NCBI RefSeq assembly: GCF_036226685.1
Contig: NZ_CP109009.1
Location: forward strand, 5,731,501 to 5,795,500
Reading direction: 5' to 3'
From: Streptomyces sp. NBC_00690
Lineage (GTDB): Bacteria; Actinomycetota; Actinomycetes; Streptomycetales; Streptomycetaceae
DNA: 64,000 nt
Numbering within the stretch: the stretch's first letter is position 1; the number at the start of each line of letters is the position of its first letter. Shown piece by piece: positions 1-64,000 of this stretch. The notes beneath the pieces were generated by a model, which saw nothing but the letters and a program-made list of their open reading frames with translations, was not told where the DNA came from and did no database searches. The position numbers and the translations under genes are program-made.

Positions 1-1229
1 CGCTCTGCCCTCGGCAGCACGCCCTTGGTGTCCGCGGGAATCTTCAGCTCGTCGAAGAGGTGAGCGGAGGTGGAGTAGGTCTCGACCGGGTCGTGGAACG
101 ACAGGTCCAGTGCCTTGTTGATCAGCTGCCAGCGGGGGATGTCATCCCAGTCCACCAGGGTGACGGCCGTACCCAGCGCACCGGCGCGGCCAGTGCGGCC
201 GATCCGGTGGAGGTAGGTCTTCTCGTCCTCGGGCGACTGATAGTTGATGACGTGCGTCACGCCCTCCACATCGATGCCGCGCGCTGCGACATCGGTGCAG
301 ACCAGGACGTCCACCTTGCCGTTGCGGAACGCGCGCAGGGCCTGCTCGCGCGCACCCTGGCCGAGGTCGCCGTGGACCGCTCCGGAGGCGAAGCCGCGCC
401 GGGCGAGCTGCTCGGCGATGTCCGCCGCGGTCCGCTTCGTACGGCAGAAGATCATGGCGAGGCCACGGCCGTCGGCCTGGAGGATCCGCGAAACGAGCTC
501 CGGCTTGTCCATGGAGTGCGCGCGGTACACCCGCTGGGTGGTGTTGGCGACGGTCGCGCCGACGTCGTCGGGCGAGGTCGCGCTGATGTGCGTCGGCTGG
601 GTCATGTAACGACGGGCCAGGCCGATGACCGCGCCCGGCATGGTCGCCGAGAACAGCATCGTCTGCCGCCGGGGCGGCAACTGCTGGATGATCTTCTCGA
701 CATCGGGAAGGAACCCGAGGTCGAGCATCTCGTCGGCCTCGTCCAGCACCAGGGACCGGACCTTGGAGAGGTCGAGCTTCTTCTGGCCTGCGAGGTCGAG
801 CAGCCGGCCAGGTGTACCGACGATCACATCGACGCCCTTGCGCAGGGCTTCGACCTGGGGCTCGTAGGCCCGGCCGCCGTAGATCGCGAGGACGCGCACA
901 TTGCGCACCTTGCCCGCGGTCAGCAGGTCATTGGTGACCTGGGTGCACAGCTCGCGCGTGGGGACGACGACCAGTGCCTGCGGGGCGTCGGTGAGCTGGT
1001 CGGGCGTGGCCCGACCAGCTTCGACGTCGGCGGGCACGGTGACGCGCTCCAGCAGCGGCAGTCCGAAACCGAGGGTCTTGCCCGTGCCGGTCTTGGCCTG
1101 CCCGATCACATCGTTGCCGGAGAGCGCGACGGGGAGCGTCATCTCCTGGATGGGGAAAGGAGTCAGAATGCCGACGGCTTCGAGTGCCTCGGCGGTTTCG
1201 TCCAGGATTCCGAGATCCCGGAAAGTCAT
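1..1229 (-). CDS. DEAD-box ATP-dependent RNA helicase, C-terminus cut by window edge
   Basis: Predicted cytoplasmic RNA helicase that unwinds structured RNA using ATP. The visible part carries the family motifs in order: a Q-motif region (FPIQ, residues about 25-28), motif I AKTGTGKT (about 45-52), PTREL, DEAD in VLDEADEML (about 163), SAT, and motif VI HRIGRTGR (about 340). The frame is open to base 1, so the C-terminal tail is missing. The ATG used here has no Shine-Dalgarno (SD) sequence. An in-frame CTG five codons upstream (complement 1242-1244) follows AGAGGC at good spacing and gives an extension seen in some relatives, so the true start may be 15 nt earlier. Family assignment is certain; which DEAD-box paralogue it is cannot be fixed. 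Confidence 0.93.
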   Translation of the reverse strand, partial: MTFRDLGILDETAEALEAVGILTPFPIQEMTLPVALSGNDVIGQAKTGTGKTLGFGLPLLERVTVPADVEAGRATPDQLTDAPQALVVVPTRELCTQVTNDLLTAGKVRNVRVLAIYGGRAYEPQVEALRKGVDVIVGTPGRLLDLAGQKKLDLSKVRSLVLDEADEMLDLGFLPDVEKIIQQLPPRRQTMLFSATMPGAVIGLARRYMTQPTHISATSPDDVGATVANTTQRVYRAHSMDKPELVSRILQADGRGLAMIFCRTKRTAADIAEQLARRGFASGAVHGDLGQGAREQALRAFRNGKVDVLVCTDVAARGIDVEGVTHVINYQSPEDEKTYLHRIGRTGRAGALGTAVTLVDWDDIPRWQLINKALDLSFHDPVETYSTSAHLFDELKIPADTKGVLPRAE

Positions 1230-1706
1230 AGGCTGCGTAGTCAGGGTGTTGCCTCTTCTGTGAGACGCGACGTGAGGCGAACGATGGGGGTCGTGCCGCA
1301 CCTGGGTACTAGGCCGACCGTGGATTGGCCGGATGGCGCGGGACCACTGCCGTCGCTCAAGCGCTCGTGCCGCTGAGGGGCCCCTCATCTGCGGTCATAC
1401 GCGGGGCGCATATCCGCACGGAGGGCGGTCGGGTCGGAGCCGATCGTGCCACCGACCGGGCATCCTCATGGGGAGTCGGAAAGATAAAGATCTTTCCAAC
1501 AATCACTGCAAACACTGCGATCGCCCGCTGAGAGAGCAGTACGTGAAATCAGAACGCTCAGCAGGCGCAATACCACTGTACCCCGGATTCGCGCATGTGT
1601 GTTGGGCGAATCCGTAGGAACCGGGGCAGCGGGTCGACGGCAAAGCCGTACGGGCACCCCTGACCAGGCCCTTACGACCTGCGGTCAGCGGGCTATTGTG
1701 CCCGTC
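1230..1706. other. intergenic region between divergent genes
   Basis: About 480 nt between the helicase start and the ferritin-like gene. Open frames here lack codon bias and SD sequences. It should hold both divergent promoters. The only clear element is TATTGT just before the rightward gene (listed separately). A weak hairpin (AAAGAT/ATCTTT around 1480-1496) lies near the middle. I see no RNA gene. Confidence 0.5.
1694..1699 (+). promoter_or_regulatory. -10 box (TATTGT), predicted leaderless promoter
   Basis: TATTGT lies 7 nt before the ATG of the ferritin-like gene and there is no SD sequence, so transcription probably starts at or next to the A of the start codon. Inference from spacing only. 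Confidence 0.45.
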
Positions 1707-2432
1707 ATGGAGACGCCAGACAACGCCACAGAACACACGGGGATCGCGGCCCAGGACTGGGCCACCGCGTCCGCGGACCCCCAGTACCGCGCAGCAGTCG
1801 TGGATCTTCTGGGGGCGCTCGCCTACGGCGAGCTGGCCGCTTTCGAGCGGCTCGCCGAAGACGCCAAGCTCGCCCCCACTTTCAGTGACAAGGCGGAGCT
1901 GGCCAAGATGGCTTCCGCGGAATTCCACCACTTCGAGCGGCTGCGGGACCGGCTCGCCACGATCGAGGCGGACCCCACGGGCGCCATGGAACCCTTCGCC
2001 CAGGCGTTGGACGACTTCCACCGCCAGACCGCGCCGTCCGACTGGCTGGAGGGTCTGGTCAAGGCGTACGTCGGTGACTCGATCGCCAGTGACTTCTACC
2101 GCGAGGTCGCAGCCCACCTCGACGCCGACACGCGTTCCCTGGTCCTTGCGGTGCTCGACGACACCGGGCACGGCAACTTCGCGGTGGAGAAGGTCCGCGC
2201 TGCGATCGAGGCCGATCCGCGGCTCGGCGGACGTCTCGCGCTGTGGGCCCGACGGCTGATGGGGGAGGCGCTGTCCCAGGCACAGCGGGTGGTGGCCGAG
2301 CGTGACGCGCTGTCCACGATGCTCGTCGGCGGCGTGGCGGACGGCTTCGACCTCGCCGCGGTGGGCGAGATGTTCACCCGGATCACCAAGGCGCACACCA
2401 AGCGGATGGCTGCCCTCGGGCTCGCTGCCTAG
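1707..2432 (+). CDS. ferritin-like domain protein (MiaE-like family)
   Basis: A 241-residue, mostly helical soluble protein of the actinobacterial ferritin-like type related to tRNA 2-methylthio-N6-isopentenyl adenosine hydroxylase (MiaE). Carboxylate and histidine ligands fit a di-iron site: Glu residues in YGELAAFERL (about 49-58) and an EFHHFERL segment (about 72-79), with further acidic/histidine pairs in the second half. Whether it still hydroxylates tRNA is unknown; relatives are often annotated only as hydroxylase-like. Longer upstream frames exist but the ATG at 1707 is preferred because the coding bias begins there and a -10-like box sits 7 nt upstream. It is convergent with the small membrane protein downstream. 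Confidence 0.8.
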   Translation: METPDNATEHTGIAAQDWATASADPQYRAAVVDLLGALAYGELAAFERLAEDAKLAPTFSDKAELAKMASAEFHHFERLRDRLATIEADPTGAMEPFAQALDDFHRQTAPSDWLEGLVKAYVGDSIASDFYREVAAHLDADTRSLVLAVLDDTGHGNFAVEKVRAAIEADPRLGGRLALWARRLMGEALSQAQRVVAERDALSTMLVGGVADGFDLAAVGEMFTRITKAHTKRMAALGLAA

Positions 2433-2547
2433 GTCGTGTCCGCCGAGCGGCGCCGGTCCGTCCTGAGGGCAGGGCGCACCGGGCGGAATCCCTCGTACAC
2501 GGCGTAGGACCCGCGCGGACGGCGGTCCCCGGGTCGGCGCAACTCGA

Positions 2548-2817
2548 TCAGAAGGGGATCGCCCGCCGCAGCCGACGGCCTGACGGCCGCAGCAGCAGGG
2601 ACAGCAGCACGGCCCCGATCAGGACCGCACCCACCAGCGTCCCCAGGAACTGGCCGGGGCCGAGTGCCACGTGTGTGACATAGGCGCCGAAGAGCGCACC
2701 GAACGCGCCCGTGAGAAAGACGACACGACGCTCCGGGAGACGGTCGGCCAGTTGACGGTCGGCGAGCCACGCGAGGGCGAGCCCGAGCAGAATCGAACCG
2801 ATCGCTTCCCACTGCAC
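2548..2817 (-). CDS. small integral membrane protein
   Basis: An 89-residue protein starting at GTG, preceded by GAGGTGA 8 nt upstream. It has three hydrophobic stretches: residues about 4-18 (GSILLGLALAWLA), 34-52 (VVFLTGAFGALFGAYVTH) and 57-77 (FLGTLVGAVLIGAVLLSLLL). It ends in an Arg-rich tail (RPSGRRLRR) expected to face the cytoplasm. The Gly-rich helices resemble the GlsB/YeaQ/YmgE class of small stress-associated membrane proteins, but the match is by composition only. No partner is evident nearby. Confidence 0.7.
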   Translation of the reverse strand: MQWEAIGSILLGLALAWLADRQLADRLPERRVVFLTGAFGALFGAYVTHVALGPGQFLGTLVGAVLIGAVLLSLLLRPSGRRLRRAIPF

Positions 2818-3065
2818 TGCTGATCACCTCACGGACACTGGTAGGGGCAGGTCGGTCTAGCCCGTACTACCCGTTGGCCACGGCGAACAACCCTTTCCCA
2901 CGAGGCGTTGGGAGCTGTGGCCGGAACCCGAGTACGTGATGTGCGAGCGGCGAGCGGGGAGAGCGAAGCAGCCGAGCACCGGCCGCACTGCGGCGGGGGA
3001 GTTCGACCCGCGGCGGGCGGGTTTCGCCGTGAACGTCCACCCGGCCCACAGCCGGCACATGATTC

Positions 3066-3099
3066 GGGGCCCTGGCGGAATCTCTTCCACCAGGGCCCC
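3066..3099 (-). terminator. intrinsic-type hairpin after the DUF3107 gene
   Basis: A perfect 10-bp inverted repeat GGGGCCCTGG / CCAGGGCCCC with a 14-nt loop lies 22 nt past the stop codon of the leftward DUF3107 gene. There is no clear T-tract, as is common in Streptomyces. Confidence 0.75.
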
Positions 3100-3121
3100 G
3101 AACTGCTTGACTCAAGCCGTC

Positions 3122-3349
3122 CTACAGCGCGCCGAAGCCCACGCGTCGCGTCGCGGGCTCACCGATCTCCACGTACGCGATCCGGTCCGAGGGCACCAGA
3201 ACCCTGCGGCCCTTGTCGTCCGAGAGGCTGAGCAGCTGCGCCTTACCGGCCAGCGCCTCGCCCACGGCGCGCTCGACGTCCTCGGCGGAGTCCCCGCTCT
3301 CCAGAACGATCTCCCGGGGCGCGTGCTGCACGCCGATCTTGACCTCCAC
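3122..3349 (-). CDS. DUF3107 family protein
   Basis: A 75-residue soluble protein beginning MEVKIGVQHAPREI, which matches the conserved actinobacterial DUF3107 family; its function is not established. The GTG start at 3349 is chosen because GGAGGGAC precedes it and the family begins at this point; a longer frame reaches 3403 but adds a non-conserved stretch. The protein alternates acidic and hydrophobic residues and has a SDRIAYVEIG segment near the end. It is followed by a strong hairpin and preceded by a TetR regulator on the same strand, so the two may be co-transcribed. Confidence 0.85.
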   Translation of the reverse strand: MEVKIGVQHAPREIVLESGDSAEDVERAVGEALAGKAQLLSLSDDKGRRVLVPSDRIAYVEIGEPATRRVGFGAL

Positions 3350-3471
3350 GGCTATGTCCCTCCGAACGGTGCGTTGCGCGGTCATTCGCGCCGTACCCAG
3401 CACACACTAGCCGGGCCGGACCGGCCGGCAGTCGCCCTGGGTGAACGCCAAGAGCGAACAGTGCCCGTACG

Positions 3472-4125
3472 TCAGGACTGTTCGGTCAGGGAATCCGCCC
3501 CGTGGAGGGGGAAGCCGGCGATGCCGCGCCAGGCCAGCGACGTCAGCAGTTGGACCGCGGTCTCCCGCGGGATGCTCGAACGGCTGGAGAGCCAGTACCT
3601 GGCCACCACCTGCGAGACCCCGCCCAGCCCCACGGCCAACAGCATGGACTCGTCCTTGGACAGGCCGGTGTCCTCGGCGATCACCTCGGAGATCGCTTCC
3701 GCGCACTGGAGGGAGACCCGGTCCACCCGCTCACGCACCGCGGGCTCGTTCGTCAGGTCCGACTCGAACACCAGTCGGAAGGCGCCGCCCTCGTCCTCCA
3801 CGTACGCGAAGTAGGCGTCCATGGTCGCCGCGACACGCTGCTTGTTGTCGTTCGTCGACGCCAGCGCGGTCCGCACGGCGAGCAGCAGTGCCTCGCAGTG
3901 CTGGTCGAGCAGGGCGAGGTAGAGCTCCAGCTTGCCCGGGAAGTGCTGATAGAGCACCGGCTTGCTGACGCCCGCCCGCTCGGCGATGTCATCCATCGCA
4001 GCCGAGTGGTAACCCTGCGCCACGAATACTTCCTGGGCCGCGCCCAGAAGCTGGTTCCTACGGGCTCGGCGTGGCAGACGCGTGCCTCGCGGGCGCGCCG
4101 CCTCTGTCTGCTCGATGGCTGTCAC
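3472..4125 (-). CDS. TetR/AcrR family transcriptional regulator
   Basis: A 217-residue DNA-binding repressor. The N-terminal helix-turn-helix occupies residues about 20-65, with the typical AAMDDIAERAGVSKPVLYQHF recognition region and the LYxHF signature. The rest is the helical ligand-binding and dimerisation domain. The GTG at 4125 is used because GGGAGG lies 6 nt upstream; an earlier TTG at 4137 would overlap that SD sequence. Its ligand is unknown. The neighbours (DUF3107, acidic protein) do not suggest a transporter target. A short palindrome about 60 nt upstream is a candidate autoregulatory site. Confidence 0.9.
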   Translation of the reverse strand: MTAIEQTEAARPRGTRLPRRARRNQLLGAAQEVFVAQGYHSAAMDDIAERAGVSKPVLYQHFPGKLELYLALLDQHCEALLLAVRTALASTNDNKQRVAATMDAYFAYVEDEGGAFRLVFESDLTNEPAVRERVDRVSLQCAEAISEVIAEDTGLSKDESMLLAVGLGGVSQVVARYWLSSRSSIPRETAVQLLTSLAWRGIAGFPLHGADSLTEQS

Positions 4126-4182
4126 GCCGCCTCCCAAAATCTGTAATGTGCGCGCTGTGCGCCGCGCCCGCCATCGTACTTT

Positions 4183-4193
4183 TGGGTAACCCA
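4183..4193. promoter_or_regulatory. candidate TetR operator (palindrome)
   Basis: TGGGT-A-ACCCA is a perfect 11-nt palindrome 58 nt upstream of the TetR start, flanked by AT-rich bases (TACTTT). Its position suits autoregulation. Binding is inferred, not shown. Confidence 0.35.
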
Positions 4194-4281
4194 GTCGTGG
4201 GCGTCGCGGACGCAGAATTTCACGGACCGGACAGTCGCGGTAGCTCCCTATTCGTGGGCAAAGAGGTCAAGGTCAGTCAGG

Positions 4282-4521
4282 TCAGCGATAGTCGTCCTCA
4301 TCGAGAGTGACCACCCGTGCCTGCTCCACCGCGTCCGCCTCGTTGACGTGGTCCTTGTCGATGTGGGGCGGTGGATCTTCGTGTTCCGGACGCACCTCGC
4401 TCTCCTGCTCGGCGGCGTCGGCCTCCGGCACATCGGTGTCGGTGCCGTCAGTGGAGTCGGTGCCGGCGTTCTCGCGTTCGGCCTCGTAGACGGTCTCTGG
4501 GTCGGTGGGATCGATAGCCAT
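4282..4521 (-). CDS. acidic small hypothetical protein
   Basis: A 79-residue protein, very rich in Asp and Glu (for example TDSTDGTDTDVPEAD and TLDEDDYR at the C-terminus), with no hydrophobic segment or Cys. It is predicted to be soluble and disordered. The codon third positions follow the genomic G/C bias, which supports a real gene. The ATG has only a weak upstream GGGAAAG. I do not recognise a function. Confidence 0.65.
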   Translation of the reverse strand: MAIDPTDPETVYEAERENAGTDSTDGTDTDVPEADAAEQESEVRPEHEDPPPHIDKDHVNEADAVEQARVVTLDEDDYR

Positions 4522-4663
4522 ACGGCACCGCTTTCCCGGAAGCAGGGGTGCTCATCCTTGGAGCTTCGGTGATGGTCCTTGTCTATGAAGCGTAGGAGCT
4601 ACTGATTCGCGGCGCTACGCGATGTGTGATGCCGAACACACGATTCGCGGTGTGATCGTCTCG

Positions 4664-4669
4664 TAACAT
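4664..4669 (+). promoter_or_regulatory. -10 box (TAACAT), predicted leaderless promoter
   Basis: TAACAT ends 7 nt before the ATG of the hydrolase gene and no SD sequence is present. This suggests that transcription begins at the start codon. Confidence 0.45.
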
Positions 4670-4676
4670 TGCACGC

Positions 4677-5642
4677 ATGTCTTCGACCGAGCTGCCGGAC
4701 ACCCGATCCGCCACCGCCGACGAGGCACCGAGACCGCGCACCGCGCGGGTCGCCCCGGGGGAGGAGTTGCGCTCCGTCACGCTGGCCGGACTCACCCTCT
4801 CGATCAGGTCGCGCCCGCCGGGCCGGGTCGGACTGCCGCCCGCCCTCTTCGTCCACGGCCTCGGCGGTTCCTCGCAGAACTGGTCGGCGATGATGCCGCT
4901 GTTGGAGGACGTCGTGGACGCCGAGGCCCTCGACCTCCCCGGTTTCGGCGACTCCCCGCCGCCGGGCGACGGCAACTACTCGGTGACCGGACACGCCCGG
5001 GCCGTCATCCGCTATCTGGACGCCTCGGGCCGCGGCCCCGTCCATCTCCTCGGCAACTCCCTCGGCGGCGCTGTGAACGTCCGGGTCGCAGCCGTTCGCC
5101 CGGATCTGGTGCGCACGCTCACGCTCGTTTCGCCCGCCCTGCCCGAGTTGCGCGTCCAGCGCAGCGCCGTGCCCACGGGAATGCTGGCCCTGCCCGGCAT
5201 CGCCCGGCTGTTCAGCCGGATGACCAAGGACTGGACGCCGGAGCAGCGCACCCGCGGTGTGATGGCTCTCTGTTACGGAGATCCTTCACGGGTCTCCGAT
5301 GAAGCACTGGGGCATGCGGTGCAGGAGATGGAGCGTCGGGTCCAACTCCCCTATTTCTGGGATGCGATGGCCCGCACGGCACGCGGTATCGTCGATGCGT
5401 ACACGCTGGGTGGCCAGCACGGACTGTGGCGACAGGCGGAGCGGGTGCTCGCGCCGACACTCCTCGTCTACGGGGGGCGCGACCAACTTGTCTCGTACCG
5501 TATGGCAGGCCGGGCCGCTGCGACCTTCCGGGACTCGCGGCTCCTGACCCTGCCGGACGCCGGGCACGTGGCGATGATGGAGTATCCGGAGACGGTTGCG
5601 CAGGCCGTCCGAGAACTGCTTGACGACACTGGTAGGAGCTGA
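4677..5642 (+). CDS. alpha/beta-fold hydrolase
   Basis: A 321-residue hydrolase of the alpha/beta fold. The oxyanion region is LFVHGLGGSSQNW (about residues 57-69), the nucleophile elbow is GNSLGG with Ser at about 128, the acid is Asp in GGRDQLV (about 268), and the general base is His in DAGHVAMME (about 295). This complete triad predicts an active esterase or lipase-like enzyme; the substrate is unknown. There is no signal peptide; the first 35 residues are polar and variable. It ends 9 nt before the DUF3152 gene, so they are probably one transcript. Confidence 0.9.
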   Translation: MSSTELPDTRSATADEAPRPRTARVAPGEELRSVTLAGLTLSIRSRPPGRVGLPPALFVHGLGGSSQNWSAMMPLLEDVVDAEALDLPGFGDSPPPGDGNYSVTGHARAVIRYLDASGRGPVHLLGNSLGGAVNVRVAAVRPDLVRTLTLVSPALPELRVQRSAVPTGMLALPGIARLFSRMTKDWTPEQRTRGVMALCYGDPSRVSDEALGHAVQEMERRVQLPYFWDAMARTARGIVDAYTLGGQHGLWRQAERVLAPTLLVYGGRDQLVSYRMAGRAAATFRDSRLLTLPDAGHVAMMEYPETVAQAVRELLDDTGRS

Positions 5643-5651
5643 TCGGCGCCC

Positions 5652-7175
5652 GTGGGACGACACAGCCGCAAAGGCCCCGCACCCAAGGGGGGTTCGGGTC
5701 GAGATCCCCAGGCGGACGCATCCCCGTCCGGTGCGTCTGACTCCCCCGCGTACGGCTCGGGTTCACCCGGTTCGGCCCAACGCGCGCCTCGCATGGGGGA
5801 AGCCCAGGCCGCGATGCGTCCGGCTCCGTCCGCACCGAACGGACAACGGACCCCGCCGCCCCAGGCGAACGCGGGCGGACGGCGGCGTTCAACCCCGCCC
5901 ACCGGCCCCGAGCACCTCCCTGCCGGATACGCCCCCCAGCAGGCGCGCGGCGGGCATCCCGAGCAGCACGAGGGCGGGGGAGGGTGGGGAGTCCCCCGTA
6001 CCCAGCAGCTGCCGCAGGGCGCACCCGGTGGGCCAGCAGGTCGGGGCGCTGGGGGCCGTTCGGTCGGCGGTCCGCGTCAGCAGCCGTCGCCCGCGGGGGT
6101 GCCCGGGCTCCAGGGCGCCATGGCGCAGGGGACGCGTATACCCGGTCCTCGCAGGGAGTTTGTCGAGGCGTTCGACGGTGCCCGACAGGCCGCAGGCGCG
6201 GACCCGTACGCCTCCGTCACCACCTGGCCCGACTCCCCGGATGCTGCCGATGGTGCCGATGTCACCAACGGCGCCGATGAGATGGAGGGCGAGCGAGGGG
6301 CTGCGGACCCTCCGTCGGACGGGCGTTCCCCGCGACCTTCGCCCGAACCTCCCAAGCCCAGCAAGGGGCGTACGGTCACGGGCATCGCTGCGGCGGCCGT
6401 GACCACGGTCCTGGCCATCGTCGTCGCCGGTCAGGTGGCCGAGGAGACCGGTAAGAAGCCCGGCACCGCCACCACGGGGGATGAGCGGGGCAGTGTGGGT
6501 CCGGCGTCGCGTTCGGAGGGTCGCAAGGCACCCGCGGGCGGGGCACCTGCGCGTGAGGTGAAGCCCGCCGCACCGAGCTATGAGCAGTTGATGGCGTCCC
6601 CGTTCCCCATCGATCCCAAGTTGACCGCGGACGGCACCTTTGAGGCGGTTCCCGGATTTGAGAAGGCGCCGGGAAAGGGCCGTAAGATCCGCTATCGCGT
6701 GGACATCGAACAGGGATTGGGAATGGACGGTCTGCTGTTCGCGACCGCCGTGCAGAAAACCCTCAACGACAAGCGCAGTTGGGCGCACGGGGGTCTTCGG
6801 TCATTCGAGCGCATTTCCTCCGGCGAGCCTGATTTCGTCGTCACCCTCGCCAGTCCCGGAACCACGGATGTGTGGTGTGAGAAATCCGGCCTCGATACAT
6901 CGATCGACAATGTGAGTTGTGATTCCGCAGCGACCGATCGAGTGATGGTGAACGCCTTTCGATGGGCGCAGGGATCGGACACCTACGGCCCTCGCGCTCT
7001 GCATGCCTATCGTCAGATGCTCATCAACCACGAGGTCGGACATCGCCTCGGCCATGATCATGTGAACTGCTCGACCGAGGGCGCACTCGCCCCCGTGATG
7101 CAGCAGCAGACGAAGTCCCTCAATATCAAGGGCATTGCCTGCCGGCCCAACCCCTGGGTGCATCCGGGCGGCTGA
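5652..7175 (+). CDS. DUF3152 membrane-anchored protein with zincin-like motif
   Basis: A 507-residue protein in three parts. Residues 1-235 are a disordered Pro/Gly/Arg/Gln-rich cytoplasmic tail. A single transmembrane helix follows (about 240-262, TGIAAAAVTTVLAIVVAG). The extracellular C-terminal DUF3152 domain (about 310-505) contains HEVGHRLGHDH at about 460-470, which fits the HExxHxxGxxH zinc ligand pattern of metzincin peptidases. An extracellular zinc peptidase is a reasonable inference; the family is formally uncharacterised. Cys pairs (WCEK, VSCD, VNCS, IACR) could form disulfides. The GTG start lies 9 nt after the hydrolase stop; its GGAG is rather distant. The C-terminal domain is less GC-rich than the tail. 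Confidence 0.8.
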   Translation: MGRHSRKGPAPKGGSGRDPQADASPSGASDSPAYGSGSPGSAQRAPRMGEAQAAMRPAPSAPNGQRTPPPQANAGGRRRSTPPTGPEHLPAGYAPQQARGGHPEQHEGGGGWGVPRTQQLPQGAPGGPAGRGAGGRSVGGPRQQPSPAGVPGLQGAMAQGTRIPGPRREFVEAFDGARQAAGADPYASVTTWPDSPDAADGADVTNGADEMEGERGAADPPSDGRSPRPSPEPPKPSKGRTVTGIAAAAVTTVLAIVVAGQVAEETGKKPGTATTGDERGSVGPASRSEGRKAPAGGAPAREVKPAAPSYEQLMASPFPIDPKLTADGTFEAVPGFEKAPGKGRKIRYRVDIEQGLGMDGLLFATAVQKTLNDKRSWAHGGLRSFERISSGEPDFVVTLASPGTTDVWCEKSGLDTSIDNVSCDSAATDRVMVNAFRWAQGSDTYGPRALHAYRQMLINHEVGHRLGHDHVNCSTEGALAPVMQQQTKSLNIKGIACRPNPWVHPGG

Positions 7176-8493
7176 CTTTCGGTTGGCTCTCTCGACCCGC
7201 GGGGTGTGTCCCCGTGGGTAGGGTTCCGTGCCTGCGCCGGGTGCAGCGCGCTGCTTCAGAGCTGGTCTGCGCCGGCACCAGGGCCGTTCATCGCGGGCCC
7301 GCTCATCGAGCCGCCCCCGCGTTCGGGCGGGGCTTCGGCTTGCTCGGAGGCGCACCGTCCGATCGTCGTCAACCACCCGTGAGGCCGTCCCCCACCAAGG
7401 GGCTCGCCGTGGTCTGCGGAAGGGCTGGCCTTGGCATGACACAACGTAGTGGCGATCTCTCTTAGCGCGACGAAACGTGTGCCGGGGGCGAAAGTTACGT
7501 GCATTCACCCCTTCCGGTGGCGCGACGGACAACCGTCCATCACACCACCGTCACCCCGGCTTACCGTCGTCCCGCTGTGGTCGCCGCATCGACGGCTGCC
7601 GACAACGAGGGAGATCGGGGGTGCAATCGGTGCGGAGTGCGCTGCTCACGTACGGTGTACACCTCCCTGCGGAACGTGGTGAACCAGCCCGGTGCGGTGG
7701 ACTCGACGACGGGACCCAGGGGCAGGGGGGCGGCCTCAGCCCCGTGTACCTACCTCGGGTGTCCGGACCTTCGGTGTCCCTGCTTGCGGTGCTTGCGCGT
7801 CCGATCGCCGTACCCGTACCCGGATCAGCCGGGCTGGGTGAGCGCCGCGCCGAATGCCCTCAGCCGCCCGTCACGGCCCTCCACCTCGATGGCCATGACC
7901 TCACGAACGCACATCCGGGCCGCGCTGATGACCGCTGTCGGTCGACCGCCACGCATGACGGACGGCTGCCTCGATACGGGTCATTGGCTAAACGCTTCTG
8001 CGAACGACCGCCATCGGCTGGCCGCCACCCGTACCGGACGCACATGTGCACCCACCGCCGACGGGCCCACCGTACGAAGGGGCCGTGCCCAGCGCCCCTG
8101 AGGCGTCCTGCCGCGCGGATGCCGCACCCCGTCGGCACCCTCAGCACCCTCAGCAGTCGTCGGACCGGGATCCGACGAGCGCAGGGGCGACCGTACGAGG
8201 CGAACACGGCCTCACGGCGTCGGGCCACCGAACACCGGCCGTCGAACAGCGCCCGCGCCCTGACCACGGGCGGGTGGAATCGCATGGCATTTCACGGCAT
8301 TTGGTGTGAGCCGCTCTGCCCCCGTGCGGATCCACGAAGCGACGGGCTTCCCCGTACGGCAGCGAGCTTCCACCCCTCCCCGCCCCACGGGTCACCCAGA
8401 CCGGAAGGCAAACGACCCTCACCCGCGGCATCCGCACCATCGGCGACCGACCACACGCCAGCAGCCGCATCGACCCCGAAGGAGATCCACGAC
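7176..8493. other. long non-coding gap
   Basis: About 1.3 kb with open frames on both strands, none of which shows third-position bias, a good SD sequence or recognisable protein content. A G/C hairpin at 7313-7333 (GCCCCCGC / GCGGGGC with one bulged C) may terminate the DUF3152 transcript. A short direct repeat, GCACCCTCA twice, lies near 8135-8152. The region is a candidate for a long 5' leader or a non-coding RNA of the downstream epimerase operon, but I see no specific structure. Confidence 0.5.
7313..7333 (+). terminator. weak hairpin after DUF3152 gene
   Basis: GCCCCCGC and GCGGGGC face each other across a 6-nt loop with one bulged C, 138 nt past the DUF3152 stop codon. The distance and lack of a T-run make it a weak call. 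Confidence 0.35.
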
Positions 8494-8547
8494 ATGACCA
8501 GCCAACTCCCGGCCGCGACCCGTCGGCACGCAGGGGGCACGCGATGA
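8494..8547 (+). CDS. 17-codon leader ORF coupled to the epimerase gene
   Basis: ATG preceded by AAGGAGAT at ideal spacing opens a 17-codon frame (MTSQLPAATRRHAGGTR). Its TGA overlaps the ATG of the epimerase gene (ATGA). The epimerase itself has no SD of its own, so translation probably reaches it by coupling from this leader. The peptide is Arg-rich and has no known relatives that I recognise. It could be a coupling device or a regulatory leader peptide. Confidence 0.5.
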   Translation: MTSQLPAATRRHAGGTR

Positions 8548-9512
8548 GGGTGCTGCTACTCGGAGCCAATGGGTTCCTCGGCCGGTTCGTCGCCGATCGA
8601 CTCCTCGCCGATCCCGCCGTACATCTGACGGCACTCGGCCGGGGCGACGACGCCGACGTCCGCTTCGACCTCGCCGGCGGCAGCCCCGGAGCACTGACCC
8701 GCTTCCTGAGCGCCGTCCATCCCGGCGTCGTCATCAACTGTGCGGGTGCGACGCGCGGCGGCGCCCGTGACCTCACCCGCCACAACACCGTCGCCGTCGC
8801 CACCGTCTGCGAAGCACTGCGCCGCAGTGGGTGCGGTGCGCGACTCGTCCAACTCGGCTGCGCCGCCGAGTACGGGCCGTCCCAACAGGGCTCGTCCACC
8901 GCGGAGGACGCCATCCCCAGACCGGGCGGCCCCTACGGCGTCAGCAAACTCGCCGCGACCGAGTTGGTGCTCGGCTCCGGCTTGGACGCCGTCGTGCTCC
9001 GAGTCTTCTCACCAGTGGGCCCGGGCACCCCGGCCGGTTCCCCATTGGGCCGTCTCGCCGAGGCGATGCGCCGTGCGATGCAGTCCGGCGACGGTGAGCT
9101 CAAGCTCAGCGGGCTCGGAGTGCAGCGCGACTTCGTCGACGTACGGGACGTGGCCCGGGCCGTCCACGCCGCGTCCCTCTCCGCCGCCCAGGGCGTGGTC
9201 AACATCGGCACGGGGCGGGCGGTGCGTCTGCGCGACGCGGCGGCCGTCCTCTCCCGGGTCGCCGGATTCGCCGGCGCCCTGCACGAGGTGGACACCCCAC
9301 CGGGGCGGCCACCGGGAATGGGGATCGGTGCACCGCGCTCCGAATCCGTCCTGGAGCAACTCGGCGCCACCCCGGTGCCCTACCCCGACGGATGCGGTGG
9401 CTGGCAGCAGGCCGATGTGCGCACGGCCCGCGACCGGCTCGGGTGGCGGCCCCGCATCAACCTGGAGGAATCCCTCGCAGACATCTGGATGGAGGCGGCA
9501 TGTCGCATCTGA
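8544..9512 (+). CDS. NAD-dependent epimerase/dehydratase (extended SDR)
   Basis: A 322-residue extended short-chain dehydrogenase. The Rossmann glycine motif is GANGFLG (residues 7-13) and the catalytic YxxxK is YGVSK (about 131-135). Conserved VINCAG and RVFSPVGPG segments follow. Such enzymes act on nucleotide sugars, but the exact substrate cannot be read from the sequence. It overlaps the downstream spherulin-4-like gene by 13 nt and is coupled to the upstream leader ORF, so the three form one operon. The pairing hints at synthesis or modification of a surface glycan. Confidence 0.88.
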   Translation: MRVLLLGANGFLGRFVADRLLADPAVHLTALGRGDDADVRFDLAGGSPGALTRFLSAVHPGVVINCAGATRGGARDLTRHNTVAVATVCEALRRSGCGARLVQLGCAAEYGPSQQGSSTAEDAIPRPGGPYGVSKLAATELVLGSGLDAVVLRVFSPVGPGTPAGSPLGRLAEAMRRAMQSGDGELKLSGLGVQRDFVDVRDVARAVHAASLSAAQGVVNIGTGRAVRLRDAAAVLSRVAGFAGALHEVDTPPGRPPGMGIGAPRSESVLEQLGATPVPYPDGCGGWQQADVRTARDRLGWRPRINLEESLADIWMEAACRI

Positions 9513-10390
9513 CCACCGCCGATGCCCGGCTCTCCGCGACGGGGACGGAACAGCTGGGGCTGGGCGTACCCGGCTGTGCGCACCCCCTGGTGGCCCCCAC
9601 GGAGTGGGCGGAACTGTCCCGGCCCGGCACCCCCTTGCACTGGGTGGTGCTGAACGTCGCCAACGGGCCGGGGGACTGCCCCGATCCCCATGGCCTGGCA
9701 GCGGCCGGGCGGCTGACCAACGCGGGGGTGCGCGTCCTCGGCCATCTCGACCTGGCCCACGGCCGGCGTCCGCCCGGTGAGGTGATGGCCGACGCACAGC
9801 GCTATCTGGAGTGGTACCGGGTGGGCGGCTTCCTCCTCGACCGCTGCCCGACGGACCGCCAGGACCTGCCCGCGGTGCGCAGTACGACGGCGACCCTGGC
9901 CGGGCTGACCGACGGCGGCCATCTGGTCCTCGGGCACGGAACTCACCCCTATCCCGGCTTTCTGGAGGCCGCCGACCAGTTGGTCACCTTCTCGGGCCCC
10001 TGGGCCGACTACCGCTGGTCGCAGGTCGCGCAGTGGACGGCGGACCATCCACCGGAGCGTTTCGTCCACCTCGTGCACGGGGTTCCGCGCACACATCTGG
10101 AGGAGGCGACCCGCATCGCCCGCTGGCAGGGCGCGGGGACGATCTTCTTCACCGATCGCACGGACCGGCTCGATCGACTCGGTCGAGGGGTGGGCGCGGG
10201 CCGACTCGGCCCGGGCCGTTGCTGCGAGGAGACACTCCTGGAGCGGTCGACGGTGGCTCCGGAGCGCTGGGCGCGAGCCGGTGGCCCACTGCTGCGCGGA
10301 GTGCATACCGGGCAGATATCCCCGTATGACACCCTGCCCGGCTACTGGGACGAATTCGTCTCGCAGATCGGACCGGGTGTCTCGGAATGA
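9500..10390 (+). CDS. spherulation-specific family 4 (spherulin-4-like) protein
   Basis: A 296-residue protein with the layout of the spherulin-4 family: a VPGCAHPLV start, WVVLNVANGPG near residue 50, GVRVLGHLDLAHG, and YLEWYRVGGFLLDRCP with acidic residues at strand ends, as expected for a TIM-barrel glycosidase. Characterised relatives cleave galactosamine-containing polysaccharides (GH135); enzymatic activity here is inferred. No signal peptide is visible, which is odd for a polysaccharide hydrolase. The ATG is preceded by GGAGGCGGC and lies inside the end of the epimerase gene. Confidence 0.75.
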   Translation: MSHLTTADARLSATGTEQLGLGVPGCAHPLVAPTEWAELSRPGTPLHWVVLNVANGPGDCPDPHGLAAAGRLTNAGVRVLGHLDLAHGRRPPGEVMADAQRYLEWYRVGGFLLDRCPTDRQDLPAVRSTTATLAGLTDGGHLVLGHGTHPYPGFLEAADQLVTFSGPWADYRWSQVAQWTADHPPERFVHLVHGVPRTHLEEATRIARWQGAGTIFFTDRTDRLDRLGRGVGAGRLGPGRCCEETLLERSTVAPERWARAGGPLLRGVHTGQISPYDTLPGYWDEFVSQIGPGVSE

Positions 10391-10453
10391 GAAGACGCGT
10401 GGCAGTGTTACCGGAGAACAACCGTACTGACTTACCGACGCAACGGAGTCCCC

Positions 10454-11632
10454 GTGTCGCTGCCACCCCTGGTCGAGCCAGCTGCTGAGCTCACCGTCGA
10501 CGAGGTCCGCAGGTACTCCCGCCACCTGATCATCCCCGACGTCGGGATGGACGGGCAGAAGCGGCTGAAGAACGCCAAGGTGCTCTGTGTGGGCGCCGGC
10601 GGCCTCGGGTCGCCGGCTCTGATGTACCTCGCGGCGGCCGGTGTCGGCACCCTCGGCATCGTGGAGTTCGACGAGGTCGACGAGTCGAACCTCCAGCGCC
10701 AGATCATCCACAGCCAGGCCGACATCGGCCGTTCCAAGGCCGAGTCCGCCAAGGACTCGGTCCTGGGCATCAACCCGTACGTGAACGTGGTCCTCCACAA
10801 GGATCGGCTCGAAGCCGAGAATGTGATGGACATCTTCAGCCAGTACGACCTGATCGTGGACGGCACGGACAACTTCGCCACCCGCTACCTCGTCAACGAC
10901 GCGTGTGTGCTGCTGAACAAGCCGTACGTCTGGGGCTCGATCTACCGCTTCGACGGTCAGGCTTCCGTCTTCTGGTCCGAGCACGGTCCCTGCTACCGCT
11001 GCCTCTACCCCGAGCCCCCGCCGCCGGGCATGGTCCCGAGCTGCGCCGAGGGCGGTGTGCTCGGAGTGCTCTGCGCCTCCGTGGGCTCCATCCAGGTCAC
11101 CGAGGCGATCAAGGTCCTGACCGGTGTTGGTGACTCCCTGGTCGGCCGTCTGATGATCTACGACGCCCTGGAGATGCAGTACCGCCAGGTCAAGGTTCGC
11201 AAGGACCCCAACTGCGCGGTCTGTGGCGAGAACCCCACCGTCACCGAACTGATCGACTACGAGGCGTTCTGCGGTGTGGTGTCCGAGGAGGCCCAGCAGG
11301 CCGCCGCGGGGTCCACGATCACCCCGAAGCAGCTCAAGGAGTGGATCGACGACGGCGAGAACATCGAGATCATCGATGTTCGCGAGGTCAACGAGTACGA
11401 GATCGTCTCCATCCCGGGTGCGAAGCTGATCCCCAAGAACGAGTTCCTGATGGGGACGGCCCTCCAGAGCCTGCCGCAGGACAAGAAGATCGTCCTGCAC
11501 TGCAAGACCGGTGTCCGTAGTGCGGAGGTGCTCGCGGTCCTGAAGTCCGCTGGCTTCGCCGACGCGGTGCACGTGGGCGGTGGAGTGATCGGCTGGGTCA
11601 ACCAGATCGAGCCGAGCAAGCCCATCTACTGA
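10454..11632 (+). CDS. moeZ: MoeZ: sulfur-carrier adenylyltransferase/sulfurtransferase
   Basis: A 392-residue cytoplasmic enzyme with two domains. The N-terminal ThiF/MoeB-type domain (about 15-265) has GAGGLGSP at residues 47-54 for ATP. Its zinc-binding pairs are CYRC (about 179-182) and CAVC (about 254-257). The C-terminal rhodanese domain (about 290-390) carries the persulfide cysteine in HCKTGVRS (about 349). It adenylates and thiolates sulfur-carrier proteins for molybdopterin, thiamine, cysteine and other pathways. GGAG lies 5 nt before the GTG. A strong terminator follows. moaE, a pathway partner, is about 33 kb away. Confidence 0.96.
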   Translation: MSLPPLVEPAAELTVDEVRRYSRHLIIPDVGMDGQKRLKNAKVLCVGAGGLGSPALMYLAAAGVGTLGIVEFDEVDESNLQRQIIHSQADIGRSKAESAKDSVLGINPYVNVVLHKDRLEAENVMDIFSQYDLIVDGTDNFATRYLVNDACVLLNKPYVWGSIYRFDGQASVFWSEHGPCYRCLYPEPPPPGMVPSCAEGGVLGVLCASVGSIQVTEAIKVLTGVGDSLVGRLMIYDALEMQYRQVKVRKDPNCAVCGENPTVTELIDYEAFCGVVSEEAQQAAAGSTITPKQLKEWIDDGENIEIIDVREVNEYEIVSIPGAKLIPKNEFLMGTALQSLPQDKKIVLHCKTGVRSAEVLAVLKSAGFADAVHVGGGVIGWVNQIEPSKPIY

Positions 11633-11658
11633 TCCGCTACTGAACCCCGCAGAATCCG

Positions 11659-11694
11659 TCAGGGCTCCGACCGGTCACCGGTCCGGGGCCCTGA
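11659..11694 (+). terminator. terminator after moeZ
   Basis: TCAGGGC-CCGACCGG / CCGGTCCGG-GCCCTGA, a near-perfect stem of about 15 bp with a 3-nt loop and a short TTT downstream, 27 nt past the moeZ stop. It lies between convergent genes and may work in both directions. Confidence 0.8.
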
Positions 11695-11763
11695 TCGTTT
11701 CTGGGCAGGGGCAGTCGGGCAGCGCCCACCGAGGGTGGACGCCCCACTGCTCGAAGCCGCCGA

Positions 11764-13377
11764 CTAGGAGCAGACCTTGCCGTCGGCCGGAACCTTGCCG
11801 TCCAGCAGATAGTCATCCACGGTGCGGGTTACGCAAGAGCTGGTGCCGTAGGCGCCGTGCCCTTCGCCCTTGTTGGTCACCAGCACACCCACACCGGAAC
11901 CCAACTCGTCCGCCATCCGCCGTGCGCCTTCATAGGGGGTCGCGGGGTCGCCCGTGGTCCCTATCACCAGGATCGGATCTGCGCCCTTCGCCGACACCTC
12001 CGGGGTCTCCCATGCGCCGGTCACCGGCCAGTCGGCGCACCAGCCGGCGAGGTCCCAGGCCAGATAGGGACCGAAGACCGGCGAGACCTTGGTGAAGTCG
12101 GCCAGATGACGGGACCGCACCTCGTCAGCCGACACTTTCGCCTTGGTGTCGGCGCAGGATATGGCGCGCTGGGAGTGGTCGCGCGTGGTGTACTCGCCGT
12201 TCTCGTCCCGCCCGTTGTACGAGTCGGCGAGGGCCAGCAACTGGGCGCCGTCACCCTTCTCCGCCCCGGCCAATGCGTCCGTCAGGTACTGCCACTGGCT
12301 CTCCGAGTACAACGGCAGGACGATTCCGGTCAGGGCGAGCCCTTGGGTCAGCTTCCGGCCCCCGCCCGCGGGCATCGGCTCACGGTCCAGTCGGTCCAGC
12401 AGCTTCACCACCCGCGCGGTGCCGTCCTTCGCACTGATGTCGCGGCTCTTGAAGTAGTTGTCCAGGGCTCGCTGGAAGCCCAGCGTCTGATTGCGCGCAT
12501 GGCCCACGTAGTCCGCGCTGGGGTCGACCACGGCGTCCAGGACGAGCCGGCCCACCTTGCCGGGGAACAGATGGGCATAGACGGCACCCAGTTCCGTGCC
12601 GTACGAGAAGCCCAGGTAGTGCAGCTTGTCGTCGCCCAGGACCTGGCGCATCAGATCCATGTCCCGTGCGGCGTTCGACGTGCCCACATGGGGGAGGATC
12701 CGGCCCGATATGCGGGCGCAACCGGCTCCGAAGGCCCGGGAGTCCTTGAGGAACGCCTGCTCCTCCGCCGGGGTGTCCGGAGTGTTGTCCAGACGGAAGC
12801 CCGCTTCTGCCTGCTTGCTGTCGCGGCAGACCACCGCGGAACTCTCGGCAACACCCCGCGGGTCAAAACTGACCAGGTCGTAACGGCTGTTGAGGGTCTT
12901 GAACTCGGCCGCGCTGTTCGGCAGCGCCGCGACGCCGGAGCCGCCCGGCCCACCGAAGTTGAACAGGAGCGATCCGATGCGGCTGCCCGGTTTCTGCGCC
13001 TTCGCCCGCACCAGGGCGATGCCGACCGTCTCCCCGGCCGGCTTGCGGTAGTCCAACGGCGCCTTGAGCGTGGCGCACTCCCACCGCTTCTCCGGCTTCT
13101 GCGCATAGCTGCCGTACGCCTTCACGGGCGCCTTGCACTTCTTCCAGACCAGCTTCTGTCCGGTCAGCGCAGCCGGCAGGGCTGCCTGTGTGGCAGGACC
13201 ATCGGCGGTGGGTGCGGCGCTGTCGAGCGTGCTCGGCGCGGTGCTGCTGCCACCGGACCCGGGCGCGCCCTTCGCGGGCGGGTCATCGCTGCATCCCACG
13301 ACGCCGGCCAGCAGCAGTCCCGCCGCTGCCAGTGCGCCCGCGCGCCTGCGCATGGTCCTGTACACCGAGCCCCCCAT
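11764..13377 (-). CDS. secreted lipoprotein peptidase, tripeptidyl aminopeptidase-like (copy A)
   Basis: An exported alpha/beta hydrolase (537 residues from this ATG). The N-terminus has Arg residues, a hydrophobic stretch and a lipobox LLAGVVGC, so it should be a lipoprotein. The mature enzyme carries the oxyanion FNFGGPGGSG, FDPRGV, the nucleophile GFSYGTELG (Ser about 257), and a C-terminal TAP-like domain with GTTGDPATPYEGA and GHGAYG (catalytic His). Relatives remove tripeptides from protein N-termini. In-frame GTG (13365) and ATG (13353) starts are alternatives; all leave the signal sequence intact. It is a tandem paralogue of the next gene. Confidence 0.9.
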   Translation of the reverse strand: MGGSVYRTMRRRAGALAAAGLLLAGVVGCSDDPPAKGAPGSGGSSTAPSTLDSAAPTADGPATQAALPAALTGQKLVWKKCKAPVKAYGSYAQKPEKRWECATLKAPLDYRKPAGETVGIALVRAKAQKPGSRIGSLLFNFGGPGGSGVAALPNSAAEFKTLNSRYDLVSFDPRGVAESSAVVCRDSKQAEAGFRLDNTPDTPAEEQAFLKDSRAFGAGCARISGRILPHVGTSNAARDMDLMRQVLGDDKLHYLGFSYGTELGAVYAHLFPGKVGRLVLDAVVDPSADYVGHARNQTLGFQRALDNYFKSRDISAKDGTARVVKLLDRLDREPMPAGGGRKLTQGLALTGIVLPLYSESQWQYLTDALAGAEKGDGAQLLALADSYNGRDENGEYTTRDHSQRAISCADTKAKVSADEVRSRHLADFTKVSPVFGPYLAWDLAGWCADWPVTGAWETPEVSAKGADPILVIGTTGDPATPYEGARRMADELGSGVGVLVTNKGEGHGAYGTSSCVTRTVDDYLLDGKVPADGKVCS

Positions 13378-13492
13378 GGCCTGTGAGATGTCCCGCCATC
13401 CTAGGTGGCGGCACTGACACAACGACCGAGGCCCGCCCCTTGCGCACCGCCGCTACCGCCCGTACCGCCTGCAAGAGACGCCCATTCGCACC

Positions 13493-13541
13493 AACGGGCC
13501 GGATCACTTCGCATCGACGGGCCGGATCACACGGCCCGTCG
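13493..13541. repeat. short direct repeat, GGGCCGGATCAC twice
   Basis: ACGGGCCGGATCAC occurs twice, about 25 nt apart, between the two peptidase genes. It is followed by CGGCCCG, which can pair with the second copy. It could be remnant hairpin or slippage DNA. No function is assigned. Confidence 0.5.
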
Positions 13542-13599
13542 GGAACGGCGATGCCCGCCCGAGGCGGAACCCGCGGGGAGACGTCGATCGTGGATGGGA

Positions 13600-15180
13600 T
13601 CAGGTCTCCTTGCACACCGTCCCCGAGGCGGGCACCGTCCCCTGGAGGAGATAGCCGTCCACCGCACGCTGGACACAACGATTGCCGCTGTTGTAGGCGC
13701 CGTGCCCCTGGCCGTCGTAGGTCAACTCGACGCCCACGCCCTTGCCCAGCGCCTCGACCATCGCCCTCGCCCCCTCATACGGCGTCGCCGGGTCGCCGGT
13801 GTTGCCGATGACGACGATCGGCGCGGCGCCCGGCGCGGACACATCGGGCGAACTCCACTCCCCGGCCACGGGCCAGTGCGTGCACCCGAGCATGCCCCAG
13901 CCCAGGTAGTCGCCGAAGACGGGTGAGGCGGCACGGAACTCGGGCAGCTTCTCCTTCGTCTGCTCCAGTGTGTAACGCTCCTTGGAGTCAACGCAGTTGA
14001 TGGCCGCATTGGCGGCACCCGTATTGCTGTAGTGGCCGTTGTCGCTGCGCCCGTTCATCGCATCGGAGAGGGCGAGCAGCAGCGCTCCGTCCCCGCCGTC
14101 GGCATCGTCGAGCCCCTGTTCCAGCAACTCCCAGTACTCGGTGGAGTACAACGCCTGGGCGATGCCGTTGGTCGCCTGGGTCTGGGTTAGCTTCCGGTCG
14201 CCGATGCCGGCGATCGGATTCTCGTCCAGCTTCCGGAGCAGCGCCACGATCCCGTCCTGGATCTCCTGTACGGAGGTGCCGGGGAGCAGGCATTCATCGC
14301 CGCGCGTGATGCAGTTCTCGGCGAAGTTGGTGAGGGCGAGTTGGAATCCTTCGGTCTGCCCCAAGGAGCTTTGCTCCGCGTTCTTCGTCGGGTCGACGAC
14401 GGCGTCGAACACCGCCCTGCCGACGCTCTTCGGATAGAGATGGGCGTAGACCCCGCCCAGTTCGGTGCCGTACGAGATGCCGAAGTAGTGCAACTTTCCG
14501 TCACCGAGCACGCGTCGCATGAGGTCCATGTCGCGTGCGGCGCTGACGGTCCCCACATGGGGCAGCTCCGAACCGGAGTTCTCCTTGCAGGCGTTGGCGT
14601 ACCCCTTCAGGCTGTTCGTGTACGCCTTCTCCTCCGCGGTGTCGTCGGGCGTGGCGTCCTGGGCGTAGAACACATCCAGTTGACGGTTGTCCTCGCATTC
14701 CACCGGCACGCTGCGACCCACGCCGCGGGGGTCGAAGCTCACCAGGTCGTAGCGGCTGCGCAGGGCCGCGTAGTCGGGGGCGAGGGAGGGCAGGGTGGCG
14801 ACTCCGGAGCCACCGGGACCCCCGAAGTTGAAGATCAACGAGCCGATCCGTTCCTCCTGGTTGATCGCCCGCGCCCGGATGAGGGCGAGTTCGATGGTTT
14901 CGCCATCGGGTTTGTCGTAGTCAAGGGGTACGTCCATGAACGAGCACTGCCAGGTCGCACCGCCGGGCAGGGGCGAGGGCGAGGGTCCACCGCCCTCCGC
15001 CTCGGACGGAGCCGGGCAGGCCGTCCAGGTGAGCCGTTGGCTGGCGAAGTCGTCCACCGTCGATCGGTCCGACCCGCTGTCACTGTCCTTGCTGCCGCCG
15101 TCCGAGCAACCCGCGACCAGCAGCACGGTCAGAGAAGCGGCGAAGGCGACGGCACGCACGGCTACGGAAGTGGTCGGCAT
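13600..15180 (-). CDS. secreted lipoprotein peptidase, tripeptidyl aminopeptidase-like (copy B)
   Basis: A 526-residue paralogue of the downstream gene. It has a signal peptide and lipobox (VLLVAGC) followed by a Ser/Asp-rich linker. Catalytic features are the same: FNFGGPGGSG, FDPRGVG, nucleophile GISYGTELG (Ser about 235), GNTGDPATPYEGA and GQGHGAYN near the end. Cys residues (WTACP, WQCSF, INCVD, LGCTHW, NRCVQ, VCKE) sit where copy A also has them, which suggests conserved disulfides. The ATG is followed directly by the signal sequence. It probably acts on peptides outside the cell. The tandem arrangement suggests local duplication. Confidence 0.92.
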   Translation of the reverse strand: MPTTSVAVRAVAFAASLTVLLVAGCSDGGSKDSDSGSDRSTVDDFASQRLTWTACPAPSEAEGGGPSPSPLPGGATWQCSFMDVPLDYDKPDGETIELALIRARAINQEERIGSLIFNFGGPGGSGVATLPSLAPDYAALRSRYDLVSFDPRGVGRSVPVECEDNRQLDVFYAQDATPDDTAEEKAYTNSLKGYANACKENSGSELPHVGTVSAARDMDLMRRVLGDGKLHYFGISYGTELGGVYAHLYPKSVGRAVFDAVVDPTKNAEQSSLGQTEGFQLALTNFAENCITRGDECLLPGTSVQEIQDGIVALLRKLDENPIAGIGDRKLTQTQATNGIAQALYSTEYWELLEQGLDDADGGDGALLLALSDAMNGRSDNGHYSNTGAANAAINCVDSKERYTLEQTKEKLPEFRAASPVFGDYLGWGMLGCTHWPVAGEWSSPDVSAPGAAPIVVIGNTGDPATPYEGARAMVEALGKGVGVELTYDGQGHGAYNSGNRCVQRAVDGYLLQGTVPASGTVCKET

Positions 15181-15330
15181 GACGCCATCGTGCGGTGCGG
15201 CGGGCGGCTCCGCCCCCGTTGCGGGCCATGCGGGTGGTACGGCTGAGCCCCACCATCCGAGGAAGCCCGGGAGACGACCATCCGCCGCAGACGCCGGCAG
15301 CGCTGCCGCACCGACCCGATCGGCTAGCCA

Positions 15331-15397
15331 TGCTTATCTGGGCTTATCCATGCTCAATCGGGCTTACTCGGGCTTACTCGGGCCTACCCGGGCTTAC
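15331..15397 (-). repeat. 10-nt tandem repeat beginning at a stop codon
   Basis: Seven consecutive 10-nt units in strict register (consensus GGCTTACTCG on the plus strand; two are exact, the rest differ by 1-5 bases). The first unit contains the TAA stop codon of the leftward flippase-like gene. On the coding strand several further units bring TAA or TAG, in changing frames because the period is 10. Confidence 0.85.
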
Positions 15398-18387
15398 AGC
15401 GCGCCCTTGCGCGTCAGATGGTTGAACATGAACCACCCCGGCAGCACCGGCAGCCAGAGCGTCAGCGTCCGGTACAGCAGCACCGATGGCGTTGCGACCT
15501 CCTTGGGTACCCCGGCGGCGATCAGACCCAGGATCAGCGCGCCTTCGACCGCCCCCACACCACCCGGTGTGGGCGCCGCAGACCCGATGGCATTGCCCGC
15601 CAGGAAGACCACGGCGAGGCTCGCATAGCTCAGCGGCTGGTGCCCGTCGCCGAAGGCCCTGATCGATGCGTCCAGACACATCACGAACGCACCGGTCAGC
15701 AGCAGCATCCCGCCGATGCCGGTGATGAGCTTCCCCGGCCGCTGGAGCACGTCGAGCATCCGGGGCACCACACCGGCGAACAGCGACCGCAGTCGGGTCG
15801 CGACGAACTTCCGCAGGAACGGAATCGCCGTCACCACCAGCACCAGCACCGCGACCGTCAGCAGACCGGCGATCACGGTCCTGGACGGATTGAGGGACGG
15901 TGTCTTCTCCGTCCCGGTGAGATAGCCGAAGGTGAGCAGCAGCAGGATGTGGGCGCCCAGACCGAAGAGCTGTGACGCCCCCACGCTCGCCACCGCGAGC
16001 CCTGGCCGGACCCCCGAACGTTGGAGGAACCGGGTGTTCAGGGCGACACCGCCCACCGCCGCCGGCGCGACGATCTTCACAAAGGAGCCTGCGACCTGCG
16101 CCGCCACCGTCCGGGGGAACGGCACCCGCTCGGGCACGAAGCCCAGCAGGCTCATCGCGGCGGCCATGTACGTGAGCGCAGAGAAGGCCGCAGCGGCGGC
16201 GACCCAGCCCCAGTGCGCATGGCTGAAGTCCGTACCGAAGTCATTGCCCGCGATCTGCGAGAGCAGGAAGTACGCGGCGACGGCGCCGGCGATCAGGCTC
16301 ACCAACGTGCGCGGCCGGATGCGCTCCAACCGGACCGGCTCGACCGGGGCCTGCGGTCGGATCAACAGCACCTGATGGCGGATCTGGGTGAGCAGATCCT
16401 CCTCCCGCACCTCATCGAGAGCCTCGTCGATGGCCTTCTTGTCGGCCTGCTTCTCCGCACGCTCCGCTTTGCGCGCGACCTTGGCGTCCTCGTCCGCGGA
16501 TCTCGCCGATGCCTCGGAGCGGGCCCGCTTGGCGGCGGCCGACGCCTCCAGCGTGGCCTCCCGCTCCCGCTCGGAGCGCTCCCGCGCCAGTTTGCGCAGC
16601 GTCGCCCGCGTCGATCGGGTGAGCGCGATCGGCTGGAGCAGCGGCAGACAGTTGGCCACCTTGTCCGGACCGAGGACCTCCAGTGCGGTGGCCACCGCAC
16701 GCCCCGCCCCCACCCGCAGTCCGATGGTGGTCAGGAGTTGGGCGATGTCCATGCGGAGGACCACATCGCCCGCGGCGATCTCGCCACCGCGGAGATCGGT
16801 CAGGATCACCTTGCCGGAACGATCCACCAAGATGGCGTCACCGTTCAGCCGGCGGTGGGCGATGCGGCGCGACTGCAACGCCTTGACCTGCCGCCACGCC
16901 CCCCGCACCACGTCGTCGGTGATCTCTTCGTCCGTCATCGCGTCCAGCGAACGACCGCCGAGGTGCTCGTACACGAGCATCACCGCGTCCGGCCCCAACT
17001 CCGAGGTAGCGATCAGCTTGGGCGCATTGGCGCCGGCGGCGATCGCCGCGTACGCGAGCAGCGCCTCCTGCTCCAGCGCCTGCCGCAGCGACTGGAGCGA
17101 GCGCCGGGTGGTGATCGAACGCAGGGTCAGCCGACGCCACACCCGGTAGAAGAAGCCCTGTGCCTGCTGTTCCCGGTCGACGACCGTGACGTCGAGCGGC
17201 GGGCCGTCCTCCAGGGTGACGAGATAGCGCCGACCCCGGTCGTTCTGGTCCGTGCCGGCGCCGTCCTGACGCTGCGGCACCAATTCGGGGACGTCCTCGG
17301 CGCGCATCGCCTTGACCGGGTGGAAACCGACGTGACGCAGTCCCGCCATCAGGGTCTGGCCGGTGGGGCGCACATTGGGCGAGCCAACGGCGTACAACGT
17401 GCCGTAGGCGACCGTCCAGCCGAGCAGCACCGTCAGGATGATCGAGAACGGTGTCGTGTAGCCCGCTACGAGCATCGCGAACGCGTCCAGCAGCAGCACC
17501 ACCCACAAGACCACCCGCCAACGCGGTCTTCGGGCCATGCCGACCGCGGTCATATAGGCGATGACGGGTGCCAGATAGCCATGGACCGGATCGGTGAGTC
17601 CGCCATTGGTCTGGGTCTGGGTGAGGGCGTCCTGAAGGGTCCCCGGGGCGGCCCGGGCGACCCAGAGGTCGGTGGCCAGCGTGACCCCGTGCGCGAGCAC
17701 GGCGGCGAGCACGCCATCGGCGATCCGCAGCCCGTCCCGTTTGATCAGGCGTTCGATGGCGAAGGCGACGGGGACCAACAGCACGGCGATGCTGGAGACC
17801 AGACCGGCGATCTTCACCAGGAGGTCGGGAGCCTGCCCGGTGCCCTTGCTGATGTCGTGTTCCAGCCCGGACGTGGTGCCACTGGCGAAGGCGGCGATGG
17901 CGAGCACCACGGCGATGGCGAGCACGCCGATGAGCAGGCGCAGCAGGTCGGAAGGCCGGTGCACACGGGCGGCGAGCAGTGGCTCATCGCCCGAGACCCG
18001 GTCGACGCCGCCGATGTCCGGTGCGTCCCTGCACACGTCTTCCACGGCGTCGCCCTGGTCGTTCGACGGCTCGCTCGCGGTGGGCGCGCCGTCCTCGGTA
18101 TCGGGCCCGGACGGTCGTTCCTGCGGCGCCGAACGGTCGCTCTCGGCGGTCGGCCGTTCCGAGTCGTCCGTCGGTGAATCGTCCGTCGGCGAGTGGACCG
18201 GCGACAGCGGACCGGGTCCCTCGTCGCCCGACGCCCTGTCGGAACCGTGCGGATCTTCCACCCTGTCGAGCCCCTTGGACGGAACGGATGCGTCCGGGTA
18301 CGCCTCGGTCTCAGGGATGCCCGCCGCCCCACCTGGCTGCACGCCCTGCTCCTCGGTCGTCTCGGTCTCTTCTTGATCTCGTATCAC
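15394..18387 (-). CDS. flippase-like membrane protein with degenerate kinase domain
   Basis: A 997-residue integral membrane protein. Residues 1-140 are an acidic disordered tail. Several transmembrane helices follow (about 146-170, 190-215, 270-335). Next comes a kinase-like cytoplasmic domain (about 370-600) with YLVTLEDGPPL, VMLVYEHLGG, IAHRRLNGDAILV and ILTDLRGGE. A highly charged coiled coil (about 635-715) links to a C-terminal LPG-synthase-type/TIGR00374 membrane domain (about 725-990) with APAAVGGVALN and APTPGGVGAVEG. The family moves or modifies lipids; this member's substrate is unknown. The kinase-like part lacks the catalytic Asp (HRR in place of HRD) and has DLR in place of DFG, so it is probably a pseudokinase. 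Confidence 0.88.
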   Translation of the reverse strand: MIRDQEETETTEEQGVQPGGAAGIPETEAYPDASVPSKGLDRVEDPHGSDRASGDEGPGPLSPVHSPTDDSPTDDSERPTAESDRSAPQERPSGPDTEDGAPTASEPSNDQGDAVEDVCRDAPDIGGVDRVSGDEPLLAARVHRPSDLLRLLIGVLAIAVVLAIAAFASGTTSGLEHDISKGTGQAPDLLVKIAGLVSSIAVLLVPVAFAIERLIKRDGLRIADGVLAAVLAHGVTLATDLWVARAAPGTLQDALTQTQTNGGLTDPVHGYLAPVIAYMTAVGMARRPRWRVVLWVVLLLDAFAMLVAGYTTPFSIILTVLLGWTVAYGTLYAVGSPNVRPTGQTLMAGLRHVGFHPVKAMRAEDVPELVPQRQDGAGTDQNDRGRRYLVTLEDGPPLDVTVVDREQQAQGFFYRVWRRLTLRSITTRRSLQSLRQALEQEALLAYAAIAAGANAPKLIATSELGPDAVMLVYEHLGGRSLDAMTDEEITDDVVRGAWRQVKALQSRRIAHRRLNGDAILVDRSGKVILTDLRGGEIAAGDVVLRMDIAQLLTTIGLRVGAGRAVATALEVLGPDKVANCLPLLQPIALTRSTRATLRKLARERSEREREATLEASAAAKRARSEASARSADEDAKVARKAERAEKQADKKAIDEALDEVREEDLLTQIRHQVLLIRPQAPVEPVRLERIRPRTLVSLIAGAVAAYFLLSQIAGNDFGTDFSHAHWGWVAAAAAFSALTYMAAAMSLLGFVPERVPFPRTVAAQVAGSFVKIVAPAAVGGVALNTRFLQRSGVRPGLAVASVGASQLFGLGAHILLLLTFGYLTGTEKTPSLNPSRTVIAGLLTVAVLVLVVTAIPFLRKFVATRLRSLFAGVVPRMLDVLQRPGKLITGIGGMLLLTGAFVMCLDASIRAFGDGHQPLSYASLAVVFLAGNAIGSAAPTPGGVGAVEGALILGLIAAGVPKEVATPSVLLYRTLTLWLPVLPGWFMFNHLTRKGAL

Positions 18388-18497
18388 CAGTCACCGCCCG
18401 CACGATGGTGGCACGACCTGAGGACAGAGCGGGGAATCAGGGTGTATCGCGGGGAGATGAACCGGGTGATACGGAGCACTTCATCGAATGCTGACCA

Positions 18498-18506
18498 TTG
18501 TCCACC
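18498..18506 (+). promoter_or_regulatory. DnaA-box-like nonamer (TTGTCCACC)
   Basis: Differs from the Streptomyces DnaA box TTGTCCACA at the last base. A second box lies 30 nt downstream, in the gap before the alkyltransferase-like gene. Confidence 0.4.
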
Positions 18507-18536
18507 CCCGCCGTCCCTCCTGCGGTTTATCCACAG

Positions 18537-18545
18537 GCACCCCGA
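18537..18545 (+). promoter_or_regulatory. DnaA-box-like nonamer (TTATCCACA)
   Basis: A perfect classical DnaA nonamer, 25 nt before the alkyltransferase-like start codon, paired with a near-consensus box upstream. Confidence 0.5.
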
Positions 18546-18569
18546 AGCCTGTCGGTGGGGTGCGGCAGG

Positions 18570-19163
18570 ATGGGAGGGGTGGAAGAGCTGTCGCACCGCG
18601 AACAACCCGAACATCCCGAGTACGGCGAACACCCTGATCACCCCGAGTACCCCGAATACGCCGAGCGGGTGCTCGATGTCGTCGAGCTGATCCCGCCCGG
18701 TCGGGTGATGACCTACGGCGACATCGCGGAGTGGCTCGAAGAAGGCGGCCCGCGCCAGGTGGGTCGCGCGATGGCCCTGTACGGCGGGGCGGTGGCCTGG
18801 TGGCGCGTCGTCCGGGCGGATGGCACCTTGCTGCCCGGCCACGAGCAGGAGGCCATGGCGGCCTACCGCAGCGAGGGCACCCCCCTGCGCCAGGCCCCGG
18901 TCAGCGCGGAGGGGCATCTGCCCCGCCTCGACATGAAGCGCGCCCGATGGGACGGCAGATCCGGTGGTGACGATGCTCACGGTGAACCGCCGCTGGCCGA
19001 CGGCGCGGCGGCCCCCGGCGCACCCCAGGCGGGCCCGCACGACGACACCACGGCGCCCAAGAGCAGCCGGCACCCGAGCGGGACGGGCACCGGAGCACGC
19101 ACACCGGCCCGCGGCACGGACCGCCGCGGCGCGACGAGCGGAGGCCGCCACGGCAACGGCTGA
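18570..19163 (+). CDS. alkyltransferase-like protein (ATL), MGMT fold without active Cys
   Basis: A 197-residue protein with the MGMT-family DNA-binding domain at residues about 25-110 (VLDVVELIPPGRVMTYGDIAEW, then GGPRQVGRAM). The methyl-acceptor PCHR motif is replaced by AWWRVV (Trp about 78), the signature of alkyltransferase-like proteins. These bind O6-alkylguanine without repairing it and hand the lesion to nucleotide excision repair. An N-terminal His-Pro-Glu-Tyr-rich repeat and a long disordered C-terminal extension (about 120-197) are extra. The ATG is preferred to GTG 18579, which has no room for an SD sequence. It sits directly upstream of adnA-adnB, with another helicase (uvrD2) nearby, which suits DNA repair. 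Confidence 0.85.
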   Translation: MGGVEELSHREQPEHPEYGEHPDHPEYPEYAERVLDVVELIPPGRVMTYGDIAEWLEEGGPRQVGRAMALYGGAVAWWRVVRADGTLLPGHEQEAMAAYRSEGTPLRQAPVSAEGHLPRLDMKRARWDGRSGGDDAHGEPPLADGAAAPGAPQAGPHDDTTAPKSSRHPSGTGTGARTPARGTDRRGATSGGRHGNG

Positions 19164-19273
19164 CCCAGTGCCACACCCCCCTACACGGTAGGCATCAGGC
19201 GGCGTAGCGTCGTCGACGCGCGGCACCGGCCGCTCCGTCATCACCAGCACACCCACCAGGACCGGCGATCCAC

Positions 19274-22200
19274 GTGAGCTCCTCCTCCACCACCGGGAAT
19301 CCCCCGTACCAGCGACAGGTACGGCGGCGGACCCCGGGCGCATACCGGCTGGTGCGGACGCAGCCGGGCACGGTGGGCCCCCCTGTGCTGGACGCCGCAC
19401 AGCGCGCGGTGGTTGACCACGACTCCGGCCCACTCCTGGTCCTCGCAGGTCCGGGAACGGGTAAAACCACCACACTCGTGGAGGCCGTGGCCAAGAAGGT
19501 GGCCGAGGGCACCGACCCGGAACGCATCCTCGTCCTCACCTTCAGCCGCAAGGCCGCGGTCGAACTGCGCGACCGCATGGCACTGCGCCTCGGCGGCACC
19601 CGCGGCCCGCAGGCCACGACGTTCCACTCCTTCTGCTACGCACTGGTCCGCGCCCACCAGGACTCCGACCTCTTCGCCGAGCCCCTGCGTCTGCTGTCCG
19701 GCCCGGAGCAGGACGTGGCCGTACGAGAACTGCTCACCGGACAGCTGGACCTGGAGGCCCGCGGACTGGCCCGCCACCACTGGCCCGACGAACTACGGGC
19801 CTGCCTGACGACCCGCGGATTCGCCGACGAGGTCCGCGCGGTGCTGGCGCGCAGCCGCGAACTGGGCCTCGGCCCCACGTCCCTGGCCAGCTTCGCCGCC
19901 CGCACGGGCCGCCCTGACTGGCGGGCCGCCGCCTCCTTCCTCGCCGAGTACCTGGACGTCCTCGACATGCAGGGCGTCCTCGACTACGCCGAACTGGTCC
20001 ACCGTGCCGTGCTCCTCGCCGAGCGCACCGCCTCGCCGCGCGCCTTCCCCTACGAGGCGGTGTTCGTCGACGAGTATCAGGACACGGATCCCTCGCAGGT
20101 GCGACTGCTCCGGGCGCTCGCGGGCGGGGGGCGCACCCTGGTCGCCTTCGGCGACCCCGATCAGTCGATCTACGCTTTCCGCGGCGCCGACGTCAACGGC
20201 ATCCTCAACTTTCCCGATGCCTTCCCGCACCGTGACGGGACCCCGGCGAAGGTGGCGGTCCTCGGCCGGTCCCGTCGCAGCGGAGCGAAACTGCTGGCGG
20301 CGACCCGACTGCTCACCCGACGGATGCCGCTGACGCAACTGCCCGCCGACAAGGTGCGGGCCCACCGGGATCTCGAATCCACCCGTGGCGGCGGCAGTGT
20401 CGAGGCGTACACCTTCCCGACCGCCTCCACGGAACTCGACAACATCGCCGACATCCTGCGCCGGGCCCATCTGGAGGACGGGGTCCCCTGGCACGAGATG
20501 GCGGTCCTCGCCCGTGCCGGAAGCCGCACTCTCCCGTCCATCCGGCGGGCCCTGACCTCCGCGGGCGTCCCCCTCGAAGTGGACGGGGCGGATGTGCCCC
20601 TGCGCCATGAACCGGCGGTGGCGCCCCTGCTGACCGCTCTGCGTGTGGTGGCGAGCGTCGCCGGAGCCACCGCGACGGCACCGCACGAGCGGCAGGAGCC
20701 ACAGGAACCATCGGCACCGCACGAGCCCACCGACCCGCACGAGCCCACCGACCCGACCGAGAGCACCGGGTCGACCGAGCCCATCGAGGAATCCGACGAC
20801 CGCCCCGCCCACCCCGACGAGGCCCCCCCGCCCTGGCTAGACGTCGACACCGCACTCACCCTCCTCGCCTCCCCGCTCGCCGGCATGGACACCGCCGACC
20901 TGCGGCGCCTCGGCCGGGCCCTGCGCGACGAGGAGCGCACCGCGGGAAACCGCGTACCACCGCCGTCCGACCTCCTCCTCGCCCGTGCACTCGCCGAGCC
21001 CGAGCGACTGGTCGCGCACGACCCCTCGTACGCACGCAGGGCACAGGAACTCGGCCGACTCCTGCACCAGGCGCGGAGACTCCTCGAACGGGGAGGCACC
21101 GCGGAGGAGGCCCTGTGGGAACTGTGGAACGGCACCACCTGGCCGGCCCGGCTGGAGCGGGCCGCCCTGCGCGGCGGCGCCGCTGGCCGTCACGCGGACC
21201 GGGACCTGGACGCCGTGTGCGCCCTGTTCGACACGGCGGCCCGCGCCGAAGAACGCACCGGAGGCCGCGGCGCCCTGAACTTCATCGAGGAGATCGAGGC
21301 CCAGGACATCGCCGCCGACACCCTCACCGGCCGGGAGACCAGGCCCGACGCCGTACGACTGATGACCGCACACCGTTCCAAGGGCCTCGAATGGAGCCTC
21401 GTCGTCATCGCCGGCGTGCAGGAAGGACTCTGGCCCGACCTCCGGCGCCGCGGCTCCCTCCTGGAAGCCGACCGCATCGGCCGCGACGGACTCGCCGAAC
21501 CCCTGACCCCGGGTGCACTCCTCGCCGAGGAACGCCGACTGTTCTACGTCGCCGCCACCCGCGCCCGCGACCGGTTGGTCGTCACCGCGGTCAAGGCACC
21601 CGCCGACGACGGCGACCAGCCCTCCCGCTTCCTCACCGAACTCGGCGCGGAACCGAACGACATCACCGGCCGCCCCCGACGCCCCCTCGCCGTCGCCGCG
21701 CTCGTCGCAGAACTGCGCGCCACCACCGTCGACCCCGACGCGACCTCGGCCCTCCGGGACGCCGCGGCCCGCAGGCTCGCCCGGCTCGCCGCCCTCACCG
21801 ACGACGAGAGCATGCCGCTTGTCCCCTCGGCACACCCCGACCGCTGGTGGGGCCTCGACGAGCCCACCCGCAGCCAGGTCCCCCTGCGCGACCGGGACCA
21901 ACCCGTCACCCTCTCCGGCAGCGCCCTGGACCAGCTCGCCAACACCTGCGCCCTCCAGTGGTTCCTGGGCCGCGAGGTGAAGGCCGACGCCCCGGCCACC
22001 GCCGCCCAGGGCTTCGGGAACGTCATCCACGTACTCGCCGACGAAGTCGCCTCCGGGCGCACCCCCGCCGATCTCGCCGTCCTCATGGAACGCCTCGACT
22101 CCGTCTGGGACGGGCTCGTCTTCGACGCGCCCTGGAAGTCGCAGCAGGAGAAGCAACACGCCCGCGACGCCCTGGAACGCTTCCTGCGCTGGCATGTGAT

Positions 22201-22705
22201 GGACCGCGCAGGCCGCACCGCCGCCGCCACCGAACAGGACTTCTCCGTCACCTTGGAGGCGGGGGAGTACGAGGTGCGCATCCGAGGCTCCATGGACCGC
22301 GTCGAACGCGACGCCGACGGCCGGGCGTACGTCGTCGACTTCAAGACGGGCAAACAGGCACCCACCGGCGACGCCGTGGCCCGCCACCCCCAGCTCGCCG
22401 TCTACCAGCTCGCCGTACGCGAAGGCGCACTCGACGAGGTCTTCGACGGGAACCGACCCGATTCCGGTGGCGCCGAACTCGTCCACCTGCGCCAGGGCGC
22501 CCCCAAGAAGGAGGGCGGTGACGCACTGCCCAAGGTGCAGGCGCAAGAACCGCTCGCGGGGGAGTGGGTCGGCGAACTCCTCGCCAACGCCGCCGGCCGC
22601 GTACTCGACGAGCGCTTCACCCCTTCCACCGGACAGCACTGCACCAGCTGCGCCTTCCGTGCCTCGTGCAGCGCCCGCCCGGAGGGTCGACACATCATCG
22701 ACTGA
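19274..22705 (+). CDS. adnA: AdnA: helicase-nuclease subunit of the AdnAB recombination motor
   Basis: A 1143-residue UvrD/Rep-type helicase fused to a RecB-type nuclease, matching AdnA of the actinobacterial AdnAB double-strand-break resection machine. It has Walker A AGPGTGKTT (about 57-65), Walker B VDEYQDTDPSQ (about 264), GDPDQSIYAFRGA and motif VI YVAATRARDRL (about 752). Near the end are the nuclease motif VVDFKTGK (about 1020) and a Cys cluster CTSCAFRASC (about 1122-1131), which with Cys about 891 probably holds an Fe-S cluster. A low-complexity Glu/Pro/Thr insertion (about 475-528) interrupts the motor. The GTG has no strong SD sequence. adnB follows, as in other actinobacteria. Confidence 0.9.
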   Translation: MSSSSTTGNPPYQRQVRRRTPGAYRLVRTQPGTVGPPVLDAAQRAVVDHDSGPLLVLAGPGTGKTTTLVEAVAKKVAEGTDPERILVLTFSRKAAVELRDRMALRLGGTRGPQATTFHSFCYALVRAHQDSDLFAEPLRLLSGPEQDVAVRELLTGQLDLEARGLARHHWPDELRACLTTRGFADEVRAVLARSRELGLGPTSLASFAARTGRPDWRAAASFLAEYLDVLDMQGVLDYAELVHRAVLLAERTASPRAFPYEAVFVDEYQDTDPSQVRLLRALAGGGRTLVAFGDPDQSIYAFRGADVNGILNFPDAFPHRDGTPAKVAVLGRSRRSGAKLLAATRLLTRRMPLTQLPADKVRAHRDLESTRGGGSVEAYTFPTASTELDNIADILRRAHLEDGVPWHEMAVLARAGSRTLPSIRRALTSAGVPLEVDGADVPLRHEPAVAPLLTALRVVASVAGATATAPHERQEPQEPSAPHEPTDPHEPTDPTESTGSTEPIEESDDRPAHPDEAPPPWLDVDTALTLLASPLAGMDTADLRRLGRALRDEERTAGNRVPPPSDLLLARALAEPERLVAHDPSYARRAQELGRLLHQARRLLERGGTAEEALWELWNGTTWPARLERAALRGGAAGRHADRDLDAVCALFDTAARAEERTGGRGALNFIEEIEAQDIAADTLTGRETRPDAVRLMTAHRSKGLEWSLVVIAGVQEGLWPDLRRRGSLLEADRIGRDGLAEPLTPGALLAEERRLFYVAATRARDRLVVTAVKAPADDGDQPSRFLTELGAEPNDITGRPRRPLAVAALVAELRATTVDPDATSALRDAAARRLARLAALTDDESMPLVPSAHPDRWWGLDEPTRSQVPLRDRDQPVTLSGSALDQLANTCALQWFLGREVKADAPATAAQGFGNVIHVLADEVASGRTPADLAVLMERLDSVWDGLVFDAPWKSQQEKQHARDALERFLRWHVMDRAGRTAAATEQDFSVTLEAGEYEVRIRGSMDRVERDADGRAYVVDFKTGKQAPTGDAVARHPQLAVYQLAVREGALDEVFDGNRPDSGGAELVHLRQGAPKKEGGDALPKVQAQEPLAGEWVGELLANAAGRVLDERFTPSTGQHCTSCAFRASCSARPEGRHIID

Positions 22706-22738
22706 GCTGTGTGAGCTGTGTGAGCTGTGTGAGCTGTG
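22703..22738 (+). repeat. 9-nt tandem repeat beginning at the adnA stop codon
   Basis: TGAGCTGTG occurs four times without change. The first TGA is the adnA stop. Because the unit is 9 nt, the next three TGAs are also in frame, giving four stop codons in series. Confidence 0.95.
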
Positions 22739-22856
22739 TGACTGGGGCGGCCGGGGTGGCCTGTGTTGTGGCCGGGCTCCCTCTCCACCATGTCGACGTG
22801 CGCCCGCACCCACCGCACGGCAGGGGCTACCGGGACCGACTGTCACCGGCGCCCGT

Positions 22857-22862
22857 TAGCCT
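22857..22862 (+). promoter_or_regulatory. -10 box (TAGCCT), predicted leaderless promoter for adnB
   Basis: TAGCCT lies 8 nt before the GTG of adnB, with no SD sequence. It suggests a promoter for adnB separate from adnA and a transcript starting at or near the start codon. Confidence 0.4.
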
Positions 22863-22870
22863 CATTCGTT

Positions 22871-25800
22871 GTGACCGCGCGCCTGACCGACCCCGAACAG
22901 CTCAAGGAGCTCCTCGGCATCCCCTTCACCCCGGAGCAGACGGCCTGCATCACCGCGCCGCCCGCGCCGCAGGTCATCGTGGCCGGCGCCGGCTCGGGGA
23001 AGACGACGGTCATGGCCGCCCGCGTGGTCTGGCTCGTCGGCACCGGCCAGGTCGCACCCGAACAGGTCCTCGGGCTCACCTTCACCAACAAGGCCGCCGG
23101 CGAGCTCGCCGAACGTGTCCGCAAGGCCCTCGTCCAAGCCGGCGTCACCGATCCCGACATCATCGACCCGGACCACCCCCCGGGCGAGCCCCGGATCTCC
23201 ACGTACCACGCATTCGCCGGACAACTGCTCACCGACCACGGACTGCGCATCGGGCTGGAACCCACCGCCCGACTACTCGCCGACGCCACCCGCTTCCAGC
23301 TCGCCGCCCGAGTCCTGCGCGAGGCCCCCGGGCCCTACCCATCCCTGACGCGCTCCTTCCCCCTGCTGGTCAGCGATCTGCTGGCCCTCGACGCCGAACT
23401 GTCCGAGCACCTCGTCGAGCCGGAAGACCTCGCCGCGTACGACATCGAACTGCTCCGCGACCTCGACCACAGCACCCTCTCCAACGCAGACCTCCGCAAG
23501 ATCCCCGAGACCGCCGCCGCCCGCCGTGAACTCCTCGAACTGACCCTTCGCTACCGCGCCGCGAAAAGCACCCGCGAACTCCTCGACTTCGGCGACCAGA
23601 TCGCGCTCTCCGCCCGCCTCGCCCTCACCAGACCCGCCGTGGGGGCGACGCTCAGGAACGAGTTCCGGGTCGTTCTGCTCGACGAGTACCAAGACACCTC
23701 CGTGGCCCAAAGGCTCCTCCTCTCCGGACTCTTCGGCCAGCGCACCGGCCACGCAGTGACCGCGGTCGGCGACCCCTGCCAAGCCATCTACGGCTGGCGC
23801 GGAGCCTCCGTCGCCAACCTCGACGACTTCCCCGACCACTTCGCCGCCGCGGACGGCACCCCCGCCACCCGGTACTCCCTCAGCGAGAACCGCCGCAGCG
23901 GCGGCCGACTCCTCCACCTCGCCAACAACCTCGCCACCCCCCTCAGAGCCATGCACGAAGGCGTCGAAGCCCTACGCCCCGCGCCGGGAGCCGAGCGGGA
24001 CGGATCGGTCCGCATCGCCCTGCTCCCCTCCCACGCCCAGGAGATCGACTGGCTCGCCGACTCCATCGCCCATCTCGTCCGCACCGGCAAGTCACCCGGC
24101 GAGATAGCGGTGCTGTGCCGCACGGCCGCCGACTTCCCCGAAATCCAGGGCGCCCTGGTCGCCAGGGACATTCCCGTAGAAGTCGTCGGACTGTCCGGAC
24201 TGCTCCACCTCCCCGAAGTCGCCGACCTCGTCGCCGTCTGCGAAGTCCTCCAGGACCCCGGGGCGAACGCCTCGCTCGTCCGGCTGCTCACCGGCCCGCG
24301 CTGGCGCATCGGCGCCCGCGACCTCGCCCTCCTCGGACGCCGCGCCCGACTGCTCGTGCACCGCGCCACCACCGATGACCACGACCCGGACGAGCGCCTC
24401 GCCGCAGCCGTCGAAGGCACCGACCCGGCCGAGGTCACCTCCCTGGCCGACGCCCTCGACACCTTCCTCGACGCCGGCGGAGGCCATCCGGAGGACGGCC
24501 TACCGTTCTCGGCCGATGCCCGACGCCGCTTCGCCCGCCTCGCCGCCGAACTGCGCGAACTCAGACGAGCCCTCGCCGACCCCCTCATGGACGTGCTCCA
24601 CCGCGTCCTCGGCACGACCGGCCTCGACGTGGAACTGTCCGCGTCCCCCCACGCACTCGCCGCCCGCCGCCGCGAGACCCTCGGCAACTTCCTCGACGTC
24701 GCGGCCGGCTTCGCAGCCCTCGACACGGACAGCACCCTCCTCGCGTTCCTCGCCTTCCTCCGCACGTCCGCGCAGTACGAGAAGGGCCTGGACAACGCAC
24801 TGCCCGGAGGCGAGAACACCGTCAAAGTGCTCACCGCCCACAAGTCGAAGGGCCTGGAGTGGGACGTGGTCGCCGTGCCGGGACTCGTCGCCAAGCACTT
24901 TCCGAGCGATCAGCCGCGCGAGGCGTGGACCGCACACGCCCGGGTGCTGCCCCACGCGCTCCGCGGGGACGCGGCGACCCTCCCCGACCTCGGCTCCTGG
25001 GACGCCAGGGGGATCAAAGCCTTCAAGGACGCCATGAAGGCCCACCAGCACACCGAAGAGCTCCGCCTCGGCTATGTCACCTTCACCCGACCCCGTTCGC
25101 TGCTCCTGGCCTCGGGCCACTGGTGGGGCCCCACCCAGAAGCGCAAACGCGGACCCTCGGCCTTCCTGGAAGCCCTGTACGAACACTGCGCCCAGGGCCA
25201 CGGCGAGATCGAGGCATGGGCGGACACACCGCCGGCGGACCTGGAGAACCCCTTCCTCCAGGAGTCCGGACCGGAGCGGGCCTGGCCGCTTCCCCTGGAC
25301 GCGGACTCCCTGGTCCGCCGACGCCACGCCGCCGATCTCGTACGGGCCCACCTCGCTTCGGCCACGCACGATCACGGCCCAGGGGACACCAGGTCCCACC
25401 GCGACCCCGAGCCCCCGTACTCCGAACAGTCCAGGCGTACCCACGTCGACGCCCCGGCACCTGCCGGCGCCGAAGACGACCTCTTCCCCGCCGGATGGGA
25501 AGAACCCGACCCGTACGCACCCGATCCCTACGGGCCCGCCCCCGATGAGGACGAGCCGTACGACATCAGCCCGTACGCAGAGACATCTGACGACGACGTA
25601 CCGCACTCCGCGGACGGCGACGGCGCCCACCTTCGCCAGCCCGGCCGGGACCGGGGCGACCTACCCCACCCCCGACGAGAAGCCGATGCCACCACCCCGG
25701 AGGAAGCCCGCACCATCGCCTCCTGGGACCGCGACCTCCAGGCCCTCACCCGTGAACTCCAACGCTCCCGCTCGACCACACGGACCGTCCCGCTCCCCGC

Positions 25801-26446
25801 ATCGCTCACCGCCTCCCAGCTGATGCGGCTGGCCGCCGACCCCGACGGATTCGCCCAGGACCTGGCCCGGCCCATGCCCCGCCCGCCCCAGCCCGCAGCC
25901 CGACGCGGCACCAGATTCCACGCCTGGGTGGAATCCCGGTTCGAGGAACTCCCCCTGCCCATGCTCGGCCCCGAGGAACTCCCCGGAGCCGACCCCGACG
26001 ACCACAGCACCGATCACTCCGAGATCACCGACGAGCACGACCTCGCCGCCCTCAAGGAAGCGTTCGAACGCACCCCCTACGCCCGCCGCACACCCCACCG
26101 CATGGAATCGCCCTTCCAGATCACCCTCGCCGGCCGGGTCATCCGGGGCCGCATCGACGCCGTCTACCGCACCACCGCCACCACTCCGGACGGGCTGACC
26201 ACCCATGCGTACGAGATCGTGGACTGGAAGACCAGCCGCACCCTCACCGCCGACCCCCTCCAACTCGCCATCTACCGCCTCGCCTGGGCCGAGCAGCACG
26301 GCCTTGCCCCGGACGCCGTCGACGCGGCCTTCGTCTTCGTACGCAGCGGAGAGGTCGTACGCCCCAAGGCCCTGCCCGACCGCGCCGACCTGGAACGCAT
26401 CCTGCTGGGCGAGACGGCGGAGGAAGGGCTCACCGACGCCCGTTAG
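22871..26446 (+). CDS. adnB: AdnB: helicase-nuclease subunit of the AdnAB recombination motor
   Basis: A 1191-residue partner of AdnA and probably the main translocating motor. It has Walker A AGAGSGKTT (about 37-45), FTNKAAGEL, Walker B LLDEYQDTSVAQ (about 269), GDPCQAIYGWRGA and LTAHKSKGLEW. The nuclease domain begins near RGTRFHAWVE (about 1013) and carries EIVDWKTSR (about 1114) and LAIYRLAWAEQ. A disordered Asp/Pro/Tyr-rich insertion sits at about 835-940. Motif VI is YVTFTRPR, a slight departure from the usual TRAR. The GTG at 22871 fits the start of homologues (TARLTDPEQLK). Together with AdnA it resects DNA ends for recombination. Confidence 0.92.
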   Translation: MTARLTDPEQLKELLGIPFTPEQTACITAPPAPQVIVAGAGSGKTTVMAARVVWLVGTGQVAPEQVLGLTFTNKAAGELAERVRKALVQAGVTDPDIIDPDHPPGEPRISTYHAFAGQLLTDHGLRIGLEPTARLLADATRFQLAARVLREAPGPYPSLTRSFPLLVSDLLALDAELSEHLVEPEDLAAYDIELLRDLDHSTLSNADLRKIPETAAARRELLELTLRYRAAKSTRELLDFGDQIALSARLALTRPAVGATLRNEFRVVLLDEYQDTSVAQRLLLSGLFGQRTGHAVTAVGDPCQAIYGWRGASVANLDDFPDHFAAADGTPATRYSLSENRRSGGRLLHLANNLATPLRAMHEGVEALRPAPGAERDGSVRIALLPSHAQEIDWLADSIAHLVRTGKSPGEIAVLCRTAADFPEIQGALVARDIPVEVVGLSGLLHLPEVADLVAVCEVLQDPGANASLVRLLTGPRWRIGARDLALLGRRARLLVHRATTDDHDPDERLAAAVEGTDPAEVTSLADALDTFLDAGGGHPEDGLPFSADARRRFARLAAELRELRRALADPLMDVLHRVLGTTGLDVELSASPHALAARRRETLGNFLDVAAGFAALDTDSTLLAFLAFLRTSAQYEKGLDNALPGGENTVKVLTAHKSKGLEWDVVAVPGLVAKHFPSDQPREAWTAHARVLPHALRGDAATLPDLGSWDARGIKAFKDAMKAHQHTEELRLGYVTFTRPRSLLLASGHWWGPTQKRKRGPSAFLEALYEHCAQGHGEIEAWADTPPADLENPFLQESGPERAWPLPLDADSLVRRRHAADLVRAHLASATHDHGPGDTRSHRDPEPPYSEQSRRTHVDAPAPAGAEDDLFPAGWEEPDPYAPDPYGPAPDEDEPYDISPYAETSDDDVPHSADGDGAHLRQPGRDRGDLPHPRREADATTPEEARTIASWDRDLQALTRELQRSRSTTRTVPLPASLTASQLMRLAADPDGFAQDLARPMPRPPQPAARRGTRFHAWVESRFEELPLPMLGPEELPGADPDDHSTDHSEITDEHDLAALKEAFERTPYARRTPHRMESPFQITLAGRVIRGRIDAVYRTTATTPDGLTTHAYEIVDWKTSRTLTADPLQLAIYRLAWAEQHGLAPDAVDAAFVFVRSGEVVRPKALPDRADLERILLGETAEEGLTDAR

Positions 26447-26449
26447 GCT
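26444..26449 (+). promoter_or_regulatory. -10 box (TAGGCT), predicted leaderless promoter
   Basis: TAGGCT lies 7 nt before the ATG of the M20 peptidase gene. Its first three bases are the TAG stop codon of adnB, so stop codon and promoter element overlap. Confidence 0.45.
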
Positions 26450-26456
26450 CACTGAT

Positions 26457-27851
26457 ATGAGCGACACCCCGGACAGCGCCGTCCGCCAGTACATCGAGCA
26501 ACACCGCGTCGCCTTCCTCGACGACCTGGTGGAATGGCTGCGCATCCCCTCCGTTTCGGCCCAGCCCGAACACGCGGCGGACGTCCGGCGCAGCGCCGAC
26601 TGGCTCGCGGCCAAGCTGCGCGAGACGGGATTCCCCACCGTCGAGGTGTGGACGACACCGGGTGCGCCCGCGGTGTTCGCCGAATGGCCGTCGCAGAACC
26701 CCGACGCACCCACCGTCCTCGTCTACGGCCACCACGACGTCCAGCCCGCGGCACCCGAGGACGGCTGGCACAGCGACCCCTTCGAGCCGCGCGCCGAAGC
26801 GGGCAGGCTGTACGCCCGCGGTGCCGCGGACGACAAGGGCCAGGTCTTCTTCCACACCCTCGGCGTTCGGGCGCACCTCGCCAGCACCGGCCGCAGCGCG
26901 CCCGACGTCCATCTCAAACTCCTCGTCGAAGGCGAGGAGGAGTCCGGGTCCCCGAACTTCCGCTCCCTCATTGAGAGCGCCAGGGACCACCTAGCCGCCG
27001 ACACGGTGATCGTGTCGGACACCGGCATGTGGTCGCCCACCACCCCCACGGTCTGCACCGGAATGCGCGGCCTCGCCGAGTGCGAGGTGGAACTGCACGG
27101 CCCCGACCAGGACCTCCACTCGGGATCGTTCGGCGGCGCCGTACCCAACCCGGCGACCATCGCGGCCCGGATCGCGGGCTCCCTCCACGACGCCGACGAA
27201 CGCGTCGCCATCCCCGGTTTCTACGACGACGTCACCCCGCTCACCGACGCCGAACGAGCGCTGTTCGCGAAGCTGCCGTTCGACGAAGCCGCCTGGCTGG
27301 CCACCGCGGGCTCGCACGCCACGCTGGGCGAGGCCGGCTACTCCACCCTGGAACGCATCTGGGCCCGCCCCACCGCAGAGGTGAACGGAATCGGCGGCGG
27401 CTACCAGGGCCCGGGCGGCAAGACGATCATCCCCGCGTCCGCCCGGCTGAAGCTCACGTTCCGTCTGGTCGCCGGGCAGGACCCCGACGCGATCGAAGTG
27501 GCGGTCAGCCGCTGGATCACCAACCTCATCCCCGACGGCATCCGCTTCGACATCGGATTCGCCCCCTCCACCCGCCCCTGCCTGACCCCGCTCGACCACC
27601 CGGCACTCCAGTCGGTCGTCCGCGCCATGAGCCGAGCCTTCGACGGGCAGCAGATCCTCTTCACCCGCGAAGGCGGCTCCGGCCCCGCGGCCGACCTCCA
27701 GGACGTCCTCGGCGCGCCCGTGCTCTTCCTGGGCATCTCCGTACCTTCCGACGGCTGGCACGCACCCAACGAAAAGGTCGAGGTGGACCTCCTGCTCAAG
27801 GGTGTCGAGACGGCCGCACACCTGTGGAGCGACCTCGCCACCCACAGCTGA
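26457..27851 (+). CDS. M20 family dipeptidase/metallopeptidase
   Basis: A 464-residue cytosolic zinc peptidase of the M20/ArgE/DapE group, closest in layout to M20 dipeptidases (about 450-470 residues). Metal-site motifs are YGHHDVQP (His about 92), RGAADDKGQ (Asp about 123), the general base pair in EGEEESGSPN (about 156-160) and DTGMW (about 185). A GGYQGPGGKTIIP loop and the lid domain follow. A late REGGSGPAADL and the C-terminal HAPNEKVEVD supply the last ligand. It probably hydrolyses dipeptides. Although it follows adnB closely, its own -10-like box suggests separate transcription. Confidence 0.9.
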   Translation: MSDTPDSAVRQYIEQHRVAFLDDLVEWLRIPSVSAQPEHAADVRRSADWLAAKLRETGFPTVEVWTTPGAPAVFAEWPSQNPDAPTVLVYGHHDVQPAAPEDGWHSDPFEPRAEAGRLYARGAADDKGQVFFHTLGVRAHLASTGRSAPDVHLKLLVEGEEESGSPNFRSLIESARDHLAADTVIVSDTGMWSPTTPTVCTGMRGLAECEVELHGPDQDLHSGSFGGAVPNPATIAARIAGSLHDADERVAIPGFYDDVTPLTDAERALFAKLPFDEAAWLATAGSHATLGEAGYSTLERIWARPTAEVNGIGGGYQGPGGKTIIPASARLKLTFRLVAGQDPDAIEVAVSRWITNLIPDGIRFDIGFAPSTRPCLTPLDHPALQSVVRAMSRAFDGQQILFTREGGSGPAADLQDVLGAPVLFLGISVPSDGWHAPNEKVEVDLLLKGVETAAHLWSDLATHS

Positions 27852-27896
27852 TCCGCGCAGAACCGAATCCCGATCCACCGGGGGAGATGGAAGTAC

Positions 27897-28904
27897 GTGA
27901 GCACTAACGGCCATGCACCTGCGGACCGCACCGAAGAACCGGACCGCACCGATCGCGCGGACCGTGGCGAACACCAGGGCCCGACCGCGCCCGTGAGCCT
28001 CACCGCGCCCAGCGGAATCGACCGCCAGGCACACCACCGGCTCGACGAGGCATGGCTGGCGGCAGCCTGGAGCCACCCGACCACCAGAGTGTTCGTGGTC
28101 TGCGGTGGCCAGGCACTGATCGACGACACCCCCGACGGCCGCACCGAACTGGTGATGACCCCGGCCTTCGAAGCCCCCGTCACCGAAACCCACCGCTACT
28201 TCCTCGGCACCGACGAGGACGGCGTGCGCTACTTCGCCCTGCAGAAGGACGCACTCCCCGGCCGGATCGACCAGTCCGCCCGCCCGGCCGGACTGCGCGA
28301 AGCCGGACTGTTGCTCTCCTCGCGCGACACGGCGCTCCTGGTCCACGCGGTCGCCCTGGAGAACTGGCAGCGGCTGCACCGCTTCTGCTCGCGCTGCGGC
28401 GACCGGACCGTCATCGCCGCCGCGGGTCACATCCGCCGCTGCCAGGCGTGCGGCGCCGAGCACTACCCGCGTACCGACCCGGCTGTGATCATGCTCGTCA
28501 CCGACGAGGACGACCGGGCACTCCTCGGACGCCAGCTGCACTGGCCCGAAGGGCGCTTCTCCACCCTCGCCGGCTTCGTGGAACCCGGCGAGGCCATCGA
28601 GCAGTCCGTACGTCGGGAAGTGTGGGAGGAGGCCGGGGTCACCGTCGGCGAGGTCGAGTACGTCGCCAGCCAGCCCTGGCCCTTCCCCTCCAGCCTGATG
28701 CTCGGCTTCACCGCCCGCGCCACCTCGTCCGACATCACCGTCGACGGCGAAGAACTGCACGAGGCCCGCTGGTTCTCCCGGGACGACCTGCGCAAGGCAT
28801 TCGAGTCCGGCGAGGTGCTCCCGCCGTACGGCATCTCCATCGCGGCCCGGTTGATCGAACGGTGGTACGGCCAGCCGCTGCCCAGGCCCGGCAGCGGACT
28901 CTGA
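27897..28904 (+). CDS. nudC: NAD(+) diphosphatase NudC (NUDIX)
   Basis: A 335-residue NUDIX hydrolase that cuts NAD(H) into NMN(H) and AMP and in other bacteria removes NAD caps from RNA. The zinc ribbon is CSRCG (about 163) and CQACG (about 182). The NUDIX box GFVEPGEAIEQSV...REVWEEAGV starts near residue 225. The SQPWPFPSSLM motif that marks NADH pyrophosphatases follows. The N-terminal 40 residues are Arg/Asp/Glu-rich and disordered. The GTG is preceded by GGGGGAGATGGAAG. It follows the M20 gene by 45 nt and may share its transcript. Confidence 0.95.
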   Translation: MSTNGHAPADRTEEPDRTDRADRGEHQGPTAPVSLTAPSGIDRQAHHRLDEAWLAAAWSHPTTRVFVVCGGQALIDDTPDGRTELVMTPAFEAPVTETHRYFLGTDEDGVRYFALQKDALPGRIDQSARPAGLREAGLLLSSRDTALLVHAVALENWQRLHRFCSRCGDRTVIAAAGHIRRCQACGAEHYPRTDPAVIMLVTDEDDRALLGRQLHWPEGRFSTLAGFVEPGEAIEQSVRREVWEEAGVTVGEVEYVASQPWPFPSSLMLGFTARATSSDITVDGEELHEARWFSRDDLRKAFESGEVLPPYGISIAARLIERWYGQPLPRPGSGL

Positions 28905-28969
28905 CCTGGACTTTCCCGCGCAGCCAGCAGCCCGCCCGACCTGACCCACGGACGGGTGAGGGAAGCAGT

Positions 28970-29173
28970 ATGGGTGCCTCTACGGCAGCACCTGAGGGCG
29001 GACTTCACACCCGCCCAGGTCCTGCCTGGTCTGCCCCGGTCACAACCCCCGAGCAGCGGGCAACCATCCTCACCTACGGGTCTGCCCCGATCCGTCCCGG
29101 TCTCAAAGGCGGCCGACCGTCCGGACACAGCGTCGGAGCGGAGCTCAACGACGCACGAAGCGAGGCCCGGTGA
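28970..29173 (+). CDS. possible small hypothetical protein
   Basis: A 67-codon frame starting with ATG behind GAGGGAAG at good spacing, ending just before a terminator hairpin. The predicted protein is Gly/Ala/Pro/Arg-rich with no motif that I recognise, and third-position bias is only moderate. It could equally be the 3' UTR of nudC. Listed because start and SD are good. Confidence 0.3.
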   Translation: MGASTAAPEGGLHTRPGPAWSAPVTTPEQRATILTYGSAPIRPGLKGGRPSGHSVGAELNDARSEAR

Positions 29174-29181
29174 ACGCCGGA

Positions 29182-29205
29182 GGGACCCCGCGCTCGCGGG
29201 GCCCC
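29182..29205. terminator. bidirectional hairpin between nudC side and mycoredoxin
   Basis: GGG-CCCCGCG / CGCGGGG-CCC with a 2-nt apex (CT) lies between convergent genes, so it can end transcripts from both sides. Confidence 0.7.
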
Positions 29206-29245
29206 TCCGACATCACAGCACATGGACACACGGGCGTACGAGGGA

Positions 29246-29500
29246 TCAGGAGGCGAGCGCCTGCTTCACCTGGGCCAGGCTCGGGTTCGTCATGACCGAC
29301 TCGCTCCCGGCCGGAGAAATCACGAGGAGGGTCGGCACGGTCTGGTTGCCGCCGTTCGCCTTCTCCACGAAAGCCGCGGACTCCGGGTCCTGCTCGATGT
29401 TGATCTCGGTGTACGCGATGCCCTCGCGATCCATCTGGCCCTTCAGCCGACGGCAGTATCCGCACCACGTGGTGCTGTACATCGTCACAGTGCCCGACAT
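29246..29500 (-). CDS. mycoredoxin-like glutaredoxin
   Basis: An 84-residue thioredoxin-fold protein with the redox motif WCGYC (Cys 13 and 16), a cis-Pro in TVPTLL (about 56) and a C-terminal SLAQVKQAL helix. This matches actinobacterial mycoredoxin (Mrx1), which uses mycothiol to reduce mixed disulfides; Streptomyces makes mycothiol and not glutathione. GAGGGACG precedes the ATG. It ends with its own hairpin and is convergent with the nudC side. Confidence 0.9.
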   Translation of the reverse strand: MSGTVTMYSTTWCGYCRRLKGQMDREGIAYTEINIEQDPESAAFVEKANGGNQTVPTLLVISPAGSESVMTNPSLAQVKQALAS

Positions 29501-29721
29501 CGTCCCTCGTGCTCCTTCGTCTCACGGCGACCCCACGCACCCGCTGGTGCGCACGCACCAGGTCAAACGCACGGCCTCCGGCCACCATTCCCGAATCCGA
29601 CATCGCCGCAGCCCTCTGCCGATGCCCGGCAGGACGAGCCCCTTCGCCTTCGCCTTCGCCGGTGTCCGAGCCAGCGGGATCGGTCGATCGGCGGCGATTC
29701 ATACGACTACTCCGGCTCCCC

Positions 29722-29730
29722 TGTGGACAA
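29722..29730 (-). promoter_or_regulatory. DnaA-box nonamer (TTGTCCACA on minus strand)
   Basis: Exact Streptomyces-type DnaA box, 40 nt upstream of the uvrD2 start codon. It could bind DnaA at the uvrD2 promoter. Confidence 0.5.
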
Positions 29731-29769
29731 CCGCCGCAGCCGCCTCCGCAGACCTGGCAGCATGGCAGG

Positions 29770-31944
29770 GTGACAGCAGCAACGCACTCCTCCCTTTTCC
29801 CGCAGGTCCCCGAGTCGGCCGACGCGGTGCTCGACGGGCTCGACCCCGAGCAGCGCGAGGTGGCGACCGCCCTGCACGGTCCCGTGTGCGTGCTGGCCGG
29901 TGCCGGCACCGGGAAGACCCGAGCGATCACCCACCGCATCGCCTTCGGCGTCCGAGCCGGCATCCTCCAGCCCTCCAGTGTGCTCGCCGTCACCTTCACC
30001 AACCGTGCTGCGGGAGAGATGCGAGGACGGCTCCGGGAACTGGGCGCGGGCGGTGTCCAAGCACGCACCTTCCACTCCGCGGCCCTGCGACAGCTCCAGT
30101 ATTTTTGGCCAAAAGCCGTCGGTGGTGATCTGCCTCGACTTCTGGAGCGCAAGATCCAACTGGTGGCCGAGTCCGCTGCCCGCTGCCGGATTCGTCTTGA
30201 TCGCAATGAGCTGCGCGATGTCACCAGCGAGATCGAATGGGCGAAAGTCACCCAAACCGTTCCCTCTGACTATCCTGCCGCCGTCGCCAAATCCCTTCGT
30301 GATGCCCCTCGCGATTCATCGGAAATCAGCCAAATCTACGGAATGTATGAGCAGCTGAAGCGGGATCGCGCCGTGATTGACTTCGAGGACGTCCTTCTCC
30401 TCACGGTCGGCATCCTCCAGGACCGCCACGACATCGCCGACCAGATCCGCCGCCAGTACCACCACTTCGTGGTCGACGAGTACCAGGACGTCAGCCCGCT
30501 CCAGCAGCGCCTCCTCGACCTCTGGCTCGGCGACCGCGACAACCTCTGCGTCGTCGGCGACGCCAGCCAGACGATCTACTCCTTCACCGGAGCCACCCCG
30601 GACCACCTGCTGAACTTCCGCACTCGGCACCCCTCGGCGACCGTGGTGAAACTGGTCCGCGACTACCGCTCCACCCCCCAGGTCGTCCATCTCGCCAACG
30701 GCCTGCTCAGCCAGGCCCACGGCCGAGCCGCAGAGCACCGGCTCGAACTGATCTCACAGCGCGACCCGGGGCCCGAGCCGTCCTACACGGAGTACGCGGA
30801 CGAACCCGCCGAAGCCGAAGGCACCGCACGCCGCATCCGAGAACTGATCTCCGAAGGCGTCCCGGCCGGGCAGATCGCCGTGCTCTACCGCATCAACGCC
30901 CAGTCCGAGGTCTACGAGCAAGCCCTCGCCGACGCCGGAGTGCCTTACCAGTTGCGCGGAGCCGAGCGCTTCTTCGAGCGCCAGGAAGTGCGGGAAGCCG
31001 GAGTCGCCCTCCGCGGCGCTGCCCGCGCCGGCGGCAATGACTCCCTGCTCGACGACGCCGAGGACCTCCCCTCCCAGGTGCGTGCGGTCCTTTCCACCAA
31101 GGGGTGGACAACAGAGCCTCCGGCCGGCTCCGGAGCGGTGCGGGACCGCTGGGAGTCCCTGGCCGCCCTGGTGCGGCTCGCCGAGGACTTCACCCGCGCC
31201 CGACCCGGGGCCACCCTCACCGACCTCGTCGCCGAACTGGACGAGCGGGCAGCAGCCCAACACGCACCCACCGTCCAAGGCGTCACCCTCGCCTCCCTCC
31301 ACTCGGCCAAGGGCCTCGAATGGGACGCGGTGTTCCTCGTCGGCCTCACCGAGGGCATGATGCCGATCACCTACGCCAAGACGGACGAGCAGGTCGAGGA
31401 AGAGCGACGCCTGCTCTATGTCGGTGTCACCCGAGCCCGGTTCCACCTCGCCCTGTCCTGGGCGCTGGCCCGCTCACCCGGTGGCCGAGCCACTCGCCGC
31501 CCCACACGCTTCCTCAACGGAATGCGACCGGGAAGCACAGCTGCTGGGGCCCGAGGCGCCGGCGGCCAAGGCGGGATCGAGCGAGGCGCCGGGGGGCGCC
31601 GAAAGCGCCGGGGCCCAGCCTTGTGCCGAGTCTGCGGAAAGACGCTCACGGACGCGGGCGAGATGAAGCTGATGCGCTGCGAGGACTGCCCTTCCAACAT
31701 GGACGAAGGGCTCTACGAACGGTTGCGGGAGTGGCGCGCCGGCCAAGCCAAGCTGCTCGGGCAACCCGCCTATTGCGTGTTCACCGACAAGACGCTCATG
31801 GCGATCGCCGAAGCCGTCCCCGGGGACGAGCGCGAACTGTCCGCCATCTCCGGAGTCGGTGGCCGCAAGCTGGACCGTTTCGGAACCGACGTCCTCGCCA
31901 TCTGCGCAGGCCAGGAGCTCGACGAGGGTGAAGACGAAGACTGA
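29770..31944 (+). CDS. uvrD2: UvrD2-type DNA helicase with zinc tetracysteine and HRDC domains
   Basis: A 724-residue superfamily 1 helicase: Walker A AGAGTGKT (about 42-49), FTNRAAGEM, Walker B VDEYQDVSPLQQ (about 235), GDASQTIYSFTGA, and motif VI YVGVTRARFHLALSWA. C-terminal to the motor come a four-Cys zinc element CRVC...CEDC (about 618-640) and an HRDC domain (about 660-715, ISGVGGRKLDRFG). This layout is diagnostic of actinobacterial UvrD2, a DNA repair and recombination helicase. The GTG at 29770 is chosen because coding bias starts there. Within it, roughly bases 30100-30370 use visibly less GC-rich codons than the flanks. Confidence 0.94.
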   Translation: MTAATHSSLFPQVPESADAVLDGLDPEQREVATALHGPVCVLAGAGTGKTRAITHRIAFGVRAGILQPSSVLAVTFTNRAAGEMRGRLRELGAGGVQARTFHSAALRQLQYFWPKAVGGDLPRLLERKIQLVAESAARCRIRLDRNELRDVTSEIEWAKVTQTVPSDYPAAVAKSLRDAPRDSSEISQIYGMYEQLKRDRAVIDFEDVLLLTVGILQDRHDIADQIRRQYHHFVVDEYQDVSPLQQRLLDLWLGDRDNLCVVGDASQTIYSFTGATPDHLLNFRTRHPSATVVKLVRDYRSTPQVVHLANGLLSQAHGRAAEHRLELISQRDPGPEPSYTEYADEPAEAEGTARRIRELISEGVPAGQIAVLYRINAQSEVYEQALADAGVPYQLRGAERFFERQEVREAGVALRGAARAGGNDSLLDDAEDLPSQVRAVLSTKGWTTEPPAGSGAVRDRWESLAALVRLAEDFTRARPGATLTDLVAELDERAAAQHAPTVQGVTLASLHSAKGLEWDAVFLVGLTEGMMPITYAKTDEQVEEERRLLYVGVTRARFHLALSWALARSPGGRATRRPTRFLNGMRPGSTAAGARGAGGQGGIERGAGGRRKRRGPALCRVCGKTLTDAGEMKLMRCEDCPSNMDEGLYERLREWRAGQAKLLGQPAYCVFTDKTLMAIAEAVPGDERELSAISGVGGRKLDRFGTDVLAICAGQELDEGEDED

Positions 31945-31958
31945 GCGAAACTCGTCGG

Positions 31959-31997
31959 AAAAATAGTTTGCGCACGCACCAGCGCTCACCATAGGTT
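31959..31997 (+). promoter_or_regulatory. wblC promoter with WblC-type AT-rich element
   Basis: AAAAATA (31959-31965) lies just upstream of a -35 TTGCGC (31968-31973). An 18-nt spacer leads to a -10 TAGGTT (31992-31997). An AT-rich stretch abutting the -35 is the known mark of promoters activated by WhiB7/WblC, including their own. Transcription should start near 32004, giving a leader of about 625 nt. Confidence 0.75.
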
Positions 31998-32107
31998 CTT
32001 AACCACGCGAACAGCGCTTCTCCGAAGCACTGTCATCGTGGTGTACTTATCCGAATACAGCGACCGGCCCCGGCCGGTCCCCGAGACGCCGAGAGGAGGC
32101 GAGTCCA

Positions 32108-32434
32108 GTGATCAGCAACAACACCAGCTTCAACAACGCCGTGAAATTGACCGATCGCTCGGTCGTCGTCTCCGCCTGCTCGCTCGGCTTCTCCGCGTCG
32201 CTCCATGGCACCGGTGTGTCCAGCTTCTCCGCAGAGATGCCTCTGGCTCCCCTGGGCGGATTCCCCGTCCTGGAGCGGATCGAGCGACCGACCAAGGCAC
32301 TGGAAGCAGGAGTAGCAGCGGCAGAGGCGAATGCCTATGCCTTTGCGGCAGCCAGTGCCGGCACCAAGAAGCAGACGCAGCACGACATGAAGTGGGCCTT
32401 CCGCGGGCTCGAACCCTGGAGTGATCCAGCCTGA
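32108..32434 (+). CDS. wblC upstream ORF (leader protein, 108 codons)
   Basis: GTG preceded by GAGAGGAGGC at good spacing opens a 108-codon frame inside the wblC leader. The product is Ser/Ala-rich, with VVVSACSLGFSASLHG in the middle and QTQHDMKWAFRGLEPW near the end. I recognise no domain. It stops 24 nt before the attenuator hairpin. Codons near the end (32399-32406) contain the strand that can disrupt that hairpin. It is probably a translated sensor of ribosome inhibition; a role for the free protein is not excluded. Confidence 0.75.
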   Translation: MISNNTSFNNAVKLTDRSVVVSACSLGFSASLHGTGVSSFSAEMPLAPLGGFPVLERIERPTKALEAGVAAAEANAYAFAAASAGTKKQTQHDMKWAFRGLEPWSDPA

Positions 32435-32468
32435 GGTAGATCAGGCCGGCGCCTTCAGGGCCGCGGAA
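32399..32468 (+). promoter_or_regulatory. candidate antiterminator helix of the wblC leader
   Basis: TTCCGCGG (32399-32406, inside the upstream ORF) is perfectly complementary to CCGCGGAA (32461-32468), which covers most of the left arm of the attenuator. Forming it prevents the terminator. Two small hairpins lie between: CTGGA/TCCAG (32416-32429) and CCTGA/TCAGG (32430-32445), the latter holding the ORF stop codon. Confidence 0.55.
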
Positions 32469-32499
32469 CCCCACTCGGGTACCGCGGCCCTTCTGTTTT
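32458..32499 (+). terminator. intrinsic attenuator in the wblC leader
   Basis: GGGCCGCGG / CCGCGGCCC forms a perfect 9-bp stem with a 15-nt loop and is followed at once by TTCTGTTTT. This is one of very few hairpins in the window with a real T-tract. It lies 130 nt upstream of wblC, so it should abort wblC transcription unless antiterminated. Confidence 0.85.
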
Positions 32500-32628
32500 C
32501 CCCAAAACCAGGGAGTCAGAGCGAAGGGGCCTCGGGACAGCACCACCCGGTACCAGCCCCCCGGTTCGCCCGGGGGACCACCAACCGGCCAACCGGCCGG
32601 ACCGAACAAGACGAGGAATGACACCACC

Positions 32629-32997
32629 GTGCAACTCGAAGCGCACGCCCCGTCCGTACCGCCTTCCGAGACCATCCCCCCGCGTGTCCGCCCGGAGGAC
32701 TCCACCTTGACCCCGCTGACTGCGCTCACCGCGCTCGACGACGCCATCGAGAACCTGGGCGTACCCGTTCCTTGCCGTTCCTACGACCCCGAGGTCTTCT
32801 TCGCCGAGTCGCCCGCCGACGTGGAGTACGCCAAGGCTCTCTGCCGCACCTGCCCGCTCATGGAGGCATGCCTTGCCGGTGCCAAAGAGCGGCGTGAGCC
32901 GTGGGGTGTGTGGGGCGGAGAGCTCTTCGTTCAGGGAGTCGTCGTAGCCCGCAAGCGGCCCCGTGGGCGTCCGCGCAAGAACCCGGTCTCGGCATGA
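32629..32997 (+). CDS. wblC: WblC (WhiB7) redox-sensitive transcription activator
   Basis: A 122-residue WhiB-like iron-sulfur transcription factor. The four cluster cysteines are C49, C72, C75 and C81 (PCR...LCRTCPLMEAC). The turn GVWGG follows at 93-97, and the AT-hook RGRPRKN (about 113-119) is specific to WblC/WhiB7. With the principal sigma factor it activates genes for intrinsic resistance to translation-blocking antibiotics. The GTG has GAGGA 11 nt upstream. Regulation by its own promoter element and by leader attenuation is supported by the sequence. The downstream small gene overlaps its stop. Confidence 0.98.
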   Translation: MQLEAHAPSVPPSETIPPRVRPEDSTLTPLTALTALDDAIENLGVPVPCRSYDPEVFFAESPADVEYAKALCRTCPLMEACLAGAKERREPWGVWGGELFVQGVVVARKRPRGRPRKNPVSA

Positions 32998-33317
32998 ACA
33001 TCATCGGGACCATCGACCGCCCCCTCACGCACGAACCCAAGAAGCAGGCCCCCATGCCCTCTTCCGCGAGTGAGCCTTCCGGCTCCGCGACCCCAGACGT
33101 CAGCACCACCGGCGCGAACGCCTCGCGCCAGAACAGGACCCGCGAAATGCAACTCATCCCAGAAGCCCTGGCTCGTGCGCATATGCACGACCGCATGCGT
33201 GAGGCGGAGAGCGAGCGCAGAGCCATTCGGCTCCTGACCGCCCGACGCATGCAGCGCCGCGCCGAGCGTGTTTCTCTGCGCGCTCGTCGTGCGCTCGCCA
33301 TGGCTGTCATGAACTGA
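32994..33317 (+). CDS. small basic hypothetical protein co-transcribed with wblC
   Basis: A 107-residue protein; its ATG overlaps the wblC stop (ATGA), so it is translationally coupled to wblC. The first 50 residues are Pro/Ser/Thr-rich. From about 55 to 107 it is a long, Arg-rich amphipathic helix (ALARAHMHDRMREAES, then ERRAIRLLTARRMQRRAERV). An internal ATG at 33054 could give a shorter form. The basic helix suggests RNA, ribosome or membrane contact; no known family is recognised. A strong terminator follows. Being in the wblC transcript, it may share control by antibiotics. Confidence 0.6.
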   Translation: MNIIGTIDRPLTHEPKKQAPMPSSASEPSGSATPDVSTTGANASRQNRTREMQLIPEALARAHMHDRMREAESERRAIRLLTARRMQRRAERVSLRARRALAMAVMN

Positions 33318-33330
33318 CAACACGAACCTC

Positions 33331-33362
33331 GCAGGGGCCGGTCCGTTCGGACCGGCCCCTGC
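33331..33362 (+). terminator. strong terminator of the wblC operon
   Basis: A perfect 14-bp stem GCAGGGGCCGGTCC / GGACCGGCCCCTGC closed by a GTTC loop, 14 nt past the stop of the small basic protein gene. Confidence 0.92.
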
Positions 33363-33396
33363 GGTGCGTTGTCTCCACTGCCCGTCGCCCCAGGGT

Positions 33397-33402
33397 TATC
33401 GT
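33397..33402 (+). promoter_or_regulatory. -10 box (TATCGT), predicted leaderless promoter
   Basis: TATCGT ends 6 nt before the GTG of the zinc-ribbon gene, with no SD sequence. Confidence 0.45.
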
Positions 33403-33408
33403 CACTTC

Positions 33409-33609
33409 GTGGACCAGCAGCCCTGCCCGGAGCCGTCGGATACCCAGCCCATCGTGTGTGCCCGCTGCGGTAGAACCGCAGAAGGCGAGGGAGCCCCGGC
33501 CACCTGGACCTACTCCATGGAGGACGGAAGCCGTCGCTACTACTGCGACGACTGCGCCCGCGCCCACATCAGATCGATCGAAAGCAGACTCGACTCCAAC
33601 TGGTGGTGA
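33409..33609 (+). CDS. small zinc-ribbon protein
   Basis: A 66-residue soluble protein with two Cys pairs, CARC (17-20) and CDDC (46-49), which together form a likely zinc ribbon. It ends with a short helix, RAHIRSIESRLDSNWW. The GTG is chosen because a -10-like box lies 6 nt upstream and the homologous reading starts with MDQQPCPE. The function is unknown; such small ribbons often bind nucleic acid or protein. Confidence 0.75.
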   Translation: MDQQPCPEPSDTQPIVCARCGRTAEGEGAPATWTYSMEDGSRRYYCDDCARAHIRSIESRLDSNWW

Positions 33610-34348
33610 CACCGGCGCGAGGCCCAAAGACGCCGCCGTCACGACCAGTCGCAGACTCCGCCCGTTCTCTCACAGCCCCGCTCCACCTAGAGGCGGCCCC
33701 GCCAGCCACGCAGCGGATGGACCCCCGCGTCCCACTGCCCCGGGGACAGAACCGACAGCGCCTCGGCTTCAAACTCCGATCGGACTGCTCAAGTGGACGT
33801 GGGGGATGGGGGCGAAGCGAGGGAGAGATGAGAGCGCTCCGAAGTCTCGACGCTGACTTCACCGAGCCGGCCTTCGCCGAGCACCTGGATCCAGGCGACT
33901 GTCAGGTGTGCAGAGGGGGCGAAGGAACTGAGCTCGGCCATGGGAAGTTTCTGCTTCCTGCTGGGGCCCTCCCCCCTCCCCTCCCCCTCCCACCCCTTTG
34001 TTGTGACGCATGGCTGCTCCGCGGGCATGCCTCTGGTCGCCTTGGCTCGGACCGTCAGGGTGGGTGCGCATGCCAACCCTGCGCGCCGGCTCCTGGTGAC
34101 GTCCCGTGCCCGTCCCCGACCAGGCAGTGCCCATCTGTCTAGCCTTGGTGCTTGGTGCTTGGTGCTCGGGTACTCGTCACTCCTGTGCTGGTGGCCGCTC
34201 CGCGTTCGGGGCCAGTTGTTGTGCGATGGCGCGACCTGAGAGGGCGCAGCCAACCAGCTACTGTCCGTCGGGACTCGCCGCAGTCTCGGTGGCTTCTGCG
34301 CACTCGGCACTCCCAGCGCTCTCCGTGCTCACAGCGTTCTCAGTCTGC
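33610..34348. other. non-coding gap with pyrimidine tract
   Basis: About 740 nt with no convincing gene. One frame (33829-34142, ATG behind GAGGGAGAG) has an SD but poor codon bias and runs through a pyrimidine tract. Repeats such as GTGCTTGGTGCTTGGTGCTC (about 34147-34166) are present. G/C content and codon patterns look decayed. Confidence 0.5.
33967..33996 (-). other. G-quadruplex-prone tract on minus strand
   Basis: The plus strand has 30 nt made almost only of C and T, so the minus strand carries runs GGGG, GGG, GGGGG, GGGG and GGGGGG separated by single bases. This satisfies a G-quadruplex pattern many times over. It lies about 350 nt beyond the 3' end of the leftward ABC1 gene. Confidence 0.6.
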
Positions 34349-34351
34349 TCA
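34298..34351 (-). repeat. degenerate 9-nt tandem repeat beginning at a stop codon
   Basis: Reading the minus strand from the TGA stop of the ABC1 gene: TGAGCAGAC, TGAGAACGC, TGTGAGCAC, GGAGAGCGC, TGGGAGTGC, CGAGTGCGC. Six units share the pattern NGAGNNCGC loosely. It is the most eroded example of the stop-codon repeats in this window. Confidence 0.5.
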
Positions 34352-35710
34352 GAGCTCTGCGCTTGCCACACTGCTGTCTTCCTCCTCCGGAAGGAAGCCT
34401 GGTACCCATGCCTCCAGTTCGTCCCGGAGCCGCACGCTGGCATTGAGCTGACACAGGACGCCAATGGTGCTCAGGGTCACTCTGTGTATCAGTAGATAGG
34501 CCGGCGGCAGATTCAACTGCTTGCCCAGTTGGTGGGCGGGGGAGCGGATGTCGGCGATCCTCGCAGCCTGCGTGCGCATCCACTGCCGGGTGAAGGTGAA
34601 CTCTTCCAGGTCGGCAGGCTCGATGATCGGTACGAGGTACTCCAGTACCGCTTCTGGGTCGAGGTCTATCTCGTCCTTGACGAAGCCTTCGGCACACAGC
34701 AGCTCGTACACCATGTCCGCTTCGCCCTCCAGCGCCATCCGAAGACAGTCGCCGATGGGCTGGGGAAGCCCCCCGGGCAGCCGGTCGACAGTTCCGAAGT
34801 CCAGTACGCCCAGTCGCCAACCCTCGCCGTCCTCATCGGGAAGGAGCCGGAAGTTCCCAGGATGGGGATCGGCGTGCAGCAGCCCGGTCCGGGCAGGGCC
34901 GGAGAAGAGGAAGCGTGCCAGCAACTGCCCGGCTCGGTCCCGCTGCTCCACCGTGCCGTCCGCGATCACCTCGGCCAGGGGAATGCCGTCGATCCACTCC
35001 GTCACCAGCACCTGATCGGACTGGTGGACCACTTCAGGCACCACCACATCGGGGTCGTCCGCGAACTCCTCCGCGTGTTCCCGCTGTGCTTGTGCCTCCA
35101 GGCCGTAGTCCAACTCCTCCGACACCCGGTCGCGCAGCTCGTTGATCAGTGGTTTGAGATCCATCCCGGGAATCAGCGGGCCCAGCAGTTTTGCGAAGCG
35201 GCTCAGCTGTGTCAGATCGGAGAGCAGTGCTTCGCCCGCGCCCGGATACTGCACCTTCACAGCGACCTCACGCCCGTCGTACCAGACGGCACGATGAACC
35301 TGGCCGATGGATGCGGCGGCGGACGGTTTGTCCTCGAAGTTGGAGAACAGCTCCCGCCAGTCGTCCCCCAGCTGCTCCGTCAGTACCTTGTGCACGGTCC
35401 GTGTCGGCATCGGCGGAGCCGCGTCCTGGAGCTTGGTCAGTGCGGCGCGATAGGGACCCGCGATGTCCTCGGGGAGAGCCGATTCGAAGACGGACAACGC
35501 CTGCCCGAACTTCATGGCCCCCCCTTTCAGCTCGCCGAGGACTTTGAAGAGCTGATCAGCGGTGCGCTGTTGCAGCTCCCGGGCGACGAGCTCCGCGGAC
35601 TTGCCACCGATGCGCTTGCCCAGCCCCCAGGTGGCTCGGCCGGCGAAGCCCAAGGGCAGTGCGGCCAACTTGGCGGTCCGGGTGACCGCCTTCCGGGGAA
35701 GATCAGACAT
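34349..35710 (-). CDS. ABC1/AarF (UbiB-like) atypical kinase family protein
   Basis: A 453-residue protein of the ABC1/ADCK/UbiB family. It shows the family's KGGAMKFGQ motif (about 61-69), the Ala-rich loop AAASIGQVHRA (about 130), the catalytic loop ADPHPGNF (about 285) and the metal site VLDFGTVD (about 307). All expected residues are present, so ATP binding is likely. Known members support isoprenoid-quinone or lipid metabolism; the target here is unknown. The ATG at 35710 is preferred because GGAGGGGC lies 5 nt upstream. It lies 39 nt after the ThiF-like gene on the same strand. Confidence 0.9.
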   Translation of the reverse strand: MSDLPRKAVTRTAKLAALPLGFAGRATWGLGKRIGGKSAELVARELQQRTADQLFKVLGELKGGAMKFGQALSVFESALPEDIAGPYRAALTKLQDAAPPMPTRTVHKVLTEQLGDDWRELFSNFEDKPSAAASIGQVHRAVWYDGREVAVKVQYPGAGEALLSDLTQLSRFAKLLGPLIPGMDLKPLINELRDRVSEELDYGLEAQAQREHAEEFADDPDVVVPEVVHQSDQVLVTEWIDGIPLAEVIADGTVEQRDRAGQLLARFLFSGPARTGLLHADPHPGNFRLLPDEDGEGWRLGVLDFGTVDRLPGGLPQPIGDCLRMALEGEADMVYELLCAEGFVKDEIDLDPEAVLEYLVPIIEPADLEEFTFTRQWMRTQAARIADIRSPAHQLGKQLNLPPAYLLIHRVTLSTIGVLCQLNASVRLRDELEAWVPGFLPEEEDSSVASAEL

Positions 35711-35749
35711 AAGCCCCTCCAAAACCCAGACAGTTGCGCCGCGTGCGTC

Positions 35750-37021
35750 CTACGGCCCTGACTCCGTTGACTGCGGATGGTCCATTGTCTCGTGACTGGA
35801 CGTCGAGCCCGAGGTTTCGGCCCCCTCACTTTTGCCAGCTGCACCGCAGCCGCAAGCCTCGTGTGCCCGGAGGCGCTCCGACCGCCAGCTCAGCATCGGC
35901 TGGGCAACCTCCCAGCGTGCGCCAACGCTCAACGGTAGGCCCCCGTCGAGGAACGACAGCGTGTGCGCCGCCACCAACCCGGCCACGGTTGCGGCGAGAG
36001 AGATGTCACATGCGGGCACCGCGTTCCTTCGGCTCCCCGAGCGCCACTGAGCGAGCAGCCGTGGCCATCCCGGGTCCCTATCGGCCCTGCACCGTTCCCA
36101 GCAGCCGGCGCAGGCGGACCCACCGGGCAGCACCAGAGGGCCCACGAAGCCCGTGGCCTCCACCACCCCGGCATAGAGATGAGGCGTCCCGGTGGTGATC
36201 CAATGCTCGGCTCGTGCTGGATCGGGTGCGTACGCCGAAAGGCCGTCGCGAGGGCAGACCACGATCAATGACACCGCAGGTTCCGAGCAACTCGGCGCAG
36301 AGACTTCGCCTCCGGAGGGGGAGCGACGGTGAGGGGCGGGGTCTTCCTCCATCGCGGTGGGTCCGCGATCAGGAGTTGTGATCCGCATGGCCAAGCCATT
36401 GGTGCGCCTTCCGGCACGCGGCGTCGGGTGCGGCGCGCTGTCGCGCACCAGCCGACGGACCGCGACATCACGCCTTTCACCCACGGCTCCCGGCGACAGG
36501 CCGCCAGGTGCCGTATCCCAGGATTCGACGCACCCGCCGTCGAGGGTGTCGACGCGCCCCACACCGGCCGCGGACAGCAGTGCTGCCACGGCTGCGCCGA
36601 CCCGACCTGCACCGCGGACCTGGACTCGCATCGCGTGGCGGGCCGCCAGATGTCGGATCGCGGCGCCCGGACCGGGGTGGACCACCGAGAGCGATGCCAG
36701 ATCGGGGCGGAGACGGTGAAGCCGACCGGGTTTGGCGCGCAGCACATCGGCGGCAGGCCCGCCCGCGGTCGGATCGTCGAGCAGCCCGGCCGCGGTGAGG
36801 CGGCCGATCAACGCGTCGGTCTGCCCGTCGGGGAGGCCCATCGCATGGGCTTCCTTGCGTAACAGCGGCAGCCCTCGGGTTCCGTCGAATAGCTGGAGGA
36901 GGCTCCCGGTGGCCGGGTCCATCGGCCCGACCACGACCGCGTGGGCGGGTGTCACGCCGAACTGCACGGTCTGTCGCTCTCGCCATGTCCGTCGCAGCGC
37001 GGGCTTCACCATCGGATGCAT
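35750..37021 (-). CDS. orphan ThiF/cyclodehydratase-like protein (E1-like family)
   Basis: A 423-residue protein related to the ThiF-like part of TOMM cyclodehydratases and E1-like proteins. After an N-terminal region (FGVTPAHAVVVGP, then LFDGTRGLPLL) comes a Rossmann segment RGAGRVGAAVAALLSAAGVG (about 136-155). Further on are SLIVVCPRDG, a CAGC pair (about 308) and CGCG (about 393), a probable zinc site. The adenylation residues look weak (GAGRVG instead of GxGGLG). No precursor peptide or cyclase is adjacent, so the role is unclear. The ATG follows GGGGAGTT. It contains one TTA codon (36860-36862), predicting bldA dependence. Confidence 0.75.
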   Translation of the reverse strand: MHPMVKPALRRTWRERQTVQFGVTPAHAVVVGPMDPATGSLLQLFDGTRGLPLLRKEAHAMGLPDGQTDALIGRLTAAGLLDDPTAGGPAADVLRAKPGRLHRLRPDLASLSVVHPGPGAAIRHLAARHAMRVQVRGAGRVGAAVAALLSAAGVGRVDTLDGGCVESWDTAPGGLSPGAVGERRDVAVRRLVRDSAPHPTPRAGRRTNGLAMRITTPDRGPTAMEEDPAPHRRSPSGGEVSAPSCSEPAVSLIVVCPRDGLSAYAPDPARAEHWITTGTPHLYAGVVEATGFVGPLVLPGGSACAGCWERCRADRDPGWPRLLAQWRSGSRRNAVPACDISLAATVAGLVAAHTLSFLDGGLPLSVGARWEVAQPMLSWRSERLRAHEACGCGAAGKSEGAETSGSTSSHETMDHPQSTESGP

Positions 37022-37186
37022 AACAACTCCCCGTCGAAGATGTCGAGCACATCGAACACACACGCATGGCACACACATGGGACACGAATGTGTCTTTGGG
37101 CATGTCGGGATCGCGTGGGTCCCCGTCTGATCGCGGTGGGGGACCGGATCTCAGAATGCAGGGGTGGGGAGGGGGCGGGGAGAAAG

Positions 37187-37195
37187 TTATCCACA
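37187..37195 (+). promoter_or_regulatory. DnaA-box nonamer (TTATCCACA)
   Basis: Perfect classical DnaA box in the divergent gap between the ThiF-like and YgjP-like genes. Confidence 0.45.
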
Positions 37196-37287
37196 GGGCG
37201 ATGTATTAGTCGTAAAAGTAGTGCGGTCATCGGGGGAGGATCGAACGGAACCGATCCGGGGGTGGGACTTACCCCGGTGCCAACGGG

Positions 37288-37293
37288 TACCGT
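37288..37293 (+). promoter_or_regulatory. -10 box (TACCGT), predicted leaderless promoter
   Basis: TACCGT ends 6 nt before the GTG of the metallopeptidase gene. A weak -35-like GGACTT lies 17 nt further upstream. Confidence 0.45.
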
Positions 37294-37299
37294 CGAGGC

Positions 37300-37935
37300 G
37301 TGTCCGTCGATCCGTCCTCCCGCGCCACAGGGGAGACCCCAGCGTGCCCGCCGGGGGTTCAACCGCGCGAGGTGGTCGTGCGTCCGTCCCGAGGAGTGGC
37401 GACGGGAGTGACGACGAGCGCGGTCGAGGTCCGCAGGAGCGCCCGTCGCAGCAGAACCGTGTCTGCGTACCGCGAGGGTGACCGGACCGTCGTTTTGATC
37501 CCGGCCCGGATGTCGGAGGCCGAGGAACAGCGCTGGGTCAGTGTCATGCTCGACAAGCTGGCCGCCCAGGAGAGCAAGCGGATGCTCGGCGACAGTGATC
37601 TGACCGAGCGCGCGAAGCGCCTGTCCGCGCAGTACTTCGACGGACGAGCGGCCCCCACATCGGTGCGATGGGTGACCAATCAGAACACCCGCTGGGGTTC
37701 CTGTACGCCTGCGGAGGGCAGCATTCGCCTCTCGCACCGCCTCCAGGGGATGCCCGAGTACGTCATCGACTACGTCCTCGTCCATGAGTTGGCGCATCTG
37801 CTGGTGCCCGGGCACGGCGCCCGCTTCTGGCAGCTCCTTGAGGCGTACCCCCGTACCGAGCGGGCCCGAGGGTATTTGGAGGGAGTCATCGCCGCGGACC
37901 GGTTGCCCCGGCTTCCCGCCGCGGACGGAGAATGA
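37300..37935 (+). CDS. YgjP-like (DUF45/M48-type) metallopeptidase domain protein
   Basis: A 211-residue soluble protein. Residues about 60-200 form the YgjP-like domain with TRWGSCTPAEGSIRLSHRL (about 130-148) and the zinc site HELAH (about 162-166) plus His about 170 in VPGHGARFW, as in SprT-like and WLM-related peptidases. The N-terminal 55 residues are Pro/Arg/Val-rich and variable. The substrate is unknown. The GTG at 37300 is supported by the -10-like box 6 nt upstream. Confidence 0.85.
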   Translation: MSVDPSSRATGETPACPPGVQPREVVVRPSRGVATGVTTSAVEVRRSARRSRTVSAYREGDRTVVLIPARMSEAEEQRWVSVMLDKLAAQESKRMLGDSDLTERAKRLSAQYFDGRAAPTSVRWVTNQNTRWGSCTPAEGSIRLSHRLQGMPEYVIDYVLVHELAHLLVPGHGARFWQLLEAYPRTERARGYLEGVIAADRLPRLPAADGE

Positions 37936-38080
37936 TCACCGGCGAGTGCACGGTGAATCGCTGGAAGGGCGTGAGGGGAGCGCGGCTTCCTTCCCTGAGG
38001 CTCACTGTGCATCGAATGCCATCACGGCGTGTTCTCCCTTGAACCCTGCGTACCGAATCGGTCCCAACACATGCCCGGGC

Positions 38081-38109
38081 TTGGCTGAATGTCACATGCG
38101 GCTTAGCCT
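38081..38109 (+). promoter_or_regulatory. sigma-HrdB-type promoter of the TerD-AIM24 operon
   Basis: -35 TTGGCT (38081-38086), a 17-nt spacer and -10 TAGCCT (38104-38109). Transcription should begin near 38116, leaving about 39 nt of leader before the ATG. Confidence 0.65.
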
Positions 38110-38154
38110 GGCGCGACGCATTCGTATTTCTGGGATGGGGGACGGTCGTTACGC

Positions 38155-39735
38155 ATGGCCAGGGAATTCCAACGCGGCCACAAGGCCAAGATCAGTGATC
38201 TCACGCCGGGAACGGATCTGTACGTAGGTGTGCAGATCGCGGGTCCTGGTCTGACGTTCGACATCAGTTGTTTCGGGCTGGACGCCAATGAACAGCTCTC
38301 GGACGACCGGTACTTCATCTTCTTCAACCAACCGAAATCGCCGGAGGAGTCCATTCAGCAGCTCGGTGCCCAGTCGGGTGACACCGAGGCGTTCCGCGTC
38401 ACGCTGGACCGGATTCCTGCGAACATCCACAAGCTCTCCTTCACCGCCACGATCGACGGCCCAGGACAGATGTCCCAGGTCGGTCCCGGCTACATCCGCA
38501 TCGTCGCCGGTGGGGAAGAGGTCGTCCGCTACCCCTTCAACGGCTCCGAATTCACCACCGAACGCGCGGTGATGCTCGGTGACTTCTATCTGAAGGACGT
38601 ATGGCGCTTCGCCGCCATCGGCCAGGGCTTCGACGGCGGTCTGGACGCGCTCCTGCGCAACTTCGGCGGCGAGGTCGCCGAGGACCAGCCGGCCGCGCCG
38701 ACACCTCCGGCCGCGCCCGTGTTCGCCGCACCGGCACAGCCCGCTCCGGCACCGGCGTTCGGCGCACCTGCCGCCCACCAGCCGCCACCGCCTCCACCAG
38801 CGCCTTCGTTCGGGGCTCCGCAGGCGCCCGCACCAATACCGGCTCCGGCACCTCAGCCGTACGCGGCACCTGCGCCCCAGCCGTATGCCGCGCCCGCCGC
38901 TGCGGCACCCCTGGTGCCGCCCCAGGCGTTTGCCCCCGGGCAGCCGCCCCAGCAGCCGCAGGGGCAGTTCCCCGGGCAGGCCGGTGCCCCCGTGGCGCCC
39001 TCGCCCTACGGACAGCCCGCCCCTGCGCCCTTCGGTCAGCACCAAGGCGCGCCCCAGGCGATGCCGCAGGCTGGCCCCGGTCTGCAAGCCGCACTCCAGC
39101 CGTACCGGGAGACCGCAACCGGCCTGCGCTGGACTCCGCAGAACCCGAACCTGATGCGGGTCGAACTCGCGCTGGGCGGCGGCGGCGTGCTCGCTCGGCA
39201 GGGCAGCATGGTGATGTACCAGGGCAAGGTGGACTTCAGCCATAAGGGCGCCGGATTCATCGGTCGCAAACTGGGCGATGCCACCGGCCAGGAGATGCAG
39301 CTGATGCGCTGCACGGGCCGCGGGCAGGTCTTCCTCGCCGAGGACGCCGCCCATCTGCACCCCATCGAGCTCCAGGGCGACGGCATCTGCGTCTCCGCTG
39401 AGAACGTCCTCGCCTTCGACGAGGACCTCCAGTACGAGATCCGCCGGATCGAGGGGCACGGCATCCCCGGTGGCGCCTTGTTCACGATGCACTTCAGCGG
39501 CACCGGCACCGTCGTGGTCAAGACACAGGGCATTCCGGTCGTCCTGCCGGTCACCCCGGCCACCTATGCCGACTCCAACGCCGTCGTGGCCTGGTCGTCA
39601 GCCGCTCAGGTGATCATCACCAGTCAGGTCCGGCTCCGTCGCAACGCCTACCCGGGTCACAGCGGCGAGACGGTCAACCTCCAGTTCCGGGCCGCTCCCG
39701 GCAACTTCATCGTCGTCCAGCCCTACGAGGTCTGA
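38155..39735 (+). CDS. TerD-AIM24 fusion protein
   Basis: A 526-residue fusion. Residues 1-180 are a TerD domain (family of tellurite-resistance and stress calcium-binding proteins) with DISCFGLDANEQLSDDRYFIFFNQ. Residues about 183-310 are a Pro/Ala/Gln linker with repeated APQPYAAPA and AFGAP units. Residues about 320-526 form an AIM24 beta-barrel domain with NLMRVELALGGGGVLARQGSMVMYQGKVDF. No signal peptide is seen. TerD proteins act in stress and, in Streptomyces, in development; AIM24's biochemical role is unknown. It heads an operon with two more AIM24 genes. Confidence 0.9.
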   Translation: MAREFQRGHKAKISDLTPGTDLYVGVQIAGPGLTFDISCFGLDANEQLSDDRYFIFFNQPKSPEESIQQLGAQSGDTEAFRVTLDRIPANIHKLSFTATIDGPGQMSQVGPGYIRIVAGGEEVVRYPFNGSEFTTERAVMLGDFYLKDVWRFAAIGQGFDGGLDALLRNFGGEVAEDQPAAPTPPAAPVFAAPAQPAPAPAFGAPAAHQPPPPPPAPSFGAPQAPAPIPAPAPQPYAAPAPQPYAAPAAAAPLVPPQAFAPGQPPQQPQGQFPGQAGAPVAPSPYGQPAPAPFGQHQGAPQAMPQAGPGLQAALQPYRETATGLRWTPQNPNLMRVELALGGGGVLARQGSMVMYQGKVDFSHKGAGFIGRKLGDATGQEMQLMRCTGRGQVFLAEDAAHLHPIELQGDGICVSAENVLAFDEDLQYEIRRIEGHGIPGGALFTMHFSGTGTVVVKTQGIPVVLPVTPATYADSNAVVAWSSAAQVIITSQVRLRRNAYPGHSGETVNLQFRAAPGNFIVVQPYEV

Positions 39736-39748
39736 GGGAGCCCGAAGA

Positions 39749-40429
39749 ATGAACCAGCAACTCGCGGGCTTTGCCCCCACCCCGGTCACCGCCCGGATGG
39801 AGAACCACGGCCGGACCATGCTCAAGGTCGCCATGGCCACCGGTCAGGACATCTTCGCCCGTACGGGCTCCATGGTGTCGTACGAGGGTTTCATCCAGTA
39901 CGAGCCGAATCCGCCGGCAGCCCGCCAGGCCGCCGCGCAGTGGGCCACGGGTGAAGGCGCGCCCATCATGAAGTGCTCCGGCGACGGACTGCTCTACCTC
40001 GCCGACTACGGTGCGGACGTCCTCGTCATCAACCTCAACAACGAGTCCATCTCCATCAACGGCACCAACGTCCTCGCCTTCGACGCCCATCTCCAGTGGG
40101 GCGTCGAGAAGGTCAAGGGCCTGGCGAAACTCGCAGGCCAGGGCATGTGGAACGTGGAGATCGCGGGTACCGGCTGGGTCGCCGTCACCTCGCGCGGTGT
40201 GCCCATCGTCGTCGACTGCGGACGCGGAGACGACGAGACCTACGTCGACCCCGACGCCCTCGTCGCCTGGTCGCCCAACCTCAAGGTGAAGGGCAAGCGG
40301 AGTTTCAAGGCTTCCTCCCTCATCGGGCGAGGCAGCGGCGAAGCCTTCCAGATGGCCTTCTCCGGTCAGGGCATCGTCGTCGTACAGCCGAACGAGGACA
40401 GCACCGACCGTTTGCGCATTCGGGGCTGA
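39749..40429 (+). CDS. AIM24 family protein (second of three)
   Basis: A 226-residue single-domain AIM24 protein. The family pattern is complete: GQDIFARTGSMVSYEGFIQY (about 30-50), IMKCSGDGLLYLADYGADVLVINL, SINGTNVLAFDAHLQWGVEKV, VIAWSPNL-like and GQGIVVVQPNED near the end. It starts 13 nt after the fusion gene, with GGGAG before the ATG. The three AIM24 proteins differ enough to suggest distinct roles, perhaps forming a hetero-oligomer. Confidence 0.9.
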   Translation: MNQQLAGFAPTPVTARMENHGRTMLKVAMATGQDIFARTGSMVSYEGFIQYEPNPPAARQAAAQWATGEGAPIMKCSGDGLLYLADYGADVLVINLNNESISINGTNVLAFDAHLQWGVEKVKGLAKLAGQGMWNVEIAGTGWVAVTSRGVPIVVDCGRGDDETYVDPDALVAWSPNLKVKGKRSFKASSLIGRGSGEAFQMAFSGQGIVVVQPNEDSTDRLRIRG

Positions 40430-40442
40430 GGGGGAACACACC

Positions 40443-41183
40443 ATGCAGAGCCCACTTTTCAACTACGCAGACCAGCAGTCCCAGGAGCGCTACGCACTCC
40501 AGAATCCCCAACTGCTGCGGGTGTCCCTCACCGGACACGACGACATCCTGGCCCGCAAGGGTTCGATGGTCGCCTACCAGGGCGCCATCGACTTCGACGG
40601 CGAGTACCAGTCCACCAGCCAGCGCAACGCCAGTGCCCGTACGGGCGAGGGTCTCGACCTGATGCGCTGCTCCGGGCAGGGCACGATCTACTTCGCGAAC
40701 CTCGCGCAGTACGTCCACCTCGTGGACGTCGACCACGAGGGACTCACCGTCGACAGCGCCTACGTCCTGGCGCTGGACTCCGCCTTGCACACCGAGGTCA
40801 TCGCGGTGGACAGCCAGTACGGGATCTCCGGCTCGGGGAAGTACCAGCTCAACATCACCGGCCGGGGCAAGGTCGCCATGATGACCTCGGGTCAGCCGCT
40901 GATGATGCAGGTCACGCCCGAGAAGTACGTCAGTGTGGACGCCGATGCGGTGGTCGCCTGGTCGACACAGCTACGGGTCCAGATGCAGGCGCAGACCCAT
41001 GCGTCGAGCATCGTCCGAAGGCGGGGCAACACCGGTGAGGGCTGGGAGCTGAGCTTCACCGGCAACGGGTTCGCCCTGGTGCAGCCCAGTGAGGTCATGC
41101 CCCCGCAGAACGCTCAGATCGGTGAAGGGCTGCGGGGCCAGTTCGGCAACAGCGGCCAGAACCAGAACAACTCCTGGAACTAG
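40443..41183 (+). CDS. AIM24 family protein (third of three)
   Basis: A 246-residue AIM24 protein: GHDDILARKGSMVAYQGAIDFDG (about 30), LMRCSGQGTIYFANLAQYV, TVDSAYVLALDSALHTEV, then GEGWELSFTGNGFALVQPSE and a short Gln/Asn-rich tail. It begins 13 nt after its neighbour with GAGGGGG before the ATG. A strong terminator follows, closing the operon. Confidence 0.9.
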   Translation: MQSPLFNYADQQSQERYALQNPQLLRVSLTGHDDILARKGSMVAYQGAIDFDGEYQSTSQRNASARTGEGLDLMRCSGQGTIYFANLAQYVHLVDVDHEGLTVDSAYVLALDSALHTEVIAVDSQYGISGSGKYQLNITGRGKVAMMTSGQPLMMQVTPEKYVSVDADAVVAWSTQLRVQMQAQTHASSIVRRRGNTGEGWELSFTGNGFALVQPSEVMPPQNAQIGEGLRGQFGNSGQNQNNSWN

Positions 41184-41192
41184 CAGGCGCTC

Positions 41193-41232
41193 GCTCCGCT
41201 GCTCGGACACCACGGTGTCCGAGCAGCGGAGC
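41193..41232. terminator. bidirectional terminator between AIM24 operon and NUDIX gene
   Basis: An 18-19 bp perfect stem, GCTCCGCTGCTCGGACACC / GGTGTCCGAGCAGCGGAGC, with a tiny loop. It lies between convergent genes, 10 nt past each stop codon, and can serve both. Confidence 0.92.
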
Positions 41233-41242
41233 CATGTCCGCA

Positions 41243-41767
41243 CTACAGGGCGGCTCGGGTCCGCTCCAACAGGCGGATGACCGATTCGTCCGCCACATCA
41301 GCCACCTCGTCATAGGCGTACCAACGCAGGTCCAGGGACTCTTCGCTGATCCGGACGGCCGACCCGGGCGGCGCCAGTGCGGCGAACTGCACATCCAGAT
41401 GCCAGTTGCACGGCGAAGGGATCGGATGCCGGTCGAGACGGACCGGCTCCCCCGACCGCAGCAGCGTCAGACCGTCGATGCCCGACTCCTCGGTCGCCTC
41501 CCGCAGCGCGGCCCGCGCGAGCGTCGCGTCCCTGGGCTCGCAGTGGCCACCCATCTGGAGCCACATGCCCAGCTTCTTGTGCAAGGTGAGCAGCACCCGC
41601 TGTCGCTCCGGATCGATCACCAGAGCGCTCGCCGTCAGATGACCCGCTGAGCAGGACTTCCACATGGCGTCCGGATGCGCCGACAGATGGTCCAGATACG
41701 CCTGCCGCAGCTCGTGCTGGTCCCCGTATCCCTTCAGGACCACCACGGCGTCGTCATGCAGGCTCAC
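41243..41767 (-). CDS. NUDIX hydrolase
   Basis: A 174-residue NUDIX enzyme of unknown substrate. The NUDIX box is GHCEPRDATLARAALREATEESG (about 74-96), with MGG before it and the Glu pair EE intact, so metal-dependent hydrolysis of a nucleoside diphosphate compound is likely. The KKLGMWLQMGGH stretch and the PIPSPCNWHLDVQFAA segment are typical of this subgroup. The GTG overlaps the stop of the upstream DUF2342 gene (GTGA), so translation is coupled. Confidence 0.9.
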   Translation of the reverse strand: MSLHDDAVVVLKGYGDQHELRQAYLDHLSAHPDAMWKSCSAGHLTASALVIDPERQRVLLTLHKKLGMWLQMGGHCEPRDATLARAALREATEESGIDGLTLLRSGEPVRLDRHPIPSPCNWHLDVQFAALAPPGSAVRISEESLDLRWYAYDEVADVADESVIRLLERTRAAL

Positions 41768-43287
41768 CGGCCCGAGCCGCCCTGGCCGTCCGAAGGGTCA
41801 TCGCCCGACTGATCGCCCTGCGTGCCTCCGGTGTCGGTGCTCTCTGGGCTGTTGGTGGTTTCGTTGGTGCCCTTGCTCTCGGCGGTGGTGCCATCGGCGC
41901 CGGAACCGCCGCGGGAGGCCGCCTCTCCGAGCATCTTGTCCAACTCGGAGAAGTCCATCTGCTCGCGGTGGACAAAACCATCGGGGTCATCGAGGTCGGT
42001 CGCGGTCGGCAGCATGTCCGGGTGCTCCCACAGCGCATCGCGCCCGTCCATCCCACGGGCGTCGGTCAGCGAGGCCCACAGCCGCGAGGCGTCCCGCAGC
42101 CGGCGGGGGCGCAACTGGAGACCGATCAACGTGGCGAAGGTCTGCTCGGCCGGACCGCCCGAGGCGCGACGCCTGCGCAATGTCTCGCGCAGAGCACCGG
42201 CCGACGTCAGCCGGGTCGCCGCCGCCTCGTGCACCACGGCGTCCACCCAGCCCTCGACCAGCGCGAGAGCCGTTTCCAGACGGGCCAGCGCCGCCTTCTG
42301 CTGCGGTGTGTCCTCCGGCTGGAACATGCCCTGCTGGAGAGCCTCCTGCAACTGCTCGGGATGCGTCGGGTCGAACTGCCCGACGACGTCCTCCAGCTTC
42401 GACGTATCGACCTTGATCCCGCGGGCATACCCCTCGACCGCGCCGAACAGGTGCGAGCGCAACCAGGGCACATGGGCGAAGAGGCGCTGGTGGGCCGCCT
42501 CGCGCAGGGCCAGATAGAGCCGCACCTCATCCTTGGGCACGCCCAGGTCCTTGCCGAGCGCCGCGATGTTCAGCGGCAGGAGAGCCGCCTTCCCCGCGGG
42601 GCCTAGCGGCAGACCGATGTCGGTCGAGCCGACCACCTCGCCCGCCAGTACGCCCACGGCCTGACCGATCTGCTGGCCGAACATGGCTCCGCCCATGGAG
42701 CGCATCATCCCCAGCAGCGGACCCGCCATGGCCTGCATCTCCTCGGGCAGCACATCGCCCATGGCCACACCGACCCGCTCGGCAACCGGGTCGACCAGCT
42801 GCTGCCAGGCAGGCAGGGTCGCCTCGACCCACTCGGCGCGACTCCACGCCACCGAGGTCGTCGCCCCGGACGGCAGCGACGTCGCACCGTCCAGCCAGAC
42901 GTCCGCCAGTCGCAGCGCCTCATCGACCGCGGTGCGGTCACCGGGGCTCACGCTCTCGTCCTTGGTGCCGTCAGACGTGCCCTGGGAGACCGTCTGCCGG
43001 GCGATCTGCTTCGCCATGTCCCAGTTCACCGGGCCACCCTCGTAGCTCAGCATCTGGCCCAGCTGCTGGAAGGCCGCGCCCAGGTCATTGGGGTTGAGCG
43101 AGCCGAACATGGCGGCGAGGGGATTGTCCGCACCTCCGTCCCCGCCTCCGAAGCCGAATCCGAAAGGATTGGCAGGTGTAGGGCCACCGGCGCCGTGGCC
43201 ACCGCCGGCGGGATCGCCCTTCTTGCCCTTGTCGCCGTCGTCCGGCTCCTCCGGCGGAAGGCCGAATCCGAATGGGGTGTCACTCAC
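41764..43287 (-). CDS. DUF2342 family zinc-dependent metalloprotease-like protein
   Basis: A 507-residue actinobacterial protein of the DUF2342 family (often annotated as zinc-dependent metalloprotease or F420-associated protein). The N-terminus is Gly/Asp-rich (GFGLPPEEPDDGDKGKKGD) and the C-terminus is Ser/Thr/Gly-rich and disordered. The core has GRAVG-type helices (GQQIGQAVGVLAGEVVG) and the segment LREAAHQRLFAHVPWLRSHL, which the family uses as its putative metal site; a strict HExxH is absent. Proteolysis is therefore unproven. The GTG is preceded by GAGGAAAC. It is divergent from the epimerase gene. Confidence 0.75.
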   Translation of the reverse strand: MSDTPFGFGLPPEEPDDGDKGKKGDPAGGGHGAGGPTPANPFGFGFGGGDGGADNPLAAMFGSLNPNDLGAAFQQLGQMLSYEGGPVNWDMAKQIARQTVSQGTSDGTKDESVSPGDRTAVDEALRLADVWLDGATSLPSGATTSVAWSRAEWVEATLPAWQQLVDPVAERVGVAMGDVLPEEMQAMAGPLLGMMRSMGGAMFGQQIGQAVGVLAGEVVGSTDIGLPLGPAGKAALLPLNIAALGKDLGVPKDEVRLYLALREAAHQRLFAHVPWLRSHLFGAVEGYARGIKVDTSKLEDVVGQFDPTHPEQLQEALQQGMFQPEDTPQQKAALARLETALALVEGWVDAVVHEAAATRLTSAGALRETLRRRRASGGPAEQTFATLIGLQLRPRRLRDASRLWASLTDARGMDGRDALWEHPDMLPTATDLDDPDGFVHREQMDFSELDKMLGEAASRGGSGADGTTAESKGTNETTNSPESTDTGGTQGDQSGDDPSDGQGGSGR

Positions 43288-43479
43288 GGGTTTCCTCGGC
43301 TCGTAGGGCCACCGGCTCCGGGCCGGCGGCGAATGCCCAGTGTTCACCACCCAGCGTAGACATCCGGGCCCGCCAATGGGCTCGGTGCTTCACTGACTCG
43401 TGGCCTGCGGCAGGATGGACGCCACCTGTACGTACGTGTCATTCGCTTACGTACTGAAGACAACCGCTGGAGACACCTG

Positions 43480-44607
43480 GTGAGTTCCCCAGATCCGCAG
43501 GTTCGCGGAGCGCGAAACCGCTCAACCCCGACCCCGGGCGAGGGGCCATCGGGCCGAGGTCCCATCGTCGCGATCACCGGTGCCGCCACCGGCATCGGTG
43601 ATCTTCTCGCCCGACGACTGGCCGCGTCAGAGGAGGTCAAGGAGGTCATCGCCATCGACGAGCGCCGCGGTGAGGTCGCCGAGGCGCAGTGGCACATCCT
43701 GGATGTACGAGATCCGGCCATCGCGGAGAAGCTGCGCGGGGCCGATGTCGTCGTGCACCTGGCACTCGACCTCGACCTGGAGACCGATGCGGCGGCACGT
43801 ACTGCGTATAACGTACGCGGTACGCAGACCGTGCTCACGGCGGCTGCTGCTGCGGGCGTGCATCGGGTCGTCCTGTGCACATCGGCCATGGTGTACGGAG
43901 CGCTCCCGGACAATGACGTTCCGCTGTCGGAGGACGCCGAGTTGCGCGCCACCGCCGAGGCGACGGGCGTCGGTGATCTCCTGGAGATCGAACGGCTCGC
44001 CCGACGCGCGCCCCGAGCCCATCCCGGGCTCAATGTGACGGTGGTCAGGCCCACGGTGCTAGTCGGCGGCACCGACACCGCTCTCACCCGCTACTTCGAG
44101 TCCCCGCGGCTGCTCGTGGTGGCCGGATCGCGTCCCGCGTGGCAGTTCTGCCATGTCGAAGACCTGGTGAGCGCGCTGGAGTACGCGGCGCTTGAGAAGG
44201 TCGAGGGCGAGCTCGCCGTGGGATGCGACGGCTGGCTGGAGCAGGACGACGTCGAGGAGCTCAGCGGCATCCGACGGATGGAGTTGCCCTCGGCCGTCGC
44301 CCTGGGGGCGGCTGCCAGGCTGCACCGCATCGGACTGACCCCCTCACCCGCCGGTGACCTCGCCTACACGATGCATCCGTGGGTCGTCAGCGTGAGCCGT
44401 CTCCACGATGCCGGCTGGCGTCCGCAGTGGACCAACGAGGAGGTTCTCGCCGCCCTCCTCGACGAAGTGGAGGGTCGTCACACCGTCGCGGGGCGCCGTC
44501 TCGGCCGCAAGGACGCGACCGCTGCGGGAGCCGCCGGGGCAACGGTCGCCCTGCTGGGTACGGCCGCGCTCGTGCGTCGCGCCCGCAAGGCGCGCCGACG
44601 GCTGTAG
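43480..44607 (+). CDS. SDR-type NAD-dependent epimerase/dehydratase-like protein
   Basis: A 375-residue extended short-chain dehydrogenase. The nucleotide motif is TGAATGIG (about 34-41), followed by VVHLALDLDLE and NVRGTQTVLTAAAAAGVHRVV. The expected YxxxK is not clear: the region reads ATGVGDLLEIER, so catalysis is doubtful and an NAD-binding regulatory role is possible. The last 40 residues (GAAGATVALLGTAALVRRARK) are a hydrophobic helix with a basic tail, suggesting membrane attachment at the C-terminus. The GTG has GGAG 7 nt upstream. moaE follows by 93 nt. Confidence 0.75.
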   Translation: MSSPDPQVRGARNRSTPTPGEGPSGRGPIVAITGAATGIGDLLARRLAASEEVKEVIAIDERRGEVAEAQWHILDVRDPAIAEKLRGADVVVHLALDLDLETDAAARTAYNVRGTQTVLTAAAAAGVHRVVLCTSAMVYGALPDNDVPLSEDAELRATAEATGVGDLLEIERLARRAPRAHPGLNVTVVRPTVLVGGTDTALTRYFESPRLLVVAGSRPAWQFCHVEDLVSALEYAALEKVEGELAVGCDGWLEQDDVEELSGIRRMELPSAVALGAAARLHRIGLTPSPAGDLAYTMHPWVVSVSRLHDAGWRPQWTNEEVLAALLDEVEGRHTVAGRRLGRKDATAAGAAGATVALLGTAALVRRARKARRRL

Positions 44608-44700
44608 CCGGGGTCCGGGCAACCCGGTACGGTTCCCGGGCCCCGGCCTCGGCGACCCGCGGTGTCCTGCGCTGTCGGTGGCGTGGGGCACGATGAGGGC

Positions 44701-45159
44701 ATGGCCACTACGTACGACCACCCCGGTGAGCGGGCGGCGGAAGATCCCGTCCGGCTCATCGCGGTCCGTGACACCCCCCTCTCCCTGGATGAGGTCTTCG
44801 CCGCCGTCAGCGATGAGTCGGCGGGCGGCACCGCGCTGTTCGTCGGCACCGTGCGCGACCACGACGGCGGCGCGGACGTCGCGGAGCTCGGGTATTCCTC
44901 CCACCCCTCGGCGGAGGCCGAGATGAAGCGGGTCGCGGAGAAGGTGGCCGCCGAGTTCCCGGTGCGGGCGATCGCCGCCGTGCACCGGGTGGGCGATCTG
45001 CGGATCGGCGACCTCGCGGTGGTCGCCGCAGTCTCGTGCGCCCACCGGGCCGAGGCGTTCGCGGCCTGCCGCAAGCTCATCGACGACCTCAAGCGGGACG
45101 TCCCCATCTGGAAGCACCAGACCTTCACCAACGGCACCGAACAATGGGTTGGCGCGTAG
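44701..45159 (+). CDS. moaE: MoaE: molybdopterin synthase large (catalytic) subunit
   Basis: A 152-residue protein with the MoaE layout: GTALFVGTVRDHDGG (about 43-57), YSSHPSAEAEMKRVAEKV, AIAAVHRVGDLRIGD, CAHRAEAFAACRKLIDDLK and the catalytic-loop lysines in DVPIWKHQTF (about 135-144). It transfers dithiolene sulfur to precursor Z with MoaD. It ends in a short tail. MoeZ, encoded elsewhere in the window, activates MoaD. No moaD is adjacent. Confidence 0.95.
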   Translation: MATTYDHPGERAAEDPVRLIAVRDTPLSLDEVFAAVSDESAGGTALFVGTVRDHDGGADVAELGYSSHPSAEAEMKRVAEKVAAEFPVRAIAAVHRVGDLRIGDLAVVAAVSCAHRAEAFAACRKLIDDLKRDVPIWKHQTFTNGTEQWVGA

Positions 45160-45551
45160 CGCCGTCTAAATCGGGGTGGTGGTCGGGTGACGGGCGGGAG
45201 GTTGCCTTCTTGTACTCCTTGAGGCGTACGAGGTTGGGCCTTTCGGTGTACGCGGAGGCTTCCGCGGTTCCCGTACGGTTGAGGTGCCGGGCGTTGGAAG
45301 GCGGCGTCGTCCTGATGACGACTCCGTGGCCGAGCCCGGTCGGCAGCGGTGTGGCGAACGGCGTGTGGGGGCTTGGCCCCTCGCATCCGCGACGGCGTTT
45401 CGCGGTGGCATGGGGGAAAGATCGCAAGTGAAACCCCTACGGCACCCAAGCGCCCGATTTGCGTAACCGCCCCCCTGCCACGAGCGTTGAACGTGCAGAT
45501 GGCTAATCTGCTGATCACTCGGTTGTTTGCTCATGGGGTAGGGAGGCCGCG
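45160..45551. other. intergenic region
   Basis: About 390 nt between moaE and a tiny membrane-protein gene. Open frames are short and unbiased. A small hairpin GTCGTC/GACGAC (about 45307-45323) and GGGG-CCCC near 45370 are too weak to call terminators. It probably holds the promoter of the small gene. Confidence 0.45.
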
Positions 45552-45725
45552 ATGGCAGCACTCGCCTGGTTGTTGATTCCGCTTTTCGCTGTTGTCGGTG
45601 CTGCGATATGGGGCGGCTGGGCCTCCCGGAACCGCACCACCGGTGATGTGGCCGAACTGGCCGGCTACGCGCGCTTCCGGGATGCGATGGAGAAGGCGGA
45701 CTCCGGCGGTGGCCGCGCCTCCTAG
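45552..45725 (+). CDS. 57-residue single-span membrane protein
   Basis: A short gene: ATG preceded by GGGAGGCC, then MAALAWLLIPLFAVVGAAIW (about 20 hydrophobic residues forming one transmembrane helix) and a charged cytoplasmic tail, GYARFRDAMEKADSGG. Third-position G/C bias is good after the helix. It sits just upstream of the PDZ-protease gene. Function unknown. Confidence 0.75.
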   Translation: MAALAWLLIPLFAVVGAAIWGGWASRNRTTGDVAELAGYARFRDAMEKADSGGGRAS

Positions 45726-45830
45726 CCGTATCTTCCCGCCGAGCTGATCCACCTCCGGTCCGTTGTGCAGGGGCTTGTCGATCGGCCCCGGTCGGACCGG
45801 CCCCGACAGTGCAGGGACGGGCCTGTCCCG

Positions 45831-45836
45831 TACTGT
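45831..45836 (+). promoter_or_regulatory. -10 box (TACTGT), predicted leaderless promoter
   Basis: TACTGT ends 6 nt before the ATG of the PDZ-Lon protein. A GGGAC/GTCCC palindrome sits immediately upstream. Confidence 0.45.
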
Positions 45837-45842
45837 CGTTCC

Positions 45843-46934
45843 ATGCCACGCCGCACTGCGACGATGCTCGCGTCGACCCTCCTCTTCATTGCGCTGCTGT
45901 GCGCAGGGGTGCTTCTTCCCGTGCCGTACTCGGAGATGTCGCCCGGCCCGACGGTGAACACCCTGGGGGATGCACGCGGCGAGCCCGTGCTGGACATCGA
46001 GGGGCGGCAGACCTACCCGACGACCGGTCATCTCAATATGACAACGGTCCGGGTCACGGGTGCGGACTACCGCATGAACATCGTGGAAACGGTCTACGGC
46101 TGGCTGGCTCATGACAATGTCGTCGTGCCGCACGACACCCTCTATCCGGACGGCAAGACGGAAGAGCAGTCCACCCAGGAGAACGCCGAGGAGTTCACCC
46201 AGTCGCAGGAGAGCGCCAAGGTCGCTGCGCTGAAGCAGTTGAAGATTCCGGTGGAGATGCGTGTCCTCGTGGCGTCCGTCCGCAAGGACACCCCGGCGGA
46301 GGGCCGGCTGCACGCCGGCGATCTGATCCGGGCGGTCGACGGAAAGCCCGTCAAGGAGCCCGGCGACGTCGCCAAACTGGTCACCCAGCGCAAGCCCGGT
46401 GACCGGGTCGTCTTCACCATCGTGCCCGCGAAGGACGCGGCAGCCGCGGAGAAGGCGCGCAAGGAGCCGACCACCACCCGCAAGGTCACGATCACAACGG
46501 TTCCCGCGCCCGGGCAGAACGACCGGCCGATCGTCGGCATCGAGGCGGGCACCGACCACACGTTCCCCTTCACCATCGACATCAATCTCGCCGATGTCGG
46601 AGGGCCCAGCGCAGGGTTGATGTTCGCCCTGGGCATCGTCGACAAGCTGACCCCGGAGAATCTGACCGGCGGGAAGTTCGTGGCGGGAACCGGCACGATC
46701 GACGACGACGGGAAGGTCGGCCCGATCGGCGGAATCGAAATGAAACTGGTGGGAGCGCGCCAGGCCGGGGCCCAGTTCTTCCTGACCCCGAGCGACAACT
46801 GCGCGACCGCGGTATCGGACGTTCCGGACGGGTTGACCCTGGTGAAGGTGGAGGCCATGGCCGATGCGACCAGGTCCCTGGAGAAGATCAAGTCCGGGGA
46901 GACCGCGGATCTGCCCCGCTGCTCGGTCGGCTGA
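45843..46934 (+). CDS. PDZ-domain Lon-type (S16-like) membrane protease
   Basis: A 363-residue protein. An N-terminal transmembrane helix (about 8-28, MLASTLLFIALLCAGVLLP) anchors it. The PDZ domain (about 135-215, VASVRKDTPAEGRLHAGDLI) precedes a Lon-like serine/lysine protease domain with GGPSAGLMFALG (catalytic Ser about 256) and IGGIEMKLVGARQAGA (Lys about 301). This is the YlbL-type arrangement. Substrates are unknown, but it should act on extracytoplasmic or membrane proteins. Confidence 0.92.
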   Translation: MPRRTATMLASTLLFIALLCAGVLLPVPYSEMSPGPTVNTLGDARGEPVLDIEGRQTYPTTGHLNMTTVRVTGADYRMNIVETVYGWLAHDNVVVPHDTLYPDGKTEEQSTQENAEEFTQSQESAKVAALKQLKIPVEMRVLVASVRKDTPAEGRLHAGDLIRAVDGKPVKEPGDVAKLVTQRKPGDRVVFTIVPAKDAAAAEKARKEPTTTRKVTITTVPAPGQNDRPIVGIEAGTDHTFPFTIDINLADVGGPSAGLMFALGIVDKLTPENLTGGKFVAGTGTIDDDGKVGPIGGIEMKLVGARQAGAQFFLTPSDNCATAVSDVPDGLTLVKVEAMADATRSLEKIKSGETADLPRCSVG

Positions 46935-46949
46935 CCGGCGAGTTCGCCC

Positions 46950-46977
46950 GGCCGGGCCGCTCCCCAGCCGCCCGGCC
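46950..46977 (+). terminator. hairpin after the PDZ-Lon gene
   Basis: GGCCGGGC / GCCCGGCC, an 8-bp stem with a 12-nt loop, 15 nt past the stop codon. No T-run. Confidence 0.5.
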
Positions 46978-47137
46978 CGACGAACTGCACACGGATGTCG
47001 GCGACCGACTGTCGACGCGCAGTGCGGCAGTGACCCACGAACCAGAGCGGTCCGACCTCCACCGGCCGGACCCGCCCCGCCCTGCTGGGCCGCGGCGAAG
47101 ACCGGCCGATGACGGCCCCTGGCCCTGCGTCGAACCG

Positions 47138-47806
47138 CTACGCCTCGAAGGTCGCCGAGAGCGCCTCCGCCAGTCCGGGCACCAGATCCGATCCCGTCAG
47201 GACCTCTCTCGAAGAGTCCTTGTCCCGCAGACGCAGCGCCGACTCACGCGTCCCGTCGCGCAACACCGCCACTGTCATCCGTACTTCCTGGCGGTCCGGG
47301 TGGGCGGCCACCCACTGCGCCAGTGACGCATCGTCGAGTCCCTGCGGAACCGCTGCCTCGGCAGACGTCGGAAGCATCTGACGCTCCACCGTCAAGGCGC
47401 AGCCGGCGACCGCATCCGGCCATGCGATCGTGGCGAGGAACTCGTCCAGCGGCTTGCCCGCCGGGATCTCCTCCTGCTCGACCGGCGTCAGGGGTGCGGC
47501 GGCCTCGTCCCCGTCGAGCCCCAGCTGCGCCGCCAGCCCGGGTTCCTGGACGCGCAGCTTGGTCGTGTCGACGAGCGCGAACAGTCGCGCCGGCTGATCC
47601 CAGCCAAGGCCCGATGCGTATTCGTCGATCTCCAGGACGGCTCGGGTCAACGGGGTGGCCGCGATCGGCCCGGAAGGAACACCGGCGGAGCTGCCGGAAT
47701 CGGCTCCACCAGGTGCGTTGGTGCTCTGAGCGGCTCCGGATGCGGACCCGGACGACGACGGGTCGGCGGGCGGATCGGAGGGGGCGGAAGAAGAAACATT
47801 GGACAT
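47138..47806 (-). CDS. PPA1309 family protein
   Basis: A 222-residue soluble protein of the actinobacterial PPA1309 family of unknown function. The first 45 residues are Ser/Pro/Gly-rich and disordered. The conserved core begins about residue 50 with TPLTRAVLEIDEYASGLGWDQPARLFALVDT and continues with EFLATIAWPDAVAGCALTVERQMLP. The ATG at 47806 is chosen because upstream sequence has no bias. It is divergent from the UPF0182 gene. Confidence 0.85.
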   Translation of the reverse strand: MSNVSSSAPSDPPADPSSSGSASGAAQSTNAPGGADSGSSAGVPSGPIAATPLTRAVLEIDEYASGLGWDQPARLFALVDTTKLRVQEPGLAAQLGLDGDEAAAPLTPVEQEEIPAGKPLDEFLATIAWPDAVAGCALTVERQMLPTSAEAAVPQGLDDASLAQWVAAHPDRQEVRMTVAVLRDGTRESALRLRDKDSSREVLTGSDLVPGLAEALSATFEA

Positions 47807-47969
47807 GCCCAATATCCTGCCTCCTTCTGGCCCCGGGATGGGAACTAGGTAAAGCCTCAGTAAGTTGCACAAGTGGGCTCTACGATCGCGGGGCCCAGCT
47901 TGGCACGACCGCGTCCATGACCCACATGGCCGCTACCTCTACACAACCGCGAACTTCGAGGTGCGCACG

Positions 47970-50936
47970 TTGGCTTTCCAGATGCCGGACCGCGGCGGAG
48001 GCCCCCCGACCGGGCCACGGATCAGAGTAGGCCGGCCGTCCCGCCGCGTCCGCACCCTGCTGATGACGCTGGGTGTGCTGGCGGTCCTGGCGATGGCGTT
48101 CGTCATGTTCGCCGGCTTTTGGACCGACTGGCTGTGGTACCGATCCGTTGACTACTCATCGGTGTTCACCACCACTTTGTGGACCAAGGTCGGGCTCTTC
48201 GCCGTCTTCGGTCTGTTGATGGCGCTCGCCGTCGGGGTGAACATCTGGCTGGCGCACCGGCTGCGCCCGCCGCTGAGCGCCATGTCGTTGGAGCAGCAGA
48301 GCCTCGACCGTTACCGCATGGGCATCGCCCCGTACAAGAAGTGGGTGCTCCTCGCGATCACCGCTCTGGTCGGGTTGATCGCAGGTGCCTCCGCGACCGG
48401 TCAGTGGCGCACCTGGCTGATGTGGGTCAACGGCGTGGCCTTCGGCGAGAAGGACCCCGAGTTCGGTCTGGACGTGGCGTTCTACGCGTTCGACCTGCCG
48501 TGGTACCGGTTCCTGCTCGGCTTCGGCTTCGCGGCGGCCGTCCTCTCGCTGATCGCCGCCGCACTGACCCACTACCTCTACGGCGGGCTGCGCATCACCA
48601 GCCCCGGGGCCCGCGCGACCGCCGCTGCCACCGGACACCTCTCGGTGCTGCTCGGCCTCTTCGTCTCTTTGAAGGCCGTGGCCTACTGGCTCGACCGGTA
48701 CGGGCTCGCGGTGAAGTCCAGCGACTTCAAGGCCACGGGGAACTGGACGGGTCTGCGATACGTCGACGCCAACGCCTATCTCCCGGCGAAGACGATCCTG
48801 TTCTGCATCGCCGTGATCTGCGCCCTGCTCTTCTTCGCCACGCTGTGGCGGCGCACCTGGCAGCTGCCGGTGATCGGGTTCGGGCTGATGGTCCTCTCGG
48901 CGATCCTCATCGGTGGCCTCTACCCGGCCATCGTGCAGAAGTTCCAGGTCCAGCCGAACGAGCAGGCCAAGGAAAGCCCGTACATCCAGAAGAACATCGA
49001 TGCCACCCGCAAGGCGTACGGCATCGACAGCACGAAGGCCGAGGACTACAAGGGCAAGGGCGACCCGACCCGCAGGTCCCAGCAGCGGGAGGACGCCAAG
49101 TCCGCCGCGAGCTACCGCGTCGTCGACTCCAACGTCGTCTCGCCGGCCTTCCAGCAGCTCCAGCAGGAGCGGAAGTACTACCAGTTCCCGGACACGCTGG
49201 ACGTCGACCGCTACCCCGGCCCGGACGGGAAGCCGCAGGACACCGTCATCGGTCTGCGGGAGCTCGACATCGAGGGCATCCCCAAGCGGAACTGGATCAA
49301 CGACCACTTCACCTACACCCACGGCTACGGCGCGATCGCGGCCAAGGGCACGAGCGTGGTCAGCGACCCCAACAAGGGCACGGTCGGATCGCCTGACTTC
49401 ACCGAATCCGGAATGCCCACCAAGGGGCAGCTCGGTTCGTACGAGCAGAAGATCTACTACGGCGAGAAGACCGAGCAGTACTCGATCGTCGGTGGTCCGC
49501 AGAAGGAACTGGACTACGAGGCCAGCACCGGGCCGACCAAGTACACGAGCTATCGGGGCAAGAGCGGCGTGAGCCTCTCCAGCGCCTTGAACAGGGCCGC
49601 CTACGCGGTGTCGTTCAGCGAGCCGCAGCTCTTCTACTCCGGCGCTGTCGGCGACGGGTCGAGGATCCTGTACAACCGCACCCCCAAGGAGCGCGTCGAG
49701 GCCGTCGCGCCCTGGCTGACCATCGACGGCGACGCCTATCCGGCCGTGGTCGACGGCCGCATCCAGTGGATTGTCGACGCCTACACCACGACCAACGGCT
49801 ACCCCTACGCATCGCGTACGACGCTCGGGGACACCACGACCGACTCGCTGACCACCAACCAGCGCGCCGTGGTTGCCCAGCAGAACCAGGTCAACTACAT
49901 CCGCAACTCGGTGAAGGCCACCGTCGACGCCTATGACGGCAAGGTCAAGCTGTACCAGTGGGACACCAAGGACCCGGTCCTCAAGACCTGGATGAAGGCG
50001 TTCCCCGGCACGGTGAAGGCGAAGAGCGAGATCTCGTCCGAGTTGAAGTCGCACCTGCGGTATCCGCAGGACATGTTCAAGGTGCAGCGCGAACTGCTCA
50101 CCCGCTACCACGTCACCGAGCCCGAGCAGTTCTACAGCGGCAGTGACGCCTGGCAGGTGCCGGACGACCCGACGAACAAGGACAGCAGTGCGGTGCCCCC
50201 GTACTACCTGAGCCTGAAGATGCCGGGTGAGAAGGAGCAGAAGTTCTCGCTGACGACGACGTTCACCCCGGCCGGGCGCCCCAACCTCGGTGCGTACATG
50301 GCCGTGGACGCCGACGCCAACAGCGATAGCTACGGCTCGATGAGACTGCTCAGAGTCACGGAGACGGTCCAAGGGCCCTCTCAGGTGCAGTCCGAGTTGA
50401 ACGGTGTGCCAGAGGTCGCCACGTTCGTTCGGGACCTCAGAGGCACCGACTCCGACATCGAGTACGGCAATCTGCTGACGATCCCCCTGGACGGCGGGTT
50501 CCTCTACGTTGAGCCGGTCTACGCCCGAGGTGGCAGTGCCAACTACCCGCTGTTGCGGAAGGTGGCCGTCGCCTACGGCGGAGGAAAACCCGTCTTCAAG
50601 GACAGCCTGCCGGAGGCGCTCAACGCGGTCTTCGGCGAGGAGGGCACCGAGGAGCCGACCACCCCACCGGGCGAGGACCCCACCAAGCCGACGCCCGACC
50701 CGACGGCGCCACCCGCTACGGGTGACGCGGCGCTGAAGGCGGCCATCAGCGATGTCGTCAAGGCGCAGGCGGAGATGGACGCGCTCTTGGAGAAGGATCC
50801 GAAGGACCGGGAGGGCTACGGCAGGGCCCAGGACAAGCTGGAAGCCGCCATCGAGCGTCTCGCGGCTGCCCAGGGCCGACCGAGTACGACCCCGCCGCCG
50901 AAGTCACCAGCCCCCTCGCCGTCCACGTCGACCTAG
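47970..50936 (+). CDS. UPF0182 family large membrane protein
   Basis: A 988-residue integral membrane protein. The first 310 residues contain about seven transmembrane helices (for example [18 protein letters not shown] near 30 and [15 protein letters not shown] near 125). The remaining two thirds are a large extracytoplasmic domain. A Thr/Pro-rich stretch (about 890-915) leads to a short helical tail ending in [14 protein letters not shown]. The function is not established. The TTG start is supported by GAGGTG 6 nt upstream; the later ATG has no SD. Confidence 0.88.
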
Positions 50937-50949
50937 TTGCGCTGACGGC

Positions 50950-50982
50950 CCCCGTCCCATGGGTACACCCCGTGGGACGGGG
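50950..50982 (+). terminator. terminator after the UPF0182 gene
   Basis: CCCCGTCCCATGGG / CCCGTGGGACGGGG, a 14-bp stem with one wobble pair, 13 nt past the stop codon. Confidence 0.8.
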
Positions 50983-51052
50983 TGGGCAGAGCCGGCGACA
51001 GCCGCTCTGATCAGGCAACATCCCGCGCCGTGATAGTGTGTGAACACAACGA

Positions 51053-51126
51053 CGCGGGGTGGAGCAGCTCGGTAGCTCGCTGGGCTCATAACCCAGAGGT
51101 CGCAGGTTCAAATCCTGTCCCCGCTA
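51053..51126 (+). tRNA. initiator tRNA-fMet (CAT), copy 1
   Basis: A 74-nt cloverleaf without encoded CCA. The anticodon loop is CTCATAA. Initiator marks are present: a C1-U72 mismatch at the end of the acceptor stem (5' CGCGGGG facing CCCCGCT) and three G-C pairs at the anticodon stem (GGG/CCC). The T-arm GTTCAAATC is normal. An identical copy lies 4.16 kb downstream. It is followed by a strong hairpin. Confidence 0.97.
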
Positions 51127-51131
51127 CTGAA

Positions 51132-51174
51132 ATAAAGAGGGCCCGAATCCTTTGAGGATCCGGGCCCTCTTTAT
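51132..51174 (+). terminator. terminator after tRNA-fMet copy 1
   Basis: ATAAAGAGGGCCCG / CGGGCCCTCTTTAT with an inner ATCC/GGAT helix, beginning 6 nt after the tRNA. The stem ends in A/T pairs with TTTAT on the 3' side, a good intrinsic terminator. Confidence 0.9.
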
Positions 51175-51328
51175 GCGTATGTGATCACGTGGGGAACTGC
51201 GCGTGGCGTGCTGCGAGTTGGCTCAGTAAGTGTTTGACTTGTCTCTCTGTGGGCATGTCGACAAAACGCTGAAGTGACCTCACTGGCTGCGGTATACCAG
51301 GTGTACGCGGGTTGCGGGTGGTGCGACG

Positions 51329-53488
51329 ATGGAATTTATGGGGGACAGGGCGACTCTGTTGAAGACAGGGCGGTTTGTGCAGCGAAATGCCGTAAATGCA
51401 GCGGATGCAACGAGTTCCGCTGCTGACAGCATCGCCGGCACCACCGCCCACCCCGCCATGCGCCATCCCGCCTCCCTCGGCGCGGGCCCCGTCGGTCCCG
51501 TCGACCATGAAGACGCCAACGGGCCGACGGTGACTGCCGAGTCCACCGACGCGGTGGAGAGCGCCGAGACGGAGGAGCGCTACCGAAGGGCCGCCGTCGA
51601 CGGCGACACGGCCGCCATGAGCCTGCTGGGCGCTGCCCTGTTGCGCCGTGGGGACCTCGACAGCGCGGAACCCCATCTGCGCGGCGCGACCGCTGACGGC
51701 GACCGTGCCGCAGCCAACAATCTGGGCGTCCTCCTCCACCAGCGGGGCTACGCGGACGAGGCGGCGGCCTGGTGGCGCGTGGCCGCCGTCGCCGGTTCCG
51801 CAGCGGCGGCCCACGCCCTGGGTCGTCACTTCCGTGAACGCGGTGACGAGCCCGCTGCCGAGTACTGGCTGCGCCAGTCCGCGGAACAGGGCCATGCCCT
51901 GGGCGCGTACGCACTCGCGGACCTGCTGGAACATCGTGGCGAGAAGGGTGCTGAGCGCTGGCTGCGCTCCGCCGCCGAACAGGGGCACCGGGAGGCGGCC
52001 TACCGGCTCGCCCGGGCTCTGGAGTCGCGCGCCGCGGAGGAGACACGGCCGGCAGGCGCAGCGGAGTTGATGCTGGGAAGTGGTCGAGCCCTTCCGGCGC
52101 GATCGGGCGAGGGCGGCGCCGGTGCAGTAGCCGTACACGACGGCGACCGATCCCCACGGGACGCCCACGGCAGCGCGTCCCGGGGCGGAGCGCGCCCCAC
52201 AGGACAGAGTGCGCGCCCGGCGGACCGCGGCGATGACCCGGGCCAGGCGTCGAGCAGCGCGACGAACCTCGTGCTGACCACCCTCGACGAGGCCGCCCAG
52301 TGGTACCGCCAGGCCGCCGCACGTGGACATCGACGGGCTGCCCTGCATCTCGGGTCGATCCTGGAGCGGCGCGGTGAACTCAAGGAGGCCGGCCGCTGGT
52401 ATCTGAGTGCCGCCAAGGACGGTGAGGCCAGGGCAGCCTGTGCGCTCGCCTTCCTGCTCCGGGACGCCGGGGACGAGGAGAGCGCCGCCGTCTGGTGGCT
52501 GCGGGCTGCCCAGGACGGCGACGGGAACGCGGCCAACGCACTCGGCGCCCTGCACGCGGCCCGTGGTGAGCCGCAGACCGCTGAGCGCTGGTACCGCGCC
52601 GCCCTGACCGCCGGCGATGTGAACGGCGCCTACAACCTCGGTCTGCTCTGCGCCGCGCAGGACCGCATCGCCCAGGCCGAGCAGTGGTACCGGCAGGCCG
52701 CCTACGCGGGTCACCGCGAGGCGGCGAACGCACTCGCCGTGCTGCTCCTCCAGGCGGGCGACCTGGTGGGCGCCGAGCCCTGGTTCTCGAAGGCGGCCGA
52801 GGCGGGAAGCGTCGACGCCGCCTTCAACCTGGGCATCCTCTACGTAGGCCGGGACGACGACCGTACGGCGCTGACCTGGTACGAGAGGGCCGCTGCTGCC
52901 GGGCACACGGAGGCGGCCCTCCAGGTCGGCATCGCCTTGCTGAGGGACGGCGACGAACTGGCTGCCGAGCGTCATCTGCGCTGCGCGGCCGGTGGCGGCA
53001 GCGCCGAGGCGGCCTTCCGGCTCGCCACTTTGCTGGACGCCCGACAGCCGCCTCCGGGCGCGCCGGCGCTCGGAGAGTCACTGGCGGAGAAGACCGAGTG
53101 CGAGGAGTGGTACGAGCGGGCCGCCGAACAGGGGCACCGTCGTGCGCAGGTGAGGGTCGGGATGCTCGCCGCCGCCCGGGGGGACATGACCGATGCGGCC
53201 CGCTGGTACCGAGAGGCGGCATCGGCGGGCAGCCGCAACGGCGCCTTCAATCTGGGCCTGCTGCTGGCCCGTGAGGGCAATGAGCGCGAGGCCGCCCTGT
53301 GGTGGACCCGCGCGGCGCGGGCCGGGCACGGCCGAGCGGCCCTGCGTCTCGCGCTCCTCGCGGCCCGCCGCGGAGAGCTCTCCGAGGGGCAGCGCTGGTG
53401 CGCTCGCGCGGTGGAGCTGGGGCCCGCCGAGGTCGCCGAGCGCGCCGCACGGCTGCGGGAGGCGCTCCATCAGGAGCTGACGGCGTAG
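51329..53488 (+). CDS. SEL1/TPR-repeat protein
   Basis: A 719-residue protein built from about fifteen SEL1-type helical repeats of 35-36 residues with the pattern AxxWYRxAAxxGHxxAAxxLGxLL, starting near residue 85. It has no signal peptide or membrane helix. Such repeats form a superhelical scaffold for protein partners. Between residues about 225 and 305 a polar Gly/Arg/Ser-rich insertion (AVHDGDRSPRDAHGSAS) interrupts the array. A second ATG at 51338 is also possible. The partner is unknown; the flanking initiator tRNA genes are unrelated. Confidence 0.88.
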   Translation: MEFMGDRATLLKTGRFVQRNAVNAADATSSAADSIAGTTAHPAMRHPASLGAGPVGPVDHEDANGPTVTAESTDAVESAETEERYRRAAVDGDTAAMSLLGAALLRRGDLDSAEPHLRGATADGDRAAANNLGVLLHQRGYADEAAAWWRVAAVAGSAAAAHALGRHFRERGDEPAAEYWLRQSAEQGHALGAYALADLLEHRGEKGAERWLRSAAEQGHREAAYRLARALESRAAEETRPAGAAELMLGSGRALPARSGEGGAGAVAVHDGDRSPRDAHGSASRGGARPTGQSARPADRGDDPGQASSSATNLVLTTLDEAAQWYRQAAARGHRRAALHLGSILERRGELKEAGRWYLSAAKDGEARAACALAFLLRDAGDEESAAVWWLRAAQDGDGNAANALGALHAARGEPQTAERWYRAALTAGDVNGAYNLGLLCAAQDRIAQAEQWYRQAAYAGHREAANALAVLLLQAGDLVGAEPWFSKAAEAGSVDAAFNLGILYVGRDDDRTALTWYERAAAAGHTEAALQVGIALLRDGDELAAERHLRCAAGGGSAEAAFRLATLLDARQPPPGAPALGESLAEKTECEEWYERAAEQGHRRAQVRVGMLAAARGDMTDAARWYREAASAGSRNGAFNLGLLLAREGNEREAALWWTRAARAGHGRAALRLALLAARRGELSEGQRWCARAVELGPAEVAERAARLREALHQELTA

Positions 53489-53511
53489 CGTCCGCCACGA
53501 GATCGGAAGTG

Positions 53512-53550
53512 CTGGTTGGCCACCGATCCACCAGATCGGTCGCCAACCAG
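53512..53550. terminator. bidirectional terminator between SEL1 and MFS genes
   Basis: CTGGTTGGC-ACCGATC / GATCGGT-GCCAACCAG, 16 bp with one C-C mismatch and a 5-nt loop, between convergent genes. Confidence 0.9.
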
Positions 53551-53619
53551 TAGGCGCCGTACGGAACACTGCCCGTCAGTGCCGATCCCCCGACCGCTCG
53601 GGCTGCCGGGGGCCGGTGA

Positions 53620-54894
53620 TCAGTCCTGCGCGCAACGATCGGGAGCGCGGTCCGCCGGCGGCTCGATCGTGTGCAGCCGTGCGAACGGCACGACGGAGGC
53701 GAGCGCGAGCGCGATCACCCCCATGAGGACGAGGGCGAGCCAGGCGCCGGACCGCTCGATGGCGATTCCTGCCGCTGCGGACGCCAGCGATGCACCAAGG
53801 TTCACCGACGTGTTGATCCATGTCGACGCTTCCGTCCGGCCGGATGCCGGAACGATGGTGTCGGCGATGAGGTATCCGGTGATGAGGGACGGGGCGAGGA
53901 ACAGGCCGACGAGGGCGAGGCCCGCGGCGAAGAGACCGAGTGTGTCGACCTGGGACACGAGCACCGCGGCAAGACCCATGCTCACGCATAGGACGAACAG
54001 CCTCCTGCCGACTCCCCCCTTCAGGTTCAGCTGGCCGTAGAGAAGACCTCCGAGGGCACTTCCGGCGGCGAACGCCGCCAGCAGCCAGCCCGAAGCGGCG
54101 ACAGCATCATGTTGCGCGGCTACCGCGGGTGCTGCGATCTCCGCGACGCCCAGCACACCACCGACGCCCAGCAGGACGATCAGTACCCTGACGAACCCCG
54201 GTTGCCGCAGTGGCCGATCGCCGCGCGCGCCACTGTCTCCCCTTCCGCGTAGCGCCCGTGACGACGCACTGGACGTCATCGCCGCGGTGCCGCCGAGAAC
54301 CGCTGCCGCGGTCACCCACAACCCGACGCCGGGAGAGCTGGCCACGATGACCGCGGTGATGATGACGGGACCACCGACGAAGAGGAGCTCTTCGCAGACC
54401 GCGTCGATGCTGAATGCCTTGGTCCGCTGATCACCCGCCGTCGTGAGCGAGGCCCAGACCATGCGCATCGCCGCACCCAGGGGTGGTGCGCTCAGTCCGA
54501 CCGCCGCACTGAGGACGGGGAACCACAGGGCCGCAACCCCTTCGGCTTCCGTGAGGAGCGCGAGCGCGGCGAAGCCCGCGGCTTGGCCCGAGGCCATGGT
54601 GGTGAGCGCGGTCCGTTGACCGAACCGATCGACGGCCCGGGCACGCCAGGGGGCGGCGATGACATTGGCGATGCCGAAGGCGGCCGTGGCGAAACCGGCC
54701 TGGGCGTAGGAACCCGTACTTTCCTGGACGGCGAAGAGGAGGGCGAGAGTGCCCATGGCGAGAGCGGACCGACCGATCAGGGCGGGGAGGAAGGCGCGAA
54801 GCGCGCCAGGAAGGAGAAGCACTGCGAGCACGAAAGGGCTCCGATGATGTGCGACCGACGGTAAAGGCGAGGCCGTCGGGAATCTGACGGCCAT
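53620..54894 (-). CDS. MFS transporter
   Basis: A 424-residue major facilitator protein with about twelve transmembrane helices. The cytoplasmic loop 2-3 motif is APWRARAVDRFGQR (about 83-96). The C-terminal half has GALVGGLLYGQLNLKGG-type loops and ends with a Pro/Asp-rich tail. Substrate unknown; sequence style resembles drug or metabolite exporters. Codon 12 or so is TTA (54862-54864), so translation should require the bldA tRNA and thus be developmentally timed. It is convergent with the SEL1 gene, with a shared terminator. Confidence 0.85.
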   Translation of the reverse strand: MAVRFPTASPLPSVAHHRSPFVLAVLLLPGALRAFLPALIGRSALAMGTLALLFAVQESTGSYAQAGFATAAFGIANVIAAPWRARAVDRFGQRTALTTMASGQAAGFAALALLTEAEGVAALWFPVLSAAVGLSAPPLGAAMRMVWASLTTAGDQRTKAFSIDAVCEELLFVGGPVIITAVIVASSPGVGLWVTAAAVLGGTAAMTSSASSRALRGRGDSGARGDRPLRQPGFVRVLIVLLGVGGVLGVAEIAAPAVAAQHDAVAASGWLLAAFAAGSALGGLLYGQLNLKGGVGRRLFVLCVSMGLAAVLVSQVDTLGLFAAGLALVGLFLAPSLITGYLIADTIVPASGRTEASTWINTSVNLGASLASAAAGIAIERSGAWLALVLMGVIALALASVVPFARLHTIEPPADRAPDRCAQD

Positions 54895-55214
54895 CGAGGT
54901 CCGGAGGGCAGGACAGCGGGCACCCTCAACGGATCAGAACCTGGACGGGAGACAACCAGGACCGTCAGATGAACATCACGATGAACACCCGGGAAGGGTA
55001 GCAACCGTGGCCCCCACACCGCCCGGGCAATTCCGCCGACCCGCATCTCGGCGACGACCCCTGGAAGGGGGCGCCTTGGTCGCGGTGCGCTATGCGGCAC
55101 CCGGTCCGCTCAGGTCGTTCGACCTGGTCCGAGCGGGGAGAGGGAGGCAGGAGCGGGCTCCTGTGAATGGATTTGCTCTGGCCGGCGGGGGCAGCGTAAG
55201 GTTAGGTTCATCGC
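54895..55214. other. intergenic region with tRNA promoter
   Basis: About 320 nt between the MFS start and the second tRNA-fMet. Apart from the tRNA promoter listed separately I see no gene. Confidence 0.5.
55173..55202 (+). promoter_or_regulatory. promoter of tRNA-fMet copy 2
   Basis: -35 TTGCTC (55173-55178), an 18-nt spacer and -10 TAAGGT (55197-55202), placing the start about 6 nt before the mature tRNA. Confidence 0.6.
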
Positions 55215-55288
55215 CGCGGGGTGGAGCAGCTCGGTAGCTCGCTGGGCTCATAACCCAGAGGTCGCAGGTTCAAATCCTGTCCCCGCTA
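55215..55288 (+). tRNA. initiator tRNA-fMet (CAT), copy 2
   Basis: Identical in all 74 positions to copy 1: C1-U72 mismatch, GGG/CCC anticodon stem, CTCATAA loop, no CCA encoded. It has its own promoter and terminator, so the two are independent units and not a tandem array. Confidence 0.97.
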
Positions 55289-55293
55289 CTGAA

Positions 55294-55329
55294 ACGAAGG
55301 CCCGGACTCTTCTGAGTCCGGGCCTTCGT
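55294..55329 (+). terminator. terminator after tRNA-fMet copy 2
   Basis: A perfect 16-bp stem, ACGAAGGCCCGGACTC / GAGTCCGGGCCTTCGT, with loop TTCT, 5 nt after the tRNA. Confidence 0.92.
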
Positions 55330-55467
55330 CATGCGCGGGAAGTGGTGCGTGAGGAATCACGCTCATCAAGATCAGATGCGGCGGGCCGAGGCTGGTGCCG
55401 GGAGCGGCCGATCGCGCTGTTCGTCGTGGGAGAGTGCGGCTGGGACGGGGTGGTCCCGGCTTTCGGA

Positions 55468-55884
55468 TCAGGCGCCGGCGCATCCCGGACAGAGGCCGCG
55501 ATAGGTGACCTCGACGTCCGAGATGGTGAAGCCGAAGCGCTCCGAGTCCGGGAGGTCGGCCAGCGGATTGCCCGAGGGGTGGACATCACGGATCGCTCCG
55601 CACCTGCCGCAGACCAGGTGCTGGTGCGGCCGGTGCGCATTGGGGTCGTACCGCTTGGCGCGGCGATCGGTGGCCACTTCCAGCACCTCGCCGAGGGAGA
55701 CCATCTCGCCAAGGGTGTTGTAGACGGTCGCCCGGGAGATCTCCGGCAACTTGGCGACAGCCCGAGCATGCACCTCGTCGGCGGTCAGATGGACGTGATC
55801 GCCGTCGAGGACCTCTGCGACGACACGCCGCTGTGCAGTCATGCGCCAGCCGCGCCCACGAAGCCGTTCCAACAGGTCACTCAT
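55468..55884 (-). CDS. catR: CatR: Fur-family peroxide-responsive repressor
   Basis: A 138-residue Fur/PerR-type regulator with an N-terminal winged helix (about 1-80, RGWRMTAQRRVVAEVLDG then SRATVYNTLGEMV). The C-terminal metal and dimer domain has HRPHQHLVCGRCG and GLCPGC, i.e. two CxxC zinc pairs. It matches Streptomyces CatR, which represses catA and itself and is released by oxidation of cysteines by hydrogen peroxide. The divergent neighbour is catA, as expected. The longer frame reaching 57150 is a shadow. TAGGCT lies 7 nt before the ATG. Confidence 0.92.
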   Translation of the reverse strand: MSDLLERLRGRGWRMTAQRRVVAEVLDGDHVHLTADEVHARAVAKLPEISRATVYNTLGEMVSLGEVLEVATDRRAKRYDPNAHRPHQHLVCGRCGAIRDVHPSGNPLADLPDSERFGFTISDVEVTYRGLCPGCAGA

Positions 55885-55891
55885 AAGGCTC

Positions 55892-55897
55892 AGCCTA
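55892..55897 (-). promoter_or_regulatory. -10 box (TAGGCT on minus strand) of catR, predicted leaderless promoter
   Basis: TAGGCT on the coding strand ends 7 nt before the catR ATG and no SD precedes it. It is the same hexamer as at the M20 gene. Confidence 0.5.
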
Positions 55898-55944
55898 GCA
55901 GCGGGATCCCCTGATCCCGAATGGGTGTGACTTTGGATGTTCAC

Positions 55945-55972
55945 TTGACTTAGACAAAGTCCATCGTAGGAT
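55945..55972 (+). promoter_or_regulatory. catA: catA promoter with overlapping CatR operator
   Basis: -35 TTGACT (55945-55950), a 16-nt spacer, -10 TAGGAT (55967-55972), start near 55979. The imperfect palindrome GACTT-AGACA-AAGTC (55947-55961) covers the -35 and has the A/T-rich Fur/Per-box style expected for CatR. Bound repressor would block the polymerase. Confidence 0.75.
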
Positions 55973-56022
55973 CGGCTTCGGTACAAGCAAGGGTCAGGAA
56001 CGCAAGGACGCAGGAGGCGCAC

Positions 56023-57474
56023 GTGACGCAGGGACCGCTCACTACGGAGGCCGGGGCGCCGGTCGCCGACAATCAGAACAGCGAGACCGCAGGCGTCGGC
56101 GGTCCTGTTCTCGTCCAGGACCAGGCGCTCCTGGAGAAGCTCGCCCACTTCAACCGCGAGCGCATCCCGGAGCGCGTGGTGCACGCCCGCGGGGCCGGTG
56201 CGTACGGCACCTTCACCCTCACCGCCGATGTCACGCAGTACACGCGCGCCGCGTTCCTCTCCGAGGTCGGCAAGGAGACCGAGACCTTCCTGCGCTTCTC
56301 GACGGTGGCTGGGAACCTCGGTTCGGCCGACGCGGTTCGCGACCCCCGGGGCTTCGCGCTGAAGTTCTACACCGAAGAGGGCAACTACGACCTCGTCGGG
56401 AACAACACCCCGGTGTTCTTCATCAAGGACGCCATCAAGTTCCCGGACTTCATCCACACCCAGAAGCGCGACCCCTACACGGGCTCCCAGGAGGCCGACA
56501 ACGTATGGGACTTCTGGGGTCTGTCGCCCGAGTCGACCCACCAGGTGACCTGGCTCTTCGGCGACCGGGGCATTCCCGCCACCCTGCGCCACATGAACGG
56601 GTACGGCTCGCACACCTACCAGTGGAACAACGCCAACGGCGAGGTCTTCTGGGTGAAGTACCACTTCAAGACCAACCAGGGCATCAAGAACCTCACCCAG
56701 GCAGAGGCCAACCTCCTCGCCGGTGAGGACCCGGACAGCCACCAGCGCGATCTGCGGGAGTCCATCGAGCGGGGCGAGTTCCCCTCCTGGACCGTGCAGG
56801 TGCAGATCATGCCCGCGGCGGATGCGGCGACGTACCGCTTCAACCCGTTCGACCTCACCAAGGTGTGGCCGCACGAGGACTACCCGCCGATCGAGATCGG
56901 CAAGTTGGAGCTCAACCGCAACCCGGAGAACGTCTTCGCCGAGGTCGAGCAGTCCATCTTCTCGCCCGCCCACTTCGTGCCGGGCATCGGACCGTCCCCG
57001 GACAAGATGCTCCAGGGCCGCCTCTTCGCCTACGGCGACGCCCACCGCTACCGCGTCGGGATCAACGCCGACCACCTGCCGGTGAACCGCCCGCACGCCA
57101 CCGAGGCGCGGACCAACAGCCGTGATGGATTCCTCTACGACGGCCGTCACCAGGGCGCGAAGAACTACGAGCCCAACAGCTTCGGCGGTCCGTTCCAGAC
57201 CGACAAGCCGCTGTGGTCAGCCACCCCGGTCTCCGGTGCCACCGGAAACCACGAGGCACCGAGCCATGCCGAGGACAACGACTTCGTCCAGGCGGGCAAT
57301 CTCTACCGGCTGATGTCCGAGGGCGAGAGGAGCCGGCTGATCGAGAACCTCTCCGGCTTCATCGCCAAGGTCTCGCGCGACGACATCGCCGAGCGTGCGA
57401 TCAACAACTTCCGTCAGGCCGACGGAGACTTCGGCAAGCGGCTCGAAGCCGCCGTTCAGGCCCTGCGCGGCTGA
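56023..57474 (+). CDS. catA: CatA: monofunctional heme catalase
   Basis: A 483-residue small-subunit (clade 3 type) catalase that converts hydrogen peroxide to water and oxygen. The active-site His is in [12 protein letters not shown] (about 54), the Asn in VGNNTPVFF (about 127) and the heme-ligand Tyr in [12 protein letters not shown] (about 337). The GTG is preceded by GGAGGCGC. The catR gene is divergent and the promoter carries its operator. A strong terminator follows. It is the main vegetative catalase in relatives. Confidence 0.97.
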
Positions 57475-57496
57475 AACGCGCTTGCCGTGTGAGCGG

Positions 57497-57532
57497 GAAG
57501 GCCGGACCCCTGTCCAGGGAGGTCCGGCCTTC
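57497..57532 (+). terminator. terminator after catA
   Basis: A perfect 12-bp stem, GAAGGCCGGACC / GGTCCGGCCTTC, with a 12-nt loop, followed by TCTT, 22 nt past the stop. Confidence 0.9.
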
Positions 57533-57613
57533 TCTTGTGCGCGGTCGTTCCAGGGACACGTTCTCGTGGAACGACCGGGTCGGTCGCCCGGATCGTCGGA
57601 CAGTACGTCAGGG

Positions 57614-57700
57614 CGGATCGGTCGGTACGGACGGGCGGCCTCGCTGTGCGCACAGGGAAGCCACCGGTCCGGTCACGTCGTACGGATCGGTCGGTACGGA
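57614..57700. repeat. 18-nt direct repeat, two copies
   Basis: CGGATCGGTCGGTACGGA occurs at 57614-57631 and again at 57683-57700, 69 nt apart, without a mismatch, in the non-coding DNA after catA. Confidence 0.8.
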
Positions 57701-57954
57701 TGGGAGTCGTGGCCCTTACGCCGCGCTGCACTCATCGCGCGGTCGGGCCGTCCGGTCGAGGGTGTCGTTCGGTCGGCGCCGATGGTGATCGATGCCGTGG
57801 GGCGGTTGAAGTCCCCGGCCGTACTGTGGCCGGCCGTGGTGGGTGGTCCTGGTCGCGGTCGCTCCGTGCTCGGGTCGGCGGGCACGGCGGTCGTACCGCG
57901 AAGGACCGGGGGCCTGGGCGATCCTCGCCACCGGCGAGTCCGCGGAAGGCCCCG

Positions 57955-58356
57955 CTATCCGACGAGCGCCGCCCTTTGACGGCGCACGGGAGCCCAGCAG
58001 CGGATGATGTCGCGGACGGAGACGATGCCCACCGGCCCCTCGCTGTCGAGGACGACGAGATGGCGGAAGCCGCCATGGGCCATGGCTTCCGCCGCCTCCT
58101 CCAGCGTCCACGAAGGTGCCGCGAAGACGACGTCGGTGGTGGTGTGGGCGCCGGCGGTTTCTCGATCGGGGTTCTCCCCGATCCCCACCGACTTCAGGAT
58201 GTCGCGCTCGGTCAGGATGCCCACGCCCCCGGCGTCACCGTCGAGGACGACGGCTGCGCCGACTCTACGGGCAGCCATCAGGCCGGCGGCCTGACGGAGC
58301 GTGTGGGTGGGTCCGATGGTGAGGACCACCGTGCTCATGGCGTCACGGACGAGCAT
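57955..58356 (-). CDS. CBS-domain protein
   Basis: A 133-residue protein consisting of a tandem CBS pair (about 8-60 and 75-125): MSTVVLTIGPTHTLRQAAGLM, VGILTERDIL, then DVVFAAPSWTLEEAAEAM and VGIVSVRDIIR. Such pairs bind adenosine nucleotides and act as energy sensors in larger systems, but here the CBS pair stands alone. A full-length SD, AAGGAGGTG, lies 10 nt before the ATG, an unusually strong signal in this window. Longer frames to 58740 are non-coding. Confidence 0.9.
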   Translation of the reverse strand: MLVRDAMSTVVLTIGPTHTLRQAAGLMAARRVGAAVVLDGDAGGVGILTERDILKSVGIGENPDRETAGAHTTTDVVFAAPSWTLEEAAEAMAHGGFRHLVVLDSEGPVGIVSVRDIIRCWAPVRRQRAALVG

Positions 58357-58812
58357 GGATGGAGCCACCTCCTTGAGGGATTCGGGCCTCTTGCGGCCCT
58401 CGGGTGAACCCGTGCGTGAGCCCTTAGAGAAAGAATTCACAAGTTCACAAGAGGGTCGACTTTTAGAGTCGCAGCCTTGGGGAGGGGCAGCAAGGGGGTG
58501 CGCACGACTGGTTCTGAGACCTGAGGGGGACAGTCCGGTTGGGCGATCTTCGAGATCTCGGACCTCGGGCCCGGGATGATCTCCTGCCGCCGGGGCCGGG
58601 ATATGTGCGCCGAGGTGCCGCCGCGCGGGGTGCCCGGCAACGAGGGCGCCGGCGCGGCGGGGCCGGCCCGAACTCCCAAGCTCCGAACCGGCGCAGGCCG
58701 ATGGCGGCGCCCGTCGAGCCCGATCACCCGACAAGCCCATCGCCCAGTGAGCCCAGACGGCCTGTCAGGCAGACGGCCTGTCAGACGGCGGGCTCGTTGG
58801 GCAACGGGGTGA
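58357..58812. other. intergenic region between hisN and CBS gene
   Basis: About 455 nt. It holds the 8-nt tandem repeat TTCACAAG twice (58436-58451) next to a small GACT/AGTC hairpin, probably near the CBS promoter, and the 16-nt repeat after hisN. No gene is seen. Confidence 0.45.
58754..58784. repeat. 16-nt tandem repeat downstream of hisN
   Basis: CAGACGGCCTGTCAG occurs twice with one base between (period 16). On the minus strand it follows the hisN stop codon by about 30 nt. Confidence 0.8.
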
Positions 58813-59613
58813 TCAGCTCTGTCCGTGCAGATAGCCGAGCATGTCGGCGTGGAGCAGCCCGTTGGACGCGGCGCCGTTTCCGCTGTGCGGCCCGGGGCGG
58901 CCGTCCAGCCCCGTGAAGGAGCCGCCCGCCTCCGTGACGATGATGGCGTTGGCCGCCATGTCCCAGAGCGAGAGCTCCGGCTCGGCGCAGATGTCGATCG
59001 AGCCTTCGGCCACCATCATGTACGGCCAGAAGTCGCCGTAGCCGCGGGTCCGCCAGCAGGCGCGGGTCAGATCCAGGAAGCCGTCCAGTCGGCCCTGCTC
59101 CTCCCAGCCGCTCAGCGACGAGTAGGCGAAGGAGGCGTCGCTGATGGAGCTGACCTGGGAGACCTGAAGTCTGCTCGCCGAGGTCAGGGAGCGGCCCGTA
59201 TAGGCTCCGCCACCCTGGGCCGCCCACCAGCGACGCCCGAGTGCCGGTGCCGAGACGACTCCGACCACTGGCTGGAAGCCGCCCTCGCCCTGCACCATCA
59301 GTGAGATCAACGTGGCCCAGACCGGCACGCCGCGGACGTAGTTCTTGGTCCCGTCGATCGGGTCGATCACCCAGCGCCGCGGCCCCGTGCCCTCGATGCC
59401 GTACTCCTCGCCGAGGACCGCGTCGCGTGGTCTGGCCCGCTGGAGTTGCCCGCGGATCAACTCCTCCGCGGCCTTGTCCGCCTCGCTCACCGGTGTCATG
59501 TCCGGCTTGGTCTCGACCTTGAGGTCCAGGGCCTTGAACCGGTCCATCGTCGCGGCGTCGGCGGCGTCCGCGAGGACATGGGCGAGACGGAGATCGTCGT
59601 GGTAGTCGGGCAT
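58813..59613 (-). CDS. hisN: HisN-type histidinol-phosphatase (inositol monophosphatase fold)
   Basis: A 266-residue Mg-dependent phosphatase. Metal-site motifs are LGEEYG (about 67-72), WVIDPIDGTKNYVRG (about 81-95) and the late WDMAANAIIVTEAGG (about 218). The sequence matches the actinobacterial inositol-monophosphatase-like histidinol-phosphate phosphatase that completes histidine synthesis; that role is known for a Streptomyces homologue. No other his gene is adjacent. The ATG at 59613 has a TAGGGT box 6 nt upstream, suggesting a leaderless mRNA. Confidence 0.88.
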   Translation of the reverse strand: MPDYHDDLRLAHVLADAADAATMDRFKALDLKVETKPDMTPVSEADKAAEELIRGQLQRARPRDAVLGEEYGIEGTGPRRWVIDPIDGTKNYVRGVPVWATLISLMVQGEGGFQPVVGVVSAPALGRRWWAAQGGGAYTGRSLTSASRLQVSQVSSISDASFAYSSLSGWEEQGRLDGFLDLTRACWRTRGYGDFWPYMMVAEGSIDICAEPELSLWDMAANAIIVTEAGGSFTGLDGRPGPHSGNGAASNGLLHADMLGYLHGQS

Positions 59614-59619
59614 GCCCTC

Positions 59620-59625
59620 ACCCTA
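59620..59625 (-). promoter_or_regulatory. -10 box (TAGGGT on minus strand), predicted leaderless promoter of hisN
   Basis: TAGGGT on the coding strand ends 6 nt before the hisN ATG. GAGGGC between them could act as a weak SD for a slightly longer transcript. Confidence 0.4.
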
Positions 59626-59802
59626 TCGGGGCGACCCGGGCATGATCACGGCGAGCGCCGGACGGCGTCCGCAGCGGCCGGATGGCGGCCGGCCGGGGCC
59701 GAACCGTCGCCCTTGACACCCTAGGGCCGCGCCCCAAGTCTGGGTAAAGAGCCGTACGCGGGACCGGACGCCCGATCCGGGCCCCGCAGCCGGGGAGGCG
59801 AT

Positions 59803-60411
59803 GTGCCGTCAGCCCGAGAGTCCCTGCTCAGTGCCGCCCTCGAAGCCCTGGCCCAACGGCCTTGGTCCGCGGTGCGGATGGGGGATGTCGCAGCCGCCGC
59901 CGGGCTGTCCCGCCAGACGCTCTACAACGAATTCGGGAGCAAGGGCGGGCTGGCGCGGGCCTTGGTGCGCCGCGAAGCCGACGCCTATCTCCATGGCGTC
60001 GACCGACTTCTGGCCGCCGCCGTTCCGGGAGGCCCCCCCGACGTGGGCCATCGGCGTCGGGAGGCTCTCGCCGAGTGGACGATCCAAGAGGCGAGCGAGA
60101 ACCGGCTGCTGCGTGCCCTTCTCACCGGCTGCTGGGGCGATCGGCTTCCCGAGCCGGGGATCTCGCCTGATGGCGGACCCGCCGATGCCGGCCCGCTGAC
60201 ACCGGGTGCGATGGTCGCCCTGGTGCGGGACCGCCTCTGCGCCACTCTGGCGGCGGACGGTTTCGACTGCGCCGTACCCCGGGAGTCGCCCGATTCCGCT
60301 CACGGCTGCGAGTTCGCGGTCCGGCTCACCCTGTCCCACGTCGTCGCCCCGGCTCCGGTGGGGGAGGCCCGTACCGCTGTGGGTCCGTTGCTGTGCCCCG
60401 TCGCCGACTGA
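59803..60411 (+). CDS. TetR/AcrR family transcriptional regulator
   Basis: A 202-residue regulator. The HTH is at residues about 5-50 with MGDVAAAAGLSRQTLYNEFGSKGGLARALVRREADAYL, typical of TetR family members. The ligand domain has no match that I recognise. GGGGAGGCG precedes the GTG. It lies next to and convergent with the gdx-type exporter gene, so it is a candidate regulator of it; TetR proteins often control small exporters. Effector unknown. Confidence 0.88.
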   Translation: MPSARESLLSAALEALAQRPWSAVRMGDVAAAAGLSRQTLYNEFGSKGGLARALVRREADAYLHGVDRLLAAAVPGGPPDVGHRRREALAEWTIQEASENRLLRALLTGCWGDRLPEPGISPDGGPADAGPLTPGAMVALVRDRLCATLAADGFDCAVPRESPDSAHGCEFAVRLTLSHVVAPAPVGEARTAVGPLLCPVAD

Positions 60412-60451
60412 CCTCGAAGTTCCCGTATTCAGGCACTCACGCACTCAGTTG

Positions 60452-60514
60452 GCTCGGTGCACTCGGTGCACTCGGTGCACTCGGTGCGCTCGGTGCACTC
60501 GGTGCGCTCAGTGC
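60452..60514 (-). repeat. 9-nt tandem repeat beginning at the gdx stop codon
   Basis: Seven consecutive 9-nt units in perfect register, (A/G)CTCGGTGC on the plus strand. The first unit on the coding strand (GCTCAGTGC) differs by one base, and that change creates the TGA stop codon of the exporter gene. Confidence 0.95.
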
Positions 60515-60831
60515 GCCGAGCCCGACAGCTGGAGCCCGATGACACCGATGATCACGAAGGAGATCGAGACGATCTTGAGCGCGGAGACCACGTCGTCCAG
60601 GAACACCATGCCGTAGATCGCCGTGCCCGCCGCGCCGATCCCGGTCCACACCGCGTACGCAGGGCCCACATCGAGCTTCTTCAGCGCCAGGGTTAACAAT
60701 CCGAAGCTGCCGAGGGCGAAGGCGGCGAAGGCGATGGTCGGCCAGAGGCGGGTGAACCCGTGCGAGAGCTTCAGACAGACGGCGAACCCCGTCTCCAGGA
60801 TTCCGGCGACCACCACGAGCAGCCACGCCAT
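60508..60831 (-). CDS. SMR-family exporter, Gdx/SugE guanidinium type
   Basis: A 107-residue four-helix small multidrug resistance protein. The first helix carries the essential Glu in ILETGFAVCLKLS (about Glu13), followed by FTRLWPTI, then AYAVWTGIGAAGTAIYG (about 59-75), and a final hydrophobic helix, ISFVIIGVIGLQLSG. The GILETGFAVCLK pattern favours the Gdx/SugE group, which exports guanidinium in exchange for protons. GGAGGCGC precedes the ATG. One codon (60694-60696) is TTA, predicting bldA dependence. A palindrome lies upstream. Confidence 0.88.
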   Translation of the reverse strand: MAWLLVVVAGILETGFAVCLKLSHGFTRLWPTIAFAAFALGSFGLLTLALKKLDVGPAYAVWTGIGAAGTAIYGMVFLDDVVSALKIVSISFVIIGVIGLQLSGSAH

Positions 60832-60872
60832 CGCGCCTCCAACAGTCGGTGACTGCTTCGTGAGACTTCATC

Positions 60873-60887
60873 AGTCTTCAATAGACT
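60873..60887. promoter_or_regulatory. candidate operator upstream of the SMR exporter
   Basis: AGTCT-TCAAT-AGACT is a perfect palindrome, 42 nt upstream of the ATG. It is embedded in repeats of GACTTC (60864-60869 and 60884-60889) in locally AT-rich DNA. It is a plausible binding site for the neighbouring TetR protein. Confidence 0.45.
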
Positions 60888-60945
60888 TCGTCGGACTTGA
60901 TGTGATTATGCCCGTATCGATATCCGAAGACCGCCAATGCACGCT

Positions 60946-61959
60946 TTAGTCGCCCTCGCGTCGCTCGCGGGTCGACAGCAGCCGTCGCAGCGAGTACAGC
61001 CGGGCCGGATCGGCGTGGCCCTCCGCCACCCAGGCGTCGAGGGCGCAGTCCGGCTCGTTATGGCTACAGGAGCGCGGACAGTTCGCCGTGCCCGGTTCGA
61101 GGTCGGGAAAGGCGAGGATCACCCGGGACGGATCCACATGGTGCAGCCCGAACGAGCGCACTCCGGGGGTGTCGATCACCCAGCCCCCCTTCTCGTCCGC
61201 GAGGGGGAGAGCGAGCGCCGATGTGGTGGTGTGCCGGCCCCGGCCCGTGACCGCGTTGACATGACCGGTCGAGCGCCGACGCTCTTCCGGTACCAGGGCA
61301 TTGACCAGCGTCGTCTTGCCGACGCCCGAGTGCCCCACGAAGGCTGTCGTACGTCCTGACAGATGCTCACGCATCAACCCGGCCGCGACGCCGTCGCCGA
61401 ACTCTTCCCAACTGGTCACCACATGGGGGACGCCCAGCGCCCCGTACATCTCCAGGAGTTCGTCCGCGGAGGCGAGGTCCGACTTGGTGAGGACGAGCAG
61501 GGGAGTGAGACCGCCGTCGTACGCGGCAACAAGACAGCGGTCGATCAGCCGGGGGCGCGGTTCGGGGTCGGCGAGGGCGGTCACGATGGCCAACTGGTCG
61601 GCATTGGCGACGACGACCCGCTCATAGGGATCGTCGTCGTCGGCGGTGCGGCGGAGCACGGAGGACCGTGCACCGATGCGGACGATACGAGCCAGGGTGT
61701 CCTTGTCCCCGGAGAGATCCCCCACGATGGAGACCCGATCGCCGACGACCGCAGCCTTGCGGCCCAGTTCACGGGCCTTCATGGCGTGGATGATTCGGTC
61801 CTCGACGAGGCAGGTCAGCCGTCCGCGGTCCACCGTGAGGACCATGCCCTCGCTGGCGTCCTCGTGCTTGGGGCGGATGTTGGTCCGCGGTCGGTTGCCC
61901 TTGCGGTTGGGGCGGACGCGTACGTCGTCCTCGTCGGGGTTCTTGCCGTAGCGCCGCAT
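60946..61959 (-). CDS. rsgA: RsgA: ribosome small-subunit-dependent GTPase
   Basis: A 337-residue circularly permuted GTPase that checks the maturing 30S subunit. Order: N-terminal OB domain (about 35-110), G4 TKSD (about 158), G1 GHSGVGKTT (about 208), G3 DTPG (about 263), and a C-terminal zinc site CPRSCSHNEPDC (about 293-304). An N-terminal Arg/Asn-rich tail of about 30 residues is typical of actinobacteria. It lies 12 nt after aroA, with GGGATCTGAG before the ATG, so they are co-transcribed. Confidence 0.96.
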   Translation of the reverse strand: MRRYGKNPDEDDVRVRPNRKGNRPRTNIRPKHEDASEGMVLTVDRGRLTCLVEDRIIHAMKARELGRKAAVVGDRVSIVGDLSGDKDTLARIVRIGARSSVLRRTADDDDPYERVVVANADQLAIVTALADPEPRPRLIDRCLVAAYDGGLTPLLVLTKSDLASADELLEMYGALGVPHVVTSWEEFGDGVAAGLMREHLSGRTTAFVGHSGVGKTTLVNALVPEERRRSTGHVNAVTGRGRHTTTSALALPLADEKGGWVIDTPGVRSFGLHHVDPSRVILAFPDLEPGTANCPRSCSHNEPDCALDAWVAEGHADPARLYSLRRLLSTRERREGD

Positions 61960-61971
61960 CTCAGATCCCGT

Positions 61972-63294
61972 TCAGTTTCCCGCTCCGAGCATGTCTGCCC
62001 ACATTCGCGGGAAGTCGGGCAGGGTCTTCGCGGTGGTCGCCACGTTCTCGATCCGGACGCCGTCGACGGCGAGCCCGATCACCGAGCCCGCGGTGGCCAT
62101 CCGGTGGTCGTCGTAGGTGTGGAACACACCGCCGCGCAGGGGGCGGGGCCGGATGTGGAGGCCGTCCTCGGTCTCGGTGACATCGCCGCCCAGCTCGTTG
62201 ATCTCCTTGGTGAGCGCGGCCAGCCGGTCCGTCTCGTGTAGACGCAGATGCGCCACGCCCCGCAGGGTGGACGGTGAGTCGGCCAGCGCCGCGACGGCGG
62301 CGATCACCGGGGTGAGCTCACCGACCTCGCCGAGATCCACATCGATGCCGTGGATCCGGCCGGTGCCGGTGAAGGTGAGACCCGCGTCCGTCAACTCGTA
62401 GGAGCCGCCCATGTCCGTGAAGATCGTGCGCAGGGCGTCGCCGGGCTGGGTGGTGCGCTCGGGCCAGTCCGGGATGGTGACCCGGCCGCCGGTGATCAGA
62501 GCGGCGGCGAGGAACGGCTGGGCGTTGGAGAGGTCCGGTTCGATCGTGACATCGCGACCGAGGACGGCCGAGGGGGAGACCCGCCAGACGTTGGGCTCGC
62601 CGCCGGTCTCCGGCTCGTCCACCTGCGCTCCCACGGCGCGCAGCATGTCGACGGTCATACGGATGTGGGGCATGGACGGCAGGGTGGTGCCGATGTGCCG
62701 CACCTCCACGCCCTGGTTGAAACGGGGCGCCGAGAGCAGCAGTGCGGAGACGAACTGCGAGGACGACGAGGCGTCGATCTCCACCGACCCGCCGTCGAGC
62801 GCTCCACCGCCGTGGACGGTCAGCGGGAGCGCGCCGCGCCCTTCGTCGTCGATGCGGGCACCGAGGGCCCGTAGGGCGTCGATCACCCCGTGGAGGGGAC
62901 GCTCGTACGACCGAGGGTCGCCGTCGAAGCGGATCGGCCCGTCGGCGAGGGTGGCGACGGGCGGGAGGAAGCGCATCACCGTGCCGGCGTTGCCGACGTC
63001 GACGGTGGCGGGGCCGTGGAGCCCGGCCGGGATGACCCGCCAGACCTCGCCCTCGCCGTCCGCGCCGACGCCCTCTTCGATGCCGACGCCGAGCGCTCGC
63101 AGCGACTGGGCCATCAGCAGGCTGTCGCGGGACCGCAGGGGGCGGCGCAGCCAGCCGGGCTCCGCGGCGAGTGCGGCGAGCACCAGGGCGCGGTTGGTGA
63201 CCGATTTCGATCCGGGCACGGTCACCGTCGCCTCGACGGCTTGGGTCGCGAGCGGGGCGGGCCAGAGGGCAGGGTGCACGGAGGCTTCGGTCAT
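61972..63294 (-). CDS. aroA: AroA: 3-phosphoshikimate 1-carboxyvinyltransferase (EPSP synthase)
   Basis: A 440-residue enzyme of the shikimate pathway, joining shikimate-3-phosphate and PEP. Motifs: [17 protein letters not shown] (about 27-43), [12 protein letters not shown] (about 104-115), [16 protein letters not shown] (about 180), and late [15 protein letters not shown] and [10 protein letters not shown]. The NAGT-R sequence is conserved. TAAAGT lies 7 nt before the ATG and there is no SD, so the mRNA is probably leaderless. rsgA follows. Confidence 0.97.
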
Positions 63295-63301
63295 GGTCTT
63301 T

Positions 63302-63307
63302 ACTTTA
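63302..63307 (-). promoter_or_regulatory. -10 box (TAAAGT on minus strand), predicted leaderless promoter of aroA
   Basis: TAAAGT on the coding strand ends 7 nt before the aroA ATG, with no SD sequence between. Confidence 0.5.
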
Positions 63308-63363
63308 GTGGCTCCGGGACGGCTGCCCGTTTGATCAAATGCTGGCGAAACCGTGCACCACTC

Positions 63364-64000
63364 CTACAGGTCCAGCAGCCAGCGCCCGCCGCCGATCAGC
63401 GAGCACGCCGCCACTGCGTGGAACAGGAACAGCCACAGGACGGCCGGCGCATGGGTGAGCCGGGCCAGTTGGTCGGCGTCGGAGTCGGGCGCTCCGCCGT
63501 GGCGCCGCTTGACCTGGAGTTCGAAGGACGGGCGCACGCCTCCGAGTAGGAGGAACCAGACGGCGGTGTACGCGAAGGCCGCTTGGACCTCGGAGCCGGC
63601 GAGCCAGGAGATCAGCAGGAAGGCGGCACCGGTGAGGATCACCGTCAGGGCGCCGTAGGCGTTGCGGATCATGACGAGCAGCAGCAGGAGCAGCGCCGTG
63701 GCCAGCCATAGGAGCAGGGTGATGTGTCCGGCTGCGAGCAGCCAGGCACCACCGAGGCCGAGGAGGGGCGGGGCGGTGTAGCCGGCGGCTGCGGTGAGGA
63801 TCATGCCGAGGCCGGTGGGTTTGCCACGGCTGACGGTGAGCCCGCTGGTGTCCGAGTGCAGCCGGATGCCCTCCAGGCTGCGGCCGGTCAGCAGGGCGAT
63901 CAGGCCGTGGCCGCCCTCGTGGGCGATGGTGATGGCGTTGCGGGACAGTCGCCACAGGGGACGCGGTGCCACGGCGGCGAGCGCGAGCACCGCGGTGGCT
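63364..64000 (-). CDS. M50-type membrane metallopeptidase, N-terminus cut by window edge
   Basis: At least 208 residues, open to the window end. HEGGH (about 24-28 of the visible part) is the zinc site of M50B-like intramembrane peptidases. Five to six hydrophobic segments follow (for example WLATALLLLLLVMI, ALTVILTGAAFLLISWLAG). A charged cytoplasmic loop VKRRHGGAPDSDAD precedes the last helix. The substrate is unknown. It lies upstream of aroA by about 70 nt on the same strand. Confidence 0.85.
   Translation of the reverse strand, partial: ATAVLALAAVAPRPLWRLSRNAITIAHEGGHGLIALLTGRSLEGIRLHSDTSGLTVSRGKPTGLGMILTAAAGYTAPPLLGLGGAWLLAAGHITLLLWLATALLLLLLVMIRNAYGALTVILTGAAFLLISWLAGSEVQAAFAYTAVWFLLLGGVRPSFELQVKRRHGGAPDSDADQLARLTHAPAVLWLFLFHAVAACSLIGGGRWLLDL

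Follow-up and report, generated by a model that had tools for sequence, protein, structure and literature searches.

Layout of the wblC leader

The window, a 64,000-nucleotide stretch of a 9.17-Mb, Streptomyces-like genome, contains wblC at positions 32629 to 32997 of the forward strand, on which all features described below also lie. The encoded protein has a WhiB domain (PF02467, E 7.5e-15) and the motif RGRPRK near its C-terminus, and is the top of ten WhiB-like matches in its own genome; an NCBIfam search with the product gave no match. A domain search identified the upstream neighbor (29509-31944) as a UvrD-type helicase with an HRDC domain. Judged by the PF02467 domain and the helicase upstream, the gene downstream of the leader appears to be the whiB7/wblC orthologue. 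Among 150 Streptomyces genomes, 148 had one match each to wblC at E 1e-30 or better.

To compare leaders within the genus, we used 195 Streptomyces leaders, namely those fetched for which a terminator and an upstream open reading frame (uORF) were called, and a thinned subset of 118. The genus leaders came from 80 of 568 named loci (the best relatives, all of them Streptomyces), from later fetches, and from further picks, most of which favored the diverged end of the lists. By sequence reading, the leader in the window begins with a putative promoter (31958-31997) in which the block GAAAAATAG (31958-31966) directly precedes a -35 element, TTGCGC (31968-31973), followed by a -10 element, TAGGTT (31992-31997), so that the AT-rich block described earlier as abutting the -35 is indeed present. 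The arrangement GAAAWH / -35 / TANNNT recurs in 189 of the 195 Streptomyces leaders, and in most of them the block is GAAAAA, which departs from the published GAAAWY at one base. The published WblC site GAAAWY is placed 3 nt upstream of the -35 in the legend to Figure 8 of PMC7157823; at exactly this spacing the window has AAAAAT, which agrees at five of six bases. A generic sigma-70 scan called no promoter at the wblC leader.

The uORF (32108-32434) has 108 codons, from a GTG start at 32108 to a TGA stop at 32432-32434, and is preceded by the Shine-Dalgarno (SD) sequence AGAGGAGG at 32092-32099, which suggests that it is translatable. An SD match of 5 to 7 bases was found in 195/195 Streptomyces leaders, with the caveat that SD strength helped to choose the start. 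On starts chosen partly in this way, uORF length in these leaders has a median of 107 amino acids (5th to 95th percentile, 94 to 118), and by this measure the length in the window is typical of the genus. The uORF product had no match in Pfam or NCBIfam.

Several smaller features of the uORF region were also noted. The SD region (32087-32101) lies within a nearly invariant CGCC..GGCG hairpin, in which 99.4% of cells are paired over 118 Streptomyces leaders, an invariance that provides no evidence of covariation. Near the uORF start (32144-32155), the rare codons AAA (183/195) and GAT (170/195) are conserved. In the middle of the uORF, GAGCGACCGACC (32282-32293) shows high nucleotide conservation and includes a rare CGA codon in 192/195 leaders; none of the pairings tested accounts for this conservation. 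Two candidate structures were not supported by permutation, an N-terminal uORF hairpin at 32149-32167 (924/1000 permutations as good) and a long-range pairing of TCGGTCG with CGACCGA (615/1000 permutations as good).

A predicted terminator and an alternative fold share one strand

Between the uORF and wblC we found a predicted intrinsic terminator, consisting of a hairpin at 32457-32491 (-30.0 kcal/mol, z -6.9 by folding against shuffles) and the T-rich tail TTCTGTTTT at 32491-32499. A strict terminator scan, which requires five T within eight bases and accepts no loop longer than 8, listed none at the wblC leader. The order given in the original prediction, from the promoter through an SD and a 108-codon ORF to a complementary segment, a T-tailed terminator and wblC, is borne out by the sequence and the domain search, including the strong SD and the terminator after the uORF.

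The original prediction also pointed to an 8-nt uORF segment complementary to the left arm of this terminator, and 32399-32406 (TTCCGCGG) is in fact the exact complement of 32461-32468. Taken alone this match is modestly unusual, as a run of at least 8 appeared in 1.2% of 3000 mononucleotide shuffles. The match is part of a longer putative antiterminator (32392-32474), comprising helices that we call P1, P2 and P3. Folding and comparison delimit the 5' strand of P1, GTGGGCCTTCCGCGG (32392-32406), which includes the 8-nt segment; its 3' strand (32461-32474), delimited by folding and the own-versus-foreign test described below, covers most of the terminator's left arm as well as some of the terminator loop. 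In P1, GTGGG..TTCCGCGG is paired with CCGCGGAA.CCCAC, which adds a GTGGG/CCCAC extension to the 8-nt match. P2, supported by the consensus fold and the own-versus-foreign test, and for its 5' strand also by the fixed-register test, continues P1 by pairing CCCTGGAG (32414-32421) with CTTCAGGG (32453-32460). Because P2 also occupies the base of the terminator, the whole left arm would be sequestered. P3 is a hairpin across the uORF stop codon (32426-32449, with 32426-32434 paired to 32441-32449), for which six inner pairs covary. The region 32388-32478 has a folding energy of -50.4 kcal/mol (z -3.9), which 0/200 shuffles equaled. Sequence from the uORF and from the terminator could thus combine into an antiterminator, though a fixed-register test of P1 was negative (see below). 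Of the two small hairpins that had been placed between the 8-nt segment and wblC, the one at the stop codon is conserved as P3, whereas the CTGGA/TCCAG hairpin competes with P2 and was not seen in the predicted folds of other families.

Conservation within Streptomyces

Of 210 unique leaders at genus and order level, 206 have a called hairpin with a T-rich tail. The four order-level leaders without a called terminator (L204, L212, L213 and L218) were dropped; all four are matched by the covariance model R1 described below. Over the 195 Streptomyces leaders, 98.3% of cells in the 8-bp register of P1 are paired. Covariation of the two strands, which had been proposed as a check, is another matter: 56/1000 permutations were as good as the observed P1 core, and 1000/1000 were as good for the outer pairs of P1 and for P2. 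Because P1 and P2 are nearly invariant in Streptomyces, the permutation test says nothing there. P3 does covary, with 17 cells changed on both sides over its six inner pairs and 0/1000 permutations as good (118 Streptomyces leaders). An alifold consensus of the full leader contained P2, P3, the core of the terminator and a further helix, P0 (see below), and it showed the terminator instead of P1.

Conservation across the class

A WblC relative at E 1e-20 was found in 130 of 148 genomes of the class. From the 119 non-Streptomyces genomes with a match we chose 60 leaders to span families, and 57 of these had a hairpin with a T-rich tail. The other three (L245, L265 and L279) were dropped; R1 matches L245 and L279 but not L265. 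Under our uORF rule a stop located anywhere 12-45 nt ahead of the stem was accepted, and hence the finding of a uORF in 263/263 leaders carries no weight alone. The class-level candidate uORF mostly ends 20-27 nt before the hairpin, with the qualification that several calls outside Streptomyces are doubtful (e.g. L214, L229, L250 and L271).

In RNA that stops short of the right arm, the left arm is predicted to pair mostly with the uORF: across 94 leaders chosen as representatives, 92 gave this pairing a probability above 0.5, and when the uORF end was shuffled the mean of 20 shuffles exceeded 0.5 in 29/94. Outside Streptomyces the pairing was predicted in 66 of 68 leaders (Wilcoxon p 7e-13, with relatedness ignored). 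The alternative pairing, whose lack in other species was to count against the original prediction, is predicted to recur there. By eye, the strand pairs in individual leaders include GGGATCCGC with GCGGATCCC, GGGTGCC with GGCACCC, and GGAGTCC with GGACTCC.

A register-free test compared the duplex formed by a leader's own strands with duplexes formed with foreign partners. For 91 leaders (three of the 94, L239, L242 and L250, were left out of this and the fixed-register test) it gave z -8.3 for P1 and z -11.2 for P2. When each of 28 families was represented by a single leader (mean of 200 draws), the values were z -3.3 for P1 and -6.0 for P2; the own partner did better than the mean of the foreign ones in 21 of 28 families for P1 and 24 of 28 for P2. 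In the fixed-register test, positions were counted from the uORF stop codon in 65 leaders outside Streptomyces. There P1 was 62.6% paired versus 59.7% when permuted, with 53/2000 permutations as good, and one leader per family gave z -0.5. P2 was 76.9% paired versus 70.7%, with 0/2000 permutations as good, and z 2.1 with one per family outside Streptomyces. The register varies by family; the free test allows for this, yet the case for P1 as a strictly homologous helix is weakened, and it is the register-free test, not the fixed-register test, that supports P1. A MAFFT class alignment (A1, 68 of the 94 leaders) was not in structural register, and no conclusion was taken from it.

A second alignment, A2, was built from 21 of 26 listed leaders, all of them non-Streptomyces; it omits L238, L244, L250, L260 and L274, which look less regular. 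None of 500 shuffles of A2 reached its fraction of paired cells (79.5% versus a mean of 76.5%) or its covariation score (0.128 versus 0.098). In two other measures shuffles did as well more often: 38/500 reached the number of pairs changed on both sides and 122/500 the number of further pair types. The covariance model R1 was made from A2. In the genome containing the window, on scoring of 150 out of 13074 first-look candidates, its only reported match (E <=1) was 32398-32475 of the window (E 2.4e-5). At E 0.01 it had matches in 52 of 118 class genomes, and a comparison of positions placed 51 of these at the whiB7 leader; in three of the 51 there is also a match on the opposite strand. This search used stricter filters that lose weak matches, so the 66 genomes with no match are no evidence of absence. 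Two matches lie outside whiB7 leaders (G304:C3:439878-439947, E 0.0013, and G244:C196:27757-27835, E 0.0029); about one is expected by chance, and both probably arose that way. With R1 the leader, which matches no Rfam family, gains a covariance model: Rfam gave no gathering-level match in 10 leaders and, over 28000-37000 of the window, one sub-threshold match located away from the leader. A search of 32385-32500 against plasmid and phage records found no match at E 1e-5.

Effect of a translating ribosome on the predicted fold

Two partners are open to the left arm of the terminator, namely its right arm and the uORF 3' end, and this alternative recurs across the class. We folded the leader with a ribosome placed at different positions. 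With the RNA ending at 32480 and the P-site at 32300, 32330, 32357 or 32372, P1 was predicted with a probability of 0.97-0.98, the same as in RNA to 32480-32482 carrying no ribosome. With the P-site at 32390, 32400 or 32410 and RNA to 32480-32482, the predicted probability of P1 was 0. A ribosome at the uORF end removed P2 and P3 and left P1 at 0.70-0.82 in a model that permits pairing across the ribosome; a ribosome between both P1 strands would presumably make P1 uncompetitive.

Once the RNA extends to 32500, the terminator was favored at each of ten ribosome positions (0.75-0.98) and with no ribosome (0.84), and in the latter case it is predicted to win already at an RNA end of 32486 (0.96). 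Because equilibrium favors the terminator, antitermination would have to be kinetic, with the antiterminator forming, and probably trapped, before the right arm is made.

The element is very probably the wblC/whiB7 leader attenuator, in which translation of the uORF sets the choice between terminator and antiterminator. Ribosomes that finish the uORF close behind RNA polymerase would hold P1 open, then P2 and P3; the terminator would form and wblC would not be made. If an antibiotic or a shortage of charged tRNA slows or halts ribosomes upstream of about 32380, the antiterminator would form first, polymerase would read through, and WblC would then activate its own promoter. Attenuation by uORF translation, as originally predicted, agrees with the comparison and with publications, but its detail needs amending: a ribosome at the stop codon lies past 32399-32406, and would therefore act by keeping P2 and P3 open and not by covering the 8-nt strand. 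The regulator governed by this switch acts in intrinsic resistance to many antibiotics that target the ribosome, and the comparative structure specifies the exact strands of the switch.

It could be argued that the uORF is a plain conserved small protein gene, whose end codons reflect the peptide (e.g. a stalling or functional C-terminus) with the pairing as a by-product. The C-terminus WAFRGLEPWSDPA is, after all, strongly conserved across Streptomyces, and WSPPV recurs in other families. Yet the codons at the uORF end are conserved beyond the amino acid (codon 102 is Glu GAA in 172/172, codon 106 is Asp GAT in 182/182 and codon 103 is Pro CCC in 195/195 Streptomyces leaders), although Arg codon 99 alternates between CGT and CGC, both of which keep P1 paired; P0, P2 and P3 covary. 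The peptide also varies among families while the pairing persists, and the uORF matches no Pfam or NCBIfam entry. A by-product of peptide conservation is therefore very improbable, and the comparative structure suggests that the uORF codons under the tightest conservation serve as RNA strands. Control by Rho or an RNase in place of intrinsic termination is harder still to credit, given the strong hairpin and T-rich tail in 206/210 and 57/60 leaders; moreover, Rho would act when translation stops, which is the opposite sign to induction by antibiotics.

Relation to published attenuators

A uORF attenuator of whiB7/wblC has reportedly been described by Lee, Lee and Roe in 2022 and by Burian and Thompson in 2018. 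In their available sections, PMC10727445, PMC9618640, PMC11550727 and PMC13393426 cite Lee, Lee and Roe (2022) for attenuation. The introduction of PMC10727445 describes ribosome stalling that leads to an antiterminator hairpin formed from overlapping uORF and terminator sequences; excerpts of PMC9618640, PMC13393426 and PMC11550727 mention a terminator and an antiterminator for whiB7/wblC. Attenuation of S. coelicolor WblC appears, with no structural detail in those places, in the legend to Figure 8 of PMC7157823 and the discussion of PMC12421871, and PMC4128351, in the part available, reports a uORF and a terminator in mycobacteria. As far as these texts go, the published attenuator (Dinan 2014 in mycobacteria; Lee 2022) has the same gene, uORF and terminator, has an antiterminator drawn from both, and is induced by translation inhibitors and by lack of amino acids. 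These texts show no categorical difference between it and the leader in the window.

The mechanism of wblC attenuation, judged from these excerpts, is already published. The antiterminator pairing and the uORF length, which had been put forward as possibly new, do not differ in kind from what is published: the introduction of PMC10727445 describes pairing of this kind, and the length is near the genus median of 107 amino acids. What the present analysis adds is comparative support across the class, a more complete antiterminator and a tract of alanine codons, the last possibly new. The ribosome-mediated attenuators of antibiotic-resistance (ARE) ABCF genes (are5sc, tiaA and vmlR), as presented in excerpts of PMC12421871, are alike in having a uORF, a terminator, an antiterminator and induction by ribosome-targeting antibiotics. 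According to the same excerpts the are5sc and tiaA uORFs are very short (MLV and MVGDDDISG), whereas the wblC uORF has about 100 codons and a switch that overlaps its 3' end.

An alanine tract within a covarying hairpin

Upstream of the antiterminator, codon counts and a codon alignment revealed an Ala-rich tract of the uORF (32297-32359), encoded partly by rare GCA codons. The tract is enclosed by P0, a predicted helix between 32296-32303 and 32352-32359. Over 118 Streptomyces leaders P0 covaries at seven pairs, with 17 cells changed on both sides and 0/1000 permutations as good, and 32290-32365 folds with z -3.2. In the 195 Streptomyces uORFs, Ala makes up 37-49% of codons 25-50 counted back from the stop, versus 12% in a codon reference made up of 17 long ORFs of the window and not of the whole genome. 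The richest 20-codon stretch has a median Ala count of 10 (range 7-14) and begins, at the median, 26 codons from the stop (5-95%: 24-34), while 67 leaders of other families have a median of 7 Ala, at varied places. By these sequence counts the number of Ala codons is raised modestly in Streptomyces, and what stands out is their fixed place.

Codon choice within the tract is also biased. In codons 35-50, toward the upstream part of the tract, where GCA is enriched, 58% of Ala codons have A at the third base versus 8% in the reference; third-base A is likewise frequent in codons for Val (65%), Arg (85%) and Gly (47%). It is not raised for Pro, Thr, Leu or Lys, so this is no plain A+T effect. In codons 25-35 only 7% of Ala codons end in A, and one GCA codon of the tract is fixed by the P0 strand itself.

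In amino-acid attenuators (trp and his, and ilvBNC in Corynebacterium), control codons precede hairpins that exclude one another. The Streptomyces leaders likewise carry, ahead of the switch, a run of Ala codons whose place is fixed, and this tract, inside its covarying hairpin, may function as a control region. In the folding model, a ribosome waiting anywhere in the tract leaves P1 free, and one awaiting alanyl-tRNA there would leave the antiterminator free. By comparison with these attenuators, drawn partly from an excerpt of PMC11550727, the wblC Ala tract occupies the place that control codons would have. The likeness has limits: wblC/whiB7 responds broadly to antibiotics, and the sensing of alanine in Streptomyces is putative. 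It is conceivable, if doubtful, that the uORF is a genus-wide alanine control region through which wblC senses antibiotics as well as alanyl-tRNA (GCA-reading). The codons of the tract may alternatively serve RNA structure or pausing. The tract makes the question of alanyl-tRNA sensing by wblC in Streptomyces specific and cheap to address.

According to papers that cite it, work by Poulton from 2024 reports a response of mycobacterial whiB7 to alanine. Alanine sensing in Streptomyces would run parallel to this response, with an independently shaped leader. In the literature on wblC, alanine and uORFs that was available in part, we found no description of the tract.

Sensing could instead take place at initiation, with antibiotics halting ribosomes at the uORF start; the inner codons would then be irrelevant and the Ala tract incidental, and the attenuator itself would be unaffected, as the two are compatible. 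Stalling at the start codon is shown for the Streptomyces are5sc and tiaA uORFs in excerpts of PMC12421871, and our model gives equal P1 for any ribosome upstream of about 32372. Against this, the position of the tract is fixed in Streptomyces, and the available text of PMC12121999, citing Lee 2022, states that amino-acid starvation too induces whiB7. Sensing at initiation is a serious possibility that falls a little short of being probable; the same 2025 paper states, in the part available, that stalling within the whiB7 uORF had not been tested.

Table 1 of PMC7157823, as available, lists alaS2 in the S. coelicolor WblC regulon. In the genome containing the window, two alanyl-tRNA synthetase genes were inspected over about 0.7-0.8 kb of upstream sequence, and neither showed a WblC-type promoter there. 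The second of these genes (L288, C1:4600500-4601500 of the same genome) lies, by eye, downstream of an acetyltransferase-like gene and a transposase fragment.
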